Shown here: positions 1 through 64,000 of the stretch, piece by piece | Numbering within the stretch: the first letter of the stretch is position 1 | How the letters are laid out: each line of letters begins with the position of its first letter | NCBI GenBank assembly: GCA_004362315.1 | Contig: SNWL01000003.1 | Coordinates: forward strand, 1,054,001-1,118,000 | DNA: 64,000 nucleotides | Reading direction: 5' to 3' | Origin: Mycobacterium sp. BK086 | GTDB taxonomy: Bacteria > Actinomycetota > Actinomycetes > Mycobacteriales > Mycobacteriaceae | The notes under the pieces: generated by a model | What the model was told of the DNA's origin: nothing | Database searches by the model: none | The model's input: the letters and a program-made list of their open reading frames with translations, nothing else | Program-made: the position numbers and the translations under genes

Positions 1-649
1 TGGCCGGTGGCGCGATGTCGTCGAGCCCGACCCCGTCGAGGACCACCGGGCGGTACGGGTGGACCGTGAGCTCGGCCGGGGCAGCATGCCGGCGCAGGAC
101 GAAGTCGCGCACCCCGCGAACCTGAGAACCTGGAGGTGCCCCCGCCGGGTCTTCTGAGTGGGTGGGCACCGAGACGCAGCCGGTCACGTAGTCGTATCCG
201 CAGCGGTCCAGGTAAGCCAGGATTCCGCCCCACATGAGCAGCACCACCGCGCCGTTACGGTGGTCGCCGCGCACCACCGCGCGGCCCATCTCCACCAGCG
301 ACGGCCGCAGCACATCCAGCGCGCTCACGTCGAATTCCGTTGCGGTGTAGAGGCTTCCAGCGGCAATCGCACCGGGCGGCGGCAACATGCGGTAGCACCC
401 GACAAGTTCGCCCGAGATGTCCTCGCGCACCAGGAGGTGGTCGCAGAACTCGTCGAACCGGTCAGCGTCACGGCCGTCGCCGTCGGCTGGCAGTGCGTAA
501 CCGGGCTCGGTGGTGAACACCTGATAGCGCAGCCGCTGGGCCGCCTCGATCAGGGTGGGGTCGGTGGACAGCAGCAGCGAGTAGCGGGGGCCGCGGAGGG
601 CGGCGGTCTCGGTCTGGTCAGGGGCTATGAGTACAGAGGCAGTGCTCAT
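1..649 (-). CDS. GNAT-family N-acyltransferase, 3' end outside window
   Basis: The reading frame opens at an ATG at 649 and stays open to the window edge (216 codons), so the C-terminus is missing. The start reads MSTASVLIAPDQTETAALRG, followed by LRYQVFTTEPGYALP, GCYRMLPPPGA and LVEMGRAVVRGDHRNGAVVLLMWGG, the pattern of OlsB/hemolysin-like GNAT acyltransferases. By synteny (next to etfA, same strand) it matches Rv3027c. The family moves an acyl or acetyl group from a thioester to an amine; the substrate here is unknown. A hairpin terminator separates it from etfA upstream, so it probably has its own promoter in 650-730, where I see no clear box. Confidence 0.85.
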   Translation of the reverse strand, partial: MSTASVLIAPDQTETAALRGPRYSLLLSTDPTLIEAAQRLRYQVFTTEPGYALPADGDGRDADRFDEFCDHLLVREDISGELVGCYRMLPPPGAIAAGSLYTATEFDVSALDVLRPSLVEMGRAVVRGDHRNGAVVLLMWGGILAYLDRCGYDYVTGCVSVPTHSEDPAGAPPGSQVRGVRDFVLRRHAAPAELTVHPYRPVVLDGVGLDDIAPPA

Positions 650-730
650 AGCTGCACGGTTGCCGAGGCGGTCGGCGAGATGTCAACGCCCGCGTGACGT
701 GTTCGTGCACGCTCGATGACCAATAGAAGC

Positions 731-772
731 GAAAAGCCCCCGAGCACCGGAAACCGGTGCCGGGGGCTTTTC
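731..772 (-). terminator. Intrinsic terminator after etfA
   Basis: A near-perfect inverted repeat (arms GAAAAGCCCCC.GCACCGG and CCGGTGCCGGGGGCTTTTC, one bulged A, loop AAA) lies 9 bp beyond the etfA stop. The outer A/T pairs supply U runs in both directions, so it could stop transcription from either side. Confidence 0.8.
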
Positions 773-780
773 TGAGGTAC

Positions 781-1737
781 TTAACCCTTGCGGGCCTTGA
801 CCGCGTCGGTCAGCTGCGGCGTGACGTTGAACAGATCGCCGACGATGCCGTAATCGGCGATCTCGAAGATCGGCGCTTCCTCGTCCTTGTTCACCGCGAT
901 GATCGTCTTCGAGGTCTGCATACCGGCGCGGTGCTGGATCGCACCGGAGATGCCCAGCGCGATGTACAGCTGCGGCGAGACCGTCTTACCGGTCTGGCCC
1001 ACCTGGAACTGGCCCGGGTAGTAGCCGGAGTCGACAGCTGCACGGGAGGCACCGACGGCGCCACCGAGCGAGTCCGCCAGGTCCTCGACGACCGAGAACT
1101 TCTCGGCGCTGCCGACACCACGGCCACCGGAGACCACGACGCTGGCCTCGGTGAGCTCCGGACGGTCGCCCGCGACGGCAGGCTCACGCTTGGTGATCTT
1201 GGTGGCGTTCTCGGCCTGTGCGGGCACCTCGACGCTGACCTGCTCGCCGGCACCGGCGGCAGGCGCCGCGTCGACAGCACCCGGACGCAGGGTGATCACC
1301 GGGGTGTCACCGTTGGCCTTGGCTTCGACGGTGAAGGCGCCACCGAAGATCGAGTGGATGCCCACCCCGCCTTCCTTGACCTCGACGACGTCGGACAGCA
1401 CGCCCGCACCGGTGCGTGCGGCCAACCGGCCGGCGATCTCCTTGCCGTCGGCGTTGGCGGCCAGCAGCACGGCGGCCGGAGTTGCCGACTCCACCAGCGA
1501 CGCCAGGACGTCGACGAACGGGGTGATCAGGTAGCCCTCGGCGTCGGCCGACTCGGCGACGTAGATCTTCGCCGCACCGGCCTCCTTGAGAGCGTCGACC
1601 AGCGGCGCGGCGGTGCCGGGGGCACCGATCACGACGGCGGACGGCTCGCCCAGGGTGCGGGCGGCGGTGATGAGCTCGGCGGTGACTTTCTTCACCGCAC
1701 CTTCGGCGTGCTCGACGAGCACAAGTACTTCAGCCAT
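781..1737 (-). CDS. etfA: Electron transfer flavoprotein alpha subunit
   Basis: 318 aa, the usual EtfA length. The N-terminal alpha/beta domain starts [17 protein letters not shown]; the FAD-binding C-terminal half carries [49 protein letters not shown] and [23 protein letters not shown], the EtfA signature. With EtfB it forms the cytoplasmic heterodimer that takes electrons from acyl-CoA dehydrogenases and passes them to the membrane ETF dehydrogenase. It lies 44 bp downstream of etfB on the same strand and ends at an intrinsic terminator, so the two form one transcription unit. Ortholog of Rv3028c (fixB). Confidence 0.97.
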
Positions 1738-1781
1738 AGCTGTTCAGCCTCTTAGTCTTTCGAATGGTCCGGGTCGGGGTT

Positions 1782-2576
1782 CTAGATGATCTTCTGCGAA
1801 ACGAGGTACTCGGCGATCTTCGTGCCGCCGTCGCCCTCGTCGGTGATCTTCTCGCCTGCGGTCTTCGGCGGCTTCGGCGTGGACGCCGTCACCGTCGTAC
1901 CGGCGTTGGCCAGGCCGACCTCGTCGCCCTCGACACCGATCTCGGCCAGCGTCAGGGTGGCCACTTCCTTCTTCTTCGCGGCCATGATGCCCTTGAAGGA
2001 CGGGAAGCGCGGCTCGTTGATCTTCTCGGTGACGCTGATGACCGCGGGCAGAGACGCCTCGACGGTGAACACGCCGTCGTCGGTCTCCCGCTCGCCGGTG
2101 ATCTTGCCGCCCTCGACGGTCACCTTGCGCAGGTGCGTCAGCTGGGGCAGGCCGAGGTACTCGGCGATGATCGCCGGGACCGCACCGCCGGTGCCGTCGG
2201 TGGCCTCGTTACCGGCGATGACCAGCTCGGTGCCCTCGATGGCGCCCAGCGCGCGGGCCAGGGCCCAGCCGGTCTGCACCATGTCGGAACCGTGAAGGCC
2301 GGCGTCGAGCAGGTGAACGGCCTTGTCCGCACCCATCGACAGCGCCTTGCGGATCGCCTCGGTGGCCCGCTCCGGGCCGGCGGTCAGCACGGTAACCGTG
2401 CCGCCTGCATCGCCCTCTCGCTCCTTGATCAGCAGGGCTTCTTCGACGGCGCGCTCGTTGATCTCGTCCAGCACGGCATCGGCGGCGTCGCGATCGAGCG
2501 TGAAGTCACCGTCGGACAGCTTTCGCTCGGACCACGTGTCTGGGACCTGTTTGATCAGGACCACGATGTTCGTCAT
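1782..2576 (-). CDS. etfB: Electron transfer flavoprotein beta subunit
   Basis: 264 aa from the ATG at 2576. An in-frame start further up would add an Arg/Pro-rich stretch unlike EtfB, whereas MTNIVVLIKQVPDTWSERKL is a typical EtfB N-terminus; an AGGAGG stands 13 nt upstream at 2590-2595. AMP-binding and recognition-loop features include VIAGNEATDGTGGAVPAIIAEYLGLPQLTHLRKV and LPAVISVTEKINEPRFPSFKGIMAAKKK, the latter being the loop that docks on dehydrogenases. It precedes etfA in the same unit and diverges from the methyltransferase at 2781. Ortholog of Rv3029c (fixA). Confidence 0.97.
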   Translation of the reverse strand: MTNIVVLIKQVPDTWSERKLSDGDFTLDRDAADAVLDEINERAVEEALLIKEREGDAGGTVTVLTAGPERATEAIRKALSMGADKAVHLLDAGLHGSDMVQTGWALARALGAIEGTELVIAGNEATDGTGGAVPAIIAEYLGLPQLTHLRKVTVEGGKITGERETDDGVFTVEASLPAVISVTEKINEPRFPSFKGIMAAKKKEVATLTLAEIGVEGDEVGLANAGTTVTASTPKPPKTAGEKITDEGDGGTKIAEYLVSQKII

Positions 2577-2766
2577 GAGTCTTCTACGTCCTCCTGGCAG
2601 GCGTCCTGCGGCCAGCGAAGGTCGCAAGACTTTTGGTCATTCCGCAACTCACATCATGTTACCGATGGGTAACTTAGAGTGGTTCGCACGAACACCATAG
2701 CTGGTCGAAGTTTGTGTATTAGCAGCCCATCGGTACCGAGCAGTTCGCGAACCGCCAACTTCGGGT

Positions 2767-2772
2767 TAGCCT
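2767..2772 (+). promoter_or_regulatory. Candidate leaderless promoter -10 box
   Basis: TAGCCT (TANNNT) ends 8 nt before the ATG at 2781, and a TTCGCG at 2744-2749 sits 17 bp upstream in a -35 position. This fits transcription starting at or next to the A of the start codon. Confidence 0.5.
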
Positions 2773-2780
2773 GCCTTGCA

Positions 2781-3557
2781 ATGAGCGCATTCGTGACTGA
2801 CGCAGGTGACAGCGGTTTACCGCTGACCGGCGAGCGGACCATCCCCGGACTGGCGGAAGAGAACTACTGGTTCCGTCGCCATGAGGTGGTCTATCGCCGC
2901 CTGTTGGACCTCTGCGCAGGTCGCGACGTGCTCGAGGCCGGGTGCGGCGAAGGCTACGGGGCCGATCTGATCGCGTCGGTGGCCGGCCGCGTGGTGGCCG
3001 TGGACTATGACGAGGCGACGGTGGCGCACGTGCAGGCTCGCTACCCGAGGGTGGAGATGCTGGCAGGCAATCTGGCCGCGCTGCCGCTGCCCGATGCTTC
3101 GGTTGACGTTGTGGTGAACTTCCAGGTCATCGAGCATCTGTGGGATCAGCCACAGTTTGTCGCCGAATGCGCCCGCGTGCTGCGACCTGGCGGTTTGTTG
3201 CTGATGTCGACGCCCAACCGGATCACCTTCTCCCCCGGCCGCGACACTCCGATCAACCCGTTCCACACCCGCGAGCTCAACGCCGACGAAATGACGGAGC
3301 TGCTGACCGGCAACGGCTTCCGGATGCGCTCGATGAGCGGGGTTTTTCATGGCGCGGGTCTGGTGGCGATGGACGAGCGGCACGGCGGCTCGATCATCGA
3401 CGCGCAGATCGCGCGGGCGCTGGCCGATGCGCCGTGGTCCGCGGACCTGCTGGCCGATGTGGCCGCCGTGGCGTGCGACGACTTCGATCTGCTGGACGCG
3501 GCCGAGCGCGATATCGACGACAGCCTCGATCTGGTGGCGATCGCGGTGCGCATATGA
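2781..3557 (+). CDS. SAM-dependent class I methyltransferase (Rv3030-like)
   Basis: 258 aa from the ATG at 2781; an earlier in-frame start at 2679 adds an unconserved stretch and would place the promoter-like box inside the gene. The Rossmann SAM motif is VLEAGCGEGYGADL (around residue 52), followed by VDVVVNFQVIEHLWD and ARVLRPGGLLLMSTPNR. First gene of a three-gene operon with the GH57 and GT4 enzymes, which in mycobacteria is tied to 6-O-methylglucose lipopolysaccharide synthesis; sugar O-methylation is the inferred reaction. Its stop overlaps the next start (ATGA at 3554), indicating translational coupling. Confidence 0.88.
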   Translation: MSAFVTDAGDSGLPLTGERTIPGLAEENYWFRRHEVVYRRLLDLCAGRDVLEAGCGEGYGADLIASVAGRVVAVDYDEATVAHVQARYPRVEMLAGNLAALPLPDASVDVVVNFQVIEHLWDQPQFVAECARVLRPGGLLLMSTPNRITFSPGRDTPINPFHTRELNADEMTELLTGNGFRMRSMSGVFHGAGLVAMDERHGGSIIDAQIARALADAPWSADLLADVAAVACDDFDLLDAAERDIDDSLDLVAIAVRI

Positions 3558-5101
3558 GGGGCGAAGTACCCGGCCAGTTCACCCTGGTCCTGCACACCCA
3601 CCTGCCGTGGCTGGCCCATCACGGTCGCTGGCCGGTCGGCGAGGAATGGCTCTACCAGTCTTGGTCGGCGGCCTACCTGCCGTTGATGCGGGTACTGCGC
3701 ACGCTTGCCGCCGAGGGCCGCCGCGGTGTGCTCACCCTCGGTATGACGCCGGTGGTCACCGCCCAGCTCGACGACCCCTACTGCCTGGACGGCATGCACC
3801 GCTGGCTGGCCAACTGGCAGCTGCGTGCGCTGGAGGCCGCCACGCTGCGCACCCCGACGGGCGCCGAGCCCGGCACCGCCACCACGCCGGAAGCGCTGCG
3901 CGAGTTCGGCATTCGCGAGTACGACGAAGCCAGTAGGGCGATGGACGAGTTCGGCACGCTCTGGCGACACGGCGCAAGCCCGCTGCTGCGCCAGCTGCTC
4001 GACGCGGGCACCGTGGAACTGCTGGGCGGTCCACTGGCCCACCCGTTCCAGCCGCTGCTCAATCCGCGGCTGCGCGAATTCGCGCTGCGCGAAGGGCTGG
4101 CCGACGCCGGTCAGCGGTTCGCCCACACACCCAAGGGCATCTGGGCGCCCGAATGTGCTTATGCCCCAGGCATGGAACTCGATTACGCCGCCGCGGGTGT
4201 CGGCCACTTCATGGTCGACGGCCCCTCCCTGCACGGTGACACCGCGCTGGGCCGGCCGGTCGGGTCGACGAACGTGGTCGCGTTCGGGCGTGACCTGCAG
4301 GTCAGTTACCGGGTGTGGTCGCCGAAGTCGGGCTACCCAGGCCACGCCGCCTACCGCGACTTCCACACCTACGACCACCTGACCGGGCTCAAGCCCGCGC
4401 GGGTCACCGGACGCAACGTCGACTCAGATGCCAAGGCGCCGTACGACTCCGAGCGTGCCGACAAGGCGATCGACACCCACGTCGCCGACTTCGTCGGGCT
4501 TGTGCGTCAGCGGCTGATCTCCGAATCGGAACGCATCGGCCGTCCTGCCCACGTGGTGGCCGCCTTCGACACCGAGCTGTTCGGGCATTGGTGGTACGAG
4601 GGACCGATCTGGCTGGAGCGGTTGCTGCGTGCGCTGCCGGAGGCCGGTATTCGGGTCGGCACGCTGAGCGATGCATTGTCCGCCGGGTTCGTCGGCGCGC
4701 CGGTCGAATTGCCGCCCAGCTCTTGGGGATCCGGCAAGGACTGGCAGGTGTGGTCGGGTGAACAGGTGGCCGACCTGGTCCAGCTCAACACCGAGGTGGT
4801 CGACACGGCGCTCACGACAGTCGACAAGGCCCTGGCGCACAGCGCACCCAGCCGCGATTTCGTCGCCGACCAGATCCTGCGCGAGACACTGCTGACCGTG
4901 TCCAGCGACTGGCCGTTCATGGTCAGCAAGGATTCCGCGGCCGATTACGCCCGCTACCGTGCACACCTGCACGCCCATGCCACCCGGGAGATCTCCGACG
5001 CACTGGCGTCGGGACGCCGCGATGCCGCCGAGCGGCTGGCCGCGGGATGGAACCGCGCCGACGGCCTGTTCGGTGCACTGGACGCCAGGCGGCTCAAATG
5101 A
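3554..5101 (+). CDS. GH57 alpha-glucan branching enzyme-like protein (Rv3031-like)
   Basis: 515 aa. The start at 3554 overlaps the preceding stop as ATGA; a much longer open frame reaching back to 3140 is only read-through inside the upstream gene. GH57 motifs are in order: HTHLPW at residues 14-19, KGIWAPECAYAPG containing the family's catalytic Glu, and AAFDTELFGHWWYEGPIWL containing the catalytic Asp. A C-terminal helical GH57 domain follows. The family makes alpha-1,6 branches in alpha-1,4-glucans. Between a sugar-type methyltransferase and a glucosyltransferase, the likely product is the branched methylglucose lipopolysaccharide or glycogen; which one is not decided by sequence. Confidence 0.9.
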   Translation: MRGEVPGQFTLVLHTHLPWLAHHGRWPVGEEWLYQSWSAAYLPLMRVLRTLAAEGRRGVLTLGMTPVVTAQLDDPYCLDGMHRWLANWQLRALEAATLRTPTGAEPGTATTPEALREFGIREYDEASRAMDEFGTLWRHGASPLLRQLLDAGTVELLGGPLAHPFQPLLNPRLREFALREGLADAGQRFAHTPKGIWAPECAYAPGMELDYAAAGVGHFMVDGPSLHGDTALGRPVGSTNVVAFGRDLQVSYRVWSPKSGYPGHAAYRDFHTYDHLTGLKPARVTGRNVDSDAKAPYDSERADKAIDTHVADFVGLVRQRLISESERIGRPAHVVAAFDTELFGHWWYEGPIWLERLLRALPEAGIRVGTLSDALSAGFVGAPVELPPSSWGSGKDWQVWSGEQVADLVQLNTEVVDTALTTVDKALAHSAPSRDFVADQILRETLLTVSSDWPFMVSKDSAADYARYRAHLHAHATREISDALASGRRDAAERLAAGWNRADGLFGALDARRLK

Positions 5102-5121
5102 GAACTCCTCTCCGCGAGCGT

Positions 5122-5143
5122 GCGTGTCGGCGCGCCGACACGC
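5122..5143. repeat. 22-bp perfect palindrome between the GH57 and GT4 genes
   Basis: Arms GCGTGTCGGCG and CGCCGACACGC meet without a loop and are exact reverse complements. It lies in the 88-bp gap of an otherwise tight operon, 47 bp before the GT4 start, so it could be an RNA stem between cistrons, a protein site or a dispersed repeat. There is no U run, so it is not a standard terminator. Confidence 0.8.
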
Positions 5144-5189
5144 CGCTACAGCGAGCAGTTGACGCGCCCTCGCGGAAGAAAGTCATGCC

Positions 5190-6425
5190 GTGAAAATCCT
5201 TATGGTGTCGTGGGAATACCCGCCGGTGATCATCGGCGGGCTGGGCAGGCACGTCTATCAGCTGGCGACCGCGCTGGCCGCTGACGGCCACGACGTCGTC
5301 GTGCTGTCGCGGCGGCCATCGGGCACCGACCCGAGCACGCATCCGACCACCGACGAGGTCCACGAGGGCGTGCGGGTGATCGCCGCCGCGCAGGATCCGC
5401 ACGAATTCGACTTCGGCCGTGACCTGATGGCCTGGACGCTGGCCATGGGCCACGCGATGACCCGCGCGGGGCTGACTTTGCACGCCAAGGGCTGGCAGCC
5501 CGACGTCGTGCACGCCCATGACTGGCTGGTCGCTCACCCGGCGATCGCATTGGCTGAATTCTTCGACGTGCCCATGGTTTCCACCGTTCACGCCACCGAA
5601 GCGGGGCGACATTCCGGCTGGGTGTCCGGCCAGATCAGCCGTCAGGTGCACGCGGTCGAGTCGTGGTTCGTCCGGGAGTCCGATTCGCTGATCGCCTGCT
5701 CGGCGTCGATGGCGGACGAGATCACCGACCTGTTCGGTCCCGACCTCGGCGAGATCGTCGTTATCCGCAACGGAATCGACTCCAGCCGTTGGCCGTTCGC
5801 ACCCCGTCGCGCACATTCCGGGCCGCCGGAGCTGCTGTACATCGGCCGACTGGAATACGAGAAGGGTGTGCACGAGGCGATCGCCGCGCTCCCCCGCATC
5901 CGGCGCACCCATCCCGGGACCACACTGACGATTGCCGGCGACGGCACCCAGCAGGACTGGCTCATCGAGGTGGCCCGAAAGCACAAGGTGCTCAAGGCGG
6001 TTCGCTTCGTCGGCCGGGTCGACCACGACCAGCTGCTGCGGCTGCTGCACCAGACCGACGCCGCCGTGCTGCCCAGCCACTACGAACCGTTCGGCATCGC
6101 CGCGCTGGAAGCCGCGGCCGCCGGTGCGCCGCTGGTCACCTCCAACGTCGGCGGTCTCGGTGAGGCCGTGATCGACGGCGAGACCGGGGTGTCCTTCCCG
6201 CCGCGCGACGTCGGTGCGCTGGCCGACGCGGTACGTCGCGTCCTCGACGATCCCGTTGCCGCACAACAGCGGGCGAACGCCGCGCGGGCGCGACTGACAT
6301 CCGATTTCGACTGGCACACCGTGGCCGCCGAGACCGCGCAGGTCTATCTGGCCGCCAAGCGCCACGAACGCGATCCGCTGCCGCGCCGGCCGATCATCGA
6401 GCACGCCCTGCCCGGGCGCTCATAG
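5190..6425 (+). CDS. GT4 alpha-1,4-glucosyltransferase (Rv3032-like)
   Basis: 411 aa from a GTG at 5190. N-terminal GT-B half: MKILMVSWEYPPVIIGGLGRHVYQLATAL, the glycogen-synthase-type GGLGRHV loop. C-terminal half: LLYIGRLEYEKGVHEAIAALPRI, LTIAGDGTQQDWLIEVARKHKV and the retaining GT4 donor-site motif HYEPFGIAALEAAAAGAPLV. Rv3032 is the alpha-1,4-glucosyltransferase of methylglucose lipopolysaccharide elongation and also contributes to glycogen. Third gene of the operon, separated by an 88-bp gap with a palindrome. A purine-rich GGAAGAAAG stretch precedes the start. Confidence 0.92.
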   Translation: MKILMVSWEYPPVIIGGLGRHVYQLATALAADGHDVVVLSRRPSGTDPSTHPTTDEVHEGVRVIAAAQDPHEFDFGRDLMAWTLAMGHAMTRAGLTLHAKGWQPDVVHAHDWLVAHPAIALAEFFDVPMVSTVHATEAGRHSGWVSGQISRQVHAVESWFVRESDSLIACSASMADEITDLFGPDLGEIVVIRNGIDSSRWPFAPRRAHSGPPELLYIGRLEYEKGVHEAIAALPRIRRTHPGTTLTIAGDGTQQDWLIEVARKHKVLKAVRFVGRVDHDQLLRLLHQTDAAVLPSHYEPFGIAALEAAAAGAPLVTSNVGGLGEAVIDGETGVSFPPRDVGALADAVRRVLDDPVAAQQRANAARARLTSDFDWHTVAAETAQVYLAAKRHERDPLPRRPIIEHALPGRS

Positions 6426-6441
6426 TTCGACGGGCATCGAA
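6426..6441. promoter_or_regulatory. Possible ArsR operator upstream of the MFS gene
   Basis: Inverted repeat TTCGA-N6-TCGAA begins directly after the GT4 stop and ends 12 bp before the candidate -10 of the exporter. The neighbouring regulator gene makes it a plausible but weak operator. Confidence 0.3.
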
Positions 6442-6453
6442 TCATTCCGCACC

Positions 6454-6459
6454 TAGCGT
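6454..6459 (+). promoter_or_regulatory. Candidate leaderless -10 box for the MFS exporter
   Basis: TAGCGT followed by six bases and the ATG at 6466, the leaderless spacing seen at many starts in this window. Confidence 0.45.
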
Positions 6460-6465
6460 GCGGGT

Positions 6466-7842
6466 ATGGCTCCACAACGCTCGTCGACCCTGACCCTGGT
6501 CGCCGCCTACCTCGGGCTGGTACTCGGCCTGATCGACAGCAATGCCGTCAATCTGGCGCTGCCTGCGATCAGTACGCATCTCGGTGGGGGCCTGACGGCC
6601 GCGCAGTGGACGGTCGACGCCTACAACATGACGTTCGCCGCGCTGCTGCTCGGCGCCGGGACTCTCGGCGACGCGTTCGGCCGGCGCCGGTTGCTGCGGA
6701 TCGGCGTGGTCGTCTTCGTGGCCGCCTCGATGTGTTGCGCGCTGGCACCGTCGTTGCCGGTGCTGCTGGCCGGTCGGGCCGTCCAGGGAGCAGCGGCGGC
6801 GCTCATGCTGCCGCAGGGCCTCGCGATCGCGGCGGCTGCCTTCCCTGACGCGCCCGGGCGAGCCCGGGCCACCGCGGCGTGGGCGATCGCGGCCGCGTCC
6901 AGCACGGCGCTCGGCCCGATCCTCGGCGGAGTCCTCACCCAGTCGGTGAGCTGGCGCGCCATCTTCTGGCTCAACGTGCCCGTCGGCGTCGTCGCACTGG
7001 CCATCAGCTACCGGTACCTGCCGGAGTCGTCGGATCCGCGGCGCCCTCGCTTGGACATCGGCAGCCAGTTGCTGGCCGCCACCGGCCTGGCCGCCCTGAC
7101 CCTGGCGCTGGTGCAGGGTCGTCACCTCGGCGCGGCGCCGACTGCGGCCCTGGTCGTGGTCACCGTCGCTTGCATCACCACTTTCGTTGTGCGGCAACGA
7201 CGTATCGCCCAGCCGATGGTCCCGCCCGAGCTGGTCCGTCACCGATCGCTGAGGGCCGGGCTGGTGGCCACGTTCGCGATGACGTTCGGCACCTACGGCC
7301 TGGTGCTCATCAACAGCCTGGCCTTCCAACAGCTGCGGGGAGCCACCCCGCTGACCACCGCACTCCAGTTCCTGCCGCTGCCGATGACCTATCTCGCCCT
7401 GATCCCGGTGGTGAACGTCGTCGCCCGGCGCACCGGGGCCCGCGTCGCGATCGCGGCCGGCCTGACGACGCTGGCCGCCGCCCTGACGATCTACGGCGCG
7501 GCGGGCCCGACCGCCCCGCTCGGGTGGATCGAGGCCGCGCTCGTACTGGCCGGCGCGGGTCTGGCCGTCACCACCGGTCCGGCCGTGAGCGTGGCGCTGT
7601 CGTCGGTGCCATCGCAGAACACCGGTCTGGGGTCGGGACTGGTCAACCTGTCACGGCTGACCGGCATCACGGTCGGCACCGCGGCGCTGGGGTCGCTCTA
7701 CGGCTCCGGTGGTGGTGCGCGCGCGGCGATGGCCGTCGGTACGGCGGTGCTGCTGATCGGCGGGGTTCTGTCGGTGCGGTGGGGTATGCCGGAGGAGGCC
7801 GCAAGCGATCCGGCGGTCGAGAAGGAGGCCAGTCATGCGTGA
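6466..7842 (+). CDS. MFS drug exporter, DHA2 (EmrB/QacA) type
   Basis: 458 aa, hydrophobic throughout with about 12-14 predicted membrane segments. Motif A is GTLGDAFGRRRLL after the second helix, motif C is STALGPILGGVLTQ in helix 5, and SWRAIFWLNVPVGVVAL is typical of DHA2 exporters driven by proton antiport. Substrate unknown. It overlaps the downstream ArsR-like regulator by 8 bp, so both are co-transcribed and the pump is probably controlled by that regulator. Neither gene is part of the H37Rv order I recall between Rv3032 and Rv3034c, so this pair looks like an insertion. Confidence 0.88.
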   Translation: MAPQRSSTLTLVAAYLGLVLGLIDSNAVNLALPAISTHLGGGLTAAQWTVDAYNMTFAALLLGAGTLGDAFGRRRLLRIGVVVFVAASMCCALAPSLPVLLAGRAVQGAAAALMLPQGLAIAAAAFPDAPGRARATAAWAIAAASSTALGPILGGVLTQSVSWRAIFWLNVPVGVVALAISYRYLPESSDPRRPRLDIGSQLLAATGLAALTLALVQGRHLGAAPTAALVVVTVACITTFVVRQRRIAQPMVPPELVRHRSLRAGLVATFAMTFGTYGLVLINSLAFQQLRGATPLTTALQFLPLPMTYLALIPVVNVVARRTGARVAIAAGLTTLAAALTIYGAAGPTAPLGWIEAALVLAGAGLAVTTGPAVSVALSSVPSQNTGLGSGLVNLSRLTGITVGTAALGSLYGSGGGARAAMAVGTAVLLIGGVLSVRWGMPEEAASDPAVEKEASHA

Positions 7843-8593
7843 CGCCGCCGAACTGCCCAGCCACGGCGACGCCGATATTGCCGCGGTCGCCTCGCTGCTG
7901 GCCGATCCGGCGCGCTGCAAGGTACTGCTGGCCCTCGACGACGGACGGGCGCTGCCCGCCAGCGTGCTGGCCGACGAGGCCGGTGTCAGCAGACCGACCG
8001 CCAGCAGCCACCTGGCCAAGCTGACCGAAGCAGGCCTGCTGCGGGTGGAGGCCCACGGCCGGCATCGCTACTACCGGCTGGCCGGCCCGCAGGTCGGCGA
8101 GCTGATCGAAAGCCTGGTCCGGCTCTCGCCGCCGCGCCCGGTCCGTTCACTGCGCGAGGGCACCCGAGCGGCGCGGCTGCGGTCGGCGCGCACCTGCTAC
8201 GACCATCTCGCCGGGCGGCTCGGCGTCGCGGTGATGGCCGCCCTGCTGGACAAGGGCGTGCTGATCGGCGGGGACGGCCGCTACGACCCGGACCGCGACG
8301 CCCGCGATTCCCCGAGCAACCCGGGCCACGACATCCGCTACGAGCTCACCGGCGCGGGCCGGGAATTTCTGACCGCGCTCGGTGTGGTCCTGCCGACCGG
8401 GGGCCGCCCGCTGATCCGCTACTGCGTGGACTGGACCGAGCAGCGCCACCACCTGGCCGGCGGGCTCGGCCGCGGCCTGCTGGACCGGTTCGTCTCCGCG
8501 GACTGGCTGGCCCGCAGTTCGCGCGGTCGTGCGGTGACCGTGACCGCCGCGGGCCGGTCAGCGCTGGCCGAGCATTTCGCTGTCGACTGGTAG
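7835..8593 (+). CDS. ArsR-family winged-helix regulator
   Basis: 252 aa. The N-terminal 100 residues form an ArsR winged helix: DIAAVASLLADPARCKVLLALDDGRALPASVLADEAGVSRPTASSHLAKLTEAGLLRVEAHGRHRYYRL. A ~150-residue C-terminal extension contains ARTCYDHLAGRLGVAVMAALLDKG, typical of the longer actinobacterial ArsR group, and replaces the usual metal site; no CxC metal motif is visible in the recognition helix, so a small-molecule ligand is more likely than a metal. It starts inside the MFS gene (8-bp overlap) and ends 1 bp from the convergent mpt63-like gene. Confidence 0.88.
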   Translation: MRDAAELPSHGDADIAAVASLLADPARCKVLLALDDGRALPASVLADEAGVSRPTASSHLAKLTEAGLLRVEAHGRHRYYRLAGPQVGELIESLVRLSPPRPVRSLREGTRAARLRSARTCYDHLAGRLGVAVMAALLDKGVLIGGDGRYDPDRDARDSPSNPGHDIRYELTGAGREFLTALGVVLPTGGRPLIRYCVDWTEQRHHLAGGLGRGLLDRFVSADWLARSSRGRAVTVTAAGRSALAEHFAVDW

Positions 8594-8594
8594 G

Positions 8595-9077
8595 TCAGGG
8601 CGTCCAGATCAACAGGTCTTGCATGCCGTTGTTCATGGTGACCGTGGTCGGCGGCGGACCGGTGACGTCGAAGTGGATCTTGCCCGTCGCCGTCGCACCC
8701 GCCGGGATGGTGGCGCCGCTGATGTTCATCGGGGCGGCGACCATCCACAGCACCCGGTAGGCCGCCTGGTTGGGGGCGACCGCGTTGAACTGCGAAATGG
8801 CAGGCGTGACAGGACCATTCAGGGCATTGACGGTGGCCGTCGCCTCCCAGAGCTTGCCGGCAACCGGGTAGCCGGGCATGACGTCGTTACAGGGTTTCAG
8901 GTCGCTGACCGTCCAGGTCATGGCTACCTGGCCGACACTGTCGGTCATCGTCAGCGGGCTACCCAACCTGCCGACGATGGGATAGTCGGCCGCCGCCGAA
9001 AACGGCGCGGCCGCCAGCACGATGAGCATGCTCACCGCGGTGGCCAGTACTGCCTTGATGATTCTGGAGATCGTCAC
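8595..9077 (-). CDS. mpt63: MPT63-family secreted immunoglobulin-fold protein (DUF1942)
   Basis: 160 aa from a GTG at 9077 with GGGGAGGG just upstream. A Sec signal peptide (KAVLATAVSMLIVLAAAPFSAAA, cut near residue 30) precedes YPIVGRLGSPLTMTDSVGQVAMTWTVSDLK, GYPVAGKLWEATATVNALNGPVTPAISQFNA and SGATIPAGATATGKIHFDVTGPPPTTVTMNNGMQDLLIW, which line up almost residue for residue with the antigen MPT63 (Rv1926c). Function is unknown; MPT63 is a small beta-sandwich culture-filtrate protein. In H37Rv mpt63 lies far from this locus, so this is a relocated or extra copy. Confidence 0.9.
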   Translation of the reverse strand: MTISRIIKAVLATAVSMLIVLAAAPFSAAADYPIVGRLGSPLTMTDSVGQVAMTWTVSDLKPCNDVMPGYPVAGKLWEATATVNALNGPVTPAISQFNAVAPNQAAYRVLWMVAAPMNISGATIPAGATATGKIHFDVTGPPPTTVTMNNGMQDLLIWTP

Positions 9078-9170
9078 AGGGCCCTCCCCAACGAGACGTG
9101 AATGGATGTCTCTGGCATAACTCCGGACAAACGCCGGACCATAGTGCCCAAAGGCCCGCCCTGTGGTGAC

Positions 9171-9917
9171 CTAAGCCTCTAGACGAGACGCCTTTTTCCG
9201 CTCGATGTCCGCCAGGTTCGCTGCCAACTCGGCGCGCTGAGCGGCCGAGGTGTCCCAGGCCAGCTTGCGGTTCTTGACGACCTTCGCCGGCGAGCCGACC
9301 GCAATAGAGAAGTCCGGGATGTCGCCCTTGACCACGGCGTGCGCGCCGAGCACGCAACCGCGCCCGATCGTGGTGCCCCGCAAGACCGTCACCTTCGCCG
9401 CGATCCAGGTGTCGGGGCCGATGCGCACCGGGCTCTTCACGATGCCCTGGTCCTTGATCGGCATCTCGATGTTGTCCATCTTGTGGTCGAAGTCGCAGAC
9501 GTAGCACCAGTCGGCCATCAGGGCCGAATCACCGAGTTCGATGTCCAGGTAGCAGTTGATGACGTTGTCGCGGCCCAGCACCACCTTGTCGCCGAATCGC
9601 AGCGAGCCTTCGTGGGCGCGGATGGTGTTCTTGTCACCGATGTGCACCCACCGGCCGATCTCGAGCTGCGCGAGCTCAGGGGTCGCGTGGATCTCGACGT
9701 TCTTGCCCAGGAAAACCATGCCGCGGGTGATGACGTGCGGGTTGGACAGCTTGAACTTGAGCAGCCGCCAGTAGCGCACCAGGTACCAGGGCGTGTACGC
9801 CCGGTTGGCGATGACCCACCGCAGGGATTCCTTGGTGAGGAACCTGGCCTGACGCGGATCACGCAGGCGAGAGCCCTTCCACCTCTTGTGGACCGGCGAG
9901 CCCCACATCGACGTCAT
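9171..9917 (-). CDS. Left-handed beta-helix acyltransferase (Rv3034c-like)
   Basis: 248 aa from the ATG at 9917, which has TAGGCT 8 nt upstream; a TTG further up is less likely. The protein has hexapeptide-repeat character from about residue 85 to 215: VEIHATPELAQLEIGRWVHIGDKNTIRAHEGSLRFGDKVVLGRDNVIN, then VRIGPDTWIAAKVTVLRGTTIGRGCVLGAHAVVKGDIPDFSIAVGSPAKVVK, the C-terminal signature of WbbJ/LacA-type O-acetyltransferases. Rv3034c belongs to the methylglucose lipopolysaccharide neighbourhood and is a candidate sugar acyltransferase there. Downstream, 93 bp separate it from the mpt63-like gene. Confidence 0.88.
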   Translation of the reverse strand: MTSMWGSPVHKRWKGSRLRDPRQARFLTKESLRWVIANRAYTPWYLVRYWRLLKFKLSNPHVITRGMVFLGKNVEIHATPELAQLEIGRWVHIGDKNTIRAHEGSLRFGDKVVLGRDNVINCYLDIELGDSALMADWCYVCDFDHKMDNIEMPIKDQGIVKSPVRIGPDTWIAAKVTVLRGTTIGRGCVLGAHAVVKGDIPDFSIAVGSPAKVVKNRKLAWDTSAAQRAELAANLADIERKKASRLEA

Positions 9918-9925
9918 GGGCTGAG

Positions 9926-9931
9926 AGCCTA
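9926..9931 (-). promoter_or_regulatory. Candidate leaderless -10 box for the acyltransferase
   Basis: On the minus strand TAGGCT is followed by eight bases and the ATG at 9917. It supports that start and a leaderless transcript. Confidence 0.45.
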
Positions 9932-9994
9932 ACGGCAACAGCGGGACGCGTTACCCTCGCCTGTACTGTCCGGTTCGGGTTGGCGTGATGGAAG

Positions 9995-11287
9995 GTGGCA
10001 CGGGTGCTGCGGCGATTGCTGGCTACGGCGTCGGCCGCGCTGGTCGTGACCGGCTTGGCCGGCTGCGGCAATACCGACTCCTGGGTCGACTCCACCGCGG
10101 CGCACGGCTGGTCCGCCCAATACGGCGACGCCGCCAACAGCAGCTACACCACCACCGGCGGAGCCTCCACGCTGCGCCTGAAGTGGAGCCGATCGGTCAA
10201 GGGTGAGCTGGGCGCCGGAGCCGCCCTCGGCGACGGCAGCTACCTGGCCGTCAACGGACAGACCGCAGGCGGTTGTTCGCTGATGGTGTGGGAGAACGAC
10301 AACAACGGCCGGCAGCGCTGGTGCATCCGCCAGGTGCTCGGCGGCGGATTCGCCAGCCCGTTGTTCGACCAGTTCGACAATCTGTTCATCGGCCAGCCGG
10401 GCACCATGCAGGCCTACCCGCCCACCCAGTGGATCCGCTGGCGCCAGAACGTCATCGGAATGCCCACCACGGCAAGGTTTCTCGGGGGCGGCCAGCTGCT
10501 GGTCGTCACCCATCTGGGACAGGTGCTGGTGTTCGACTCGCATCGCGGTGACGTGACGGGGACGCCGCTCGATCTCGTCGAGGGTCTCGACCCGACCGAT
10601 TCCACCCGCGGGCTGACCGACTGCGCCCACGGGATGCCCCAGTGCCCGGTGTCGGCTCCCCCCGCCTACGCCGAGAAAACCCACATGATCGTGGTGAACC
10701 TGTGGCTGCCGGGCGCCAAGGCGTCGACGCTCGTCGGCCTGCAGTACCACCCCGGCCAGACCCCGCTGCTCACCCGGGAGTGGAGCAGCGACGCCATCGC
10801 CGACGGCGTGCTGGCCGCGCCGGTGGCCTCGGCCGACGGCACAGTCGTGTACGTCACCGGCCGCGACCACAAGCTGTGGGCTCTGAACACCTCCGACGGC
10901 AAGGTGAAATGGTCTGTGCCGCTGGACTTCCTACCGCAGACACCGCCGTCGGTGTCACCGGACGGGCTGATCGTCGTCGGCGGCGGCCCGAACACCCACC
11001 TCGTCGCGCTCAAGGACGGCGGCAATCACGCCGACATCGCGTGGCGCCGCGATGACGTGACGCCGCTGAGTTCGTCGAGTCAGGCCACGACGGTGGGCTA
11101 CACCGTGGTCGCCAATCCGCCGTCCGGCTTGTCGTTGCTGGCATTCGATACCGCCAACGGCCGCACGCTCAACAGCTATCCGCTGCCCGAGGCCGACGGG
11201 TTCCCGGTCGGGGTGTCGGTGGGTCTGGATCGCCGAGTCGTGGTGGCCACCAGCGCCGGTCAGCTGTACAGCTTCGATCCCGCGTAA
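9995..11287 (+). CDS. PQQ-repeat lipoprotein (Rv3035-like)
   Basis: 430 aa from GTG 9995; a second GTG at 10004 has GGAAG nine bases upstream and may be the true start. The N-terminus RRLLATASAALVVTGLAGC ends in a lipobox (LAGC), so it is a predicted membrane-anchored lipoprotein. The rest shows repeated beta-propeller blades: SADGTVVYVTGRDHKLWALNTSDGKVKWSV, SVSPDGLIVVGGGPNTHLVALKDG and GVSVGLDRRVVVATSAGQLYSFDP, related to PQQ/WD-like enzyme repeats. No enzymatic function is evident; a scaffold role at the envelope is inference. It ends 1 bp before the convergent TB22.2 stop. Confidence 0.88.
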   Translation: MARVLRRLLATASAALVVTGLAGCGNTDSWVDSTAAHGWSAQYGDAANSSYTTTGGASTLRLKWSRSVKGELGAGAALGDGSYLAVNGQTAGGCSLMVWENDNNGRQRWCIRQVLGGGFASPLFDQFDNLFIGQPGTMQAYPPTQWIRWRQNVIGMPTTARFLGGGQLLVVTHLGQVLVFDSHRGDVTGTPLDLVEGLDPTDSTRGLTDCAHGMPQCPVSAPPAYAEKTHMIVVNLWLPGAKASTLVGLQYHPGQTPLLTREWSSDAIADGVLAAPVASADGTVVYVTGRDHKLWALNTSDGKVKWSVPLDFLPQTPPSVSPDGLIVVGGGPNTHLVALKDGGNHADIAWRRDDVTPLSSSSQATTVGYTVVANPPSGLSLLAFDTANGRTLNSYPLPEADGFPVGVSVGLDRRVVVATSAGQLYSFDPA

Positions 11288-11288
11288 G

Positions 11289-11978
11289 TCATAGCGCGAG
11301 CGGGGGCAGCGCGGCCCGTGGCACCGAAGCCGATGTGGCGCCCGCATCCGAGGGCAGCAACTCCCCCTGGCCGAAGAAGAAGATCACCGCATCGTCGGTG
11401 ACGGCGAAGTTCTGGTAGTGCGACGGGTCGAGTCCGTCACTGGTCGCGATGACGCCGGTCAACCCGGTCTGGCGCTCGAGATCGCGTTGCACGATGGGAA
11501 ATATCGCGTTGACGGCCTTCACGTCGGGCGCGAAGAGCGTGTCGAATGTGACCGGCTTGCGGTGCGCCACATCGTAGGTGAACGCCTTGTACCACGTCGT
11601 CGGATGGGCGCCGCCGACATCTTGGAACAGTTTGAGCACCACACTCTGGGTGCCGCCGGTCGGCGGCCCTGAGGTGAATGACTGTGTGGTGACATCCATT
11701 TCGTAGGGGGCGTTGCGCGCGGCCGGGGTCTGCGCGACGTTGGTGAACCCGTCACGATTCTGCGTCAGATAGTCGAGGACGGCCTGCTCGTCGGCGTAGT
11801 TCGTGGGGAACCGCAGATCCATCGTGTAGCTGGACGCGGCGCTGTGCACATGGCAGATGTTGTCGGCCTCGACCGCTCCGCCGAGCGCCGCGCAGTCGGT
11901 GGCCGCGCCGGCGACCGCCATCGTGTGCTCGCCCAGCACAACACCCGCTGCCAGAGCTGTCAGGATGAGAATGCGCAT
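11289..11978 (-). CDS. TB22.2-like secreted protein, DUF3298 (Rv3036c-like)
   Basis: 229 aa. A signal peptide (MRILILTALAAGVVLGEHTMAVAGAA) precedes SYTMDLRFPTNYADEQAVLDYLTQNRDGFTNVAQ and DVAHRKPVTFDTLFAPDVKAVNAIFPIVQRDLERQ, ending with AVTDDAVIFFFGQGELLPSDAGA. This is the secreted-antigen TB22.2 family with a DUF3298 C-terminal domain; esterase activity has been proposed for Rv3036c but I see no clear serine-hydrolase motif. A GAGGA lies about 12 nt before the ATG. Last gene on this strand before the convergent lipoprotein. Confidence 0.87.
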   Translation of the reverse strand: MRILILTALAAGVVLGEHTMAVAGAATDCAALGGAVEADNICHVHSAASSYTMDLRFPTNYADEQAVLDYLTQNRDGFTNVAQTPAARNAPYEMDVTTQSFTSGPPTGGTQSVVLKLFQDVGGAHPTTWYKAFTYDVAHRKPVTFDTLFAPDVKAVNAIFPIVQRDLERQTGLTGVIATSDGLDPSHYQNFAVTDDAVIFFFGQGELLPSDAGATSASVPRAALPPLAL

Positions 11979-12038
11979 TCGTCGATCGTCCTCGCGCTGT
12001 GAGACGGCACTGTAGCCGTCGACGCCAGCGTACCCGCG

Positions 12039-13172
12039 CTAGCCCACTGCGGCCGATGGTCTGCACAGGAACGCACACGTGCGTTCGCCTGCGCCCGAGC
12101 CGATCCGGGTGATCACCAGCGACATCGAGGCACGTCCCGTGGGCCGCAGCCGTCTGCGCAGCGCGTCGGGGTCCACGTCCACTCCGCGCACCAGAATCTC
12201 CAGTTGCCCGCAGTCGTGCTGCGACAGTGCGTGCCGCAATACCTTGTCCCGCAGCGGCAGTTCGTCGAGCACTTCGAAACCGCGCACGCCGGCAGGCACG
12301 TGATCGCCACTGAGATAGGCGATGTCGGGATCGAGTTGCCACAGTCCGTGCCGGGCGGCGTAATGCCGGACCAGCCCGGCGCGGACGATCGCGCCGTCGG
12401 GGTCCACGATCCAGCGTCCGGCGGGGCCGACCGCGCTGTCGTCGGGATCGGCGTCGGTGACGACCTCGTCGCGGTCCAGCACGCAGGCCCGGCGGCGCAC
12501 GCCCGGCGTGGCCAGCTCAGGCGACCACAGGCAGGCCTCCCGCACCGAACCACCGGCCGAGGTCACCTCGATCTCACCGTCGAATCCCAGTTGGCGCACG
12601 GCGTCGAAATCGATTCCCGGAGCACATTTCACGACGGTGGCCCGCCCGCGGTAAGCATCGAGCAGACCGTCCAGCGGCGGGACGTACGCGCTGGGGTCGA
12701 AGCGCCGACGCCCGCCCGATCGGCGCGCCGGATCGAGCAGGACGACCGCGTCCCGGGTGACGGGATGCAGCGCGTCAGCGCGGCACAGGGTCACATCGGG
12801 CACGTTGTGGCGGGCCATCGTCAGCCGAACGTCGTCGATATCGCTGCCGATGATCTCGGCCGCCACCGGGCGCAGCGCGGCCAGCTCGGTGCCGATCGAG
12901 CACGTTGCGTCGTGCACCACCGCACCGGACAGCCGGGCGGCCCGGTGCCGGGCCACCGGCGCCGCGGTGGCCTGCTGCAGCGCGTCGTCGGTGAACAACC
13001 ACCCCGACACGTCACCCAGCGCGCCGAGCTTGGCGACGGCTTTGCGGCGCAGCAGCGTGGTCTCGATCAGGGCGACCGAGCGCTCGGCGAACCGGTCGCG
13101 GATGGCCGCGACATCGGCCAGCCGGCTGGCGTCGGTCAGCGGGTAGCGGGCCACCTCGGCCAGCGCCGCCAC
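12039..13172 (-). CDS. THUMP-like-domain class I SAM methyltransferase (Rv3037c-like)
   Basis: 377 aa from a GTG at 13172. A helical N-terminus (FTDDALQQATAAPVARHRAARL) leads to a Rossmann domain with AVVHDATCSIGTELAAL, IIGSDIDDVRLTMARHN and VVLLDPARRSGGRRRFDPSAYVPPL, where the DPAR segment replaces the usual catalytic loop, then a C-terminal THUMP-like domain. An RNA or large substrate is likely but unproven. The frame continues upstream of 13172 in plausible coding sequence (LTFGRDDVTYLTSDAG) overlapping the previous gene but without ATG/GTG/TTG, so the start is uncertain. Confidence 0.85.
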   Translation of the reverse strand: MAALAEVARYPLTDASRLADVAAIRDRFAERSVALIETTLLRRKAVAKLGALGDVSGWLFTDDALQQATAAPVARHRAARLSGAVVHDATCSIGTELAALRPVAAEIIGSDIDDVRLTMARHNVPDVTLCRADALHPVTRDAVVLLDPARRSGGRRRFDPSAYVPPLDGLLDAYRGRATVVKCAPGIDFDAVRQLGFDGEIEVTSAGGSVREACLWSPELATPGVRRRACVLDRDEVVTDADPDDSAVGPAGRWIVDPDGAIVRAGLVRHYAARHGLWQLDPDIAYLSGDHVPAGVRGFEVLDELPLRDKVLRHALSQHDCGQLEILVRGVDVDPDALRRRLRPTGRASMSLVITRIGSGAGERTCAFLCRPSAAVG

Positions 13173-13216
13173 ACCGGCGTCACTGGTCAGGTAGGTGACG
13201 TCGTCGCGCCCGAAGG

Positions 13217-14185
13217 TCAGGACGGTTTGACCCCGGTGATCATGACGTTGTAGTACCAGCCCTTGGGCACAACCTGGCGCCAGATGTTGTCGTCGACCCA
13301 GCTCAGCCCGATCCAGCTGTTGAACGCGAACTTGGCGTAGCCCCAGCCCAGCTTTCCGGGCGGGATGGCGGCCTCGAAGGTGCGCAGCGGCCAGCCCAGC
13401 ATCGCGGCGGTGAACTCGGTGGTCGACGTCGACACGTCGACCGCACCGGCGCTGCGGGCCATCCGCTCGAGGTCGTCGGGATCGAAGGTGTGCAGGTCGA
13501 CGACTGCCTCCAGCGCGGCCGCGCGCGACGACTCGTCGAGTTCGGCCTGCGGGCGACGCCAGCCGTCGAGGCCGGGCAGCTTGGTGACGTTGGTGGCCAC
13601 CCGCCAGGTCAGCGTCGACAACTCACGTGCGTACCGGTTGCCCACCGTGGTCGGCTCGCCGGCGAACACGAACCGGCCGCCAGGCTTGAGCACCCGCACG
13701 ACCTCGCGCAGCGACTTCTCGACGTCCGGAATGTGGTGCAGGACGGCATGACCGACCACCAGATCGAACGTGTTGTCCTCGTAGGGGACGCCCTCGGCGT
13801 CGGCGACCCGGCCGTCGATGTCCAGGCCCAGGTTCTCGCCGTTGCGGGTGGCGACCTTGACCATGCCCGGCGACAGGTCGGTCACCGATCCGCGCCGGGC
13901 CACCCCGGCCTGGATCAGGTTGAGCAGGAAGAAGCCACTGCCGCAGCCGAGCTCCAGCGCACGGTCGTAGGGCAGCTCACGCAATTCCTCGGGCGGCACG
14001 GTGGCGTCGAAGAGATTGCGGGCGTAATCCACGCAGCGCTTGTCGTACGAGATCGACCATTTGTCGTCGTAGCTCTCGGCCTCCCAGTCGTGGTACAGGA
14101 TCTGGGCGAGTTTGCTGTCCTTCAGCGCCGCTTCCACCTGCTCGGCAGTGGCGTGCGGCTGCGGGGCGGGGTCGATCGTCGTCAT
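13217..14185 (-). CDS. Class I SAM methyltransferase (Rv3038c-like)
   Basis: 322 aa. SAM motif RALELGCGSGFFLLNLIQAG near residue 75, then SVTDLSPGMVKVATRNG, DLVVGHAVLHHIPDVEKSLREVVRVLKPGGRFVFAGEPT, a standard Methyltransf_11/25 core, with a long C-terminal extension rich in aromatic residues (GWGYAKFAFNSWIGLSWVDDNIWRQVVPKGWYYN) that may bind a lipid or other hydrophobic acceptor (inference). Nine bases separate it from echA17 upstream, placing it in the seven-gene leftward operon. Confidence 0.88.
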   Translation of the reverse strand: MTTIDPAPQPHATAEQVEAALKDSKLAQILYHDWEAESYDDKWSISYDKRCVDYARNLFDATVPPEELRELPYDRALELGCGSGFFLLNLIQAGVARRGSVTDLSPGMVKVATRNGENLGLDIDGRVADAEGVPYEDNTFDLVVGHAVLHHIPDVEKSLREVVRVLKPGGRFVFAGEPTTVGNRYARELSTLTWRVATNVTKLPGLDGWRRPQAELDESSRAAALEAVVDLHTFDPDDLERMARSAGAVDVSTSTTEFTAAMLGWPLRTFEAAIPPGKLGWGYAKFAFNSWIGLSWVDDNIWRQVVPKGWYYNVMITGVKPS

Positions 14186-14194
14186 CAGGGCAGC

Positions 14195-14908
14195 CTAACT
14201 GGCATCGCCCGCAGCGAAGACCTCACCGTAGCGTTGGGCCTGCTCACCGGCATCGAGCCGGCCGTCGATCAGTGCCTTGGCACCGGCCAGCGCGCTCGGC
14301 GCCGCGTCGGTGAACCGGCCGGCCCACACCGCCGCGGCATCGAAGACGTGGTCGGGGGCCACCATCTCGTCGATCAGCCCGAGCGGCAGTGCCTCCTTGG
14401 CGTCGACGAACCGACCGCTGAACGCCAGTTCTTTGGCGCGCGCCGACCCGACGGTGTCGGCCAGCCGTTGCGCCCCGCCGCCGCCGGGCACCAGACCGGC
14501 GAGGATTTCGGTGGCGCCGAGCTTGACGTTGTCGCCGCTGACCCGCCAGTCGGCCGCGAGCGCCAGGCTCAGACCGGTGCCCAGCGCGTAACCGGTGATG
14601 GCCGCGACCGTCGGCTTGGGGATCGCCGCGACCGCGTCGATGGCCTCACGGCGCAACAGATCGGCGGCCTCGGCCTCGGCGCGGTTCAGGGTGCGCAACT
14701 CAGGGACGTCGTCACCGACGGAGAAGATCTCGTGGCCGCCGAACAGGATGACGGTGGCGATGTCGGCGCGCTCGGCCAGCTCGGCCGTCGCTGAGATCAG
14801 CTCGCGGTAGGTCTGCCGGGTCAGGGCGTTGGTCGGCGGCCGGGACACCAAGAGCACACCGACGCCGGGGTGCTGCTCGCCGACGTGGATGCTGACGAAC
14901 TCGCGCAC
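14195..14908 (-). CDS. echA17: Enoyl-CoA hydratase/isomerase family protein
   Basis: 237 aa from the GTG at 14908, one base after the NUDIX stop; a far longer open frame upstream is an antisense artefact. Crotonase fold: [40 protein letters not shown] forming the oxyanion and CoA region, [56 protein letters not shown]. The family hydrates or isomerises enoyl-CoA thioesters in fatty-acid or sterol breakdown. The Glu of [18 protein letters not shown] fits one catalytic position. Position and neighbours match Rv3039c. Confidence 0.9.
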
Positions 14909-14909
14909 G

Positions 14910-15737
14910 TCAGTAACCCTGCGGCGCGCGGCGGTTGCGGGCCTCGTTGTAGCGGTCGCTGTTGAAGAACTCGATCTCCCAATTGCCATTGTGGACAGCA
15001 AGATTGGGCTGCACCACCACGATCTGACGGTCCAGTGCCAACACCTCGCCGACCGTGCGTCCGGCCAGCGAGTCCAGCTGCGTCCAGGTCGGCGGCAGTA
15101 GGAAGGTCCTGGCCTCGGCGAAATCCTCGAGCGCCGCTTCGGGGCTGCTCCACGCCACCTGTTCGGATTCGGTGTTGTGGCCGTCGGCGCGCTGACCGTC
15201 CGGAAGGGCGCCGACGAAGAAGTACGTGTCGTAGCGGCGGGTGCGCTCCTCTTCGGGAGTGACCCAGTTGGCCCACGGCCGCAGTAGGTCGGCGCGCAGC
15301 ACCAGGTTTTCCCGGCGCAGGAATTCCGAGAACGACAGGCTGCGGTCGACCAGGGCCGCACGGGCATCGCGATAGATCGACGTGTCGGCGACGATGCCGT
15401 CGGGATCGTCGGCAGGCCCGGCGAACAGCACCCCGGATTCCTCGAACGTCTCGCGCGCGGCGGCGCACACGAGCGCTTCGGCGAGGTCGTCTTCGATGCC
15501 GAATCGCTGCGCCCACCAGTCCGGCCCCGGGCCGTACCAGGCGATGTCGGAGTTGCGGTCGCGGTCGTCGACACCGCCGCCGGGAAACACCGTGGTGCCA
15601 CCGGCGAACTCCATGGCGCGGTGCCGCCGCATCAGAAATACCGAGATGCCCTCGGCGGTGTCCCGGATCAACATGACCGTCGCCGCCGGTCGGATCGGCA
15701 GCGGTTCGGGCTTGTCCCCGGTCACTTGCTCGCTCAC
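14910..15737 (-). CDS. NUDIX hydrolase, long NUDT19-like type (Rv3040c-like)
   Basis: 275 aa from a GTG at 15737 that overlaps the ABC gene stop as GTGA. The Nudix box is split: [12 protein letters not shown] at about residues 49-60, then, after a ~30-residue insertion, [21 protein letters not shown] containing the REx2EExG core. This layout is that of NUDT7/NUDT19-type hydrolases, which cleave CoA or acyl-CoA diphosphates; next to an enoyl-CoA hydratase, a CoA-ester substrate is reasonable inference. Mg2+ ligands (E of REtfEE) are intact. Confidence 0.88.
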
Positions 15738-16591
15738 AAACGCCTCCTGTGGGCCGCGCGACTGCGCACGCGCCGGGCGAAGTAGCGGCCGTCAATGTTG
15801 TCCAGCGCGATCGATTGCCCGAACGCGGTGGACAGGTTTTCCGATGTCAGCGTGTCATGCAGCAGTCCGCCGGCCACCACCTGGCCCTCGGACAGGATGA
15901 GGCAGTGGCTGAAACCGGGCGGGATCTCCTCGACGTGGTGCGTGACCAGCACCAGCGCCGGCGCATCGGGATCGGCGGCCAGATCGGCCAGCCGGGACAC
16001 CAGCTCCTCGCGGCCGCCCAGGTCGAGACCGGCGGCCGGTTCGTCGAGTAGCAGCAGCTCCGGATCGGTCATCAGCGAACGCGCGATCAGCACCCGCTTG
16101 CGCTCACCTTCGGAGAGGGTGCCGTAGGTGCGTTGGGCCAGGTGCTCGGCGCCGACGCTCTCCAACGTGTCGACGGCCCGTTCGTAGTCGACGTCTTCGT
16201 AGGTCTCCCGCCAGCGGCCCAGCACCGCGTAACCGGCCGAGACGACCAGATCGCGGACCACTTCACCATCGGGCACCCGCTGCGACAGCGCCGAGCTGCT
16301 CAGGCCGACCCGCTGGCGCAGTTCGGCCATGTCCGTGCGGCCCAGGCGCTCGCCCAGCACGTGCGCGGTGCCCGACGACGGATGTTCCATGGCGGCCGCG
16401 ATCCGCAGCAGCGAGGTCTTGCCGGCGCCGTTGGGGCCGATCACCACCCAGCGTTCGTCGAGTTCGACCTGCCAGGTGATGGGTCCGACCAGGACCTGTC
16501 CGCCACGGCGCAGCGATACTTTCCGGAAGTCGATCAGCAGGTCGGGGTCGACCTCGTCGGCGGCATCGGGCACTGCACCATCGTGCCGCAT
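15734..16591 (-). CDS. ABC transporter ATP-binding protein (Rv3041c-like)
   Basis: 285 aa; a GTG at 16573 is an alternative start that shortens the overlap with the upstream membrane gene. Walker A GPNGAGKTS, signature LSEGERKRVLIARSL, Walker B LLLLDEPAAGLD, and H-loop LVTHHVEEI are all intact. It resembles ModF/YhiH-like stand-alone ATPases. No permease of the usual type is adjacent, though a YczE-like membrane protein overlaps upstream by 58 bp; whether they form one transporter is unknown. Confidence 0.88.
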   Translation of the reverse strand: MRHDGAVPDAADEVDPDLLIDFRKVSLRRGGQVLVGPITWQVELDERWVVIGPNGAGKTSLLRIAAAMEHPSSGTAHVLGERLGRTDMAELRQRVGLSSSALSQRVPDGEVVRDLVVSAGYAVLGRWRETYEDVDYERAVDTLESVGAEHLAQRTYGTLSEGERKRVLIARSLMTDPELLLLDEPAAGLDLGGREELVSRLADLAADPDAPALVLVTHHVEEIPPGFSHCLILSEGQVVAGGLLHDTLTSENLSTAFGQSIALDNIDGRYFARRVRSRAAHRRRL

Positions 16592-17247
16592 TCGTCTCGA
16601 TCCGCACGTCTGGGGTCGTTGCGATTTCGGGTGTGTCCGACCAGATGTGCCCAGCCGCTCACGGCCAGGACCGGCTTGGGTGTCAGCCGCAGCAGCAGCT
16701 GAACCATCGGTCCGATCCCGAACGCGTAGATGACGGTGCCGACACCGACGCTCCCACCCAGCAGCCAGCCGAGGGCCAGCACGGTGGCCTCGATCGCGGT
16801 ACGCACCAGTCGCACCGAAAGGCCGGTCCGCGCAACCAATCCCGTCATCAGCCCGTCACGGGGTCCGGGCCCGAGTCCGGCGCCGACGTACAACACGGTG
16901 GCCACGGCGTTGAGGACGACCGCCCCCAGCATCAGGGCGATGCGAGCCGGCATCGACTCGGGTGCGGTCAGCACGGCCAGCCCGGCGTCGACGGTGATCG
17001 CGATGACGATGACGTTGGCGACGGTGCCGATGCCGGGCTTGTTCCGCAACGGAATCCACAACAACAGCACGACGACGCCGACCACCGCCGAGGCCACTCC
17101 GATGGTCATCGGGGTGTGCAACGTCAGGCCCTGGTGGAACACGTCCCAGGGGTCCAGCCCCAGACTGGCCCGCACCATCATGGCCATCGAGAAGCCGTAG
17201 CAGGCCAGTCCGGTCAGCAGCGCGACTCCGCGCAGCGCCGCCCTCAC
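16534..17247 (-). CDS. YczE/YitT-type integral membrane protein
   Basis: 237 aa with five to six hydrophobic segments. The family signature MVRASLGLDPWDVFHQGLTLHTPMTIGVAS sits after helix 1, and the repeat half shows YVGAGLGPGPRDGLMTGLVARTGLSVRLVRTAIEATVLALGWLLGGSVGVGTVIYAFGIGPMVQ. In Bacillus, YczE-like proteins pair with MocR-type regulators (YczR), as here with the divergent gene at 17477; substrate unknown. The GTG at 17247 overlaps the preceding small gene stop (GTGA), and the 3' end overlaps the ABC gene by 58 bp. Confidence 0.87.
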   Translation of the reverse strand: MRAALRGVALLTGLACYGFSMAMMVRASLGLDPWDVFHQGLTLHTPMTIGVASAVVGVVVLLLWIPLRNKPGIGTVANVIVIAITVDAGLAVLTAPESMPARIALMLGAVVLNAVATVLYVGAGLGPGPRDGLMTGLVARTGLSVRLVRTAIEATVLALGWLLGGSVGVGTVIYAFGIGPMVQLLLRLTPKPVLAVSGWAHLVGHTRNRNDPRRADRDECGTMVQCPMPPTRSTPTC

Positions 17248-17420
17248 CGGTGGTCGGAGAAGCGGACGCGCAGCGCGTCGAGGTCACCGCGTAGCCGGCG
17301 GGCGTCGGCGTCGACGTCGTCCCAGCCGGTCGTCGTCGGGTTCCATGGGCCGTGATCGGCGTCCAGCAAGGTCGCCAGTCGGTGGGCCACTCGGGAAAAC
17401 CAGGTACTCATGACAGCCAT
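17244..17420 (-). CDS. Small hypothetical protein, first gene of the YczE operon
   Basis: 58 aa from the ATG at 17420 (GGGAGGAAGC directly upstream) or 55 aa from the ATG at 17411. Sequence begins MAVMSTWFSRVAHRLATLLDAD and continues with a Trp/Asp-rich middle (HGPWNPTTTGWDDVDAD) and an amphipathic tail (ARRLRGDLDALRVRF). Its TGA overlaps the GTG of the YczE gene by the classic 4 bp, and it has its own ribosome-binding site; both argue that it is translated. No family recognised; it is charged and soluble, not membrane-spanning. Confidence 0.65.
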   Translation of the reverse strand: MAVMSTWFSRVAHRLATLLDADHGPWNPTTTGWDDVDADARRLRGDLDALRVRFSDHR

Positions 17421-17431
17421 GCTTCCTCCCG

Positions 17432-17470
17432 ACTGGCTTGCCCATCAATAGCCAGTTCGGTCATACTGGC
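17432..17470. promoter_or_regulatory. Candidate operator for the MocR regulator
   Basis: Three copies of one half-site lie in the 56-bp divergent gap: ACTGGC (17432-17437), GCCAGT (17451-17456) and ACTGGC (17465-17470). MocR regulators bind such repeats in intergenic regions; this one could control both the YczE operon and the regulator gene. Confidence 0.5.
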
Positions 17471-17476
17471 ATGCAA

Positions 17477-18922
17477 ATGGTGACTCCTATGACGACCAGA
17501 GCCCTTGATCCGGACCTGTTGGCCCGCGAACTGGGCAACTGGCGTACTTCCAGCCGCAGTGGCCCCACCTATCAGGCGCTGGCCGACGGCCTGCGGATGT
17601 TGATCGTCGACGGCCGGCTTCCGGTCGGGTCGCGCCTGCCCAGTGAGCGCGTGCTGGCCGAGGCGCTGCGGGTCTCCCGCACCACCGTCACCGCGGCCTA
17701 TACCGAGCTGGGCGAGAGCGGCTACCTGCATGCCCGCCGCGGTGCCCGCAGCACGGTGGCGCTCCCCCACACCCCGATCGCCGTGCCGAGTGATACGCCG
17801 GCCCGGATCAACCTGGCCGAGGCCGCCCTGGCCGCCCCGGCCAGCGCCGTGCAGGAGGCGTTCTCCGAGGCCGCCCGCCAGTCCGCCACGTACCTGCAAG
17901 AGACCGGTCACGACATGCGCGGGGTGCTGGCATTTCGCACCGCGATCGCCGAACGGTATTGCGCCAGAGGGCTTCCCACCACCGCCGATCAGATCATGGT
18001 GACCAGCGGCGCACAGCACGCGATCGCGCTGATCCTGGCGACCTACATCCAGCCCGGCGACCGGGTGCTTGTCGAACAGCCGACCTACCACGGCGTGCTC
18101 ACCGCGATCGCCACCGCGGGCGCACGACCGGTCCCCGTCGCAATGACAAGGGAGGGTTGGGAACTCGACGCCGTGCATGCGGCCGTTCGTCAGCTCGCCC
18201 CGACCCTGGCCTACCTCGTGCCCGATAACCACAATCCGACGGGGTTCTCGATGCCGGCCGCTGATCGCAAGCGATTATCCGACATCATCGCCGAGACCCG
18301 CACCCGCACAGTGATCGACGAGACCATGACCGACATCTGGCTCGATGAGCCGGTGCCCCCGCCGGTGGCCGCGTCGATGGGTTCGCGGACAGACCTGATG
18401 ATCACGATCGGCTCGATGTCGAAGTCGTTCTGGGGCGGCATGCGCATCGGCTGGATCCGGGCCGAGCCGAACGTGCTCGCGACGATTCGCGCATTGCGCC
18501 CGTCGATCGATCTCGGCACGTCGGTGATCGAACAGCTGGCTGCCGCATGGCTTCTCACCGAGCGGGCCGACGACGTGCTGCCTGAGCGCCGGGAGATCCT
18601 GCGCGGCAGAAGGGCTTTGCTGCTCACGCTGATCGAGGAGCACCTGCCGGACTGGCGTCCACTGCCGGGCAACGGCGGGATGTCGATGTGGGTGCAGCTG
18701 CCCGCCCCGGTGAGCTCGGCGATGTGCGCGTCGGCGTCCCGGCTCGGTGTCGAGTTGCCGCCGGGCCCTCGCTTCGGCGTCGACGGCACACTGGAGCGAT
18801 TCGTCCGAATTCCGTTCGCACTGCCCGAAGCTGAGCTGACCGAGGCCATCGAACTGCTCGGTCGGGCGTGGCGCAACATCACCGGAGCAGCTATCCCCGA
18901 GACAACGGCCGTCGTCATCTAG
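17477..18922 (+). CDS. MocR-type regulator, GntR HTH fused to class I aminotransferase
   Basis: 481 aa from the ATG at 17477 (other in-frame starts at 17438, 17471 and 17489 cannot be excluded; the operator-like repeats argue against 17438). GntR winged helix: LADGLRMLIVDGRLPVGSRLPSERVLAEALRVSRTTVTAAYTELGESGYL (about residues 30-85). The aminotransferase-like domain follows with VTSGAQHAIALILATYIQPGDRVLVEQPTYHG, LVPDNHNPTGFSMP and the PLP-lysine region GSMSKSFWGGMRIGWIR. Such regulators sense PLP-linked amino compounds. Divergent from the YczE operon, which it probably controls. Confidence 0.9.
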   Translation: MVTPMTTRALDPDLLARELGNWRTSSRSGPTYQALADGLRMLIVDGRLPVGSRLPSERVLAEALRVSRTTVTAAYTELGESGYLHARRGARSTVALPHTPIAVPSDTPARINLAEAALAAPASAVQEAFSEAARQSATYLQETGHDMRGVLAFRTAIAERYCARGLPTTADQIMVTSGAQHAIALILATYIQPGDRVLVEQPTYHGVLTAIATAGARPVPVAMTREGWELDAVHAAVRQLAPTLAYLVPDNHNPTGFSMPAADRKRLSDIIAETRTRTVIDETMTDIWLDEPVPPPVAASMGSRTDLMITIGSMSKSFWGGMRIGWIRAEPNVLATIRALRPSIDLGTSVIEQLAAAWLLTERADDVLPERREILRGRRALLLTLIEEHLPDWRPLPGNGGMSMWVQLPAPVSSAMCASASRLGVELPPGPRFGVDGTLERFVRIPFALPEAELTEAIELLGRAWRNITGAAIPETTAVVI

Positions 18923-18932
18923 CGCGCCGACA

Positions 18933-18978
18933 GTAACGCCATGGCGAAATACCGCAACGATTTCCGCCGTGGCGTTAC
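18933..18978. repeat. Inverted repeat, intergenic
   Basis: Arms GTAACGCCATGGCG-AAAT and ATTTCCGCCGTGGCGTTAC form a ~17-bp stem (one G-U-type mismatch, one bulge) around a nine-base loop, 10 bp after the MocR stop. No U run on either side. Possibly a dispersed mycobacterial intergenic element or an mRNA 3' stabiliser. Confidence 0.6.
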
Positions 18979-19005
18979 GCTCGCCTACTCCGGCGCACTG
19001 GCGCC

Positions 19006-19060
19006 GAGATCGACGGTAGCGAGGGCGCTTCTCGAACATTCCCGCGCCAGCGTCGATCTC
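19006..19060. repeat. Second inverted repeat, intergenic
   Basis: Perfect 10-bp arms GAGATCGACG and CGTCGATCTC enclose 35 bases that can also pair internally (GGGCGC with GCGCC). It follows the previous repeat in the same convergent gap. Confidence 0.55.
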
Positions 19061-19120
19061 GATGTTGCTTTGCGCGCCCAGCGTGGGCGTTATCGGTGAA
19101 AAGACCGACGATCGTCAACG

Positions 19121-19142
19121 AAAACCCGCACGCTCGGCGGGT
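19121..19142 (-). terminator. Intrinsic terminator after serB2
   Basis: Reading leftward, ACCCGC-N7-GCGGGT is followed by TTTC, 8 bp past the serB2 stop at 19150. Short but well placed. Confidence 0.6.
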
Positions 19143-19149
19143 CGCGCCT

Positions 19150-20394
<1,245 letters not shown>

Positions 20395-20405
20395 TGAATC
20401 CCGGG

Positions 20406-23364
<2,959 letters not shown>

Positions 23365-23367
23365 AGG

Positions 23368-23373
23368 TAACGT
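23368..23373 (+). promoter_or_regulatory. Candidate leaderless -10 box for the YCII gene
   Basis: TAACGT, eight bases, then the GTG at 23382, which supports that start. Confidence 0.4.
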
Positions 23374-23381
23374 TCGTCACT

Positions 23382-23657
23382 GTGTTCCATGTGTTGATCG
23401 GCACGTACACCCAGCCCGCCGAGGTCGTCGAGAAGACCCGTCCCGCGCACCTGGCGTGGCTGCAGGACGAGGTCGACGCCGGTCGTCTGCTGATCGCCGG
23501 CCGCCAGGAGTCCGGTGCCGGTGGCCTGCTGTTCACCGCGGACATCGACACCGAAGCCGTCCAGGACATCATCGACCGCGATCCGTACACGCAGGCCGGG
23601 GTCGCCACCTACCAGCGGGTGTCCTTCAACGGCGCAATTCGCGCAGCCGGGTTATAA
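23382..23657 (+). CDS. YCII-domain protein
   Basis: 91 aa from the GTG at 23382; the open frame extends upstream into fecB in another frame but lacks YCII character there. Dimeric alpha/beta-barrel YCII fold: VFHVLIGTYTQPAEVVEKTRPAHLAWLQDEVDAGRLLIAGRQESGAGGLLFTADIDTEAVQDIIDRDPYTQAGVATYQRVSF. The conserved His (AHLAWL) and Asp (DRDPY) of the family are present. Family members are small dehydrochlorinase-like or regulatory proteins; the substrate is unknown. It follows fecB by 17 bp. Confidence 0.85.
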   Translation: MFHVLIGTYTQPAEVVEKTRPAHLAWLQDEVDAGRLLIAGRQESGAGGLLFTADIDTEAVQDIIDRDPYTQAGVATYQRVSFNGAIRAAGL

Positions 23658-23780
23658 ATCTCTCAGGCGGGAATTGCGCACGCGTCTCGCCCGGTTGTTT
23701 CCCGTAGGTCGCAACGTCGCGGCACTCTCCCACACGCTGACTCGATCAGTGCTGCCCGAAACGTGAACTCAAGGACAACG

Positions 23781-24830
23781 ATGAGCACAGTTACCGCATA
23801 TGCCGCCACATCCGCCACGGAGCCGCTGGCCAAGACCACCATTACCCGCCGTGACGTCGGCCCGCACGATGTGAAGCTCGACATCCACTTCGCCGGCATC
23901 TGTCACTCCGACATCCACACCGTGCGCGGCGAGTGGGGCGACGTGGAGTATCCGATGGTGCCCGGCCACGAAATCGCCGGTGTAGTAACGGAAATCGGCC
24001 CCGAGGTCACCAAGTACAAGGTCGGCGACCGCGTCGGCGTCGGCTGCTTCGTCGACTCCTGCCGCGAGTGCGACGCCTGCCTGGCCGGTGTCGAGCAGTA
24101 CTGCACCAACCCGGGAATGATCGGCACCTACAACGGCGTCGGCCGCGACGGACAGCCCACCCAGGGCGGGTACAGCGGTGCGATCGTCGTCGACGAGAAC
24201 TACGTGTTGCGGATCCCGGACAGCATCGCGCTGGATGCCGCTGCCCCGCTGTTGTGCGCGGGTATCACCCTCTACTCACCGCTGCGGCACTGGAATGCCG
24301 GGCCGGACAAGCGGGTCGCCGTCATCGGCCTCGGTGGCCTCGGTCATGTCGGCGTGAAGCTGGCCAAGGCGATGGGCGCCCACGTGACCGTGCTGAGCCA
24401 GTCGCTCAAGAAGATGGAAGACGGTCTGCGCCTGGGCGCCGACGAGTACTACGCCACCAGTGACGCAACGACTTTCACGACCCTCAAGGGCACGTTCGAC
24501 CTGATCCTCAACACCGTGTCGGCGAACCTGGACCTCGAGTCGTACCTCGGTCTGTTGGCCCTCGACGGGACGCTCGTCGAACTCGGCATGCCCGAACATC
24601 CGATGGAAGTGCCGGCCGCGGCGCTGATCTTCGGCAGGCACAGCCTGTCCGGGTCCCTGATCGGTGGCATCGCCGAGACGCAGGAGATGCTCGACTTCTG
24701 CGCCGAGCACGGCGTGACCCCTGAGATCGAGGTCATCGCACCGGATTACATCAACGAGGCCTACGAGCGGGTGCTCGCCAGCGATGTGCGGTACCGCTTC
24801 GTGATCGACACCGAGTCGCTGCGCGCCTAG
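23781..24830 (+). CDS. adhC: Zinc-dependent NADP alcohol dehydrogenase
   Basis: 349 aa from the ATG at 23781, with AAGGAC before it. Catalytic zinc ligands lie in [31 protein letters not shown], structural zinc cysteines in [20 protein letters not shown], and the Rossmann motif is [28 protein letters not shown]. This is the cinnamyl/YahK-type medium-chain dehydrogenase group, reducing aldehydes with NADPH. Ortholog of Rv3045. The 123-bp gap upstream shows no clear signal. Its stop is 3 bp from the convergent DUF3349 gene. Confidence 0.95.
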
Positions 24831-24833
24831 CGA

Positions 24834-25163
24834 CTATTCGCCGACCGTGTCCTCGGTCACGCCGGCCAGCGGCCAGCCCGCCGCGGCCAGCGTGGCCGCC
24901 ACACGCTTGACATTCTCCGGCCCGGCGTCGTGGTGGCTCACGTCCTTGATGAATTCGGCGATCTCGTCCTCGTCGATCCCGCCGTCCAGCGCGGGCGAAT
25001 CCTTGGCGGTGAGGTTGGCGACGACCTCTTTGATCTGGTCCTCAGTCAGCGGGGTCGCGCGCAGCAGCGCCAAGAGCGGGACCCGGTCGGGACCGGGAAC
25101 GCCGTTCGGGTAGCCGGCGCGCAGCCAGTTGAGGATCGAGTGCAGAAGCGACGTAGTGGTCAC
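24834..25163 (-). CDS. DUF3349 small helical protein (Rv3046c-like)
   Basis: 109 aa from a GTG at 25163. Sequence LLHSILNWLRAGYPNGVPGPDRVPLLALLRATPLTEDQIKEVVANL followed by IDEDEIAEFIKDVSHHDAGPENVKRVAATLAAAGWPLAG is the mycobacterial DUF3349 family (also Rv0543c), all-helical and soluble. The YPNGVP...D segment is its hallmark. Function unknown. Confidence 0.88.
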   Translation of the reverse strand: MTTTSLLHSILNWLRAGYPNGVPGPDRVPLLALLRATPLTEDQIKEVVANLTAKDSPALDGGIDEDEIAEFIKDVSHHDAGPENVKRVAATLAAAGWPLAGVTEDTVGE

Positions 25164-25237
25164 GTCGCCCAGTCTCTCGGTTGCGTCCGGACAGCGCCAG
25201 CACCGGTTGGACAGTTCGCCGCCGGTTCACACCGCGT

Positions 25238-26122
25238 TCACCGTTCGTCGGGGCACCTGGCCAGGAATTCCACCACCGCCTCGGCGAACAGGTCGTTACG
25301 ATCGCCGGCCACCATGTGGCCGGCGCCGGCGACGTCGACGAACTCGATCCGCGGGAACCGCTCCAGAAACGCGTCGGCGCGGTCCTGGGTGACGAGATCG
25401 CTCATCTGCCCGCGCACCAGGAGCATCGGGACGCCGGCGGCCAGGATCGCCTCGACCGCCGCATTCATCCGCTCGGCCTCGGTGACCTCGACGGGCGGGC
25501 TGGCCGCGGTGCCGTCGATGAACTTGGGATCCCAATGCCAGTACCAGCGGCCGTCGCGCTGACGCAGGTTCGCGCGCAGACCGTCGAGGTCGGCGGGCCG
25601 CCGCCGGTTCGGGTTGTACTCCTGGATCATGTCGGCCACCTCGTCGAGCGACTCGAAGCCCGACTCCATGCGGTCGTACATGAACTGGTGGATCCGCTCG
25701 GCTCCGGACGGGTTCATGTCGGGAACGATGTCGACCAGGACCAGCGCGCGCAGGGCTTCGGGGGCCAGCTCCCCGGCGAGCAGCATTCCGGTGAATCCGC
25801 CCAGTGACGCACCGACGAGCACCGGCCGCGGCGGCAGCTCACGCAGGAGTTCCAGTACGTCACCGGCGAAGCTGACGACCCGGTAGTCACCGTCCTCCGA
25901 CCAGTCGGATTCACCGTGTCCGCGCAGGTCGACGGTGATCGCCTGCCAGCCGCGCGCGGCCACCGCGGCGGCGGCCCGCCCCCAGGAGCGGCGGGTCTGC
26001 CCGCCGCCGTGGAGGAAGACAACGCTCGGCGCGCCGGGATCGCCGAAGCGGTCGGCGGCAATTCTCACGCCGTCCACGCCGAGGGCGCTGAACGGTTCGG
26101 GTGCGGTCACGCCCTTCAGCAT
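25238..26122 (-). CDS. Alpha/beta hydrolase
   Basis: 294 aa. Oxyanion motif FLHGGGQTRRSWG, nucleophile elbow LVGASLGGFTG (Ser within GASLG, a common variant of GxSxG), acid region near LLVRGQMSDLVT, and catalytic His in VAGAGHMVAGDRND. A helical cap with NPNRRRPADLDGLRANLRQRDGRWYWHWDPKF lies between. It resembles epoxide-hydrolase/peroxidase-like hydrolases; the substrate cannot be assigned. It starts an accessory block not in the H37Rv order at this point. Confidence 0.88.
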   Translation of the reverse strand: MLKGVTAPEPFSALGVDGVRIAADRFGDPGAPSVVFLHGGGQTRRSWGRAAAAVAARGWQAITVDLRGHGESDWSEDGDYRVVSFAGDVLELLRELPPRPVLVGASLGGFTGMLLAGELAPEALRALVLVDIVPDMNPSGAERIHQFMYDRMESGFESLDEVADMIQEYNPNRRRPADLDGLRANLRQRDGRWYWHWDPKFIDGTAASPPVEVTEAERMNAAVEAILAAGVPMLLVRGQMSDLVTQDRADAFLERFPRIEFVDVAGAGHMVAGDRNDLFAEAVVEFLARCPDER

Positions 26123-26255
26123 CCGCGATGTAACCGCCGGCTCAAAGCACCTGTCCCATCCGAATGAAGCCCATGGGTGTCGATAGGTGGGACAAAGGGC
26201 CCTACAACGCCGCGTGACGGGCGCGGACCTTCAAGTACGTGAACAGGGAACCGTC

Positions 26256-27101
26256 GTGACGCACCGTGGCGTCTATCCCCGGCTGACCCGCGCCGCGGAA
26301 CGGCCGTGGTACGTGCTGGGCCGGGTCGGCGATCAGGCGCTGTTCTACGCCAAAGCGATCGCGGCCATCCCGACCGCGGTGCGCTACTACCGCAGCGAGA
26401 TCATCCGCCTGGTCGCCGAAATCAGCATGGGCGCAGGGATCTTGGCGATGTTCGGCGGAACGTTGGTGGTCGTCGGATTTCTCACGGTCGCGACCGGCGG
26501 CACGCTGGCGGTGCAGGGGTACAGCTCGCTGGGAAATATCGGCATCGAGGCGCTCACCGGCTTCCTGGCCGCATTCATCAATGTGCGCATCTCGGCGCCG
26601 GTCGTCGCCGGCATCGGTTTGGCGGCCACATTCGGTGCCGGCGTGACAGCCCAGCTCGGCGCGATGCGGGTCAACCAGGAGATCGACGCGCTGGAGGCTA
26701 TGGCCATCCAGCCGGTGGCCTTCCTGGTGAGCACCCGGATCGTCGCCGGAATGATGTCGATCGCTCCCCTGTACGCCGTCGCCGTCATCCTCTCCTTCCT
26801 GGCCAGCCGGTTCACCACCGTGGCTCTCCTCGGCCAGTCGGCGGGGTTGTACGACCACTACTTCTCGACGTTCCTCAGCCCGATCGACTTGCTGTGGTCG
26901 TTCGCCCAGGCCATCCTCATGGCTTTGGCAATCCTGTTGATCCACACCTACTTTGGATTCTTCGCGTCCGGAGGACCGTCCGGAGTCGGCGTTGCGACAG
27001 GCGACGCTGTGCGGACCTCGCTCGTCGTCGTGGTGTCGGTGACACTGCTCATCTCGCTGGCGATCTACGGCAGCCAGGGGCGGTTCAACCTTGCCGGCTA
27101 G
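26256..27101 (+). CDS. Orphan YrbE/MlaE-family ABC permease
   Basis: 281 aa from the GTG at 26256 (AGGGA eight bases upstream). Five to six membrane segments and the MlaE signature: GGTLVVVGFLTVATGGTLAVQGYSSLGNIGIEALTGFLAAFINVRISAPVVAGIGLAATFGAGVTAQLGAMRVNQEIDALEAMAIQPVAFLVSTRIVAG. In mce operons YrbEA and YrbEB precede six Mce proteins for lipid import; here one YrbE stands alone with neither partner nor Mce genes or ATPase. It looks most like a YrbEB half. The 133 bp upstream holds only its ribosome-binding site. Confidence 0.88.
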   Translation: MTHRGVYPRLTRAAERPWYVLGRVGDQALFYAKAIAAIPTAVRYYRSEIIRLVAEISMGAGILAMFGGTLVVVGFLTVATGGTLAVQGYSSLGNIGIEALTGFLAAFINVRISAPVVAGIGLAATFGAGVTAQLGAMRVNQEIDALEAMAIQPVAFLVSTRIVAGMMSIAPLYAVAVILSFLASRFTTVALLGQSAGLYDHYFSTFLSPIDLLWSFAQAILMALAILLIHTYFGFFASGGPSGVGVATGDAVRTSLVVVVSVTLLISLAIYGSQGRFNLAG

Positions 27102-27149
27102 CACATTGCGGTCTCACGATTTCGCCACCGCCGGCCTCGCGCCGAGCGA

Positions 27150-27155
27150 TAGCAT
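27150..27155 (+). promoter_or_regulatory. Candidate leaderless -10 box for the FAD-TPR gene
   Basis: TAGCAT followed by six C and the GTG at 27162. Confidence 0.45.
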
Positions 27156-27161
27156 CCCCCC

Positions 27162-29795
27162 GTGATGCGCGTGGCCATTGTGGGCGGTGGGGCCGCGGGA
27201 GTGCTCGCCGCGATCCACCTGCGCCGCAACACGCCGGATGCCCAGATCACCCTGATCGACGCCTCCGGACGCCCCGGCACCGGCGCGGCCTACGGCACCA
27301 GCGATCCGTCCCACTTGCTGAACGTTGTCGCCCCGCGGATGTCGGTGTGGCCCGACGATCCCGACCACTTCCGTCGCTGGCTCGACGAGCGCGCTGTGAC
27401 GGCGGTCGAGGGTTTCGCTCCACGCCTCGCCTATGGCCGCTACTTGCGCGAAGAACTCATCGCCGCGAACGTCCGTATCGAGACGGCCGAGGTCGTCGGC
27501 CTGGTTCCGGGAACCGCCACGCAGCTGAAGCTGAACGACGGCAGGACGTTGTCGGCCGACGTGGTCGTGCTCGCCTCGGGCCGCCCTGACGGAGGCATGC
27601 CGGATTCCCTGGAGCGTGCGTTGGCTCCGGTATTGGCCGCCGACACCGACGGCAGAGTGGTCGTCGATCCGTGGGCGCCAGGGGCTCTCGCCGCACTAGG
27701 TGCGCGTCGACCCGAGACCGTCCTGGTGATCGGCTCCGGACTCACCGGCGTCGATGTCGCACTGCATCTCATCGCGCGCGGCGCCACGGTCACGTTGCTG
27801 TCCCGCAATGGTGCACTCCCCCAACGGTTCCGCAATGCGGGTGCACCGGCGGAGCTACCTCATCTCGATGCGCTCGGCCCCGAGATCTCACTGGAGCAAT
27901 TGCGCGCCGCCCTCGGTGCGGATCTCGAGCAGGCACGCCAAGCAGGGTTGGACTGGCGACAGGTCATCGACGCGATCCGGCCACACACCGCCCGGCTGTG
28001 GCGTTCGCTCGGGTGGGAGGACCAGCGCCGATTCCTGCGGGAAGACTTGCGGCAGTGGGAGATCCTGCGCCATCGCATGCCGCCATCGGTCGCCGATGCC
28101 ATCGAATCGGCGATCGAACGCGGCCAATTGGCCGTCGCGGCGGGTGAGGTCGCCGATGTTTCGCTACGCGGCGACGGCGTCGAACTGGTCGTCACCACCA
28201 GCGACCAATCCATCCGCCGCCGCGGCGATGCGGTGGTGGTCGCCACCGGCACCGCGTGGGACCGGCGATCCTTGCAACGTTCCCCGCTGTGGGCGAACCT
28301 GCTCGCCTCCGGCGTCGCGTCCTTGCACCCGTGCGGGATCGGCGTGCGCCTCGACGACGACGGCCGCCTCGTCGACGAGTCCGGCGCGACGGTCCCCGGC
28401 ATCGTGTGCCTCGGGTCGATTCGCCAAGGTGAGGAGTGGGAGACCACCGCCATTCCCGAGATCCGTGCGCAGGCCGCGGCCGCCGCGAAACTGGTCGCCG
28501 ACGACATCCGCGGTCACCCACCGCAGGTGCCACGTCGTGTCCCGGCGACGCCGCAATTGACCGGCGCCGCAGCGTCATACGCCGAAGGTGTGCGGCGTCT
28601 GCTCGCCGTCCAGGACGGCGCGTCGATGGCGTTCGCCGCCGCTGTCGCCGAAGATCCCGGCCATGCCCGGGCGCACGTTGCGCTGGCGATGATCGCCATG
28701 GAACGGCCCGACCGCGCCGGCGGTCCCGACGCCGTCGACGGCCATCTCGCACGGGCGCGGGCAGCACTCGCCCGAGGCAGTGCCGAGGACCGCAGTCACG
28801 TCGAGGCGATTGCGACGTGGTGCGAGAAGGGAAATGCGGCAGGCACGGAGGCGCTGATCGAGCATCTCGAGCGGGCACCGGATGATGCCGTCGCGCTGCT
28901 GGTTCTCGCGCCCTCGATCGCGTTCGCAGGAGCCGGTGACGCGTTGCCCGACGCGTGGCAGTACGTCGAGCAATTCACCGGCGTGCACGGTGAGGCGCCG
29001 TGGTATCTCGGTCTGCGCGCCTACGGCCGGACCGAGCAGGGCCTCTGGTACGACGCCGCCGATCTTGCCGACGCCGCACTCGAACTAGACCCGGCCAATG
29101 GCAATGCAGCACATGCCCTTTCGCACGTGCACTACGAAACCGACGCGCACGGCGCCGGTTTGAAGTGGCTGACCGACTGGATCCCGAGCCACGGCAGCAC
29201 GCAGCGCTACCTCCCGCACTTCCAGTGGCACGCCGCGCTGCACGAGCTCGCCATGGGTGACGCGGCCGCGGCGGCTCGCCGGTACGCCGCGTTCCTGGCC
29301 CCGCCGCATTCGCGGGACGTACGCTGCCTGGTCGACGCCGGCTCGCTGGCATGGCGGGCGCGCCTGCATCCGGATTGGGTCACTCCGCCGGATCCGATGC
29401 CGCTGCTCGCCGAGGCCGGTTCACTTGCCTACGCGCCGCAAACGGCGTTCATCGCGTTCCACGCGCTGCTGGTGCTGGCCGCCGCCAACGATCCGGCCGC
29501 GATCCGCGCGATCACCGTTCCGGGCGCGACCGACGAGCAGTCAGCCACGCTCGGGTTGATCGGTGAAGGTCTCATCGCGTTGGTGGATGGCGAACCCCGC
29601 GCCGCACTGGACCATCTGCTCGAGTCACTGCCGGGCCTGCCCTCGATCGGCGGGAGTCGTGTTCAGCAGGAAGTCATCCTGGAAACCGCCTTGGCCGCGA
29701 TGCTCCAGCTCGGGGCTCCAGGCCAGGCAGGCCGGCTGTTGTCGCGACACCGTTCGTCACCTGGCCCACAGGTGACGCGCGGCGCCGTGAACTGA
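27162..29795 (+). CDS. FAD/NAD(P)-binding oxidoreductase fused to a TTC38-like TPR domain
   Basis: 877 aa. Residues 1 to ~460 form a two-dinucleotide FAD/NAD(P) module: VAIVGGGAAGVLAAIHLRRNTPDAQITLIDASGRPGTGAAYGTSDPSHLLNVVAPRMS, a second Rossmann VLVIGSGLTGVDVALHLIARGATVTLLSR, and FAD-closing IPEIRAQAAAAAKLVADDI. Residues ~470-877 are helical repeats of the TTC38 kind: AEDPGHARAHVALAMIAME, ADAALELDPANGNAAHALSHVHYETDAHGAGLKWLTDWIPSHG, HFQWHAALHELAMGDAAAAARRY. The junction is continuous with no frameshift. Substrate unknown; the first module resembles FAD proteins that act on amino- or acyl-compounds. Follows the orphan YrbE by 60 bp. Confidence 0.85.
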   Translation: MMRVAIVGGGAAGVLAAIHLRRNTPDAQITLIDASGRPGTGAAYGTSDPSHLLNVVAPRMSVWPDDPDHFRRWLDERAVTAVEGFAPRLAYGRYLREELIAANVRIETAEVVGLVPGTATQLKLNDGRTLSADVVVLASGRPDGGMPDSLERALAPVLAADTDGRVVVDPWAPGALAALGARRPETVLVIGSGLTGVDVALHLIARGATVTLLSRNGALPQRFRNAGAPAELPHLDALGPEISLEQLRAALGADLEQARQAGLDWRQVIDAIRPHTARLWRSLGWEDQRRFLREDLRQWEILRHRMPPSVADAIESAIERGQLAVAAGEVADVSLRGDGVELVVTTSDQSIRRRGDAVVVATGTAWDRRSLQRSPLWANLLASGVASLHPCGIGVRLDDDGRLVDESGATVPGIVCLGSIRQGEEWETTAIPEIRAQAAAAAKLVADDIRGHPPQVPRRVPATPQLTGAAASYAEGVRRLLAVQDGASMAFAAAVAEDPGHARAHVALAMIAMERPDRAGGPDAVDGHLARARAALARGSAEDRSHVEAIATWCEKGNAAGTEALIEHLERAPDDAVALLVLAPSIAFAGAGDALPDAWQYVEQFTGVHGEAPWYLGLRAYGRTEQGLWYDAADLADAALELDPANGNAAHALSHVHYETDAHGAGLKWLTDWIPSHGSTQRYLPHFQWHAALHELAMGDAAAAARRYAAFLAPPHSRDVRCLVDAGSLAWRARLHPDWVTPPDPMPLLAEAGSLAYAPQTAFIAFHALLVLAAANDPAAIRAITVPGATDEQSATLGLIGEGLIALVDGEPRAALDHLLESLPGLPSIGGSRVQQEVILETALAAMLQLGAPGQAGRLLSRHRSSPGPQVTRGAVN

Positions 29796-29873
29796 TTGCC
29801 GTAGTGCGCTACTGAGCCCCTCTGCTCGGCGCAGAGTGACGATTGCCCTCAGCGACACACAAGGGGCAGGGCA

Positions 29874-31160
29874 ATGGGTATGACACGGCGCATTGGCACT
29901 TCGGTCGGCGCGGTCGTCCTCGCGGTGGCCGCGACGGTGACACCGGTGGCGGTGGCTGACGAACCCGATCGAACGGCCCTGATCTTGTGCGGAACCACGT
30001 GTCCGACACCAGACGAAACCTATATCGACATCGTCAAGAACCAGTACATCGAGCCGACCCATCCAGGCGACGTCATTGATTACGTCCCGGTGACCGCGCC
30101 GCAGCAGATGTGGCCCGTCACCGGCGTGTTGCGCGTGGTCGGTGTTGTTTTCGGAGATCCGCGCCTCTTCGGACCCGGCGGACCGGCGTGGCCTGACGAG
30201 CCCTGGTGGAAACTCACCGGACTCTTCGACCTCACGGCCAATCAGTCGCTGGCACTCGGGGCTGCCGATCTCGAGGCCGCGATCACTGCGCACGGCGGCG
30301 ATCATCTGACCATCTACGGCCTGTCGCAAGGCGCCGGCGTCGCCAACGTGGTGAAAAAGAAACTGGCAGAACACTATCCGGAGGGGACGACCGCCCCCGA
30401 TATCGACTTCGTCTTGAGTGGTGATCCGAATCTACCCAACGGCGGCTTGATGTCTCGCTTCGGCGGCGCCTACATTCCGATTCTCGACTTTCCGTTCAAC
30501 GGGCCCGCGGCGACTGACACCCAGTTCAAGACGGTCGAAATCAACCGGCAATACGACGGATTCACCGATTTCCCGCTCTATCCGCTCAACGTCGTCGCAG
30601 ACCTGAACGCGATTATGGGCATCCTCTACCTACATGCCAATTCATTCGATGTCAGCCTGCCCGCCGATCCAACGACATCGCCGGCGTATCAAGGCACCCA
30701 CGGCGATACCAGCTACTACTTCTTCGAAACTCAGCATCTCCCACTGTTCGCCCCGCTGCGGGCGCTCGGGGTGCCCGAGAAGCTGATCGACGTGGTGGAA
30801 CCGTTCTTCCGGGTGATCGTGGAAGCAGGCTACGACCGCACCATCAAACCGTGGGTGCCCACCCCGGCCCGGTTGCTCCCACCGTCGCCCGATCCCGGGA
30901 AGTTCGCCGCGGATCTCGCCGGTGCGATCGACGACGGCATCAACAACGCCAAGGCGCTCGTCGGCCCGCTACCGAAACCAGGGACCGGCTTGGGTCACTA
31001 TGGCCCCACATCGCCCAGCACCGCGACATCTACCAAGCCGAACGCTCGGCCCGTCAAGGCAGCATCTCAGCCCACGCAAGGTGCCCCTCGAAGCCGAGCG
31101 ACTTCGCCATCGCGCGGTAGCGATCACGACGGTCGCGGTACGTCGGCTCGTCGCCGGTAG
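29874..31160 (+). CDS. Secreted PE-PPE-domain serine hydrolase without PE or PPE module
   Basis: 428 aa with a Sec signal peptide (RRIGTSVGAVVLAVAATVTPVAVADE). The PE-PPE domain (PF08237-type alpha/beta hydrolase) spans about residues 50-310: ALILCGTTCPTPDETYIDIVKNQYIEPTHPG, nucleophile elbow IYGLSQGAGVAN (Ser ~151), VLSGDPNLPNGGLMSRFGGAYIPILDFPFNGPAATDTQFKTVEINRQYDGFTDFPLYPLNVVADLNAIMGILYLH. The family includes esterases acting on short acyl chains. The last ~35 residues (basic, Ser/Arg-rich) run antisense into the cyclase gene for 107 bp and may be read-through after loss of an earlier stop. Confidence 0.87.
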   Translation: MGMTRRIGTSVGAVVLAVAATVTPVAVADEPDRTALILCGTTCPTPDETYIDIVKNQYIEPTHPGDVIDYVPVTAPQQMWPVTGVLRVVGVVFGDPRLFGPGGPAWPDEPWWKLTGLFDLTANQSLALGAADLEAAITAHGGDHLTIYGLSQGAGVANVVKKKLAEHYPEGTTAPDIDFVLSGDPNLPNGGLMSRFGGAYIPILDFPFNGPAATDTQFKTVEINRQYDGFTDFPLYPLNVVADLNAIMGILYLHANSFDVSLPADPTTSPAYQGTHGDTSYYFFETQHLPLFAPLRALGVPEKLIDVVEPFFRVIVEAGYDRTIKPWVPTPARLLPPSPDPGKFAADLAGAIDDGINNAKALVGPLPKPGTGLGHYGPTSPSTATSTKPNARPVKAASQPTQGAPRSRATSPSRGSDHDGRGTSARRR

Positions 31161-34100
31161 CCTTGGCCAGCAGCGTGTGCATCCTCAGTAGCATGATCTG
31201 GCAGATCGGCGAATCCGCGGGCAGGTCCCACAGGCTGTCGACCGCCTCGCGCGCCTCGGCCACGTCTGCGGGCGCCGTTCGGTCGAGCAACACATCCACC
31301 AAAATGCTTGTGCCCCAAAGACCATAGAAGACGTTTCCCGCACTGCGCAGCTCGGTCACGGCTGCCCGCGCCAACTCGATGGCCGCGTCGAGGTCGCCGC
31401 GTCGCGCCTGCTCACGCGCCGCCCACACGTCGGTGACCGGGATGAGGAACAACGCGCGCTTGCGCAGCCAGACGCCGCGGGCACGCATCATCAGTTCAAG
31501 CCCGCGCGCACGATCCGATGGATCGTCTCGATTCAACAGCGCAACGGCCAATGTGTATGCGGCCAAACCCAATGCACGATCACTACTAGCCCGCTCGGCG
31601 GTCTGCACCGCGTCCGCGCTCACCCGCACCACGTAGGCACTCGTCTGAAGCACGCCGTACTGAATCGCGAAACCGTAGGTCCACGCGACGGCACCGGACA
31701 GTGTTTCGGGGTTACTGCGCCGGGCCAGCGCGATGGAGTCCTGGAGGTCGAGACGCCATCCCGGACGCCCCAGCCACCACTGGGCAGTTCCGCGCCACGC
31801 CAACGCGATCGCCAGCGGTGAACCCATCCCGAATCCGGCGCCTTTGTCCGGGTCTCCTGCCGCAAGGTCGACGATCGTGTCCGACCACCGCAGAATCTCG
31901 CGGAATTCACCGACGCCGAGCCAATTGACGAACGCCAAGAACGCCAACCCCATGGTCGGGGTGGGATCTCTGATCGCCTCCAGCAGGGCCATCTGTTCGG
32001 TCGCGAGTTCGCCCGCCTCTCGGGTGCGGGCGGCGTAGCAGAGGTCGGCCGCCAGGGCGGTCATGCCGATGGCCAGTGAGGTCTTATCCCCTGCCGCGGT
32101 GCATAATTCACGCAACTCTTCGAAACGTTCCCGGCTGTCTAGGACCGCGCGGGCTTGCCAGTCGGTAGCACACAGCATGGTTCGCGGGGCGATACGCATC
32201 GACAACTGATCGGTTTGGTCGTCAGGTAGCCGGTCGCCGATGGCGCGTGCGCGCTCCCAACTTATCCGAGCCGCGGCAAGATCACGGTTGGTCGACCAGG
32301 CGCCGGCACGCATATGCCAGCCGTAGGCGGCGCGCAATTCTCCTGCGGCTTCGAGCTGTTCGGCGATCAACGCCGCGTTCTCGTCCAGGGATCCCGGCGC
32401 ACGTTCTTGGATGGCGGCCGCCAGACGCCGATGCCATCCCGCGCGATCCGATTTCAATTGCGATTCATAGACAACCGCATGGATCAGCGGATGGCGGAAC
32501 GCGTACTCGGCGCGTGGCCCGAACCGCACGTGCTCGATCAACTCGGCACGCAACAGCTCGTCGAACACGGGATCGATACCCAGCGCGGCCAGTAACCCCG
32601 CCCCGAAACGCGCCCCGATCACCGATGCGGCGTTCACCGTCCGCCTGGCAGGCTCGGTGAGCCGGTCGATGCGCGCCCCGATCGCTGCCTGCACCGTGGC
32701 GGGCACGCTCACGTCGGCGATATCCGTCTGGCACACGTAATCACCGTGGTACCCGGTCAGCACGCCGCGCTGCACCAGCTCGCGCACCATCTCTTCGGCG
32801 AAAAAGGGATTCCCCGCCGAACGCTCGGCGATGAGCCTGGCAAGCTCACCGACGGAGGAATGCGACCCCAGCAGCTCGCGAAGCAGGGCCGCGCTGTCCG
32901 AATCATCCAGTGGGCCAAGCCCCAACGTCTGCGCACCGGACACCCCCACCAACGCGCCCTGGTATTCGGGGCGTGAGGTGATGACCACCATCGACGGGGT
33001 CTGCGGGATCACCGCAAGGAAATCGGCCAGCATCGATTCGCTGACCGTGTCGATCCAGTGCACATCTTCGATGACGAACAGCGCCGGTCGCGTGCGCGCC
33101 AGCGATGCGGAGTTGATCAGACCGGTCAGCCGGCGCCGCCGTGCGTCCGGATCGATCTGGGCCACCGGCACTTCGGGGTCGGCGATGCCGAGCAGATCGT
33201 CGAGCAGCAGCAGATCCTGCGGGTCGGCGTCGGGAAACTGTTCGCGCACGCGGGCGCGCGCCGCTTCGCCGTCGAGGTCCCCGATTCCGATGCGTCCGCG
33301 CAACAACTGGGCCACCGCACCGAAAGGGATATCAGCGGTGTGCGATTCGCAGAAGGTCCAGTACACCGTGAACCCGTGCCGGGTCGCCAGGGCCGCGGCC
33401 TCGCGGGCCACCCGGCTCTTGCCGACGCCAGGCGGGCCCACCACATTCACCACAGCACCGCCACCACGGGTGGCGTTGTCGACCATTGCGTCAAGTGCCG
33501 CCAACTCCCGGCGGCGCCCGACCAGGCTGGCCTCGGTACGCGCAGACCCCTGATCGCGCCGCCCGATCCCGAGCAGTCGGCGCACCGGCACGGGTTCGTC
33601 GGCGCCCTTGATACGTGCCCACGCGCGGTCCGCCAACAACACGCGACGCTGATCGACAAGTGCGGCGGTCGATTCGGACAGCATGACGCCGCCCGGGGGC
33701 GCAGCAGATTCCATCCGTTGCGCCATCCCGACGTGTTCGCCGGTCGCGCGGTATCCCAGTGAGCCCGAACCGATCTCGCCCGCGATCACCCGTCCTGAAT
33801 TGAGTCCCACCCGCAGTTGCAGCGCCACCTTGTCGGTCCGGTGTACCTCGGCCCCCAGCCGGGTGGTTTCTTCCTGGATCGCGACGGCGGCGAGGCAGGC
33901 CCGAAAGGCGTGGTCCTCCAGAGCAACCGGCGCACCGAAGATCGCCATCACCCCGTCGCCGGTGTACTCCACGGTCCCGCCATAGCGGCGCACCACGGCC
34001 GCCGAACGCTCCAGTAGCTCGGTCATGATCTCGCGCAGCCGCTCGATATCGACCGACGCCGCGATGTCCATCGACCGCACGACGTCGGCGAAGAGCACCG

Positions 34101-34260
34101 TCACCTGCTTGTACTCCGCCGACCGTCCGGCAGGCGCGACAGCTGCACCACACTGATTGCAGAAACGGGAGTTCAGCGGAAGGTCAATACCGCACGATGC
34201 GCACGACAGCACTGATGCCGCCTGTTCATCGCGACCGTCCCCCGACGCGCCCACGCCCAC
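31054..34260 (-). CDS. Zinc-ribbon / class III cyclase / AAA-type ATPase / TPR regulator
   Basis: 1068 aa. A zinc ribbon (C20, C23, C34, C37: CASCGIDLPLNSRFCNQCG) is followed by a class III nucleotide cyclase domain with metal Asp59 in VTVLFADVVRSMD and Asp102 in VEYTGDGVMAIFGAP, then LRVGLNSGRVIAGEIGSGSLGYRATGEHV. After a linker comes a STAND-type ATPase: Walker A NVVGPPGVGKSRVAREA, Walker B PALFVIEDVHWIDTVS, and ~400 residues of TPR-like helices. Related mycobacterial cyclases (Rv0386, Rv1358, Rv2488c) end in a LuxR HTH; none is visible here. Starts 53 bp after nrdF2 on the same strand. Second-messenger synthesis is inference. Confidence 0.87.
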   Translation of the reverse strand: MGVGASGDGRDEQAASVLSCASCGIDLPLNSRFCNQCGAAVAPAGRSAEYKQVTVLFADVVRSMDIAASVDIERLREIMTELLERSAAVVRRYGGTVEYTGDGVMAIFGAPVALEDHAFRACLAAVAIQEETTRLGAEVHRTDKVALQLRVGLNSGRVIAGEIGSGSLGYRATGEHVGMAQRMESAAPPGGVMLSESTAALVDQRRVLLADRAWARIKGADEPVPVRRLLGIGRRDQGSARTEASLVGRRRELAALDAMVDNATRGGGAVVNVVGPPGVGKSRVAREAAALATRHGFTVYWTFCESHTADIPFGAVAQLLRGRIGIGDLDGEAARARVREQFPDADPQDLLLLDDLLGIADPEVPVAQIDPDARRRRLTGLINSASLARTRPALFVIEDVHWIDTVSESMLADFLAVIPQTPSMVVITSRPEYQGALVGVSGAQTLGLGPLDDSDSAALLRELLGSHSSVGELARLIAERSAGNPFFAEEMVRELVQRGVLTGYHGDYVCQTDIADVSVPATVQAAIGARIDRLTEPARRTVNAASVIGARFGAGLLAALGIDPVFDELLRAELIEHVRFGPRAEYAFRHPLIHAVVYESQLKSDRAGWHRRLAAAIQERAPGSLDENAALIAEQLEAAGELRAAYGWHMRAGAWSTNRDLAAARISWERARAIGDRLPDDQTDQLSMRIAPRTMLCATDWQARAVLDSRERFEELRELCTAAGDKTSLAIGMTALAADLCYAARTREAGELATEQMALLEAIRDPTPTMGLAFLAFVNWLGVGEFREILRWSDTIVDLAAGDPDKGAGFGMGSPLAIALAWRGTAQWWLGRPGWRLDLQDSIALARRSNPETLSGAVAWTYGFAIQYGVLQTSAYVVRVSADAVQTAERASSDRALGLAAYTLAVALLNRDDPSDRARGLELMMRARGVWLRKRALFLIPVTDVWAAREQARRGDLDAAIELARAAVTELRSAGNVFYGLWGTSILVDVLLDRTAPADVAEAREAVDSLWDLPADSPICQIMLLRMHTLLAKATGDEPTYRDRRDRYRAMAKSLGFEGHLAWAEMLP

Positions 34261-34313
34261 ATGGTGTCACCGCTCGCCAGCGGTGTCACGCCAATTCGCT
34301 CGTGGAGCCGGAG

Positions 34314-35300
<987 letters not shown>

Positions 35301-35340
35301 TCACCACGCTGTTTGCCCCGTTGCCGGCTGATGACCAAAC

Positions 35341-35388
35341 ACTACCCCTGGGGTCGGACAACAAGCCGCAACACAACAACTTGTGTTT
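35341..35388 (-). promoter_or_regulatory. Two NrdR-type boxes upstream of nrdF2
   Basis: Distal box 35373-35388 reads ACACAAGTTGTTGTGT on the coding strand, a perfect inverted repeat (arms ACACAA/TTGTGT) fitting the NrdR consensus. Proximal box 35341-35356 reads ACCCCAGGGGTAGTGT. Starts are 32 bp apart, three helical turns. The TAGTGT of the proximal box can serve as the -10, giving a ~45-nt leader to the GTG at 35288. Confidence 0.75.
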
Positions 35389-35424
35389 CGCGCGTCCCGA
35401 ATCCACAGGTCCGCCGCGCGTGTC

Positions 35425-35447
35425 GAAAAGAGCCCGGCGTGTCGGGC
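35425..35447 (-). terminator. Intrinsic terminator after the monooxygenase
   Basis: Leftward: GCCCG-N6-CGGGC followed by TCTTTTC, 3 bp beyond the stop at 35450. It isolates the monooxygenase from the nrdF2 promoter next to it. Confidence 0.6.
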
Positions 35448-35449
35448 GA

Positions 35450-36997
35450 TCAGCCCGCCGCGGCCCGCGTCGACGGCCGTGCCTGCGCCCCGGAGCCGAC
35501 CCCGGTGAAGCGGTACTCCGACTTTTTCAGCGAACGCGTCGCCAACCAGTACTGCCACGTCATGCCGCTCCACAGCGTGCGGTTCTTGCCGTGCTCGTCG
35601 AGATACCAACTGCTGCATCCGCCGGTGCTCCACACCGCCCCGCCCAGTCGCTGCTGCAGTTCGGCATTGAAGGTGTCCTGCGCCCAGCGACTCGGCGCCA
35701 GCGCCTGCGCCCCGGCCTTGTCGACGGCATCGATCGCCTGGCCGACGTAGCGGATCTGCGACTCGATCATGAACACCACCGAGTTGTGGCCCAGGCCGGT
35801 GTTGGGTCCAAGCAGAAAGAACAGGTTCGGCATGTCGGCGACGGCGATCCCGCGGTGGGCCTGCACGCCCTCGCGGTTCCAGCGGTCCACCAGGTCCTCA
35901 CCGCCGGGGCCCTTGATGCCGACGTAGGTATAGGAGTCGGTGACGTGGAAACCGGTGGCGAACACGATCACGTCCACCTCCCGCTCAGTGCCGTCCTCGG
36001 TGGCGATGCCATGTGGGGTGATCCGGGCGATCCGATCGGTCACCAGTTCCGAATGCGGTCTGTCGATTGCACGGAAGTAGTTGTTGGAGAAGAGGACTCG
36101 CTTGCATCCGACCTGGTACTTCGGTGTCAGGCGACGGCGCAGCTCCCGATCGCGGACCTGGTGACGGATGTTCCACTTGCCGGCCTTCTCGCCGAGCACC
36201 AGCAGCTCCGGTCGCTGGGTCATCGCGAAGCCCAGCGCTTCCTGGAACCAATAGATGCCGGTGCGCAGCGCCGCGCGGGCGCCGGGAACCGTACCGAACG
36301 CGTTGCGCATCCAGTCCGGGATCGGGTTGTTGGACCGCGGCAGCACCCACGCGGGCGTGCGCTGGTAGAGCTGCAGCTCGCCGACCTTGTCGACGATCTC
36401 GGGGACGAGCTGAATGGCACTGGCCCCGGTGCCGATCACCGCGACCTTCTTGCCGGTGAGGTCGACGCTGTGGTCCCACTGTGCTGAATGGAACGCCTCG
36501 CCCTGGAAGTCGGCCAAGCCCTCGAAGTCGGGCACCGCCGGGATGTGCAGCGCCCCGGCACCGGAGATCAAGAATTGAGCGACGTACTCGCGGCCGTCCT
36601 TGGTGAAGACGTGCCAGCGGTATTCGGCGTCGTCCCAGTGAGCGCGGTCGACGTGGGCGCCGAAGCGGATGTAGCGGCGCAAGCCGTGCTTCTCGGTCAC
36701 GCCCCTGAGGTAGTCGAGGATCTCCGGCTGCAACGACCACATGTAGGTCCAGTCCGGCTTGGGCTCGAACGAGAAGGAGTAGAGGTGCGCCGGGATGTCG
36801 CAGGCGCAGCCCGGGTAGCTGTTGTCGCGCCAGGTGCCGCCGACGTCGTCGGCCTTCTCCAGAATCAGGAAGTCGACGCCGCGACGCTGGAGTTCGATCC
36901 CCATGCCCAGCCCGGAGAATCCGGTGCCGATGACCAGCGCCCGGGTGTGGACGGGCTCGGTGGTGGCGTCGGCGACGGTCGGTTCAGCAACAGTCAT
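35450..36997 (-). CDS. Flavin-dependent Baeyer-Villiger monooxygenase (Rv3049c-like)
   Basis: 515 aa. FAD motif VIGTGFSGLGMGIELQRRGVDFLILEKADDVGGTWRDNSYPGCACDIPAHLYSFSF, the BVMO fingerprint FQGEAFHSAQWDH (FxGxxxHxxxW type), NADPH motif VAVIGTGASAIQLVPEI and the late DVIVFATGFHVTDSYTYVGIKG. The family inserts oxygen next to ketones or oxidises thioethers (Rv3049c belongs to the EtaA-related group). A TetR gene lies directly upstream on the same strand with an operator-like palindrome in the gap. TACTTT six bases before the ATG suggests a leaderless start. Confidence 0.93.
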   Translation of the reverse strand: MTVAEPTVADATTEPVHTRALVIGTGFSGLGMGIELQRRGVDFLILEKADDVGGTWRDNSYPGCACDIPAHLYSFSFEPKPDWTYMWSLQPEILDYLRGVTEKHGLRRYIRFGAHVDRAHWDDAEYRWHVFTKDGREYVAQFLISGAGALHIPAVPDFEGLADFQGEAFHSAQWDHSVDLTGKKVAVIGTGASAIQLVPEIVDKVGELQLYQRTPAWVLPRSNNPIPDWMRNAFGTVPGARAALRTGIYWFQEALGFAMTQRPELLVLGEKAGKWNIRHQVRDRELRRRLTPKYQVGCKRVLFSNNYFRAIDRPHSELVTDRIARITPHGIATEDGTEREVDVIVFATGFHVTDSYTYVGIKGPGGEDLVDRWNREGVQAHRGIAVADMPNLFFLLGPNTGLGHNSVVFMIESQIRYVGQAIDAVDKAGAQALAPSRWAQDTFNAELQQRLGGAVWSTGGCSSWYLDEHGKNRTLWSGMTWQYWLATRSLKKSEYRFTGVGSGAQARPSTRAAAG

Positions 36998-37003
36998 GCC
37001 ACC

Positions 37004-37026
37004 AAAGTACCCAATACCGGCGGTAT
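37004..37026 (-). promoter_or_regulatory. Leaderless promoter with embedded operator for the monooxygenase
   Basis: Minus strand: TACTTT (37009-37004), six bases, ATG 36997. Directly upstream of the -10, 37014-37026 is the palindrome ATACCG-N-CGGTAT, placed in the -35/-10 spacer where a bound repressor would block polymerase. The adjacent TetR protein is the obvious candidate. Confidence 0.55.
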
Positions 37027-37046
37027 CGCCTATAGCGTCCGGTGGC

Positions 37047-37781
37047 TCAGCCCGCGGCGCGCCGCTGCATCGCGTCGTGGATGGGACGCTCGGGATCGAG
37101 GTGCACGCCGAGGAGGTCGGCGGTGCCGTTGACCGTGCCGAGCATGATCGTCGTCAAGTGGTTGATGAACTCGTCGGTCGGCATCCGGCGCGGGCTGTCC
37201 GGGTCCGGGCCCAACCACCAGTCGGTGGCCGCCGACGCCGCACCGAACGCGGCCGCGGCGGCCAGTTCCAGGGCCGCCGGGTCGAGCTGCATGCCGCTGA
37301 GCTCGTTGTTGAACGTGTCAGCGAACGCCATGGTGATCTCGCGTCCTTCGTTGAGCGCGATCTGGGTCGATTCCGATTGCTCGGGAAACCGGCCCTGCAG
37401 CATGAAGCGCAGCACGTTGGGATGCTGTTCGACGAGGTTCACGTACTCGGCGACACCGCGGCGGACGACCTCGCGCGTGGGGTCGGTGGCGGCGTCGATG
37501 TTGGAGAAAATCGCCGTCCACAACATGTCGCGCAGCCGCTTGCCGATCGCCTGGAACAGGTCGGACTTGTCTTTGAAGTGCCGGTAGATCTTCGGCTTGG
37601 CAGTGCCCGCCTCTTCGGCGATCTCGCGCAGGCTCACCTCGGGCCCGTGCTTGTCGATGGACCGGAACGCGGCGTCGACGATCTCGCGGCGCACCTTCTT
37701 CCGGTGCTCGCGCCAGCGCTCGCTGCGCGCGTCGACCTTGCCCGGTTCCGCGCCGGATCGCGATCTGGACACTCTGCGCAC
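37047..37781 (-). CDS. TetR-family regulator (Rv3050c-like)
   Basis: 244 aa from the GTG at 37781, chosen because TACAGT lies seven bases upstream; a GTG at 37790 would add three residues. HTH: RREIVDAAFRSIDKHGPEVSLREIAEEAGTAKPKIYRHFKDKSDLFQAI (residues ~30-80), preceded by a basic arm, then a ligand-binding helical domain ending in HLTTIMLGTVNGTADLLGV. It lies 49 bp upstream of the monooxygenase on the same strand and is a likely repressor of it. Confidence 0.88.
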   Translation of the reverse strand: MRRVSRSRSGAEPGKVDARSERWREHRKKVRREIVDAAFRSIDKHGPEVSLREIAEEAGTAKPKIYRHFKDKSDLFQAIGKRLRDMLWTAIFSNIDAATDPTREVVRRGVAEYVNLVEQHPNVLRFMLQGRFPEQSESTQIALNEGREITMAFADTFNNELSGMQLDPAALELAAAAAFGAASAATDWWLGPDPDSPRRMPTDEFINHLTTIMLGTVNGTADLLGVHLDPERPIHDAMQRRAAG

Positions 37782-37788
37782 GTCAAGC

Positions 37789-37794
37789 ACTGTA
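37789..37794 (-). promoter_or_regulatory. Candidate leaderless -10 box for the TetR gene
   Basis: TACAGT on the minus strand, seven bases, GTG at 37781. Confidence 0.45.
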
Positions 37795-37910
37795 CTCGGG
37801 CCAGCCCCGGCGGTCGGCGATGACGATCACACCGACCTACGCCGAGGCGAGCGATTCACCGTTCTCGGATAGCATCGAGGCAATCCAATCATCGAAGCGA
37901 GACGAGACAC

Positions 37911-39089
37911 GTGACCGAGCGATTCGACCTGGTGATAGCCGGCGGAGGGCCATCGGGGTCCGCGGCAGCATGGCAGGCCGCGCAAACTGGCGCGAAAGTG
38001 GTGGTCCTCGACAAGGCCGAATTTCCGCGGGACAAACCCTGTGGTGACGGCCTGACCGCGCGCGCGGTGAGCTACCTGCAGAAGATGGGCCTGGCCAAGG
38101 AGATCTCCCACTTCCACAAGATCAGCGGTGTCACGGTCTTCAGCCCGTCGGAGTGGGAACTGTCGTTCCCGAAGCGTCCCGGCATGCCCGACTACGGCCG
38201 CACGGCCGGCCGCGCCGAACTCGACACCATGCTGCTCAAGCACGCCGAGTCCGCCGGCGCGGTGGTGCGCCAGGGCTGCGAGGTCGCCGGTCCCGAGTTC
38301 GATGCCCGGGGCCGCGTGATCGGTGCGGTGCTCAAGAGCGGCGAGAAGGTTCTGGGCGACGCGGTCATCGCCGCCGACGGCGCCTACTCCCCCTTCAAAC
38401 GGGCACTCAAGATCGACTCGGACTACAACGGCTACTCGGCGATCGCGATCCGTTCGGAGATGCACGCCAACCGCGCGGACTCCGATCGCTTCGAGATCTA
38501 CCTCAAACTGCTGTTCCAGGGCGACCAGCTGCCGGGCTACGGCTGGATCTTCCCGATGGGCGGCGGCCGGTTCAACATCGGGCTCGGCTACGTCAACAGC
38601 TACAAGAACTGGCAAGCCATCAACGCCACCCACTTCTTCGGCGACTTCCTGCGCACCCTGCCTGCCGAATGGGAGCTGCCGTCGGTCGAAGAGCTGAAGA
38701 AGAACAAGACGGTCCGGGCCTGGCGGCTGCCGATGGGCTTCACCGCCTGGCCGCCGTGGCGCCCCGGGGTGCTGTTCGCGGGTGACTCGCTGGGCGCGGG
38801 CAAACCGGTGTCGGGCGCGGGTATCTCCAAGGCGCTGGAATCCGGCTTGGCCGCCGGCGAGTGTGCGATCGCGGCGCTGGAAAACGGCGGACCCGACGAC
38901 TTCACCAACTACCAGCAGCGCATGGAAGCCGCGTGGGGACGCGAGTACAAGCGCGGCCGCTTCTTCAACAAGCTGGCCGGCTACCCGAAGGTGTCAGAAA
39001 CCGGGCTAAAACTGCTCGATAACCACACCTTCCGTGATCTGCTGCTCAAGTCGTTGTACAAGAAGGCGCAGAGCCCCCAACACACCTAG
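37911..39089 (+). CDS. Geranylgeranyl reductase family flavoprotein
   Basis: 392 aa from a GTG at 37911. FAD motif FDLVIAGGGPSGSAAAWQAAQTGAKVVVLDKAEFPRDKPCGDGL, including the PCGDGL segment of the geranylgeranyl reductase family, then VIAADGAYSPFKRAL, GYGWIFPMGGGRFNIGLG and the FAD-pocket GVLFAGDSLGAGKPVSGAGISKALESG. The family reduces double bonds of polyprenyl chains; Rv0561c (MenJ) does so on menaquinone, but this second copy could act on another isoprenoid. Upstream, TAGCAT at about 37870 is a possible -10. No equivalent lies here in H37Rv. Confidence 0.88.
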   Translation: MTERFDLVIAGGGPSGSAAAWQAAQTGAKVVVLDKAEFPRDKPCGDGLTARAVSYLQKMGLAKEISHFHKISGVTVFSPSEWELSFPKRPGMPDYGRTAGRAELDTMLLKHAESAGAVVRQGCEVAGPEFDARGRVIGAVLKSGEKVLGDAVIAADGAYSPFKRALKIDSDYNGYSAIAIRSEMHANRADSDRFEIYLKLLFQGDQLPGYGWIFPMGGGRFNIGLGYVNSYKNWQAINATHFFGDFLRTLPAEWELPSVEELKKNKTVRAWRLPMGFTAWPPWRPGVLFAGDSLGAGKPVSGAGISKALESGLAAGECAIAALENGGPDDFTNYQQRMEAAWGREYKRGRFFNKLAGYPKVSETGLKLLDNHTFRDLLLKSLYKKAQSPQHT

Positions 39090-39092
39090 CCT
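39087..39092 (+). promoter_or_regulatory. Candidate leaderless -10 box for the SUKH gene
   Basis: TAGCCT (its first three bases are the stop codon of the reductase), six bases, ATG 39099. Confidence 0.4.
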
Positions 39093-39098
39093 GCTGGC

Positions 39099-39620
39099 AT
39101 GTTCGACGACAGCACGGTGACGATGACACCCGGTCTCACCGACGAGGAATTGGCCGGCGTCGAGGCCGAGTTCGGATTCGAATTCGCCGACGACCACCGG
39201 TCGTTTCTGTCGTCGGGACTGCCCGTCGGTGCATCGTGGCCCGACTGGCGGGACGCGCCGCGCCGGAGTCTGCAACAGCGATTACGGATGCCCGCCGAGG
39301 GAATCCTGTTCGCTGTCGAATGGCGGGACTTCTGGAGCGCCGACTGGGGCGTGCGCCCGGCCCGAATGAAGGATGCGTTGCGTAGCGCGAACTACCATCT
39401 GGCGCGGGTACCGCAGCTGGTGCCGGTGCATTCCAATCGCTACCTACCCGCGGGCCGGGGAAGTTTGGGGCATCCCGTGTTATCGGTGTACCAGACCGAC
39501 GTAACAAACTGCGGCACTGGCCTTTTCGCTTACGCAGAACGCGAACTCGGGCACCACGACTCCGACCCGGCGTTGCAGACGGCGTCGACGGTGCGGTTCT
39601 GGTCCGACCTGATCGGCTGA
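39099..39620 (+). CDS. SMI1/KNR4 (SUKH)-superfamily protein
   Basis: 173 aa. The N-terminal LTDEELAGVEAEFGFEFADDHRSFLSSGLPVGASWPDWRD is the SUKH opening helix-strand pattern, and the middle holds WRDFWSADWGVRPARMKDALRSANYHLARVPQLVPVHSNRYLPAGRGSLGHPVLSVYQTDV, a recurrent actinobacterial SUKH subtype. SUKH proteins include bacterial toxin immunity factors, but no polymorphic toxin gene is adjacent. It follows the reductase by 9 bp. Confidence 0.78.
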   Translation: MFDDSTVTMTPGLTDEELAGVEAEFGFEFADDHRSFLSSGLPVGASWPDWRDAPRRSLQQRLRMPAEGILFAVEWRDFWSADWGVRPARMKDALRSANYHLARVPQLVPVHSNRYLPAGRGSLGHPVLSVYQTDVTNCGTGLFAYAERELGHHDSDPALQTASTVRFWSDLIG

Positions 39621-39635
39621 ACGGCACGCCACTGA

Positions 39636-39641
39636 TACCGT
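39636..39641 (+). promoter_or_regulatory. Candidate leaderless -10 box for the thioesterase
   Basis: TACCGT, six bases, GTG 39648. Confidence 0.45.
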
Positions 39642-39647
39642 CGGGCG

Positions 39648-40505
39648 GTGGCATCGCTGGACGACGAGCTGAACGCGGCATTCACCCTCACCGATGTGGG
39701 CGACGGGGTCCTGCGGGCGCCGTACTTCACCGAGCGGCGCGGCGTCGTCTTCGGCGGCCAGATGGTGGGCCAAGCAGTGGTCGCCGCCACCCGGAGCATT
39801 CCCGACAAACGGGTGCGCTCGGTGCAGACGGTCTTCGCTAGGGGCGCGCAGCTCGACCAGCCGGTCGATATTCGGGTCGAGCCGATGCATGTCGGACGCA
39901 ATATCGGCAGTGCGACAGTGACATTCGTTCAGAACGACCGACTGTGCGCACGCTCGCTGGTATTGCTCGATGTCGAGGAGCCGGATCTCGTACGTCACCA
40001 GATCCCGATGCCCGACGTACCGTCGCCGGACCCGGCGAAAGCTGTCGCCCACTGGCTGGCGGCCCCGCACACCATCGTCGTCGGCGACGTCGACATCGCC
40101 GACCCCGCACTCACCGGGCCGCCGACGTTACAGCTGTGGATTCGGTTCCCCGAGGCCCCGATCGGTGATGCGACGGTGGCGCGAGCGCTGCTCGCCCACG
40201 CCAGCGATGGCTGGCTCATCGCGACCGCGATGCGGCCCCATGCCGGCCTGGGTCAGTCGATGGCTCACACCGAGGTGTCGACCGGTGTGCTGACCCAGGA
40301 TGTGACCTTTCACGACGAGTTCGACGCCCGGCAATGGCTGCTGATCGATCACGAGGCTCAGGCCACCGGAGCGGGGCGCACGTACGGCTGCGGGCACGTG
40401 TTCACCGAAGACGGCCGACTGGTCGCGTCGTTCGTCCAGGAGGCGCTGCTGCGCCGGTTTCCCGACGGTCAGGACCCGCGCGGGAAGACGTCGACGATCT
40501 TCTAG
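39648..40505 (+). CDS. Acyl-CoA thioesterase, TesB-like double hotdog
   Basis: 285 aa from a GTG at 39648. First hotdog: FTERRGVVFGGQMVGQAVVAATRSIPDKRVRSVQTVFARGAQLDQPVDIRVEPMHVGRNIGSATVTFVQNDRLCARSLVLL; second hotdog: GLGQSMAHTEVSTGVLTQDVTFHDEFDARQWLLIDHEAQATGAGRTYGCGHVFTEDGRLVASFVQEALLR, the TesB pattern including VFGGQ and the helix-ending HDEFD. It would hydrolyse medium/long acyl-CoA in the cytoplasm. Its TAG overlaps the convergent dioxygenase stop within the palindrome CTAG. Confidence 0.88.
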   Translation: MASLDDELNAAFTLTDVGDGVLRAPYFTERRGVVFGGQMVGQAVVAATRSIPDKRVRSVQTVFARGAQLDQPVDIRVEPMHVGRNIGSATVTFVQNDRLCARSLVLLDVEEPDLVRHQIPMPDVPSPDPAKAVAHWLAAPHTIVVGDVDIADPALTGPPTLQLWIRFPEAPIGDATVARALLAHASDGWLIATAMRPHAGLGQSMAHTEVSTGVLTQDVTFHDEFDARQWLLIDHEAQATGAGRTYGCGHVFTEDGRLVASFVQEALLRRFPDGQDPRGKTSTIF

Positions 40506-41278
40506 GCACCGAGCGTGTAGGACGTCATCGACAGCGATCCGTAGGTGCAGCCGTCGGTGAGCACCTCGACGTCGTCACCGTCGGCGGCCAGTCCGGCGAA
40601 ATACAGCAGGGGCAGAAAGTGATCGGGTGTCGGCACCGCGGCGGCGTAGTCGGCGTCTTCACGCAGCCGGACCGCATCGCCCGGTGCCTCGAACAGCTGC
40701 GCCCTGGCGTGGTCGTCGAAGCGCTGAGCCCAGTCAAAACCCTTGTCCCCCAACGCCGGTTCCATACCTGCCAAATTGTGGACGACGTTGCCACTGCCGA
40801 GGATCAGCACGCCGCGCTCCCGCAGCGTCGCCAGCTTGGCTCCCAACGCGAGGTGATATTCCAGCGGTTCGAACGCGTTGATGGCCAACTGCACCACCGG
40901 CACTGAGGCATCCGGGAAGGCATGCACCAACACCGACCAGGTGCCGTGGTCGATCCCCCAGCTGTCGACGTCGGCGCCCACCCACGTCGGCTCGACGACG
41001 TCGGCGATCTCATCGGCGAGCTCCGGCAGTCCCGGCGCCGGGTACTGCACGTCGAAGAGTTCGGTCGGAAAACCGAAGAAGTCGTGGATGGTTCGCGGCA
41101 GTGCCATCGCGGTGACGGCGGTCGCGTTGATGTACCAGTGCGCGCTGACGACCAGGATCGCCCGCGGCCGCGGCACCGACTGACCGAACGCCCGCCACGC
41201 CGCCGTATACCGATTGAGCTCCAAGGCGTTCATCGGGCTGCCGTGTCCGATGAACGCTGCGGGCATGAGTGCGGCCAT
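40502..41278 (-). CDS. LigB-type extradiol dioxygenase, YgiD/DODA family
   Basis: 258 aa. Metal and catalytic histidines appear in FIGHGSPMNALE, ILVVSAHWY, GIDHGTWSVLVHAFPDASVPVVQLAIN, LILGSGNVVHNL and TPDHFLPLLYFAG, the full LigB/DODA set. The family opens catechol rings such as DOPA; the natural substrate here is unknown. It has 4-bp stop overlap with the convergent thioesterase and is 11 bp from the PhyH gene on the same strand. Confidence 0.9.
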   Translation of the reverse strand: MAALMPAAFIGHGSPMNALELNRYTAAWRAFGQSVPRPRAILVVSAHWYINATAVTAMALPRTIHDFFGFPTELFDVQYPAPGLPELADEIADVVEPTWVGADVDSWGIDHGTWSVLVHAFPDASVPVVQLAINAFEPLEYHLALGAKLATLRERGVLILGSGNVVHNLAGMEPALGDKGFDWAQRFDDHARAQLFEAPGDAVRLREDADYAAAVPTPDHFLPLLYFAGLAADGDDVEVLTDGCTYGSLSMTSYTLGA

Positions 41279-41289
41279 AGGCTCCAGTG

Positions 41290-42174
41290 TTACTCGCTAT
41301 GGGTCAACTGGTCGGCGAACGCCGCACTCGAATTGCCATTGAGCTTGGCCGCATCGAAGCCATAGCCGATCGCATCGCCACGGATTGCGCGCAGCGGGTC
41401 CTCGAAGTCGCGGAAGTAGCCCATTGCCCACGCGCCCTCCTGATAGCCGATCAGTTTCAGCAGGTCGTCGTCGAGTGTGCGCGCGACTTCGGGTGGTACC
41501 GAAAGGAATTGGTTCTCCTCCTGGCGCAACCAACCGAGGCAGTAGTTGACGTTGATGGCACGCCGAACCCGGTCGCTGCGGTTGGCGGCACCGCTGTGCA
41601 CGATCTTGCCGGAGTAGAGCAGCACCGAGCCGCGCGACATCTCGGCCTGCAGGCATTCTTCGTCGGCGTAGTCGGTCGGTTTCTTGTCACCGATCTGGCT
41701 GCCCGGGACGACGCGGGTGGCGCCCATCTCGGCGGTGTAGTCGGTCATCGCCCACAGCGTGTTGCACTGCACGTGGTAGTCGTCGGGGAACGGGTAGAAG
41801 TCGAAGGCGTTCTGGTCGCGGTGCAGTGCCTGGTCGGATTCGCCCGGCTCGATCGAGATGACCTGGGTCAGCATCAGCTGGAAGGCGCTGGCGTGGCCGA
41901 GAAAGTCCTGGCACACGCCGAGGATGGTCGGATCCTGGATCAGCGTGCGGCAGGCCGGCGAACGGGCGACGAGCGCGCCGGTGCGGCGGGTCTTGCGACC
42001 GATCATCGCGTTGTAGCCCATCGGCGTCGCGTCGAGATACGGCGCGAGTTCGTCACTGATGCTGTCCATCAACGCGTCCGGAACCAGGTTGTCGACGATC
42101 ACGTAGCCGTCGCGGCGCAGGTGGTCGGCGAGTTCGGAAGGCGATGTGGTGGCCGGGACGTGGTTCAGCGTCAT
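41290..42174 (-). CDS. Phytanoyl-CoA dioxygenase (PhyH) family Fe(II)/2-oxoglutarate oxygenase
   Basis: 294 aa. The iron triad is visible: HRD in DQALHRDQNAFDFYPFP and the distal His in LLYSGKIVHSGAANRSDRVRRAINVNY, whose Arg would bind 2-oxoglutarate. N-terminus LADHLRRDGYVIVDNLVPDALMDSISDEL is the usual PhyH opening. Substrate unknown (lipid or small molecule hydroxylation). GATACT seven bases before the ATG is a weak -10. Confidence 0.9.
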   Translation of the reverse strand: MTLNHVPATTSPSELADHLRRDGYVIVDNLVPDALMDSISDELAPYLDATPMGYNAMIGRKTRRTGALVARSPACRTLIQDPTILGVCQDFLGHASAFQLMLTQVISIEPGESDQALHRDQNAFDFYPFPDDYHVQCNTLWAMTDYTAEMGATRVVPGSQIGDKKPTDYADEECLQAEMSRGSVLLYSGKIVHSGAANRSDRVRRAINVNYCLGWLRQEENQFLSVPPEVARTLDDDLLKLIGYQEGAWAMGYFRDFEDPLRAIRGDAIGYGFDAAKLNGNSSAAFADQLTHSE

Positions 42175-42239
42175 GGCTTCCAGTATCTCGGAGCACGTGT
42201 GTTGACCAGGTAAAACAGCGTCACACGCCCGTTACGCCG

Positions 42240-42947
42240 CTAGCGCTTGCCGCGCTTGACCGGCTTACGTGCCACCTTCCCCGCCGCGGCACGCGCGGCC
42301 TGCTTGGCCAGCGTCTTCTCCCGTGCGGTCCGTTTGGGTGCCGGCTGGGCGGCCCCGCGCGACGAGCCGGGCTTGCGGCCCCGCACGATTCCGGTGAACT
42401 CCTCGACCAACGCCGACGGCTGCCCCTCCGGGAAGGCGAGCGCCACCGCACACGTCGGCGCGCCGGCGATTGGCCGATAGGTGAGGTCCTTGCGGTGATA
42501 CAGCCGGGCCAAGGACTGCGGAACGATCAGCGCGCCCAATCCCGCGGCGACGAGTTCGATTGCGGCCTCGGTGGTTTCGGGCCGATGCTCGAGCGGGGTG
42601 CCGGGAGCGTCCGCCCAGGCGACGACGTCATCGAGGGGTAGCAGCGTCGGTTCATCGTCGAGGTCGGCGACGGTGGCCTCGTCGGCGGCGCCGAGAAGGT
42701 GGTCGGTGGGTACCACGACGACCGTTGTCTCCTCATAGAGCGGGATGACGGCCAACCCGGAGGTGTCGGCGGGGAGTCGGAGCAACGCCACGTCGACGGT
42801 GCCGGCCCGCACCTCGGTGGCCGCGTCGGCCGCGGCGATAGTACGCAATGTCAGGGGTACGTCGGGATGACGATCGGCCCAGATCCGCGCCCATTTCGCC
42901 GGCGTCGCCCCGGGGACGTATCCGAGGGCGAGCGAGGGCGAGGTCAC
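42240..42947 (-). CDS. LysR-type effector-binding domain without HTH, with basic tail
   Basis: 235 aa from the GTG at 42947. Residues 1-190 are a LysR substrate-binding domain: LALGYVPGATPAKWARIWADRHPDVPLTLRTIAAADAATEVRAGTVDVALLRLPADTSGLAVIPLYEETTVVVVPTDHLL, VAAGLGALIVPQSLARLYHRKDLTYRPI. No N-terminal winged helix exists, and the leaderless promoter just upstream leaves no room for one. Residues 190-235 are Lys/Arg/Ala-rich (KRTAREKTLAKQAARAAAGKVARKPVKRGKR), a likely nucleic-acid-binding tail. It diverges from DUF5997 across 28 bp. Confidence 0.87.
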   Translation of the reverse strand: MTSPSLALGYVPGATPAKWARIWADRHPDVPLTLRTIAAADAATEVRAGTVDVALLRLPADTSGLAVIPLYEETTVVVVPTDHLLGAADEATVADLDDEPTLLPLDDVVAWADAPGTPLEHRPETTEAAIELVAAGLGALIVPQSLARLYHRKDLTYRPIAGAPTCAVALAFPEGQPSALVEEFTGIVRGRKPGSSRGAAQPAPKRTAREKTLAKQAARAAAGKVARKPVKRGKR

Positions 42948-42975
42948 GGCATCAGGCTACCGATAGGCTGAGGCG
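42948..42975. promoter_or_regulatory. Face-to-face divergent leaderless promoters
   Basis: The whole 28-bp gap is two mirrored -10 boxes: minus-strand TAGCCT (42959-42954) six bases from GTG 42947, and plus-strand TAGGCT (42964-42969) six bases from ATG 42976, with four bases between them. The -35 regions must lie inside the opposite gene, so only one promoter can be occupied at a time. Confidence 0.65.
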
Positions 42976-43356
42976 ATGAGCAGGCCTAACGCGCAGTCCA
43001 TGAAGCCCATGACGGCGGCGAAGAAGCTGGACGTGTACCTGCCGGCGACGCCCGAGGAGTTCCAGGCGAACGCGATCACCCGCGACGAGCTGGCCGCGCT
43101 GCAGGCGGATCCGCCGCAGTGGCTGAAGGATCTCCGCAAGAACGGCCCGCACCCGAAGAACCTCGTGGCCGCCAAGCTCGGTGTCTCGATCGCGGGCCTC
43201 GCTCGCGGCGGTGTGGTGGATGCCCTGACCACCGAGCAGATCGACGCGCTGCTCGCCGACAAGCCTGACTGGCTGATCGCCGAGCGCGAGAGCTACCAGG
43301 CGGTGCTAGCCGAGGAGCGTCGGGTCAAAGCTCAGCGGGCCGAGAAAGCTCGTTGA
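42976..43356 (+). CDS. DUF5997-family protein
   Basis: 126 aa. Sequence KPMTAAKKLDVYLPATPEEFQANAITRDELAALQADPPQWLKDLRKNGPHPKNLVAAKLGVSIAGLARGGVVDALTTEQIDALLADKPDWL is the actinobacterial DUF5997 family, commonly found beside the HTH-less LysR-type protein, as here. The helix pair HPKNLVAAKLGVSIAGLARGGV resembles a helix-turn-helix, so it may supply the DNA-binding half missing from its neighbour (inference). Its stop is 1 bp from the convergent VOC gene. Confidence 0.82.
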   Translation: MSRPNAQSMKPMTAAKKLDVYLPATPEEFQANAITRDELAALQADPPQWLKDLRKNGPHPKNLVAAKLGVSIAGLARGGVVDALTTEQIDALLADKPDWLIAERESYQAVLAEERRVKAQRAEKAR

Positions 43357-43357
43357 T

Positions 43358-43372
43358 TCAGTTCTGACTCAA
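43358..43372. repeat. 15-bp direct repeat, copy 1
   Basis: TCAGTTCTGACTCAA, covering the last four codons and the stop of the VOC gene; identical to 43879-43893. Confidence 0.8.
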
Positions 43373-43759
43373 TGAGTCGTCGGCCCAGAAGATCTGCCAG
43401 GAATGGCCATCAAGATCGTTGTAACTGCGCCCGTACATCGACCCGTGGTCTTCGGAATCCCCGTCGGTGCCACCCGCGGCGATGGCGCGATCCACCAAAG
43501 CATCCACGGCATCACGACTCTCGACGCCCAGGCAGACCACGCATTCTTTGACCTTGGCCGCGTCGGCGGTCTCCACCGGGTGCAGCGAGTCGAAGGCCTC
43601 ACGCTGCAGCAGCATCGCGAACTGATTGTCACCCAGCACGAGGGTCACTGCGCTCTCACCGCTGAGCTGTTCGTTGATCGCGTATCCGAGACCGGAGAAG
43701 AACTTTCGCGAGCGGTCGACGTCGGCGACAGGCAGGTTGACGAACAGCATTGCGTGCAT
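43358..43759 (-). CDS. VOC/glyoxalase-fold protein
   Basis: 133 aa from the ATG at 43759 with GGAGGA seven bases upstream; the open frame extends to 43906 but that part is a low-complexity region containing the large palindrome. VOC fold: MHAMLFVNLPVADVDRSRKFFSGLGYAINEQLSGESAVTLVLGDNQFAMLLQREAF and GSMYGRSYNDLDGHSWQIFWAD. Metal ligands are only partly canonical. Related to PhnB/extradiol-like small proteins; function unknown. A 15-bp direct repeat borders the gene, one copy encoding its own C-terminus and stop. Confidence 0.85.
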   Translation of the reverse strand: MHAMLFVNLPVADVDRSRKFFSGLGYAINEQLSGESAVTLVLGDNQFAMLLQREAFDSLHPVETADAAKVKECVVCLGVESRDAVDALVDRAIAAGGTDGDSEDHGSMYGRSYNDLDGHSWQIFWADDSLSQN

Positions 43760-43842
43760 GGGTTCCTCCGTGGCTTGCGCGGGATCCTGTTGGGATGCCA
43801 TCGAAGAAATAGACCCGACAGCTTCGCGAAACTCATCGAAAT

Positions 43843-43886
43843 AGAACTGAGAGCGCAGAATCCGCGGATTCTTCGCTCTCAGTTCT
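43843..43886 (-). terminator. 44-bp near-perfect palindrome between nrdE and the VOC gene
   Basis: Halves 43843-43864 (starting AGAACTGAGAGCG, ending AGAATCCG) and 43865-43886 are reverse complements at 21 of 22 positions with no loop. It lies 26 bp after the nrdE stop and 83 bp before the VOC start, so it can end nrdHIE transcription, although the U run behind it is short. It could also be a protein site or a cruciform. Confidence 0.7.
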
Positions 43887-43893
43887 GACTCAA
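43879..43893. repeat. 15-bp direct repeat, copy 2
   Basis: Second copy of TCAGTTCTGACTCAA, overlapping the right end of the palindrome; the two copies enclose the VOC gene, about 520 bp apart. Confidence 0.8.
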
Positions 43894-43912
43894 CGCATTG
43901 GTACAATGGCCG

Positions 43913-46081
43913 CTACAACATGCAGCTGACGCAACCCTCCACCTCAGTGCCCTCCAGCGCCATCTGGCGGAGACGGATGTAGTACAGCGTCTTGATTCCC
44001 TTGCGCCAGGCGTAGATCTGCGCCTTGTTGACCTCACGGGTATCGGCGGTGTCCTTGAAGAACAGCGTCAGCGAAAGGCCTTGGTCCACATGCTGGGTGG
44101 CCGCCGCGTACGTGTCGATGATCTTCTCGTAGCCGATCTCGTACGCGTCCTGGTAGTACTCCAGGTTGTCGTTCGTCATGTAGGGCGCCGGGTAGTACAC
44201 GCGGCCGATCTTGCCTTCCTTGCGGATCTCGACCTTGGACGCCACCGGGTGAATCGACGACGTGGAGTGGTTGATGTAGGAGATCGATCCGGTCGGCGGG
44301 ACGGCCTGCAGGTTCTGGTTGTAGATCCCGTTGGCCTGCACCGACTCCTTGAGCCGCAGCCAATCCTCTTGCGTGGGAATGCGAATGCCCGCATCGGCGA
44401 ACAGTTCACGCACCCGCTCGGTCGCCGGCTCCCACACCTGCTCGGTGTACTTGTCGAAGAACTCGCCCGACTTGTACTTCGACTTCTCGAAGCCCTTGAA
44501 CGCCGACCCGCGCTCGATGGCGATCTTGTTCGACGCCCGCAGCGCGTGGTAGAGCACCGTGTAGAAGTACATGTTGGTGAAGTCGATGCCCTCTTCGGAC
44601 CCGTAGAAGATCCGTTCGCGCGCAAGGTATCCGTGCAGGTTCATCTGGCCGAGGCCGATGGCGTGCGAGTCGTTGTTGCCCTGCTCGATCGAGGGCACCG
44701 ACCAGATGTGCGTCTGGTCGCTCACCGCGGTCAACCCGCGGATGGCCACCTCGATGGTCTGTGCGAAGTCTGGCGAATCCATCGCCTTGGCGATGTTCAG
44801 CGAGCCGAGGTTGCACGAAATGTCCTTGCCCACCTTGGCATACGACAGATCCTCGTTGAACAGCGAGGGCGTCGACACCTGCAGGATCTCCGAGCACAGG
44901 TTGCTGTGGGTGATCTTGCCCTCGATCGGGTTGGCCCGGTTCACGGTGTCCTCGTACATGATGTACGGGTAGCCCGACTCGAACTGCAGCTCGGCCAGCG
45001 TCTGGAAGAACTCGCGGGCCTTGATCTTGGTCTTGCGGATCCGGCCGTCGTTGACCATCTCGTGGTACTTCTCGGTGACCGAGATGTCCGCGAACGGAAC
45101 GCCGTACACCTTCTCGACGTCGTACGGCGAGAACAGGTACATGTCCTCGTTCTTCTTGGCCAGCTCGAACGTGATGTCCGGAATCACCACGCCCAGCGAG
45201 AGCGTCTTGATGCGGATCTTCTCGTCGGCGTTCTCCCGCTTGGTGTCCAGGAAGCGGTAGATGTCGGGGTGGTGGGCGTGCAGGTAGACCGCACCCGCAC
45301 CCTGCCGCGCGCCGAGCTGGTTGGCGTAGGAGAACGAGTCCTCCAGCAGCTTCATGATCGGGATGACGCCCGAGCTCTGGTTCTCGATGTTCTTGATCGG
45401 GGCGCCGTGCTCGCGAATGTTGGTCAGCAGCAACGCCACTCCGCCACCGCGCTTGGACAGCTGTAGCGCCGAGTTGATCGAGCGGCCGATCGACTCCATG
45501 TTGTCCTCGATGCGCAACAGGAAGCAGGAGACCGGCTCGCCGCGCTGCGCCTTGCCCGAATTGAGGAACGTCGGGGTGGCCGGCTGAAAGCGGCCGTCGA
45601 TGATCTCGTCGACCAGCTTCTCGGCCAGGTCGGTGTCACCGGCGGCCAAGGTCAGCGCCACCATCACCACGCGGTCCTCGAAGCGCTCCAGGTAGCGCTT
45701 CCCGTCGAAGGTCTTCAATGTGTAGGAGGTGTAGTACTTGAACGCGCCGAGGAAGGTCGGGAAGCGGAACTTCTTGGCGTAGGCGCGATCGGTCAGCGTC
45801 TTGACGAAGTTCCGCGAGTACTGGTCGAGAACCTCACGCTCGTAATAGTTCTCGCGAATCAGGTAGTCGAGCTTCTCGTCCTGATTATGGAAGAAGACGG
45901 TGTTCTGGTTCACGTGCTCGAGGAAGTACTGGCGCGCGGCCAGACGATCCATGTCGAACTGGATCTTGCCGTCTGCGTCGTACAGATTCAGCATCGCGTT
46001 GAGCGCGTGGTAGTCGGTCTCCCCCGGCAACGCGTGCCCTGACGTCGTTACAGGCTCAGCAGCTGTGACTGTAGGTGGCAC
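43913..46081 (-). CDS. nrdE: Ribonucleotide reductase class Ib alpha subunit
   Basis: 722 aa from a GTG at 46081, overlapping nrdI by 34 bp; the start fits the mycobacterial N-terminus (MPPTV...[22 protein letters not shown]). There is no ATP-cone, as usual in NrdE. Active-site cysteines lie in [21 protein letters not shown] and [22 protein letters not shown], and the C-terminal redox pair is EGCVSCML, re-reduced by NrdH. It makes dNDPs using the NrdF radical. Third gene of nrdHIE; ortholog of Rv3051c. Confidence 0.98.
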
Positions 46082-46533
46082 GTGTCCTCGTCCTTCCAGA
46101 ATTTCGTCAATTCCGCACGGACGGCTTCCACGTCCTCAGCGGTTCCCATCATTTCGAAGCGGTAGAGCAGCCGCACCTTGCACTTGTGCGAAACCAGTCT
46201 GGCCGCAAAGCAGTACTCGGCACCGAATTGTGTATTGCCGGCCCCGACCACCGCGCGGATGTGGGACCGATTGTTCTGATTGTTCAAAAAAGCGATGACC
46301 TGCTTGGGCACATATCCTTTGGCGTCGAGCCTCGGGCTGTCCCCCCGGCCTCTGCCGTAGGTGGGCAGAAGCAGAACATAAGGCGCGTGAACCTCGATGC
46401 GCTCGTGCAGGGGAATCCGGATGGCCGGCACGCCCAGCTTCTGGACGAAGCGGTGGGTGTTCTCCGAAACGCTGGAGAAGTACACCAACCGCTCCGCGCC
46501 GGCCAGGTTCGGGCTGCCATCCGGATTCATCAC
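46048..46533 (-). CDS. nrdI: Flavodoxin-like NrdI
   Basis: 161 aa from GTG 46533 (ATG 46530 also possible). FMN-binding features [41 protein letters not shown] and [42 protein letters not shown]. NrdI delivers the oxidant that builds the dimanganese-tyrosyl cofactor of NrdF. Overlaps nrdE by 34 bp and lies 25 bp after nrdH. Confidence 0.97.
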
Positions 46534-46558
46534 TTCGCTCCTCGTGGCGCCCGGACTG

Positions 46559-46798
46559 CTATGCGCTCAGTGCGGCACCGGTGAGGGCTTTGATCCGCTC
46601 CGGCCGGAAGCCGGACCAGTGATCACCACCGGCGACCACGACTGGCGCCTGCAGGTAGCCCATCGCCATCACGTAGTCGCGAGCCTCGTCGTCCACGGAG
46701 ATGTCGATGACGTCGTAGGCCAGCCCTTCCTTGTCCAGGGCCTTGTAGGTCATGTTGCACTGCACGCACGCGGGCTTGGTGTAGACGGTGATGGTCAT
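46559..46798 (-). CDS. nrdH: Glutaredoxin-like electron donor NrdH
   Basis: 79 aa: [72 protein letters not shown]. The redox pair is C11-V-Q-C14, and WSGFRP is the NrdH motif for thioredoxin-reductase docking. Supplies electrons to NrdE. A GAGGAG stands 12 nt before the ATG. First gene of nrdHIE, with a leader of about 190 nt. Confidence 0.98.
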
Positions 46799-46996
46799 CT
46801 TTGGTATGGCTCCTCAGCGAAACATGGCGATGGACTCAAGACGGTCACGGGACGAGCTGTGCGCAGGCACTCATGAACTTTCAGCGAGCTTTCGGACCGT
46901 GAAATTCCTGGCTGTCGGGGCCGCTTGAACCGACATCTCAGCTTCGGTTCCGGCGATCCGGCGGCCCTGTGACTCTCGGGTCTGTCGGCCTGTCGA
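46799..46996 (-). other. Long 5' leader of nrdHIE
   Basis: About 190 nt between the NrdR-box promoter and the nrdH start. It has no convincing coding frame, riboswitch or terminator; the only clear element is the GAGGAG near its end. With 46997-47252 it makes up a 454-bp gene-free stretch whose other contents are listed separately. Confidence 0.45.
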
Positions 46997-47044
46997 ACAC
47001 TACACCTAGTGTCCGACAGCGAGAAGAGATACAAGATGTTCTGA
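46997..47044 (-). promoter_or_regulatory. Two NrdR-type boxes upstream of nrdHIE
   Basis: Proximal box 46997-47012 is ACACTA-N4-TAGTGT, perfect arms. A degenerate second box at 47029-47044 (ATACAAGATGTTCTGA on the plus strand) keeps 11 of 16 consensus positions. Starts are exactly 32 bp apart, as at nrdF2, and TAGTGT of the proximal box can again be the -10. Confidence 0.7.
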
Positions 47045-47093
47045 ATAACATTTCTGAAATTCCCTGGTCGTAACCGCTCCGGAGCCTCTGCGC

Positions 47094-47122
47094 TCGGCGT
47101 GTCGCATGTCACAACACGCCGA
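47094..47122. repeat. Inverted repeat in the nrdH upstream region
   Basis: Perfect 9-bp arms TCGGCGTGT and ACACGCCGA with an 11-base loop, between the FMN reductase terminator and the NrdR boxes. Role unknown; the arm resembles half of the palindrome at 5122-5143. Confidence 0.55.
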
Positions 47123-47201
47123 CCGGCACCCACTAGCCCTAGATGTACCACCGGGTACCGACATCGCCGGCCGATCAGCCCGGAGAACACCCGTAGATAG
47201 C

Positions 47202-47229
47202 AAAACCGCCGGCGCATCGGCACCGGCGG
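47202..47229 (-). terminator. Intrinsic terminator after the FMN reductase
   Basis: Leftward: a 10-bp GC stem (CCGCCGGTGC / GCGCCGGCGG, one mismatch, loop of four) followed by TTTTG, 23 bp past the stop at 47253. A textbook intrinsic terminator. Confidence 0.8.
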
Positions 47230-47252
47230 CTTTACAAGCTGGGAGGACGCGC

Positions 47253-47795
47253 TCAGCCGACCTCGGCGGCGAGTTTGCCGACCACGTCACGCACCGCCGC
47301 GGCGACTTCGGCGTTCTCCCGCGGATGCTTGCCGTCGAGCGTCTTGGCAGGCACCGCCAGCTTGACCGACTCCACCACCCGAGGACCGGCGACCCCGAAT
47401 GACTTACGCGTCTCGTCTTGGGCCCACACGCCGCCGTACTGGCCGAACGAGGCCCCGATAACGGCCAGCGGCTTGCCTTTGAGGGCGCCGTTGCCAAACG
47501 GTCGCGACAGCCAGTCGATGGCGTTCTTCAAGACACCGGGGATGGTGGCGTTGTACTCGGGCGTGACCACCAGGGCGGCGTCAGCCTCCGCGGCCGCCGC
47601 GCGCAGCGCCACCACCGCGGCGGGCGCGTCCTCGGTGTCGATGTCCTCGTTGTAGAACGGCAGATCGCCGAGCCCCTCATAGATCGTCAGCGTGACGCCG
47701 TCGGGTGCCGCCTCGGCCGCCAACTCGGCGAGCTGGCGATTCACCGACGCCGCGCGCAAGCTGCCTACCAGCGTCAGAACCTTGATATCGGCCAT
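47253..47795 (-). CDS. NADPH-dependent FMN reductase (Rv3054c-like)
   Basis: 180 aa. Flavodoxin-like fold of the ChrR/SsuE group: VLTLVGSLRAASVNRQLAELAAEAAPDG, DAALVVTPEYNATIPGVLKNAIDWLSRPFGNGALKGKPLAVIGASFGQYGG. The SLRxxSxN and TPEYNxxxPGxLKNAIDW motifs bind FMN and form the active site. It probably reduces quinones or other electrophiles. AAGGGA nine bases before the ATG. Divergent from the TetR gene at 47885 across a palindromic operator. Confidence 0.92.
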   Translation of the reverse strand: MADIKVLTLVGSLRAASVNRQLAELAAEAAPDGVTLTIYEGLGDLPFYNEDIDTEDAPAAVVALRAAAAEADAALVVTPEYNATIPGVLKNAIDWLSRPFGNGALKGKPLAVIGASFGQYGGVWAQDETRKSFGVAGPRVVESVKLAVPAKTLDGKHPRENAEVAAAVRDVVGKLAAEVG

Positions 47796-47837
47796 GTCTG
47801 CACATCCCTTTCGTCGCCTGAGATCTTCGCACGCAAC

Positions 47838-47857
47838 AACCGGACTACGGTCCGGTT
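47838..47857. promoter_or_regulatory. TetR operator between the FMN reductase and TetR genes
   Basis: Perfect 8-bp arms AACCGGAC and GTCCGGTT around TACG, 16 bp upstream of the TetR -10 and 42 bp from the reductase start. Placement suits repression of both genes. Confidence 0.6.
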
Positions 47858-47872
47858 TATTTCCGGCTGAGC

Positions 47873-47878
47873 TAAAGT
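47873..47878 (+). promoter_or_regulatory. Candidate leaderless -10 box for the TetR gene
   Basis: TAAAGT, six bases, GTG 47885. Confidence 0.5.
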
Positions 47879-47884
47879 GTGGGA

Positions 47885-48484
47885 GTGAGCATCATCGGAT
47901 CGGCCAATGAGCTGCCGGTTTCCGCGCCACAAGAACGAGGCGACGCTGCCCGCAACAGGCTTCTCCTGCTCGACGCCGCCCGCACCCTGATCTCCGAGCG
48001 TGGCGCCGACAACGTCTCCATGGACGATATCGCCGCGGCGGCCGGCGTGGGCAAGGGCACGGTGTTCCGCCGCTTCGGCAGCCGGGCAGGCCTGATGATG
48101 GTCCTACTCGACGAGGACGAACGTGCGATCCAGCAGGCCTTCCTGTTCGGACCGCCGCCCCTGGGTCCCGACGCCCCTCCCCTGCAACGGCTGCTCGCCT
48201 TCGGTCGCGAACGGCTGCGGTTCGCGCAGACCCATCGCGACCTGCTCTCGGAAGCCAATCGCGATCCCGACACCCGCCACAACGCGCCGTTCGCGGTGAT
48301 GCACACCCATATCCGGGTCCTGCTGGACGCCGCAGGCACCACCGGCGACCTCGACGCGCAGGCCGATGCGCTGTTGGCGCTTCTCGACGCCGATTACGTC
48401 GCACATCAACTCGACCGCGGCCAGACGCTCGACGGCCTCGGCGACGCCTGGGACGACGTCGCGCGCAAGCTGTGCGGGAGATGA
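47885..48484 (+). CDS. TetR-family regulator (Rv3055-like)
   Basis: 199 aa from the GTG at 47885, preferred over GTG 47879 because of the -10 spacing. HTH: NRLLLLDAARTLISERGADNVSMDDIAAAAGVGKGTVFRRFGSRAGLMMVLLDEDE; the C-terminal domain is short and helical. Probably represses itself and the divergent FMN reductase. Its stop overlaps the dinB2 start (ATGA), so dinB2 expression is coupled to this regulator. Confidence 0.9.
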   Translation: MSIIGSANELPVSAPQERGDAARNRLLLLDAARTLISERGADNVSMDDIAAAAGVGKGTVFRRFGSRAGLMMVLLDEDERAIQQAFLFGPPPLGPDAPPLQRLLAFGRERLRFAQTHRDLLSEANRDPDTRHNAPFAVMHTHIRVLLDAAGTTGDLDAQADALLALLDADYVAHQLDRGQTLDGLGDAWDDVARKLCGR

Positions 48485-49527
48485 CCGCGCCACCGTCGCG
48501 ACCATGGGTCCTGCACGTGGACCTCGATCAGTTCCTGGCCTCCGTCGAGCTGCGCCGCCACCCCGAGCTGGTCGGCCTGCCCGTAATCGTCGGTGGCAGT
48601 GGGGATCCCACCGAACCACGCAAGGTGGTGACGTGTGCGTCCTATGAGGCCCGCGCGTTCGGGGTGCACGCCGGGATGCCGTTGCGCAGCGCGGCGCGCA
48701 AGTGCCCGGACGCGACGTTCCTGCCGTCCGACCCTGCCGCCTACGACGAGGCCTCCGACCAAGTCATGGGCCTGCTGCGGGATCTGGGCCATCCGGTGGA
48801 GGTGTGGGGCTGGGACGAGGCCTACGTCGGCGCCGATATCGCCGACCCGGCCGAACTGGCCGAGCGGATCCGGACGACGATCGCGGCCGAGACCGGGCTG
48901 GCGTGTTCGGTCGGCATCAGCGACAACAAGCAGCGCGCCAAGGTGGCGACCGGATTCGGCAAACCCGACGGGGTCTACACCCTCACCGATACCAATTGGA
49001 TGGAAGTGATGGGCGCCCGACCGGTGGACGCCCTCTGGGGTGTCGGCCCCAAGACCACGAAAAAGCTTGACAGTCTGGGCATTACATCGGTGCGTGAACT
49101 CGCCAACGCCGAGGCCGAATTGTTGACGGCCACGTTCGGGCCGCGCACCGGCCTGTGGTTGCTGCTGCTGGCCAAGGGCGGCGGGGACGCAACGGTCAGC
49201 GCCGAGCCGTGGATCCCCCGCTCACGAAGCCACGTGGTGACCTTCCCGCGCGATCTGACCGAGCGCGCCGAGATGGATTCCGCTGTGGTCGATCTCGCCC
49301 ACCAAGCGCTGGCCGACGTGGTGGCCCAGTCGCGCATCGTCACCCGCGTCGCAGTCACGGTGCGCACCAACACCTTTTACACGCGCACCAAGATCCGCAA
49401 GCTCGACCAGCCGAGCATCGACGCCGAGGTGATCACGGCCGCGGCGCTGCGGGTACTGGACCTCTTCGAAATCGACCGCCCGATAAGGCTTCTCGGCGTG
49501 CGCCTGGAACTCGCACCGGTGGAGTGA
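48481..49527 (+). CDS. dinB2: Y-family DNA polymerase IV, DinB2 type
   Basis: 348 aa from the ATG at 48481, overlapping the TetR stop by 4 bp. Palm motifs: WVLHVDLDQFLASVEL with metal Asp14 and Asp16, CASYEARAFGVHAGMPLRSAARKCPDATFLPSD, and VWGWDEAYVGAD with the catalytic Asp-Glu pair. The residue in the steric-gate position (third after the DLD motif) is Leu19, not Phe/Tyr, the change known to let M. smegmatis DinB2 use ribonucleotides. The C-terminus (LLGVRLELAPVE) has no beta-clamp QLxLF motif. Ortholog of Rv3056. Confidence 0.95.
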   Translation: MTAPPSRPWVLHVDLDQFLASVELRRHPELVGLPVIVGGSGDPTEPRKVVTCASYEARAFGVHAGMPLRSAARKCPDATFLPSDPAAYDEASDQVMGLLRDLGHPVEVWGWDEAYVGADIADPAELAERIRTTIAAETGLACSVGISDNKQRAKVATGFGKPDGVYTLTDTNWMEVMGARPVDALWGVGPKTTKKLDSLGITSVRELANAEAELLTATFGPRTGLWLLLLAKGGGDATVSAEPWIPRSRSHVVTFPRDLTERAEMDSAVVDLAHQALADVVAQSRIVTRVAVTVRTNTFYTRTKIRKLDQPSIDAEVITAAALRVLDLFEIDRPIRLLGVRLELAPVE

Positions 49528-49528
49528 G

Positions 49529-50398
49529 TCAGCCCGGCGGAATGAAGGTCGCACTGCGGGGCCGCAGTACCCGGGTGAAGAACACGTTGACCCGGCGCAT
49601 CGCCACGCTGTACGGCCACCACGCCAATCGCTTGAATGCGTAGAGCGCGCGGATATCTGGTGATGTGTAGATCAGGAAGCGGTTCTTGGCGACCCCGGCC
49701 AGGATGGCGTCGGCGACTTTTTCCGGTGTCACGGCGTGGCCGCTGAACAGTCGCACCCACCGCTGCACCTTCGGGTGGTCCCGATCGACACCGGCGATCT
49801 GCACGGTCTTCACCAGTGGCGTGTCGACCGCGCCGGGCACCACCAGCGAGACGCCGATGTCGTGGCGGGCCAGATCGAACCGCAGCACTTCCGAAAGTCC
49901 GCGCAGCCCATACTTACTCGCGCTGTACGCGGCATGCCAGGGCAGCGCGACCAGGCCGGCCGCCGATGAGACATTGACCAGCTGACCACCACGGCCCGCG
50001 GCGACCATCGGCGGCAGGAACGTCTCGATGACGTGGATCGGGCCCATCAGGTTGACGTCGATCATCGAACGCCAGTGCCGGTGGGTCAGCTGTTCCACGG
50101 TGCCCCACGCCGAAATGCCCGCGATGTTCATCACGATGTCCATCGCCGGGTGGTGGGTGTGGATGTCGGCGGCGAATCGCGCCACCGCGTCGTAGTCAGC
50201 GATGTCCAGGGCGCGATGCTCGGCCACTACGGCACCCAGCGCACGGACGTCGGCCACGGTCTGGTCCAGCCCGTCGGCGTTGACATCGGTCAGATACAGC
50301 TCGGCGCCGTCGCGAGCCAGCCGAAGGGCGGTAGAGCGCCCGATACCGCTGGCCGCGCCGGTGATGAGCACCCTCTTGCCCGCGAAGCCGTCGACCAT
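49529..50398 (-). CDS. Short-chain dehydrogenase/reductase (Rv3057c-like)
   Basis: 289 aa. Cofactor motif VLITGAASGIGRSTALRLARDGAELYLTDVN (Asp favours NAD), NIAGISAWG, catalytic SSAAGLVALPWHAAYSASKYGLRG (Ser, Tyr, Lys present). The extended C-terminus with FSGHAVTPEKVADAILAGVAKNRFLIYTSPDIRALYAFKRL is typical of the mycobacterial lipid-oriented SDRs. It ends 1 bp from dinB2 (convergent) and follows the TetR gene at 50402 by 3 bp. Confidence 0.92.
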   Translation of the reverse strand: MVDGFAGKRVLITGAASGIGRSTALRLARDGAELYLTDVNADGLDQTVADVRALGAVVAEHRALDIADYDAVARFAADIHTHHPAMDIVMNIAGISAWGTVEQLTHRHWRSMIDVNLMGPIHVIETFLPPMVAAGRGGQLVNVSSAAGLVALPWHAAYSASKYGLRGLSEVLRFDLARHDIGVSLVVPGAVDTPLVKTVQIAGVDRDHPKVQRWVRLFSGHAVTPEKVADAILAGVAKNRFLIYTSPDIRALYAFKRLAWWPYSVAMRRVNVFFTRVLRPRSATFIPPG

Positions 50399-50401
50399 GG
50401 A

Positions 50402-51040
50402 CTAGGCGCCGACCTGTCCGCCCCAAAGCGCATGCAGCCAAAGCTTTTCCAGGATGAGCACCGCCTCGTCCATCTTCCGGTTGGGGCCGACGAACGCGGA
50501 GTCACCAGACAGTGTGAAGGCCGTCGTCGCCGCGAGGGTTCGGACCAGTCCCCGGATATCGTCACTGATCGGGGACGCGGTCTGGTTGCGCAGTTCAGCC
50601 TCGACGATCGGCACGATCTGGTCGACGACCGTCTCGTTGTACGCGTCGAGGATCTCCCGGATCTCGGCATCAGTGTGGCGGGCCGCGTTGCAGGCCGACA
50701 TCACGGGGTCATTGTGGGCGTAGACCACCGCCGCACTGCGCACCATCCGCTCGGCGAAGGCCGTCGGATCTTCGTCGGCGCCGCGCGGCGCGAAGGACTG
50801 GGTGAGTTCCTCGAGCTCTTGGCCGGCCTCGCCGACGATGTGCGCCAGCACGGCGTATTTGGAGTCGAAATAGAAGTAGAAGCCCGAGCGGGCGACGCCG
50901 GCCCGGTCGCTGATCGTACTGACCGACAGTTCGGCGAACGGCTTTTCCTCGAGCAGTTCGCGCACGGCCTGGACGATGGCGTGCCGCTGCTTGTCACCCC
51001 GGCGACGGGGCGCCTCGAAGGGTTCCTGCTGGGCGGTCAC
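50402..51040 (-). CDS. TetR-family regulator (Rv3058c-like)
   Basis: 212 aa from GTG 51040 (AAGG seven bases upstream); the open frame runs further, but through the divergent promoter. HTH: GDKQRHAIVQAVRELLEEKPFAELSVSTISDRAGVARSGFYFYFDSKYAVLAHIVG; C-terminal domain with DDIRGLVRTLAATTAFTLSGDSAFVGPNRKMDEAVLILEKLWLHALWG, the EthR-like C-terminal layout. Co-directional with the SDR and divergent from cyp136; likely controls both through the palindrome at 51077. Confidence 0.9.
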   Translation of the reverse strand: MTAQQEPFEAPRRRGDKQRHAIVQAVRELLEEKPFAELSVSTISDRAGVARSGFYFYFDSKYAVLAHIVGEAGQELEELTQSFAPRGADEDPTAFAERMVRSAAVVYAHNDPVMSACNAARHTDAEIREILDAYNETVVDQIVPIVEAELRNQTASPISDDIRGLVRTLAATTAFTLSGDSAFVGPNRKMDEAVLILEKLWLHALWGGQVGA

Positions 51041-51076
51041 CCGTTTACCTTGCACCACGCCACGGCGGAAATGAAA

Positions 51077-51092
51077 CTTGACACGCGTCAAG
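51077..51092. promoter_or_regulatory. Operator overlapping a -35 box, cyp136 promoter
   Basis: CTTGACACGCGTCAAG, perfect 6-bp arms. The embedded TTGACA is a consensus -35 for rightward transcription, so a bound TetR dimer would block RNA polymerase. It sits 37 bp from the TetR start and 79 bp from cyp136. Confidence 0.6.
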
Positions 51093-51170
51093 AATGTTGG
51101 CGAAGATGGTGCTGCGTGTGGCCCCGGCCACACCAGTCCGGTTGCCCGCCCCCGTGCCCAAGGAGCGTTG

Positions 51171-52655
51171 ATGCCCACGATCAGCACCCCGCATTATTTG
51201 CTGGACCAGGCCAAACGCCGTGTCACCACATCGCCGATGCTGACGCTGCCCGGTATGGGCCAGCTGGAAAAGCGCCTCAACGCCCGCGACTGGCCGCAAC
51301 ACGCAATGGCCGAGCCGCCCGCGGGCAGCGATCTCAAGGCCGTGATGGGCGATGCGGGCCTGCCGATCATCGGTCACATGGTCGAGATGTTCCGGGGCGG
51401 ACCGGACTTCTGGCTGCAGAAATACCGCAAGCACGGCCCGATCATGCTGCTGGATTCGCCGATCATCCCCACGGTGGCGGCGCTCGGTCCCGACGCGGGC
51501 CAGGCCATCTACTCCAACCGCAACAAGGACTTCTCTCAGCAGGGCTGGACCCCGATGATCGGGGCGTTCTTCCACCGCGGGCTGATGCTCATGGATTTCG
51601 AAGAGCACATGTTCCACCGCCGGATCATGCAGGAGGCGTTCGTCCGCACCCGCCTGGTCGGCTACACCGAGCAGGTCGACAAGGTCGTCTCGCAGGTCGT
51701 CGCCAATGACTGGGTGGCCAACGACCCGCGGTTCCTGCTCTACCCGGCGATGAAGGAACTGACCCTGGACATCGCCTCGATGGTGTTCATGGGCCACGAG
51801 CCGGGCACCGACCGGGAACTGGTGACCAAGGTGAACAAGGCCTTCACGGTCACCACCCGCGCAGGCAACGCGATCATCCGCACCGGAATCCCTCCGTTCA
51901 CCTGGTGGCGCGGCCTGAAGGCGCGCGAATACCTCGAGGGCTACTTCCAAGAGCGGGTGAAGGAAACCCGCGGCAAGGAGGGCTCTGACCTGTTGTCGGT
52001 GCTGTGCCAGTCCGAAGACGAGGACGGCAACAAGTTCTCCGACGACGACATCGTCAACCACATGATCTTCCTGATGATGGCGGCCCATGACACGTCGACG
52101 TCCACGGCGACGACGATGTCGTATTACCTCGCCGCCAACCCGGAGTGGCAGGAACGCTGCCGCGACGAATCCGACCGGCTGGGCGACGGTCCGCTCGACA
52201 TCGAGGCGTTGGAGAAGCTGGAGTCTCTCGATCTGGTGATGAACGAGTCGATCCGGTTGGTCTCGCCCGTGCAGTGGGCCATGCGCCGGACCGTGCGCGA
52301 CACCGAGCTGCTGGGCTACTACCTGCCCAAGGACACCAACGTCATCTACTACCCGGGCATGACCCACCGGCTCGAGGAGATCTACCCCGACCCGTACAAG
52401 TTCGACCCGGCCCGCTTTGCCGAGCCGCGCAACGAGCACAAGAAGCACCGGTACGGGTTCTCACCGTTCGGCGGCGGTGCGCACAAGTGCATCGGCATGG
52501 TGTTCGGCCAGCTCGAGGTCAAGACGATCATGCACCGGCTGCTGCGCCGCTACCGCCTCGAGCTACCTCGCCCGGGATACGAGCCGCGCCAGGACTACGG
52601 CGGCATGCCCGTGCCGATGGACGGCATGCCGATCGTGCTGCGCCCGCTGCACTGA
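51171..52655 (+). CDS. cyp136: Cytochrome P450 CYP136
   Basis: 494 aa from the ATG at 51171 with AAGGAG six bases upstream. Oxygen-binding helix MMAAHDTSTSTATTMSYYL, ExxR motif NESIRL, and haem-binding FSPFGGGAHKCIGMVFGQLEVK with the thiolate Cys. The N-terminus has no membrane anchor, so it is a soluble P450. Substrate unknown; the family resembles CYP51/sterol-type P450s and sits with an SDR and TetR, a pattern suited to inducible lipid oxidation. Ortholog of Rv3059. Confidence 0.96.
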   Translation: MPTISTPHYLLDQAKRRVTTSPMLTLPGMGQLEKRLNARDWPQHAMAEPPAGSDLKAVMGDAGLPIIGHMVEMFRGGPDFWLQKYRKHGPIMLLDSPIIPTVAALGPDAGQAIYSNRNKDFSQQGWTPMIGAFFHRGLMLMDFEEHMFHRRIMQEAFVRTRLVGYTEQVDKVVSQVVANDWVANDPRFLLYPAMKELTLDIASMVFMGHEPGTDRELVTKVNKAFTVTTRAGNAIIRTGIPPFTWWRGLKAREYLEGYFQERVKETRGKEGSDLLSVLCQSEDEDGNKFSDDDIVNHMIFLMMAAHDTSTSTATTMSYYLAANPEWQERCRDESDRLGDGPLDIEALEKLESLDLVMNESIRLVSPVQWAMRRTVRDTELLGYYLPKDTNVIYYPGMTHRLEEIYPDPYKFDPARFAEPRNEHKKHRYGFSPFGGGAHKCIGMVFGQLEVKTIMHRLLRRYRLELPRPGYEPRQDYGGMPVPMDGMPIVLRPLH

Positions 52656-52664
52656 GGCGCCGGC

Positions 52665-53129
52665 TCAGCTGAGCAGACGGTTGGCGCAGGCGATGACCGC
52701 CCGCAGCGCCGACTGGGTCGGATCCTCCGACCAGCCCATCGCCCATTCCCGGCGCTGGCCGTCGCTGCCTTGGACGAACGTCGCGGTGTGCGCACCGGAC
52801 GTCAGCTGGTGAAAACCGGTCATCTCCACGCCGATCCCGCGCTCGTAGAGCATTGCGGTCAGCGCGGCGACAGGACCGCCGGCCTGGGCGGTCGCCGTCT
52901 CGATGCGATCGCCGACGGCCAGGGTCGCGCGGAACCGGCGGGGGGCCGGACTGAGCCGAGACGCGTCGTCGCATTCCCAGGCGCCCAGGCGCACCGGGCC
53001 GCCGGTCGGCCTATAGGTCGCGGTGAACACACTCCACGGCATGGTTTCGGCGTGCTCACGCAGCCCGGCGGGCAGCGGCGTGCAGAAGTGGGGTGAGGGT
53101 TCAGAGATGGTGGTGCTGTGCGGAGCCAT
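52665..53129 (-). CDS. Free-standing LeuA allosteric (dimerisation) domain protein
   Basis: 154 aa from the ATG at 53129. From about residue 35 it matches the leucine-binding regulatory domain of 2-isopropylmalate synthase: GAWECDDASRLSPAPRRFRATLAVGDRIETATAQAGGPVAALTAMLYERGIGVEMTGFHQLTSGAHTATFVQGSDGQRREWAMGWSEDPTQSALRAVIACANRLL. The catalytic TIM barrel is absent, and the short N-terminus leaves no room for it. It lies behind a leader peptide and nested stem-loop, suggesting control by branched-chain amino acids. A role as a leucine sensor or regulator of LeuA is inference. Stops 9 bp from cyp136 (convergent). Confidence 0.8.
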   Translation of the reverse strand: MAPHSTTISEPSPHFCTPLPAGLREHAETMPWSVFTATYRPTGGPVRLGAWECDDASRLSPAPRRFRATLAVGDRIETATAQAGGPVAALTAMLYERGIGVEMTGFHQLTSGAHTATFVQGSDGQRREWAMGWSEDPTQSALRAVIACANRLLS

Positions 53130-53164
53130 GAATCGGTCTTCTCGTCGAACGGAGGCTGACCGAC

Positions 53165-53231
53165 GTCGTAGTTTCGACCCACAGCGGGGGGTCGGTCTGG
53201 ATCAGACCCCGCTGCGGGTAGCTACTACGAC
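53165..53231 (-). promoter_or_regulatory. Attenuator-like nested stem-loop
   Basis: Three concentric pairings: leader codons GTCGTAGT (53231-53224) with ACTACGAC (53172-53165); ACCCGCAGCGGGG with its near-complement ending 53177; and inner GGTCTG-ATC-CAGACC. The outer arm overlaps the valine codons of the leader peptide, so a ribosome stalled there would open it. No long U run follows, so control may be on translation. Confidence 0.65.
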
Positions 53232-53246
53232 AAGCGCACGATGCAC
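53202..53246 (-). CDS. Leader peptide, 14 aa, Val-rich
   Basis: GTG-started frame encoding MHRALVVVATRSGV and ending in TGA. TAACAT (53254-53259) lies seven bases upstream, so the transcript is probably leaderless. Three consecutive Val codons include two GTA, uncommon here, flanked by CTT and GCT, also rare in this GC-rich genome. The LVVV run recalls the ilvBNC leader of Corynebacterium glutamicum, which works by attenuation. The stop lies inside the stem-loop. It precedes the LeuA-domain gene by 72 bp. Confidence 0.65.
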   Translation of the reverse strand: MHRALVVVATRSGV

Positions 53247-53253
53247 GGACGCG

Positions 53254-53259
53254 ATGTTA
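53254..53259 (-). promoter_or_regulatory. -10 box of the leader transcript
   Basis: TAACAT on the minus strand, seven bases before the leader-peptide GTG at 53246. Confidence 0.5.
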
Positions 53260-53288
53260 GACCTCGGCGAGCAAACGATGCAACCGAG

Positions 53289-53570
<282 letters not shown>

Positions 53571-53590
53571 TCAGGTGAATGGGACCAGTT

Positions 53591-53604
53591 TACCCGAGGG
53601 GGTA
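53591..53604. promoter_or_regulatory. CsoR/CstR-type operator
   Basis: TACCC-N4-GGGTA with a G-tract centre, the hallmark of CsoR-family sites. It lies just upstream of TAAACT (53592-53587 on the minus strand), a likely -10 for the repressor gene, implying autorepression and control of the divergent small gene. Confidence 0.6.
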
Positions 53605-53669
53605 TAACGACAGGGGACGGTGTTTCATGCCCGGCCGTCGGCATAAGCTTTCCGCGCAAAGGAGTTGAA

Positions 53670-53807
53670 ATGTGCTATCCCGTTGAGTGTCCGCGCTGCC
53701 ACAAGACCACCTGGGCAGGATGTGGCGAGCATGTCGACCAGGTCATGCGTGATGTGCCCCCGGCCCAGCAGTGCACCTGCGAGCGGGCCGGTCAGCCCCA
53801 GCGCTGA
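53670..53807 (+). CDS. Cys-rich 45-aa microprotein
   Basis: 45 aa with an ideal ribosome-binding site (AAAGGAG, five bases, ATG 53670). MCYPVECPRCHKTTWAGCGEH opens the protein and QCTC lies near the end: six Cys (2, 7, 10, 18, 35, 37) and two His, a zinc-ribbon-like layout with CPRCHK and GCGEH motifs. A soluble metal- or sulfur-binding role is inferred from the Cys pattern and from the CsoR-type operator 66 bp upstream. It ends 5 bp from the convergent APH gene. TAAGCT at about 53644 is a possible -10. Confidence 0.75.
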   Translation: MCYPVECPRCHKTTWAGCGEHVDQVMRDVPPAQQCTCERAGQPQR

Positions 53808-53812
53808 CGCGC

Positions 53813-54862
53813 TCACACGAACGGGTTGTCCCCCGTCGTCACCCGCACGCCGAGGCCGATCAGCCGGCTCGCCGAATCATGCAGGCGTTCACCGGCTTCG
53901 CGATGCGCCTGCCCGGCAAGGAACCTCGAGTACGTGCCCTCGATGACGATCGCCAGCTTGAAGCACGCCATCGCCACGTACCAGTCCAGGTGTTCGGTGG
54001 GCCTGCCCCCGGCATCGGCGTAGGCCGTGACCAGTTCGGTGCGGGTCGGCAGACCACCGAGCGCGGCCAGTTCCCGGCCGGCGTTGATCGGGTCGGGATC
54101 TTCCGGCCAACACACCAGGATCCAGCCCAGGTCCAGCAGCGGATCCCCGATCGTGCACATCTCCCAGTCGACGAACGCCGCGACTTCGGGTGACTCGCGG
54201 CGCAGCAGCACGTTGTTGAGGTGCGCGTCGCCATGCATGATCCCGGGCTCGCCGTCGGGCGGGCGATGATCTTCGAGCCAGCCCGCGAGCCGGCCGACAT
54301 CGAGGGTCTCCGGCCGGTACCCCTCGTGCCGGTAGCTCTCGAGCAGTCCGAGGAAATTCGGGACCTGGCGCGCCAGAAAAGAACCCGGGCGGTGCAGCTG
54401 CTCCAACGGGCGGCCCTGCCAAGGCGCGGCGCTCAGCCGGGCGAGATCGGCCGCGTAGTTCAACCCGACCTGATGACGCATCCTCCGATCGGCCACGTAG
54501 GCGGGAGCGACCTCGGTCAGCGGGTTGAAGCCGTCGACGTCTTCCATGAGATAGAAGACGACGCCGAGGACGTCGAGATCCTCACAGCCGGCGATGAATT
54601 CGGGATGGGGTACCGAGCTGCCGGCCAGTGTCTTCAGCACCGCGATCTCGCGCTGCATCGTGCGGTTGCTGTTGGACCGCGGGTGCGGCGGCGGCCTACG
54701 CAGCACCATCCGGCGACCGCCGACACAAAGCCGCACCACCACGTTCTGGGTGCCACCGGTCAGCGGCTCGACATCGCTTATACCCGAACCGATTCCGCGC
54801 TCACGCAGCCATCCGCTCACGGCCGCTGTCGCGGCGTCGTCGAACGTCAACCCTGCCCACAT
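53813..54862 (-). CDS. APH/ACAD10-like phosphotransferase
   Basis: 349 aa. Kinase-like fold of the aminoglycoside-phosphotransferase superfamily, ACAD10/11 branch: ISDVEPLTGGTQNVVVRL (nucleotide loop), VLRRPPPHPRSNSNRTMQREIAVLKTLAGSSVPHPEFIAGCED, Brenner motif IMHGDAHLNNVLLRRESPEVAAFVDWEMCTIGDPLLDLGWILV with catalytic Asp and Mg-binding Asp. Related proteins phosphorylate hydroxyacyl-CoAs before dehydration. Its start overlaps the phosphatase gene by 16 bp, so both are co-transcribed. Confidence 0.9.
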   Translation of the reverse strand: MWAGLTFDDAATAAVSGWLRERGIGSGISDVEPLTGGTQNVVVRLCVGGRRMVLRRPPPHPRSNSNRTMQREIAVLKTLAGSSVPHPEFIAGCEDLDVLGVVFYLMEDVDGFNPLTEVAPAYVADRRMRHQVGLNYAADLARLSAAPWQGRPLEQLHRPGSFLARQVPNFLGLLESYRHEGYRPETLDVGRLAGWLEDHRPPDGEPGIMHGDAHLNNVLLRRESPEVAAFVDWEMCTIGDPLLDLGWILVCWPEDPDPINAGRELAALGGLPTRTELVTAYADAGGRPTEHLDWYVAMACFKLAIVIEGTYSRFLAGQAHREAGERLHDSASRLIGLGVRVTTGDNPFV

Positions 54863-57003
54863 CCTCGCGATTCGAACGCGCCGAAGCGCACTGCGACCAC
54901 GCAGACGTCGTCGTCGCGGGGCGGCGGGGCCAGGGCGTGGGTGAGTTCGCGGCAGGCCTGGGGAAGCGACTCGTCACCGTTCCACTGGGCAACGAGGTCC
55001 TGCACGCGGGTCATTCCGGATTCGATGTCCTGGCCGCGCCGCTCGATCAGCCCGTCGGTGTACATGACGAGAATGTCGCCCTCGCACACCTGCACGTGGC
55101 CCTCGCTATAGGACGCTCGCTCAACCGGGCCGAGCACCGGGCCGTGCGCACCGGCCAGACGAATCACCGTCCCGGTCCCCGCCCGGCGCAGCAGCGGCGG
55201 CGGATGACCGGCCGATGCGTAGGTCAGAGTGGCCGACGCCGGATCCAGCGCGGCGACACCCATGGTCGCGAACTTGCCGTTGCTCGCGTGCCGGGTGAAC
55301 ATGTTGAGCGCGACCAGCAGCTGCGCGGGGGGCAAACCCTGCAACGCCAGCGCCCGTCCGGCGCTGCGAAGCTGCGCCATGTCCTCGACGGCGGGGAGCC
55401 CGTGCCCCACCACGTCACCGACCGCCAAATACGTTTGGCCGCGCGGTAATTCGAGTGCGTCATACCAGTCGCCGCCGAGACCCTGCACCACGTCAGCGGG
55501 TTCGTAGCTCACCCCGACGTCGAGACCGGCGATCGCGGTCGGGCTGGTCGGCAGCACCGCCGCCTGCAGCACCGCCGCGCGAGCATGTTCGTCGGCGTAC
55601 ACCCGGGCCCGCACGAGTGCCTGGCCGATCATCGTGGCGACCGCCGAGGTGTAGGCCAGTTGCGCGGTGTCCAACGGTTGAGGATCGGCCCACGCCAGCA
55701 CCAGGGCCCCAATTGCCTTGCCGCCCACCGTCAACGGCCAGCTCGCGACGGCCGCGCCCCCACTGGCAAGCATCCATTTGGCGTTGTCGGGGTATTTCCG
55801 GCGGTATTCGGCGACCGTCCGGATCACCACGGGCTTGCCGGTGCGAACGGTGTCGGTGGCCGCGGTGGCGTCACCCAACGCCACGCCGTCGGCGAACTGG
55901 TTGGCGACGAATTCGGGATAGCCACCCATGGCCACCCATTCGAGTTCGGTGCCCTCGTCGTTGACCAGGCCCACCGCGAGTGCTTGCGCGCCAGCATCGT
56001 TGATCACCTGGCCGAGGACGGCGTCACCGATCTGGTTCTGGGTGAATGCACCCGACAGCAACTGGCCGAGGTTGGCCAGCGTCTCCAGCCGCGCCCGCTC
56101 TCGCCGTTCAGCCTGGCGCTGCTGGACGGCGGTGACGCGCCCGGCCGCCTCCTGCGCGGTCAGCATCGCCACCAGCACGACGACGCCGATGAACGCCTGG
56201 CCGATCGCCAGCTGCCCGGGCGAACGCAGATCAAGACTCTCGAACGTCGTATAACCGGCGTTGGCCATGGCGTTGGCCGTGAAGGCCAACACCCCGCCAC
56301 CGAGCGCCGCACCGATCATGTCGAGCCGCAAGGCCGCCCACGCCATCACCGGCAACAGGAACAGCGCCGGTGGGAGCTCAAGACGGAACGACACCACCGT
56401 CAGTCCCCCCATGGCAACCAGAACCCCGACGGTGTCCAGCATTCGGGCGCGAAGCAGATGAGATTGGAAGCGCCACAGCAGAATCGGTGCACCGATCAAC
56501 AGCACGCCGACCCCGTCGCCGGCCCACCAGTGCAGTATCGCGATCACCGACCACGTGCCATTGGTGACCGCGGTGGTCACCCCGCCGATGAGGCCGCCGA
56601 CCAGCGGACCCAGGACCATCGCTCCGGCCACGAAGCGGAACAGGTCGGCTCGCTCACGGAGGTCAGGCGGCCCATTGCACCACGCCAGCACCAGCGACGC
56701 CCCGACCAGAGGCTCCACCGAATTGGCCACCGCGAATCCGATGGACGTCCCCAGGGCGGCCCCGTACCGGAGGTCGACAGCAAGCTCGGCCACCACGATG
56801 GCAGCCACGATCACCGGCCACAGCGCCCGCCGGTTGAGCAACATGGCCGCCACGGTGACTCCGGCGGACGGGAAGAACGCGGGCCCGATACCGGCACCGA
56901 AGGTCTGCCACGACAACACTGAACCGGCCAGATAGGGCAGGGCGACCCAGCCGAACAATCCGGCCGCATATCCGATTCGGTCGCGCACGCTCGGCTCGCT
57001 CAT
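54847..57003 (-). CDS. MASE1-GAF-PP2C (SpoIIE) membrane sensor phosphatase
   Basis: 718 aa. Residues ~10-290 form a MASE1-type domain of eight or so membrane helices (GWVALPYLAGSVLSWQTFGAGIGPAFFPSAGVTVAAMLLNRRALWPVIVAAIVVAELAVDLRYG). A short coiled coil (QQRQAERRERARLETLANLGQLLSGAF) leads to a GAF domain (~310-460), then an RsbU/SpoIIE phosphatase (~480-705) with VSYEPADVVQGLGGDWYDALELPRGQTYLAVGDVVGHGLPA, ASAGHPPPLLRR and GDILVMYTDGLIERR, whose Asp residues bind Mg/Mn. Such proteins usually dephosphorylate anti-sigma-factor antagonists; no partner gene is adjacent. Confidence 0.9.
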   Translation of the reverse strand: MSEPSVRDRIGYAAGLFGWVALPYLAGSVLSWQTFGAGIGPAFFPSAGVTVAAMLLNRRALWPVIVAAIVVAELAVDLRYGAALGTSIGFAVANSVEPLVGASLVLAWCNGPPDLRERADLFRFVAGAMVLGPLVGGLIGGVTTAVTNGTWSVIAILHWWAGDGVGVLLIGAPILLWRFQSHLLRARMLDTVGVLVAMGGLTVVSFRLELPPALFLLPVMAWAALRLDMIGAALGGGVLAFTANAMANAGYTTFESLDLRSPGQLAIGQAFIGVVVLVAMLTAQEAAGRVTAVQQRQAERRERARLETLANLGQLLSGAFTQNQIGDAVLGQVINDAGAQALAVGLVNDEGTELEWVAMGGYPEFVANQFADGVALGDATAATDTVRTGKPVVIRTVAEYRRKYPDNAKWMLASGGAAVASWPLTVGGKAIGALVLAWADPQPLDTAQLAYTSAVATMIGQALVRARVYADEHARAAVLQAAVLPTSPTAIAGLDVGVSYEPADVVQGLGGDWYDALELPRGQTYLAVGDVVGHGLPAVEDMAQLRSAGRALALQGLPPAQLLVALNMFTRHASNGKFATMGVAALDPASATLTYASAGHPPPLLRRAGTGTVIRLAGAHGPVLGPVERASYSEGHVQVCEGDILVMYTDGLIERRGQDIESGMTRVQDLVAQWNGDESLPQACRELTHALAPPPRDDDVCVVAVRFGAFESRGCGQG

Positions 57004-57109
57004 GAGTGCGGTCGACGCGATCGCTGGATGAACCGGCCCGCGTGCACGTGACGAGCGTAGTCATCCGGCGGTCAACCGGCGGGCTTCTCAGTGATCGCGA
57101 GCAAACCCG

Positions 57110-58108
57110 TCAGCGGTCGCGTCGGCGTTGGCCGAAGAATTCGACGGCTTCGCGGATCGACTCGTGCACATCGCGCGGCTGCCAGCCCAGCTCGCGGACC
57201 GCCTTGCCGTGGTCCATCGGGGCCATGATGTCCATCAGCCGCACAGTCGTGGGGTTCAGCGGCAGGTCTTTGCGGGTGACCGCGGCGGCGAGACCGCCCA
57301 GCACGCCGATCGCCTTCATCACCGGCTTGGGGATGCCCAGTCGGGGCGCCGGCCGTCCCGCCGCGCGTGCGGCAGTCTCGTAGAGCTCGCGGTAGGGCAG
57401 GTAGCGCTCGGAAATGATGTAGCGCTCCCCCACCCGCCCGTTGTCGGCGGCCAGCACCAGAGCCCGGGCGGCGTCCTCGATGCCCACCACTTCGGTGGCC
57501 ATCCCATCCATGTAGAACGGCAGCTTTCCGGCCGCCGCGGCGGCGACCAGGGAGCCGTGTGGGGTGGGCTGCCAGTCCCGCGCCCCATACGTGTTGGACA
57601 CGCACAGCGCCACCGCCGGGAGGCCCTTGTCGCGGCTGTAGTCCAGCACCAGCTTCTCGGCCGCGACGCGCGAGCCGATGTAGCCGCCGGCCTTGTTCCC
57701 CCAATTGAACGGGGTGGCCTCGTCGACGACGCCGCCGTTGCCCAGCCCTATGGTCCCGATCGTGCTGGTGAACACGAACCGGCGCAGATCGGCGTTCACC
57801 GCGACGTCCAGCACATGGCGCAGGCCATCGACATTGGTGCGGTAGAGCGGGGCGGGGTCGCGCAGATTGGCACGGGTGTCGACGACGCAGTAGAAGACGA
57901 CATCGCAGCCGTCCATCGCCTCTTTCAGCGCGGCGTCGTCGAAGATGTCGCCATAGAAGCGCTGCACCGGCAGGTCGTCGATCGCCTTGGTCGAGCTGCT
58001 GCGGCGCAACATCACCCGCACCGTCTCGCCACGCTCGACCAGTTGCCGTGTCACATGCGAGCCGAGGAAACCGCTCGCGCCCAGAACCAGTTTGTCGGTG
58101 CCTGCCAC
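57110..58108 (-). CDS. NAD-dependent epimerase/dehydratase family protein
   Basis: 332 aa from a GTG at 58108. Extended SDR: LVLGASGFLGSHVTRQLVERGETVRVMLRRSSS, DVVFYCVVDTRANLRDPAPLYRTNVDGLRHVLDVA and FVFTSTIGTIGLGNGGVVDEATPFNW. The active-site Tyr in GGYIGSRVAAEKLV is followed by Arg where the usual YxxxK Lys is expected. The C-terminal part (MDHGKAVRELGWQPRDVHESIREAVEFF) is typical of dihydroflavonol-reductase/3-beta-HSD-like members. Substrate unknown. Divergent from the small gene at 58231. Confidence 0.88.
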   Translation of the reverse strand: MAGTDKLVLGASGFLGSHVTRQLVERGETVRVMLRRSSSTKAIDDLPVQRFYGDIFDDAALKEAMDGCDVVFYCVVDTRANLRDPAPLYRTNVDGLRHVLDVAVNADLRRFVFTSTIGTIGLGNGGVVDEATPFNWGNKAGGYIGSRVAAEKLVLDYSRDKGLPAVALCVSNTYGARDWQPTPHGSLVAAAAAGKLPFYMDGMATEVVGIEDAARALVLAADNGRVGERYIISERYLPYRELYETAARAAGRPAPRLGIPKPVMKAIGVLGGLAAAVTRKDLPLNPTTVRLMDIMAPMDHGKAVRELGWQPRDVHESIREAVEFFGQRRRDR

Positions 58109-58230
58109 GCCCGCAGCATGCCCGATGACAAGGGAGAAGACAAGATTGCCGAAGTGTTCACAGCTGATTTTCGGGGAGCGTGGTTAGGATCGGCCGCCGA
58201 ACTGAAAAATGCGGAGGTCAAGCCACAGAT

Positions 58231-58587
58231 ATGAACGCGACAAGAGGGCCAGGCGCCGTCGCGAATCGGAACTGGTTTTCGGCAGTTCTGGGCGCGCTCG
58301 GCATCCTTGCCCTGGGGGTCCTGGTTGCCGCCGTCGTGAGCATGTCCCACGAGTCGGCACATCCCGTCGGGCAGCCGCGGCCCGCTGCGACCACCACCGC
58401 CTCGGTGGTGCCGGTGCACAGCACCGCACCCGTGCCGTCGTCCTCGGCGCAGCCGCCCGCCTCATGGAGCGTGACGGCCGTCGCCTCCACCCTCGCGACA
58501 CCGCCAGCGCCCGCCGCGCAGCCCCGCGAACCCAGTGTGCGGCAACGACTTCACGACATGTTCCCCAGACTGATCCCCGGTCACTGA
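58231..58587 (+). CDS. Hypothetical single-pass membrane protein, Pro/Ser/Thr-rich
   Basis: 118 aa from the ATG at 58231 (GGAGG 14 nt upstream). A short basic N-terminus is followed by one membrane helix (FSAVLGALGILALGVLVAAVVSM, residues ~16-38), then an extracellular region rich in Ala, Pro, Ser, Thr and Val, ending QREPSVRQRLHDMFPRLIPGH. No recognised domain. The low-complexity outer part could be a cell-wall spacer. Convergent with the peptidase gene (16 bp). Confidence 0.65.
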   Translation: MNATRGPGAVANRNWFSAVLGALGILALGVLVAAVVSMSHESAHPVGQPRPAATTTASVVPVHSTAPVPSSSAQPPASWSVTAVASTLATPPAPAAQPREPSVRQRLHDMFPRLIPGH

Positions 58588-58603
58588 TCGCGCGAGGCGT
58601 GGC

Positions 58604-59947
58604 TCAGTCCTTGAGGCAGGCCTCGGCCCCGTTGAGAACACCGTTGCGGAAGTGCTTGATTCGTTCGAATCCGGCGCCTTGGCGTTCGACGTCCCCGTCG
58701 CCTCGGAACACCAGCAGCGCGGTGATGGCCTCGTCGAGGTCGCCGGGCGAGATGCCGAAGCTGCTGGTCTCCTTGCGATTCTGCAGCAGGACGCTGGCGG
58801 TGTAGGCCCCCGCGAAGCAGTCACCACGCAGTGACTGGGTCTTGTCGTCGGACTTGTCGTTGGCCCGCGTCATCGCGGCCAGCCCGAACTGGGTGGCAAG
58901 CAGGGTCGCGACCGCATAGTCACCACCCTTGTAGTACACCGTCGGCATCGCGTCGACGTTGTCCCATCCGATGTAATCGTCTGGGACGCAATAGAACAGC
59001 GCATACCCCTCAGCGCGCGTGTCGCCGCACATCGGCGGGTTCGACGGGTCGAACGGCTCCAGGCCCTTCACCGGCACCCACGGCTCGCCGTTGGTCAGCT
59101 CCGGATACACGTGAGCCCAGTAGTCCTCGATGTCGTAGGGCACGTCGTTGACCATGGAGTCGTACGGCAACTCGCCTCCGGAGGCTTCGTCCTCGGCGTT
59201 CTGGAACGGAAGCTCGAGAACCATCGGGTCGTCGTCGCGATACGCCTTGCATGCGGTGGGCCCGTTGTCGAATCCGTCCTGGAACGCGCTGACCCGGTCG
59301 AATCCGCTGCCGTGCGCCGAGGGGTCGATCTTGCTGGTGCCCGGTGAATCACGCAGTTCCAAGATGCCGGCCAGAGCGTTGTCCATATCGGCGGCGTTGA
59401 CCTTGTATTCGCCGGAATTCTTTGCGTGCTTGGCCCACCCGCCGGCGAAGCAGTCGGCCTGCAGTTCCTGAGTCACCGTGCGGGCGGTGAAGTTGGACCG
59501 GGCCTGAATGGCATGGCCCCATTCGTGCGCCAGCACGATCGGAATGACGAAGTCGCCGAATTTCTTCTGCAGATCGGGCATCAGCTGCTCGGAGTCCCAC
59601 GCCACCACGTCCTTGGTCGGGCAGTAGAAGGCGTTCATGGAGATTTCTTTGGCATCGGACACACACGGCGGAAGCTTCGCCGATGACGGCACGACCGCAA
59701 AGAAGCCGCCAGCCACCGGCTTGTAGTCACCGCCGTAGAGCTTCGGATACTCCTCGGCCCAATACTTCTGCAGGTTTGCGATCGCCTGAATGGCGATCTT
59801 GTTCACCGGAGCAGACGCGTCGCCGGTGATCTTGATGTCGTCGGTCTTGGCGACCTGCGACGTGGGAGACGGGACGACGGGCTTGGGTCCTCCGCACGCC
59901 GCCAGGATGACGGCCAAGGCAGCAATTGCCAGAGCACGAGTTCGCAT
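58604..59947 (-). CDS. Neutral zinc metallopeptidase lipoprotein, duplicated domain
   Basis: 447 aa. Lipobox LAVILAACGG (Cys near residue 18) predicts a lipoprotein. The N-terminal half carries an intact zinc motif in IPIVLAHEWGHAIQARSNFTARTVTQELQADCFAGGWAKHA, where HEWGH binds zinc and LQADCFAGGW is the family's third-ligand region. The C-terminal half repeats the layout (ALFYCVPDDYIGWDN ... ATLLATQFGLAAMTRANDKSDDKTQSLRGDCFAGAYTASVL) but TQFGLAAM replaces HExxH, so it is an inactive duplicate. TAATGT six bases before the ATG suggests a leaderless start. Confidence 0.88.
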   Translation of the reverse strand: MRTRALAIAALAVILAACGGPKPVVPSPTSQVAKTDDIKITGDASAPVNKIAIQAIANLQKYWAEEYPKLYGGDYKPVAGGFFAVVPSSAKLPPCVSDAKEISMNAFYCPTKDVVAWDSEQLMPDLQKKFGDFVIPIVLAHEWGHAIQARSNFTARTVTQELQADCFAGGWAKHAKNSGEYKVNAADMDNALAGILELRDSPGTSKIDPSAHGSGFDRVSAFQDGFDNGPTACKAYRDDDPMVLELPFQNAEDEASGGELPYDSMVNDVPYDIEDYWAHVYPELTNGEPWVPVKGLEPFDPSNPPMCGDTRAEGYALFYCVPDDYIGWDNVDAMPTVYYKGGDYAVATLLATQFGLAAMTRANDKSDDKTQSLRGDCFAGAYTASVLLQNRKETSSFGISPGDLDEAITALLVFRGDGDVERQGAGFERIKHFRNGVLNGAEACLKD

Positions 59948-59953
59948 GGGCGA

Positions 59954-59959
59954 ACATTA
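59954..59959 (-). promoter_or_regulatory. Candidate leaderless -10 box for the peptidase
   Basis: TAATGT on the minus strand, six bases, ATG 59947. Confidence 0.45.
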
Positions 59960-59992
59960 GCCAATACCCGCAAATTCTGCGATGAATAGCTC

Positions 59993-60019
59993 AAAAACGG
60001 TTTGCCAACTGTGCAAACC
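59993..60019 (-). terminator. Intrinsic terminator after fadE22
   Basis: Leftward: GGTTTGC-N7-GCAAACC, perfect 7-bp stem, then GTTTTTG, 9 bp past the fadE22 stop. Confidence 0.75.
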
Positions 60020-60028
60020 CTGTGTGAG

Positions 60029-62188
60029 TTACTTGATCAGCGGGTCCCGGGGCATGCCGAGGATGCGCTCGGCGATCTGGTTGCGTGTGATCTCCGAGGT
60101 CCCCCCGGCGATCGACAGGGCGCGCGAGCCCAGTGCGGTGCGGCCCGCCATCTCTCCCTCGCCGCCGTCCAGCGCCACGTTGGGGCCGACCAGAGCCGCG
60201 GCGATCGTGCCCTGCTCCTGGAACTGCTCGGCCAGGATCAGCTTGGTGATATTGCCTTCCGGGCCGGGCCCGGCGCCTTCGAGCGCGCGCACCACGCGAC
60301 GCAGATTCAGCAGACGCAGTGCCTGATCGCGGGCGAGGAACTTGCCGACCCACTGAATCGCACCGGCATGCCGCTCGCCGTATCTCTTGGCCAGCGAGAC
60401 CAGCCAGGCGGCGGCAGGCGCGATGGTGCCGGCCCCGCCACCGATGCTGACGCGTTCGTTGCCCAACGTCGCGCGCGCGACGGTCCAACCGGAATTCGGC
60501 TCACCGACCACGTCCTCGTCGGGGACGAACACGTCGTTGAAGAAGACCTCGTTGAAGTCGGCGCCGCCGGTGATCTGACGAAGGGGCCGCACCTCGACAC
60601 CGGGCGCCTCCATGTCCAGGATCACCGTCGTGATACCGGCGTGCTTGGGCACCTCGAAATCGGTACGGACGGTGGCCAGGCCACGCTTGGAGTAGTGCGC
60701 CCCGCTGGTCCATACCTTCTGACCGGTGATCTTCCAGCCGCCGTCGACCCGGGTGGCGCGCGTCTTGACCGCCGCGGCGTCCGAGCCGGCCGACGGTTCG
60801 GAGAACAGCTGGCTCCAGATCTCGTCCTTGCGCAACGCCTTTTCGACGAACCTTTCGATTTGCGAAGGGGTTCCATGCTGGATCAGCGTCAGGATCACCC
60901 AGCCGGTGATGCCGTAGTCGGGTCGCTTGATACCGGCCGCCGCGAACTCTTCTTCGATCAGCAGCTGCTCGACGGCACCCGCCGCGCGGCCCCACGGCTT
61001 GGGCCAGTGCGGCATGATGTAGCCGGTCGCGATCAGCTCGTCGAGTTGCGCCTTCTCGTCCAACTTCGCCAATTCTGCTGCATCGGAACGGATCTGGGTG
61101 CGCAGCTCGTCCGCCTCGGCGGGCAGATCCAGGCTGTTGGCCCTGCTAACACCGGACTCGGTCAGGGTGAACACGTCGGTCACCGGGCCGTCCCCGCCGA
61201 GCAGCGCCTGCACCGTCAGTGCGCGGCGCAGATGCAGATGCGCGTCGTGCTCCCACGTGAATCCGATGCCCCCGTGTACCTGAATGTTCAACTCCGCGTT
61301 ACCCACATAGGCCGGAAACGCCAATGCGGCCGCCGCGGCGGCGACAAGCTCGAACTGCTTCTGATCGTCCCCGAACGCGCGAGCGGCATCCCACACGACG
61401 GCGACCGCCGACTCGGACGCCACGATCATGTTGGCGCAGTGGTGTTTGACCGCCTGAAACGTGGCGATGGTGCGGCCGAATTGTTCACGCACCTTGGCGT
61501 ATTCGACGGCGGTGTCGACGCAGTCCGACGCTCCACCAGCCGCCTCGGCGCCAAACAGTGTGCGAGCCAGGGCAACTGCCACCGAGCGCGCCCCGGACAG
61601 CACCGTCACCGGCGCATTGTCCAGCGAGACGCGGGCCGAGCGTCGGGCCCGGTCGAGACTTCCCGGCGCATCGACCGAGACGCCGTCGGCGCCGCGTTCC
61701 ACCAGCAGCACGTCGGGCCCGGACGTCAGCACCAGCAGATCGGCCAGACCCGCACCGAGCACCACGCCCGCCTCGCCGCTGGCCTTGTCACCGGAGGCAG
61801 TGACGTCGCCACCGAATCCGATTGCGGCCGTGACCGATCCATCGACGAGACCGGGCAGCAGACGAGCCTTCTGCTCGTCGCTACCGGTCGCCGAAACCAG
61901 GGCGGACGCGACGACGGTCGGCACGAACAGGCCGGGCGCGATCGCCCGGCCGAGCTCGTCGATGACCACCACCAGCTCCGGCAGGCCGAAACCCGAACCG
62001 CCGTACTGCTCGTCGACGTGCAGGCCGAGCCAGCCCAGCTCGGCCAGCTCCGACCAGAACGGCGGGCGGGTCTCCTCGGCATCGTCGGCAAGGAGATCCC
62101 GCGTCGCCGCCCTGGCTTTCTGCGTGGCAAGGAACGAGCGCGCCACCTCGCTGAGTTCACGGTGGTCGTCGGTCAGTGCGATACCCAT
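60029..62188 (-). CDS. fadE22: Acyl-CoA dehydrogenase, two-domain fusion
   Basis: 719 aa, twice the usual length because two acyl-CoA dehydrogenase modules are fused. Module 1 (~1-350): DEQYGGSGFGLPELVVVIDELGRAIAPGLF, EQFGRTIATFQAVKHHCANMIV, LNIQVHGGIGFTWEHDAHLHLRRAL. Module 2 (~375-719): WSQLFSEPSAGSDAAAVKTRATRVDGGWKITGQKVWTSGAHYS and ALSIAGGTSEITRNQIAERILGMPRDP, which bind FAD. Ortholog of Rv3061c. It feeds electrons to EtfAB, encoded at the other end of the window. GAGGAGG five bases before the ATG; co-directional with an SDR 56 bp upstream. Confidence 0.95.
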   Translation of the reverse strand: MGIALTDDHRELSEVARSFLATQKARAATRDLLADDAEETRPPFWSELAELGWLGLHVDEQYGGSGFGLPELVVVIDELGRAIAPGLFVPTVVASALVSATGSDEQKARLLPGLVDGSVTAAIGFGGDVTASGDKASGEAGVVLGAGLADLLVLTSGPDVLLVERGADGVSVDAPGSLDRARRSARVSLDNAPVTVLSGARSVAVALARTLFGAEAAGGASDCVDTAVEYAKVREQFGRTIATFQAVKHHCANMIVASESAVAVVWDAARAFGDDQKQFELVAAAAAALAFPAYVGNAELNIQVHGGIGFTWEHDAHLHLRRALTVQALLGGDGPVTDVFTLTESGVSRANSLDLPAEADELRTQIRSDAAELAKLDEKAQLDELIATGYIMPHWPKPWGRAAGAVEQLLIEEEFAAAGIKRPDYGITGWVILTLIQHGTPSQIERFVEKALRKDEIWSQLFSEPSAGSDAAAVKTRATRVDGGWKITGQKVWTSGAHYSKRGLATVRTDFEVPKHAGITTVILDMEAPGVEVRPLRQITGGADFNEVFFNDVFVPDEDVVGEPNSGWTVARATLGNERVSIGGGAGTIAPAAAWLVSLAKRYGERHAGAIQWVGKFLARDQALRLLNLRRVVRALEGAGPGPEGNITKLILAEQFQEQGTIAAALVGPNVALDGGEGEMAGRTALGSRALSIAGGTSEITRNQIAERILGMPRDPLIK

Positions 62189-62244
62189 CGGGTCCTCCTC
62201 GAGGCGGCGGTGCCTGTTCCTCTAATGCCTTACCACAGAACGGA

Positions 62245-63003
62245 TTACTTCGGGGCGAAGCGCTGCCCGGCATCCAGGCGGATGCACTGGCCGTTGAGCA
62301 TCGGGTTCTCGACGATCGCCGACACAAGCTTGGCGAACTCCTCGGGCTTGCCCAGGCGCTTCGGGAAAGCGGCGTCCTTGGTCAGGGCCTTGGCGAACTC
62401 GTCGGGGATGCCCTTGGTCAGACCGGTGGCGAACAGGCTGGGCGCGATGGCCAGCGCGCGGATGCCGACCGGACCCAGATCGCGAGCCATGGTCAGGCAC
62501 ATCCCGGCGATGCCGGCCTTGGCCGCGGTGTAGGCGACCTGGCCGATCTGGCCCTCGAATGCGGCGATCGAGGCGGTGTTGATGATGACGCCGCGCTCTT
62601 CGTCCTCGGGCTCGTTGTTGGCCATGTGCGCCGCGGCGAGCCGGCTGAGGTTGAAGCTGGCGATCAGGTTCAGGTTGATCGTGCTCTGGAAGGTCTCCAG
62701 GGCGTGCGGGCCGTTCTTGCCGTACGTCTTCTCCGCCACACCGCCACCGGCGGTGGTCAGGATGACGTGCAGCCCACCGAGCGCCTCGACCGCGTCGGCC
62801 AGGACCTTCTCGGTACCCGCGAAGTCGGTGACGTCGACAGGCAGGAACGGGCCGCCAACGCCGGCCGCGACCTCGGGGCCGTCGGTGCCCTCGCGGTCGA
62901 GAATCGCCACCTGGGCCCCACGCGAGGCCAGCAGTTCAGCACTTGCCCGCCCGAAGCCCGATGCGCCGCCCACGACGACTACCTTCTTGCCCGAGATCTC
63001 CAT
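62245..63003 (-). CDS. Short-chain dehydrogenase, 3-hydroxyacyl-CoA type II-like
   Basis: 252 aa. Cofactor motif VVVVGGASGFGRASAELLASRGAQVAILDREG (Asp favours NAD), GVIINTASIAAFEGQIGQVAYTAAKAGIAGMCLTMARDLGPVGIRALAIAPSLFATGL with the catalytic Ser, Tyr and Lys. The family is close to HSD17B10, the type II 3-hydroxyacyl-CoA dehydrogenase of beta-oxidation. Next to fadE22 and probably in one operon, it would act later in the same pathway. CAGGAG eight bases before the ATG. Confidence 0.9.
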   Translation of the reverse strand: MEISGKKVVVVGGASGFGRASAELLASRGAQVAILDREGTDGPEVAAGVGGPFLPVDVTDFAGTEKVLADAVEALGGLHVILTTAGGGVAEKTYGKNGPHALETFQSTINLNLIASFNLSRLAAAHMANNEPEDEERGVIINTASIAAFEGQIGQVAYTAAKAGIAGMCLTMARDLGPVGIRALAIAPSLFATGLTKGIPDEFAKALTKDAAFPKRLGKPEEFAKLVSAIVENPMLNGQCIRLDAGQRFAPK

Positions 63004-63151
63004 CCGATACTCCTGTCGGTTGACGCCGGCACGCTAACCGTGCGGCTTACAGTTCGCTATTCCATTCGCGGACACCCCGGTGGCGTCCGAGCCGGTACGC
63101 ACGTTACCGGCCGTCATAAATCGGTCATGAACAAGGGTGTCTACCCAGCGG

Positions 63152-63157
63152 TAGGTT
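63152..63157 (+). promoter_or_regulatory. Candidate leaderless -10 box for the oxidoreductase
   Basis: TAGGTT, six bases, ATG 63164. Confidence 0.45.
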
Positions 63158-63163
63158 GGGCGC

Positions 63164-64000
63164 ATGGCCCAATCCACCACCGGTCCGCGGATGGGCGCCG
63201 GGGTGGCAGCCGCCGCCGTCGCTCTCGGCGTCGTCGAGCTGACAGCAGCCTTCTTCTCCCCGGCCGCCGACGCCCGCACGTCAGTGGGCACCGCAGTCAT
63301 CAACCTGACGCCCGGCCCGGTCAAGGAATGGGCGATCCAGACATTCGGCACGGCCGACAAGCTGTTCCTGTCGGTATCCGTTCTCGCGGTGATCGGAGTG
63401 CTGGCCGCCGTCGCCGCGACGTGGGAACGCCCCCGCATCCCGGTGGCCACGCTCGCGTTCGTGGCGGCCGCGGTGGCCGGCAGCCTCGCCGTGCTGGCCA
63501 TTCCCGGCGCCCGAGGGATCGACATCATCCCCACCCTGCTCGGCGCGGTCTGCGGGATCGCGGTGTTGCGATTCCTGATCGGCCGGATCGACGCGACCGA
63601 ACGAGAAGAGCCCGAGCGCAACGACGCAGGCGTCGATCCCGGACGCCGGCTCTCCCTGCTGACGTTCGGGATCGGCGGGCTCGGACTGCTGAGCGGTGTC
63701 GCCGGGGCCGTGATCAGCCGCCGGTTGCACTCGGTGTCCGGCGACCGGGAGAGTTTCGCCCTGCCATCGGCCGCGCCAGCGTCGCCGGTTCCAGCCGACG
63801 TCACCCCGCAGGGCGTGCAGTTGCCCAGCTTCATCACGTCGAACAAGGACTTCTACCGCATCGACACCGCGCTCAGCGTTCCGCAGCTCGCGCGCGCAGA
63901 CTTCCGGTTGCGAATCCACGGAATGGTCGATCGTGAAGTCACCTACACCTTCGACGACCTGGCGAAGTTCGAGCCGATCACCAAGGTGGTGACGCTGACC
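63164..64000 (+). CDS. Molybdopterin-dependent oxidoreductase with N-terminal membrane domain, 5' part
   Basis: Open from the ATG at 63164 to the window end (279 codons, no stop). Residues 1-190 hold about five membrane helices (VAAAAVALGVVELTAAFFSP, FLSVSVLAVIGVLAAVAA, LAFVAAAVAGSLAVLAI, LLGAVCGIAVLRFLIG, LLTFGIGGLGLLSGVAGAVISRRL). Residues ~225-279 begin a sulfite-oxidase/YedY-type catalytic domain: PSFITSNKDFYRIDTALSVPQLARADFRLRIHGMVDREVTYTFDDLAKF. The molybdenum Cys is beyond the window. Rv0218-like; likely a cell-surface Mo enzyme. Confidence 0.87.
   Translation, partial: MAQSTTGPRMGAGVAAAAVALGVVELTAAFFSPAADARTSVGTAVINLTPGPVKEWAIQTFGTADKLFLSVSVLAVIGVLAAVAATWERPRIPVATLAFVAAAVAGSLAVLAIPGARGIDIIPTLLGAVCGIAVLRFLIGRIDATEREEPERNDAGVDPGRRLSLLTFGIGGLGLLSGVAGAVISRRLHSVSGDRESFALPSAAPASPVPADVTPQGVQLPSFITSNKDFYRIDTALSVPQLARADFRLRIHGMVDREVTYTFDDLAKFEPITKVVTLT

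Follow-up and report, generated by a model that had tools for sequence, protein, structure and literature searches.

Among the closest described systems is the LEU element, reported in 2005 upstream of leuA in Actinobacteria, in which a leader peptide with a run of leucine codons is combined with a pseudoknot and with a base stem that joins the codon run to the Shine-Dalgarno box (PMC1262725, in the part of its text available). The leaders of ilvB carry LVV codons and act by attenuation in C. glutamicum (ilvBNC) and in M. tuberculosis (ilvB1NC), and are thus a close precedent for attenuation at valine codons; transcription of ilvBNC is placed one nucleotide from the leader start codon, and GUA is named as the regulatory codon of ilvB1NC (PMC13236596 and PMC11857589, both in the excerpts at hand). 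Cysteine-rich leaderless sORFs of mycobacteria, in which codons for one amino acid precede a gene, have been proposed to form an attenuator (PMC4633059, available portion). A search of the open-access literature found no paper describing a free regulatory domain of LeuA, the present element, or the pairing of the two. What is new here is a valine-type, LEU-like leader on a free regulatory domain of LeuA; the LEU element itself and the valine attenuators of ilvB are known.

The locus was found in a window of 64,000 nucleotides (the whole stretch of DNA analysed) from the genome of Mycobacterium sp. BK086, which comprises 6.93 Mb in 11 contigs. Its parts are collected in Table 1. The initial annotation had described a TAACAT box followed by a 14-codon frame with three valine codons, two of them GTA, and both are indeed present; read from the GTG at 53246, the leader codons in the window sequence are GTG CAT CGT GCG CTT GTC GTA GTA GCT ACC CGC AGC GGG GTC TGA. 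An exact stem on the codon run, closing a nested structure of 67 nt, had also been claimed and is there as well: GTCGTAGT at 53231-53224 is exactly complementary to ACTACGAC at 53172-53165 of the minus strand, with a span of 67 nt, and the conservation check described below found it to covary within the genus. Folding of the stretch from the GTG to the gene start gave -59.7 kcal/mol (z -5.58), a value equalled by none of 200 shuffles. Rfam placed no family at gathering score in the window, and the four matches near the leader are sub-threshold and chance-like. The Shine-Dalgarno-like stretch before the gene is weak.

Table 1. Parts of the leader and gene, in window coordinates
Feature	Position	Strand	Basis or remark
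-35-like box TTGCAT	53278..53283	-	18 nt before the -10 box; absent from the initial annotation
-10 box TAACAT	53254..53259	-	Sequence; 7 nt before the leader GTG
Leader frame MHRALVVVATRSGV, 14 codons and TGA, putatively leaderless	53202..53246	-	Sequence
Valine codon run GTC GTA GTA	53223..53231	-	Inside the leader frame
Base stem, 5' strand GTCGTAGT	53224..53231	-	Predicted fold
Base stem, 3' strand ACTACGAC	53165..53172	-	Predicted fold; pairing counts
Hairpin P1, 5' strand CCCGCAGCGGGG	53207..53218	-	Core-pair count
Hairpin P1, 3' strand	53177..53189	-	Predicted fold; core-pair count
Pseudoknot P2, loop strand GACCGAC	53191..53197	-	Helix counts against shuffles
Shared strand GTCGGTC, partner of the P2 loop strand or of P3	53158..53164	-	Fold; helix counts
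P3, 3' strand GACCGAT, directly before the start codon of the gene	53132..53138	-	Predicted fold; helix counts
Gene for the 154-aa protein (predicted LeuA linker subdomain II and regulatory domain, without barrel)	52665..53129	-	

The upstream neighbours of the leader vary between relatives; in the window a CsoR-like metal-sensitive repressor (PF02583, 85.2 bits; 53289-53558, minus strand) ends just upstream of the promoter boxes of the leader. A convergent P450 ORF (51078-52655, plus strand) adjoins the 154-aa gene on its other side, and a convergent P450 recurs as the next ORF downstream of the free-domain gene at 67 of the 78 named loci. The P450, with neighbouring regulator, SDR and DinB-like ORFs, may resemble the cyp136 region of M. 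tuberculosis. The neighbours in the 78 named loci include no conserved operon partner for the 154-aa gene, which is a separate unit.

The 154-aa protein matches the C-terminal ends of the NCBIfam LeuA models, and as a single protein it scores 22.7 bits against Pfam LeuA_dimer (PF08502), below the curated cut-off of 24.9. An hhalign comparison with nine LeuA C-terminal regions, in which both alignments are shallow, gave 93.3% probability and an E of 2.8e-7 over 121 columns, which begin at the W..F...Y motif in linker subdomain II and extend to the end. A phmmer search with the single protein returned no PDB chain at E 1; the family profile placed M. tuberculosis LeuA (1sr9, 3fig) first, at an E of about 0.57. 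No catalytic barrel fits, because the open frame is only 178 codons from stop to stop. The same genome encodes the catalytic enzyme in a leuA gene of its own (at G000:C2). The gene is thus predicted to encode linker subdomain II and the regulatory domain of LeuA, with no barrel; the initial annotation, which spoke of the allosteric domain without the barrel, was right as to both and had left out subdomain II.

Roles in leucine binding or feedback are assigned in LeuA to G531, G533, L535, A536, V551, Y554, A565 and A567 (PMC2704214, in the part available). Mapped by the profile and hhalign alignments, G533 and A536 are kept, G531, L535, V551, Y554 and A567 have become A, V, M, F and T, respectively, and A565 falls in a gap. 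The pocket is recognisable but changed, and a free sensor of leucine, as first supposed, is therefore not assured; what holds of that supposition is that the regulatory region of LeuA stands by itself.

Among named proteins the closest matches come from Mycobacterium and Mycolicibacterium, at up to 90% identity. Of 396 genomes of the same genus, 346 have the free domain at an E of at most 1e-8; among the 361 high-quality ones the number is 327. A profile search at E 1e-6 found it in 268 of 301 genomes drawn from the family and in 27 of 31 genera, the latter an upper figure, since LeuA itself can approach about 1e-7 and genus g5 rests on a match at 6e-7 alone. For five close pairs dN/dS was 0.125, 0.129, 0.133, 0.189 and 0.154, and 47 columns are invariant among 18 proteins; the gene is under purifying selection. 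Among the genomes of the genus that lack the free domain, three of the four whose LeuA was read (G029, G064 and G105; loci L175, L177 and L179) have an insert of tandem 19-aa repeats in the LeuA regulatory domain, resembling the VNTR described for leuA of M. tuberculosis (PMC2704214, available part). This insert may reflect shared ancestry only.

Conservation of the leader was followed in a set of 121: the window, 101 leaders of the same genus, and one leader from each of 19 other genera. These were drawn from 130 ortholog loci, of which eight duplicates, L153 (a 36-residue match) and L155 (no recognisable leader ending) were left out, giving 120 and the window; as relatives are not independent, the counts of leaders and pairings overstate the number of events. 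L155, from genus g3, has a free-domain homolog and an upstream frame MQTNILKRVAKATNPGGGRQD after TACAGT, with no recognisable RSGV ending. By a simple pattern, a leader frame ending in GV is present in 76 of 80 named relatives, and the four that miss it (L078, L080, L081 and L100) carry the element nonetheless. A TANNNT box stands 6-9 nt before the leader start codon in 106 of the 121, against 10 matches in all at seven shifted offsets (about 826 trials). TTG stands 15-20 nt above the box in all 106 of these, in 103 of them at 17 or 18, a count made without a control. The start codon of the boxed leaders is GTG in 81, ATG in 24 and TTG in one, and leader length, counted from the first boxed start, is 12-25 codons. 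These promoter-like boxes suggest that transcription would start at or next to the GTG at 53246 and that the leader would be leaderless.

Counted back from the stop, with the final GV left out, at least two valine codons are found in 113 of the 121 leaders. GTA makes up 223 of the 261 leader valine codons, as against 5 of 286 in ten ORFs of the window; codon rarity and stem pairing are not separable as causes of this excess, as GTA also forms part of the stem. The C-terminal end of the peptide, RSGV, is highly conserved; three leaders (L165, L167 and L172) have a stop codon that comes sooner and lies within the hairpin.

With G-U pairs counted, the nine-pair core of hairpin P1 is complete in 117 of the 121 leaders and lacks one pair in the other four, and the sequence of loop and hairpin is nearly fixed. 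At least seven Watson-Crick pairs can join the loop to the 60 nt after P1 (pseudoknot P2) in 109 of the 121 leaders, where shuffles give about 6.7; the helix is nearly always GACCGAC with GTCGGTC. Outside the genus 9 of 19 leaders reach seven Watson-Crick pairs and 16 of 19 with G-U pairs (L158 by a different helix), the downstream end being cut at the motif for the G-U count and left uncut for the Watson-Crick count that was set against shuffles. The base stem between the codon run and the spacer has at least seven Watson-Crick pairs in 63 of 121 (shuffles about 2.9), and in 3 of the 19 from other genera. Paired changes are seen in the base stem, from GTCGTAGT:ACTACGAC in the window to GTAGTAGC:GCTACTAC in L062, GTAGCAAC:GTTGCTAC in L084 and CGTAGTTCA:TGAACTACG in L154, and likewise in P2, from GACCGAC:GTCGGTC in the window to GGACTGGC:GCCAGTCC in L170 and GACCGGC:GCCGGTC in leuA leaders. 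The stem on the valine codons thus covaries within the genus and is short in most other genera; P2 is better conserved. Base stem, P1 and P2 all exceed the level of the shuffles.

The strand GTCGGTC has a second partner. With a GACC-type strand that precedes the start codon it can form P3, of at least seven pairs (G-U allowed), in 76 of 121 leaders against about 26 in shuffles, and in 3 of 19 outside the genus; the energies of the two helices are nearly equal, -10.8 kcal/mol for P2 and -11.1 for P3. RNAalifold, applied to alignment A2, returned the P1 hairpin alone. Pseudoknot-free folding with a 26-nt ribosome mask in four states did not reproduce a switch: in all four GTCGGTC pairs with the start-codon block at a mean probability of 0.77-0.84 (102 of 121 leaders usable). 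No U-run was seen after P1 or P3 on reading the window sequence. We have high confidence that the conserved structure and the leader peptide are real.

The leuA leader of BK086 encodes MQRVLLLGRRDGV, the leucine-run form, followed by the same GGGGTCTGATCCAGAC, an ending in GV and stop, and a hairpin and pseudoknot of the same plan. Model R1, built from the valine-type leader only and without leuA leaders, finds this leuA leader as its second-best match in its own genome (55.9 bits, E 8e-13). Apart from it there is no strong candidate for a further copy there; the other matches are the opposite strand of the leader itself and weak places (E 0.006 to 7.9). Of these nine, seven were followed as loci, and the six lying outside leader and leuA precede neither a free domain nor leuA nor leuB. 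Of 30 leuA leaders, 22 were usable (five failed cutting and three mis-cut ones were left out; 21 are in alignment A3), and these have a run of three leucine codons in 21 and of two in the remaining one. Class-wide, R1 has a match in 114 of 296 genomes at E 0.01. The 51 distinct places inspected comprise 24 before a free domain, 17 before leuA-like genes, four before leuB, and the six weak ones of the BK086 genome with no such gene. R1 has matches in 34 of 39 genomes in which the free domain was not found, and of the 29 element places looked at in such genomes 28 are before leuA and one is on a short contig with no gene match. Since the elements of domain-less genomes stand before leuA (28 of 29 places), the valine-type leader goes with the free domain, and at none of the 29 places was it found where that gene is missing. 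The valine-type leader is thus a paralogue of the leuA LEU element, related to it by common descent. The feature is real, old, and conserved well beyond the genome of BK086.

Two further groups of elements came to light in these searches. In Actinomycetes outside the order, LEU-like leaders with runs containing valine or isoleucine (MRSILVVVCRGEA, MRSVFVLIDCRGEA, MRSVFVLIDRRGGA and MRHIFVLRCRGGAS in L248, L251, L257 and L260, respectively) lie upstream of leuB, near base 200 of the oriented locus. In L241, L244, L245, L247 and L259 a further element stands before a second leuA-like gene, with a leucine-rich leader that ends in GA and stop.

The gene may have been met before under another name. 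One of the genomes compared, G092, is presumably that of a close relative, M. chelonae; its catalytic leuA is at 0.32 Mb and its free domain at 3.47 Mb, 145 kb from ilvB and on the same strand as ilvB. In the M. abscessus numbering MAB_3323c (ilvB) and MAB_3424c are 101 numbers apart. From the gene positions in G092 and the MAB numbering, MAB_3424c is probably the free-domain gene misnamed leuA, and the ribosome-protected uORF reported upstream of "MAB_3424c (leuA)" in the available part of PMC4974804 is then probably the leader described here. The statement in the initial annotation that no system of this kind had been described was accordingly too strong, the leader being a paralogue of the LEU element (PMC1262725) and its uORF probably figuring in PMC4974804, as far as the excerpts of both papers extend.

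On balance we lean toward a valine-type, LEU-like attenuator that would control the start of translation of the free LeuA regulatory-domain protein. The layout of the element, how far it is conserved and the alternative pairings open to GTCGGTC are observed; each regulatory step is inferred, and the steps would run as follows. The leucine codons of an ancestral leuA-type leader would have become valine codons, mostly the rare GTA, and a 70S ribosome would begin directly on a transcript starting at or next to GTG 53246. When charged valyl-tRNA is scarce, the ribosome would stall on GTA GTA and occupy the 5' strand of the base stem; with the spacer then free, GACCGAC in the loop would capture GTCGGTC in the pseudoknot, the hairpin at the start codon would be barred, and expression would be on. 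With ample valine the ribosome would reach the UGA in the hairpin loop and cover GACCGAC, so that GTCGGTC would pair with GACCGAT by the start codon and expression would be off; with no ribosome the base stem, P1 and P3 would form, which would also give the off state. The net outcome would be expression under valine shortage. The base stem and P1 together would make a long rod whose far loop could hardly reach its foot, and for that reason the base stem and the pseudoknot are expected to be mutually exclusive. Attenuation in the manner of ilvBNC, as initially proposed, fits as regards the leader peptide and the stem on the valine codons; control at the start of translation fits better, because a pseudoknot and a hairpin lie near the start codon and no U-run was seen.

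Valine stalling might instead be supposed to act on transcription, by intrinsic or Rho-dependent termination, as in ilvB1NC. This we regard as unlikely, although M. tuberculosis ilvB1 and C. glutamicum ilvBNC, with their LVV codons, work in that manner (PMC13236596, PMC11857589, available parts): the window has no U-run after P1 or P3, an argument that bears on intrinsic termination and leaves room for the Rho-dependent type, and the competing strand sits directly before the start codon. A dedicated RNA-binding protein that reads the element, with the leader frame incidental or merely opening the RNA, is a little less likely again. Such a protein was proposed for the LEU element of leuA, with orthologs of ML1624 named, and experiments in S. 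coelicolor that altered codons of the leuA leader are recounted as inconsistent with classical attenuation (both in the available text of PMC1262725); the near-fixed loop and hairpin sequence would suit it too. On the other hand, the codon run tracks its target, being leucine for leuA, valine for the free domain and valine- or isoleucine-containing for leuB, and the start codon keeps to its spacing from the boxes, and a binding protein has no reason to need either feature.

That the 14-residue peptide is itself the acting product is most improbable, for its highly conserved RSGV end overlaps the conserved hairpin, its length varies from 12 to 25 codons, and an earlier stop inside the hairpin is found in L165, L167 and L172. 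Least credible of all, to the point of being negligible, is a decayed leuA fragment with a leftover leader. Leader and domain are both leuA-like, and origin from a leuA copy is most likely, but dN/dS ratios of 0.125-0.189 in five pairs, the presence of one ortholog in each of 346 genomes among the 396 of the genus and 47 invariant columns in 18 proteins contradict decay; this candidate was rejected, and the initial annotation, which had named a ratio near 1 as the mark of a decayed copy, was right to treat the gene as a functional one.

If a valine-responsive attenuator does control the free domain, the question is what the protein would do. Action in trans on LeuA is a tentative suggestion, and the weakest part of the explanation. 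2-Ketoisovalerate is the direct precursor of valine. It is consumed by LeuA (PMC2704214, in the part available), and a brake on LeuA made at valine shortage would spare it. A fuller and more doubtful version is that a barrel-less copy of leuA, its attenuator re-aimed from leucine to valine and its pocket changed, became a subunit induced by valine starvation that joins LeuA and throttles it, 2-ketoisovalerate then going to valine and pantothenate instead of leucine. The protein may instead buffer leucine, activate LeuA rather than slow it, or act on some other enzyme.

Were the fuller version true, a trans-acting regulatory subunit under attenuator control would be present across most genera of the family. 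Were the leader to work as outlined, the LEU element would be a family of RNA switches with a codon run that can be re-aimed (leucine for leuA, valine for the free domain, valine or isoleucine included for leuB), and the natural swaps of the run could settle the 20-year-old question of ribosome stalling at LEU elements. The findings would also point to a widely conserved, unstudied regulator at the branch point of valine and leucine, and to cases in which a protein annotated automatically as "LeuA" may in fact lack the active site.

The protein is like the C-terminal regulatory domain of LeuA (PDB 1sr9) in aligning with it from subdomain II to the end, and unlike LeuA in having no barrel and in the partly changed residues of the pocket. 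With the cysteine-rich sORFs, as far as the available account of them goes, the leader shares a short frame with codons for one amino acid placed before a gene, with valine codons where those have cysteine; those frames are leaderless, as the present one would be. Canestrari 2020 is reportedly a follow-up on these sORFs. The ilvB attenuators, within the excerpts at hand, are alike in having a leader with LVV codons and, in M. tuberculosis, GUA as the regulatory codon; they have a terminator with a U-tract, whereas the present element has a pseudoknot in that position and showed no U-tract. Comparison with the LEU element draws on the available text of PMC1262725 and on the leuA leaders extracted here. 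On that footing the two have in common a leader peptide, a GC-rich hairpin whose loop contains the stop codon, a pseudoknot from the loop to a downstream strand, and pairing of the codon run. They differ in that the run here is of valine rather than leucine codons, in that its pairing partner is the spacer preceding the pseudoknot strand instead of the Shine-Dalgarno box, and in that the target is a free regulatory domain in place of leuA.
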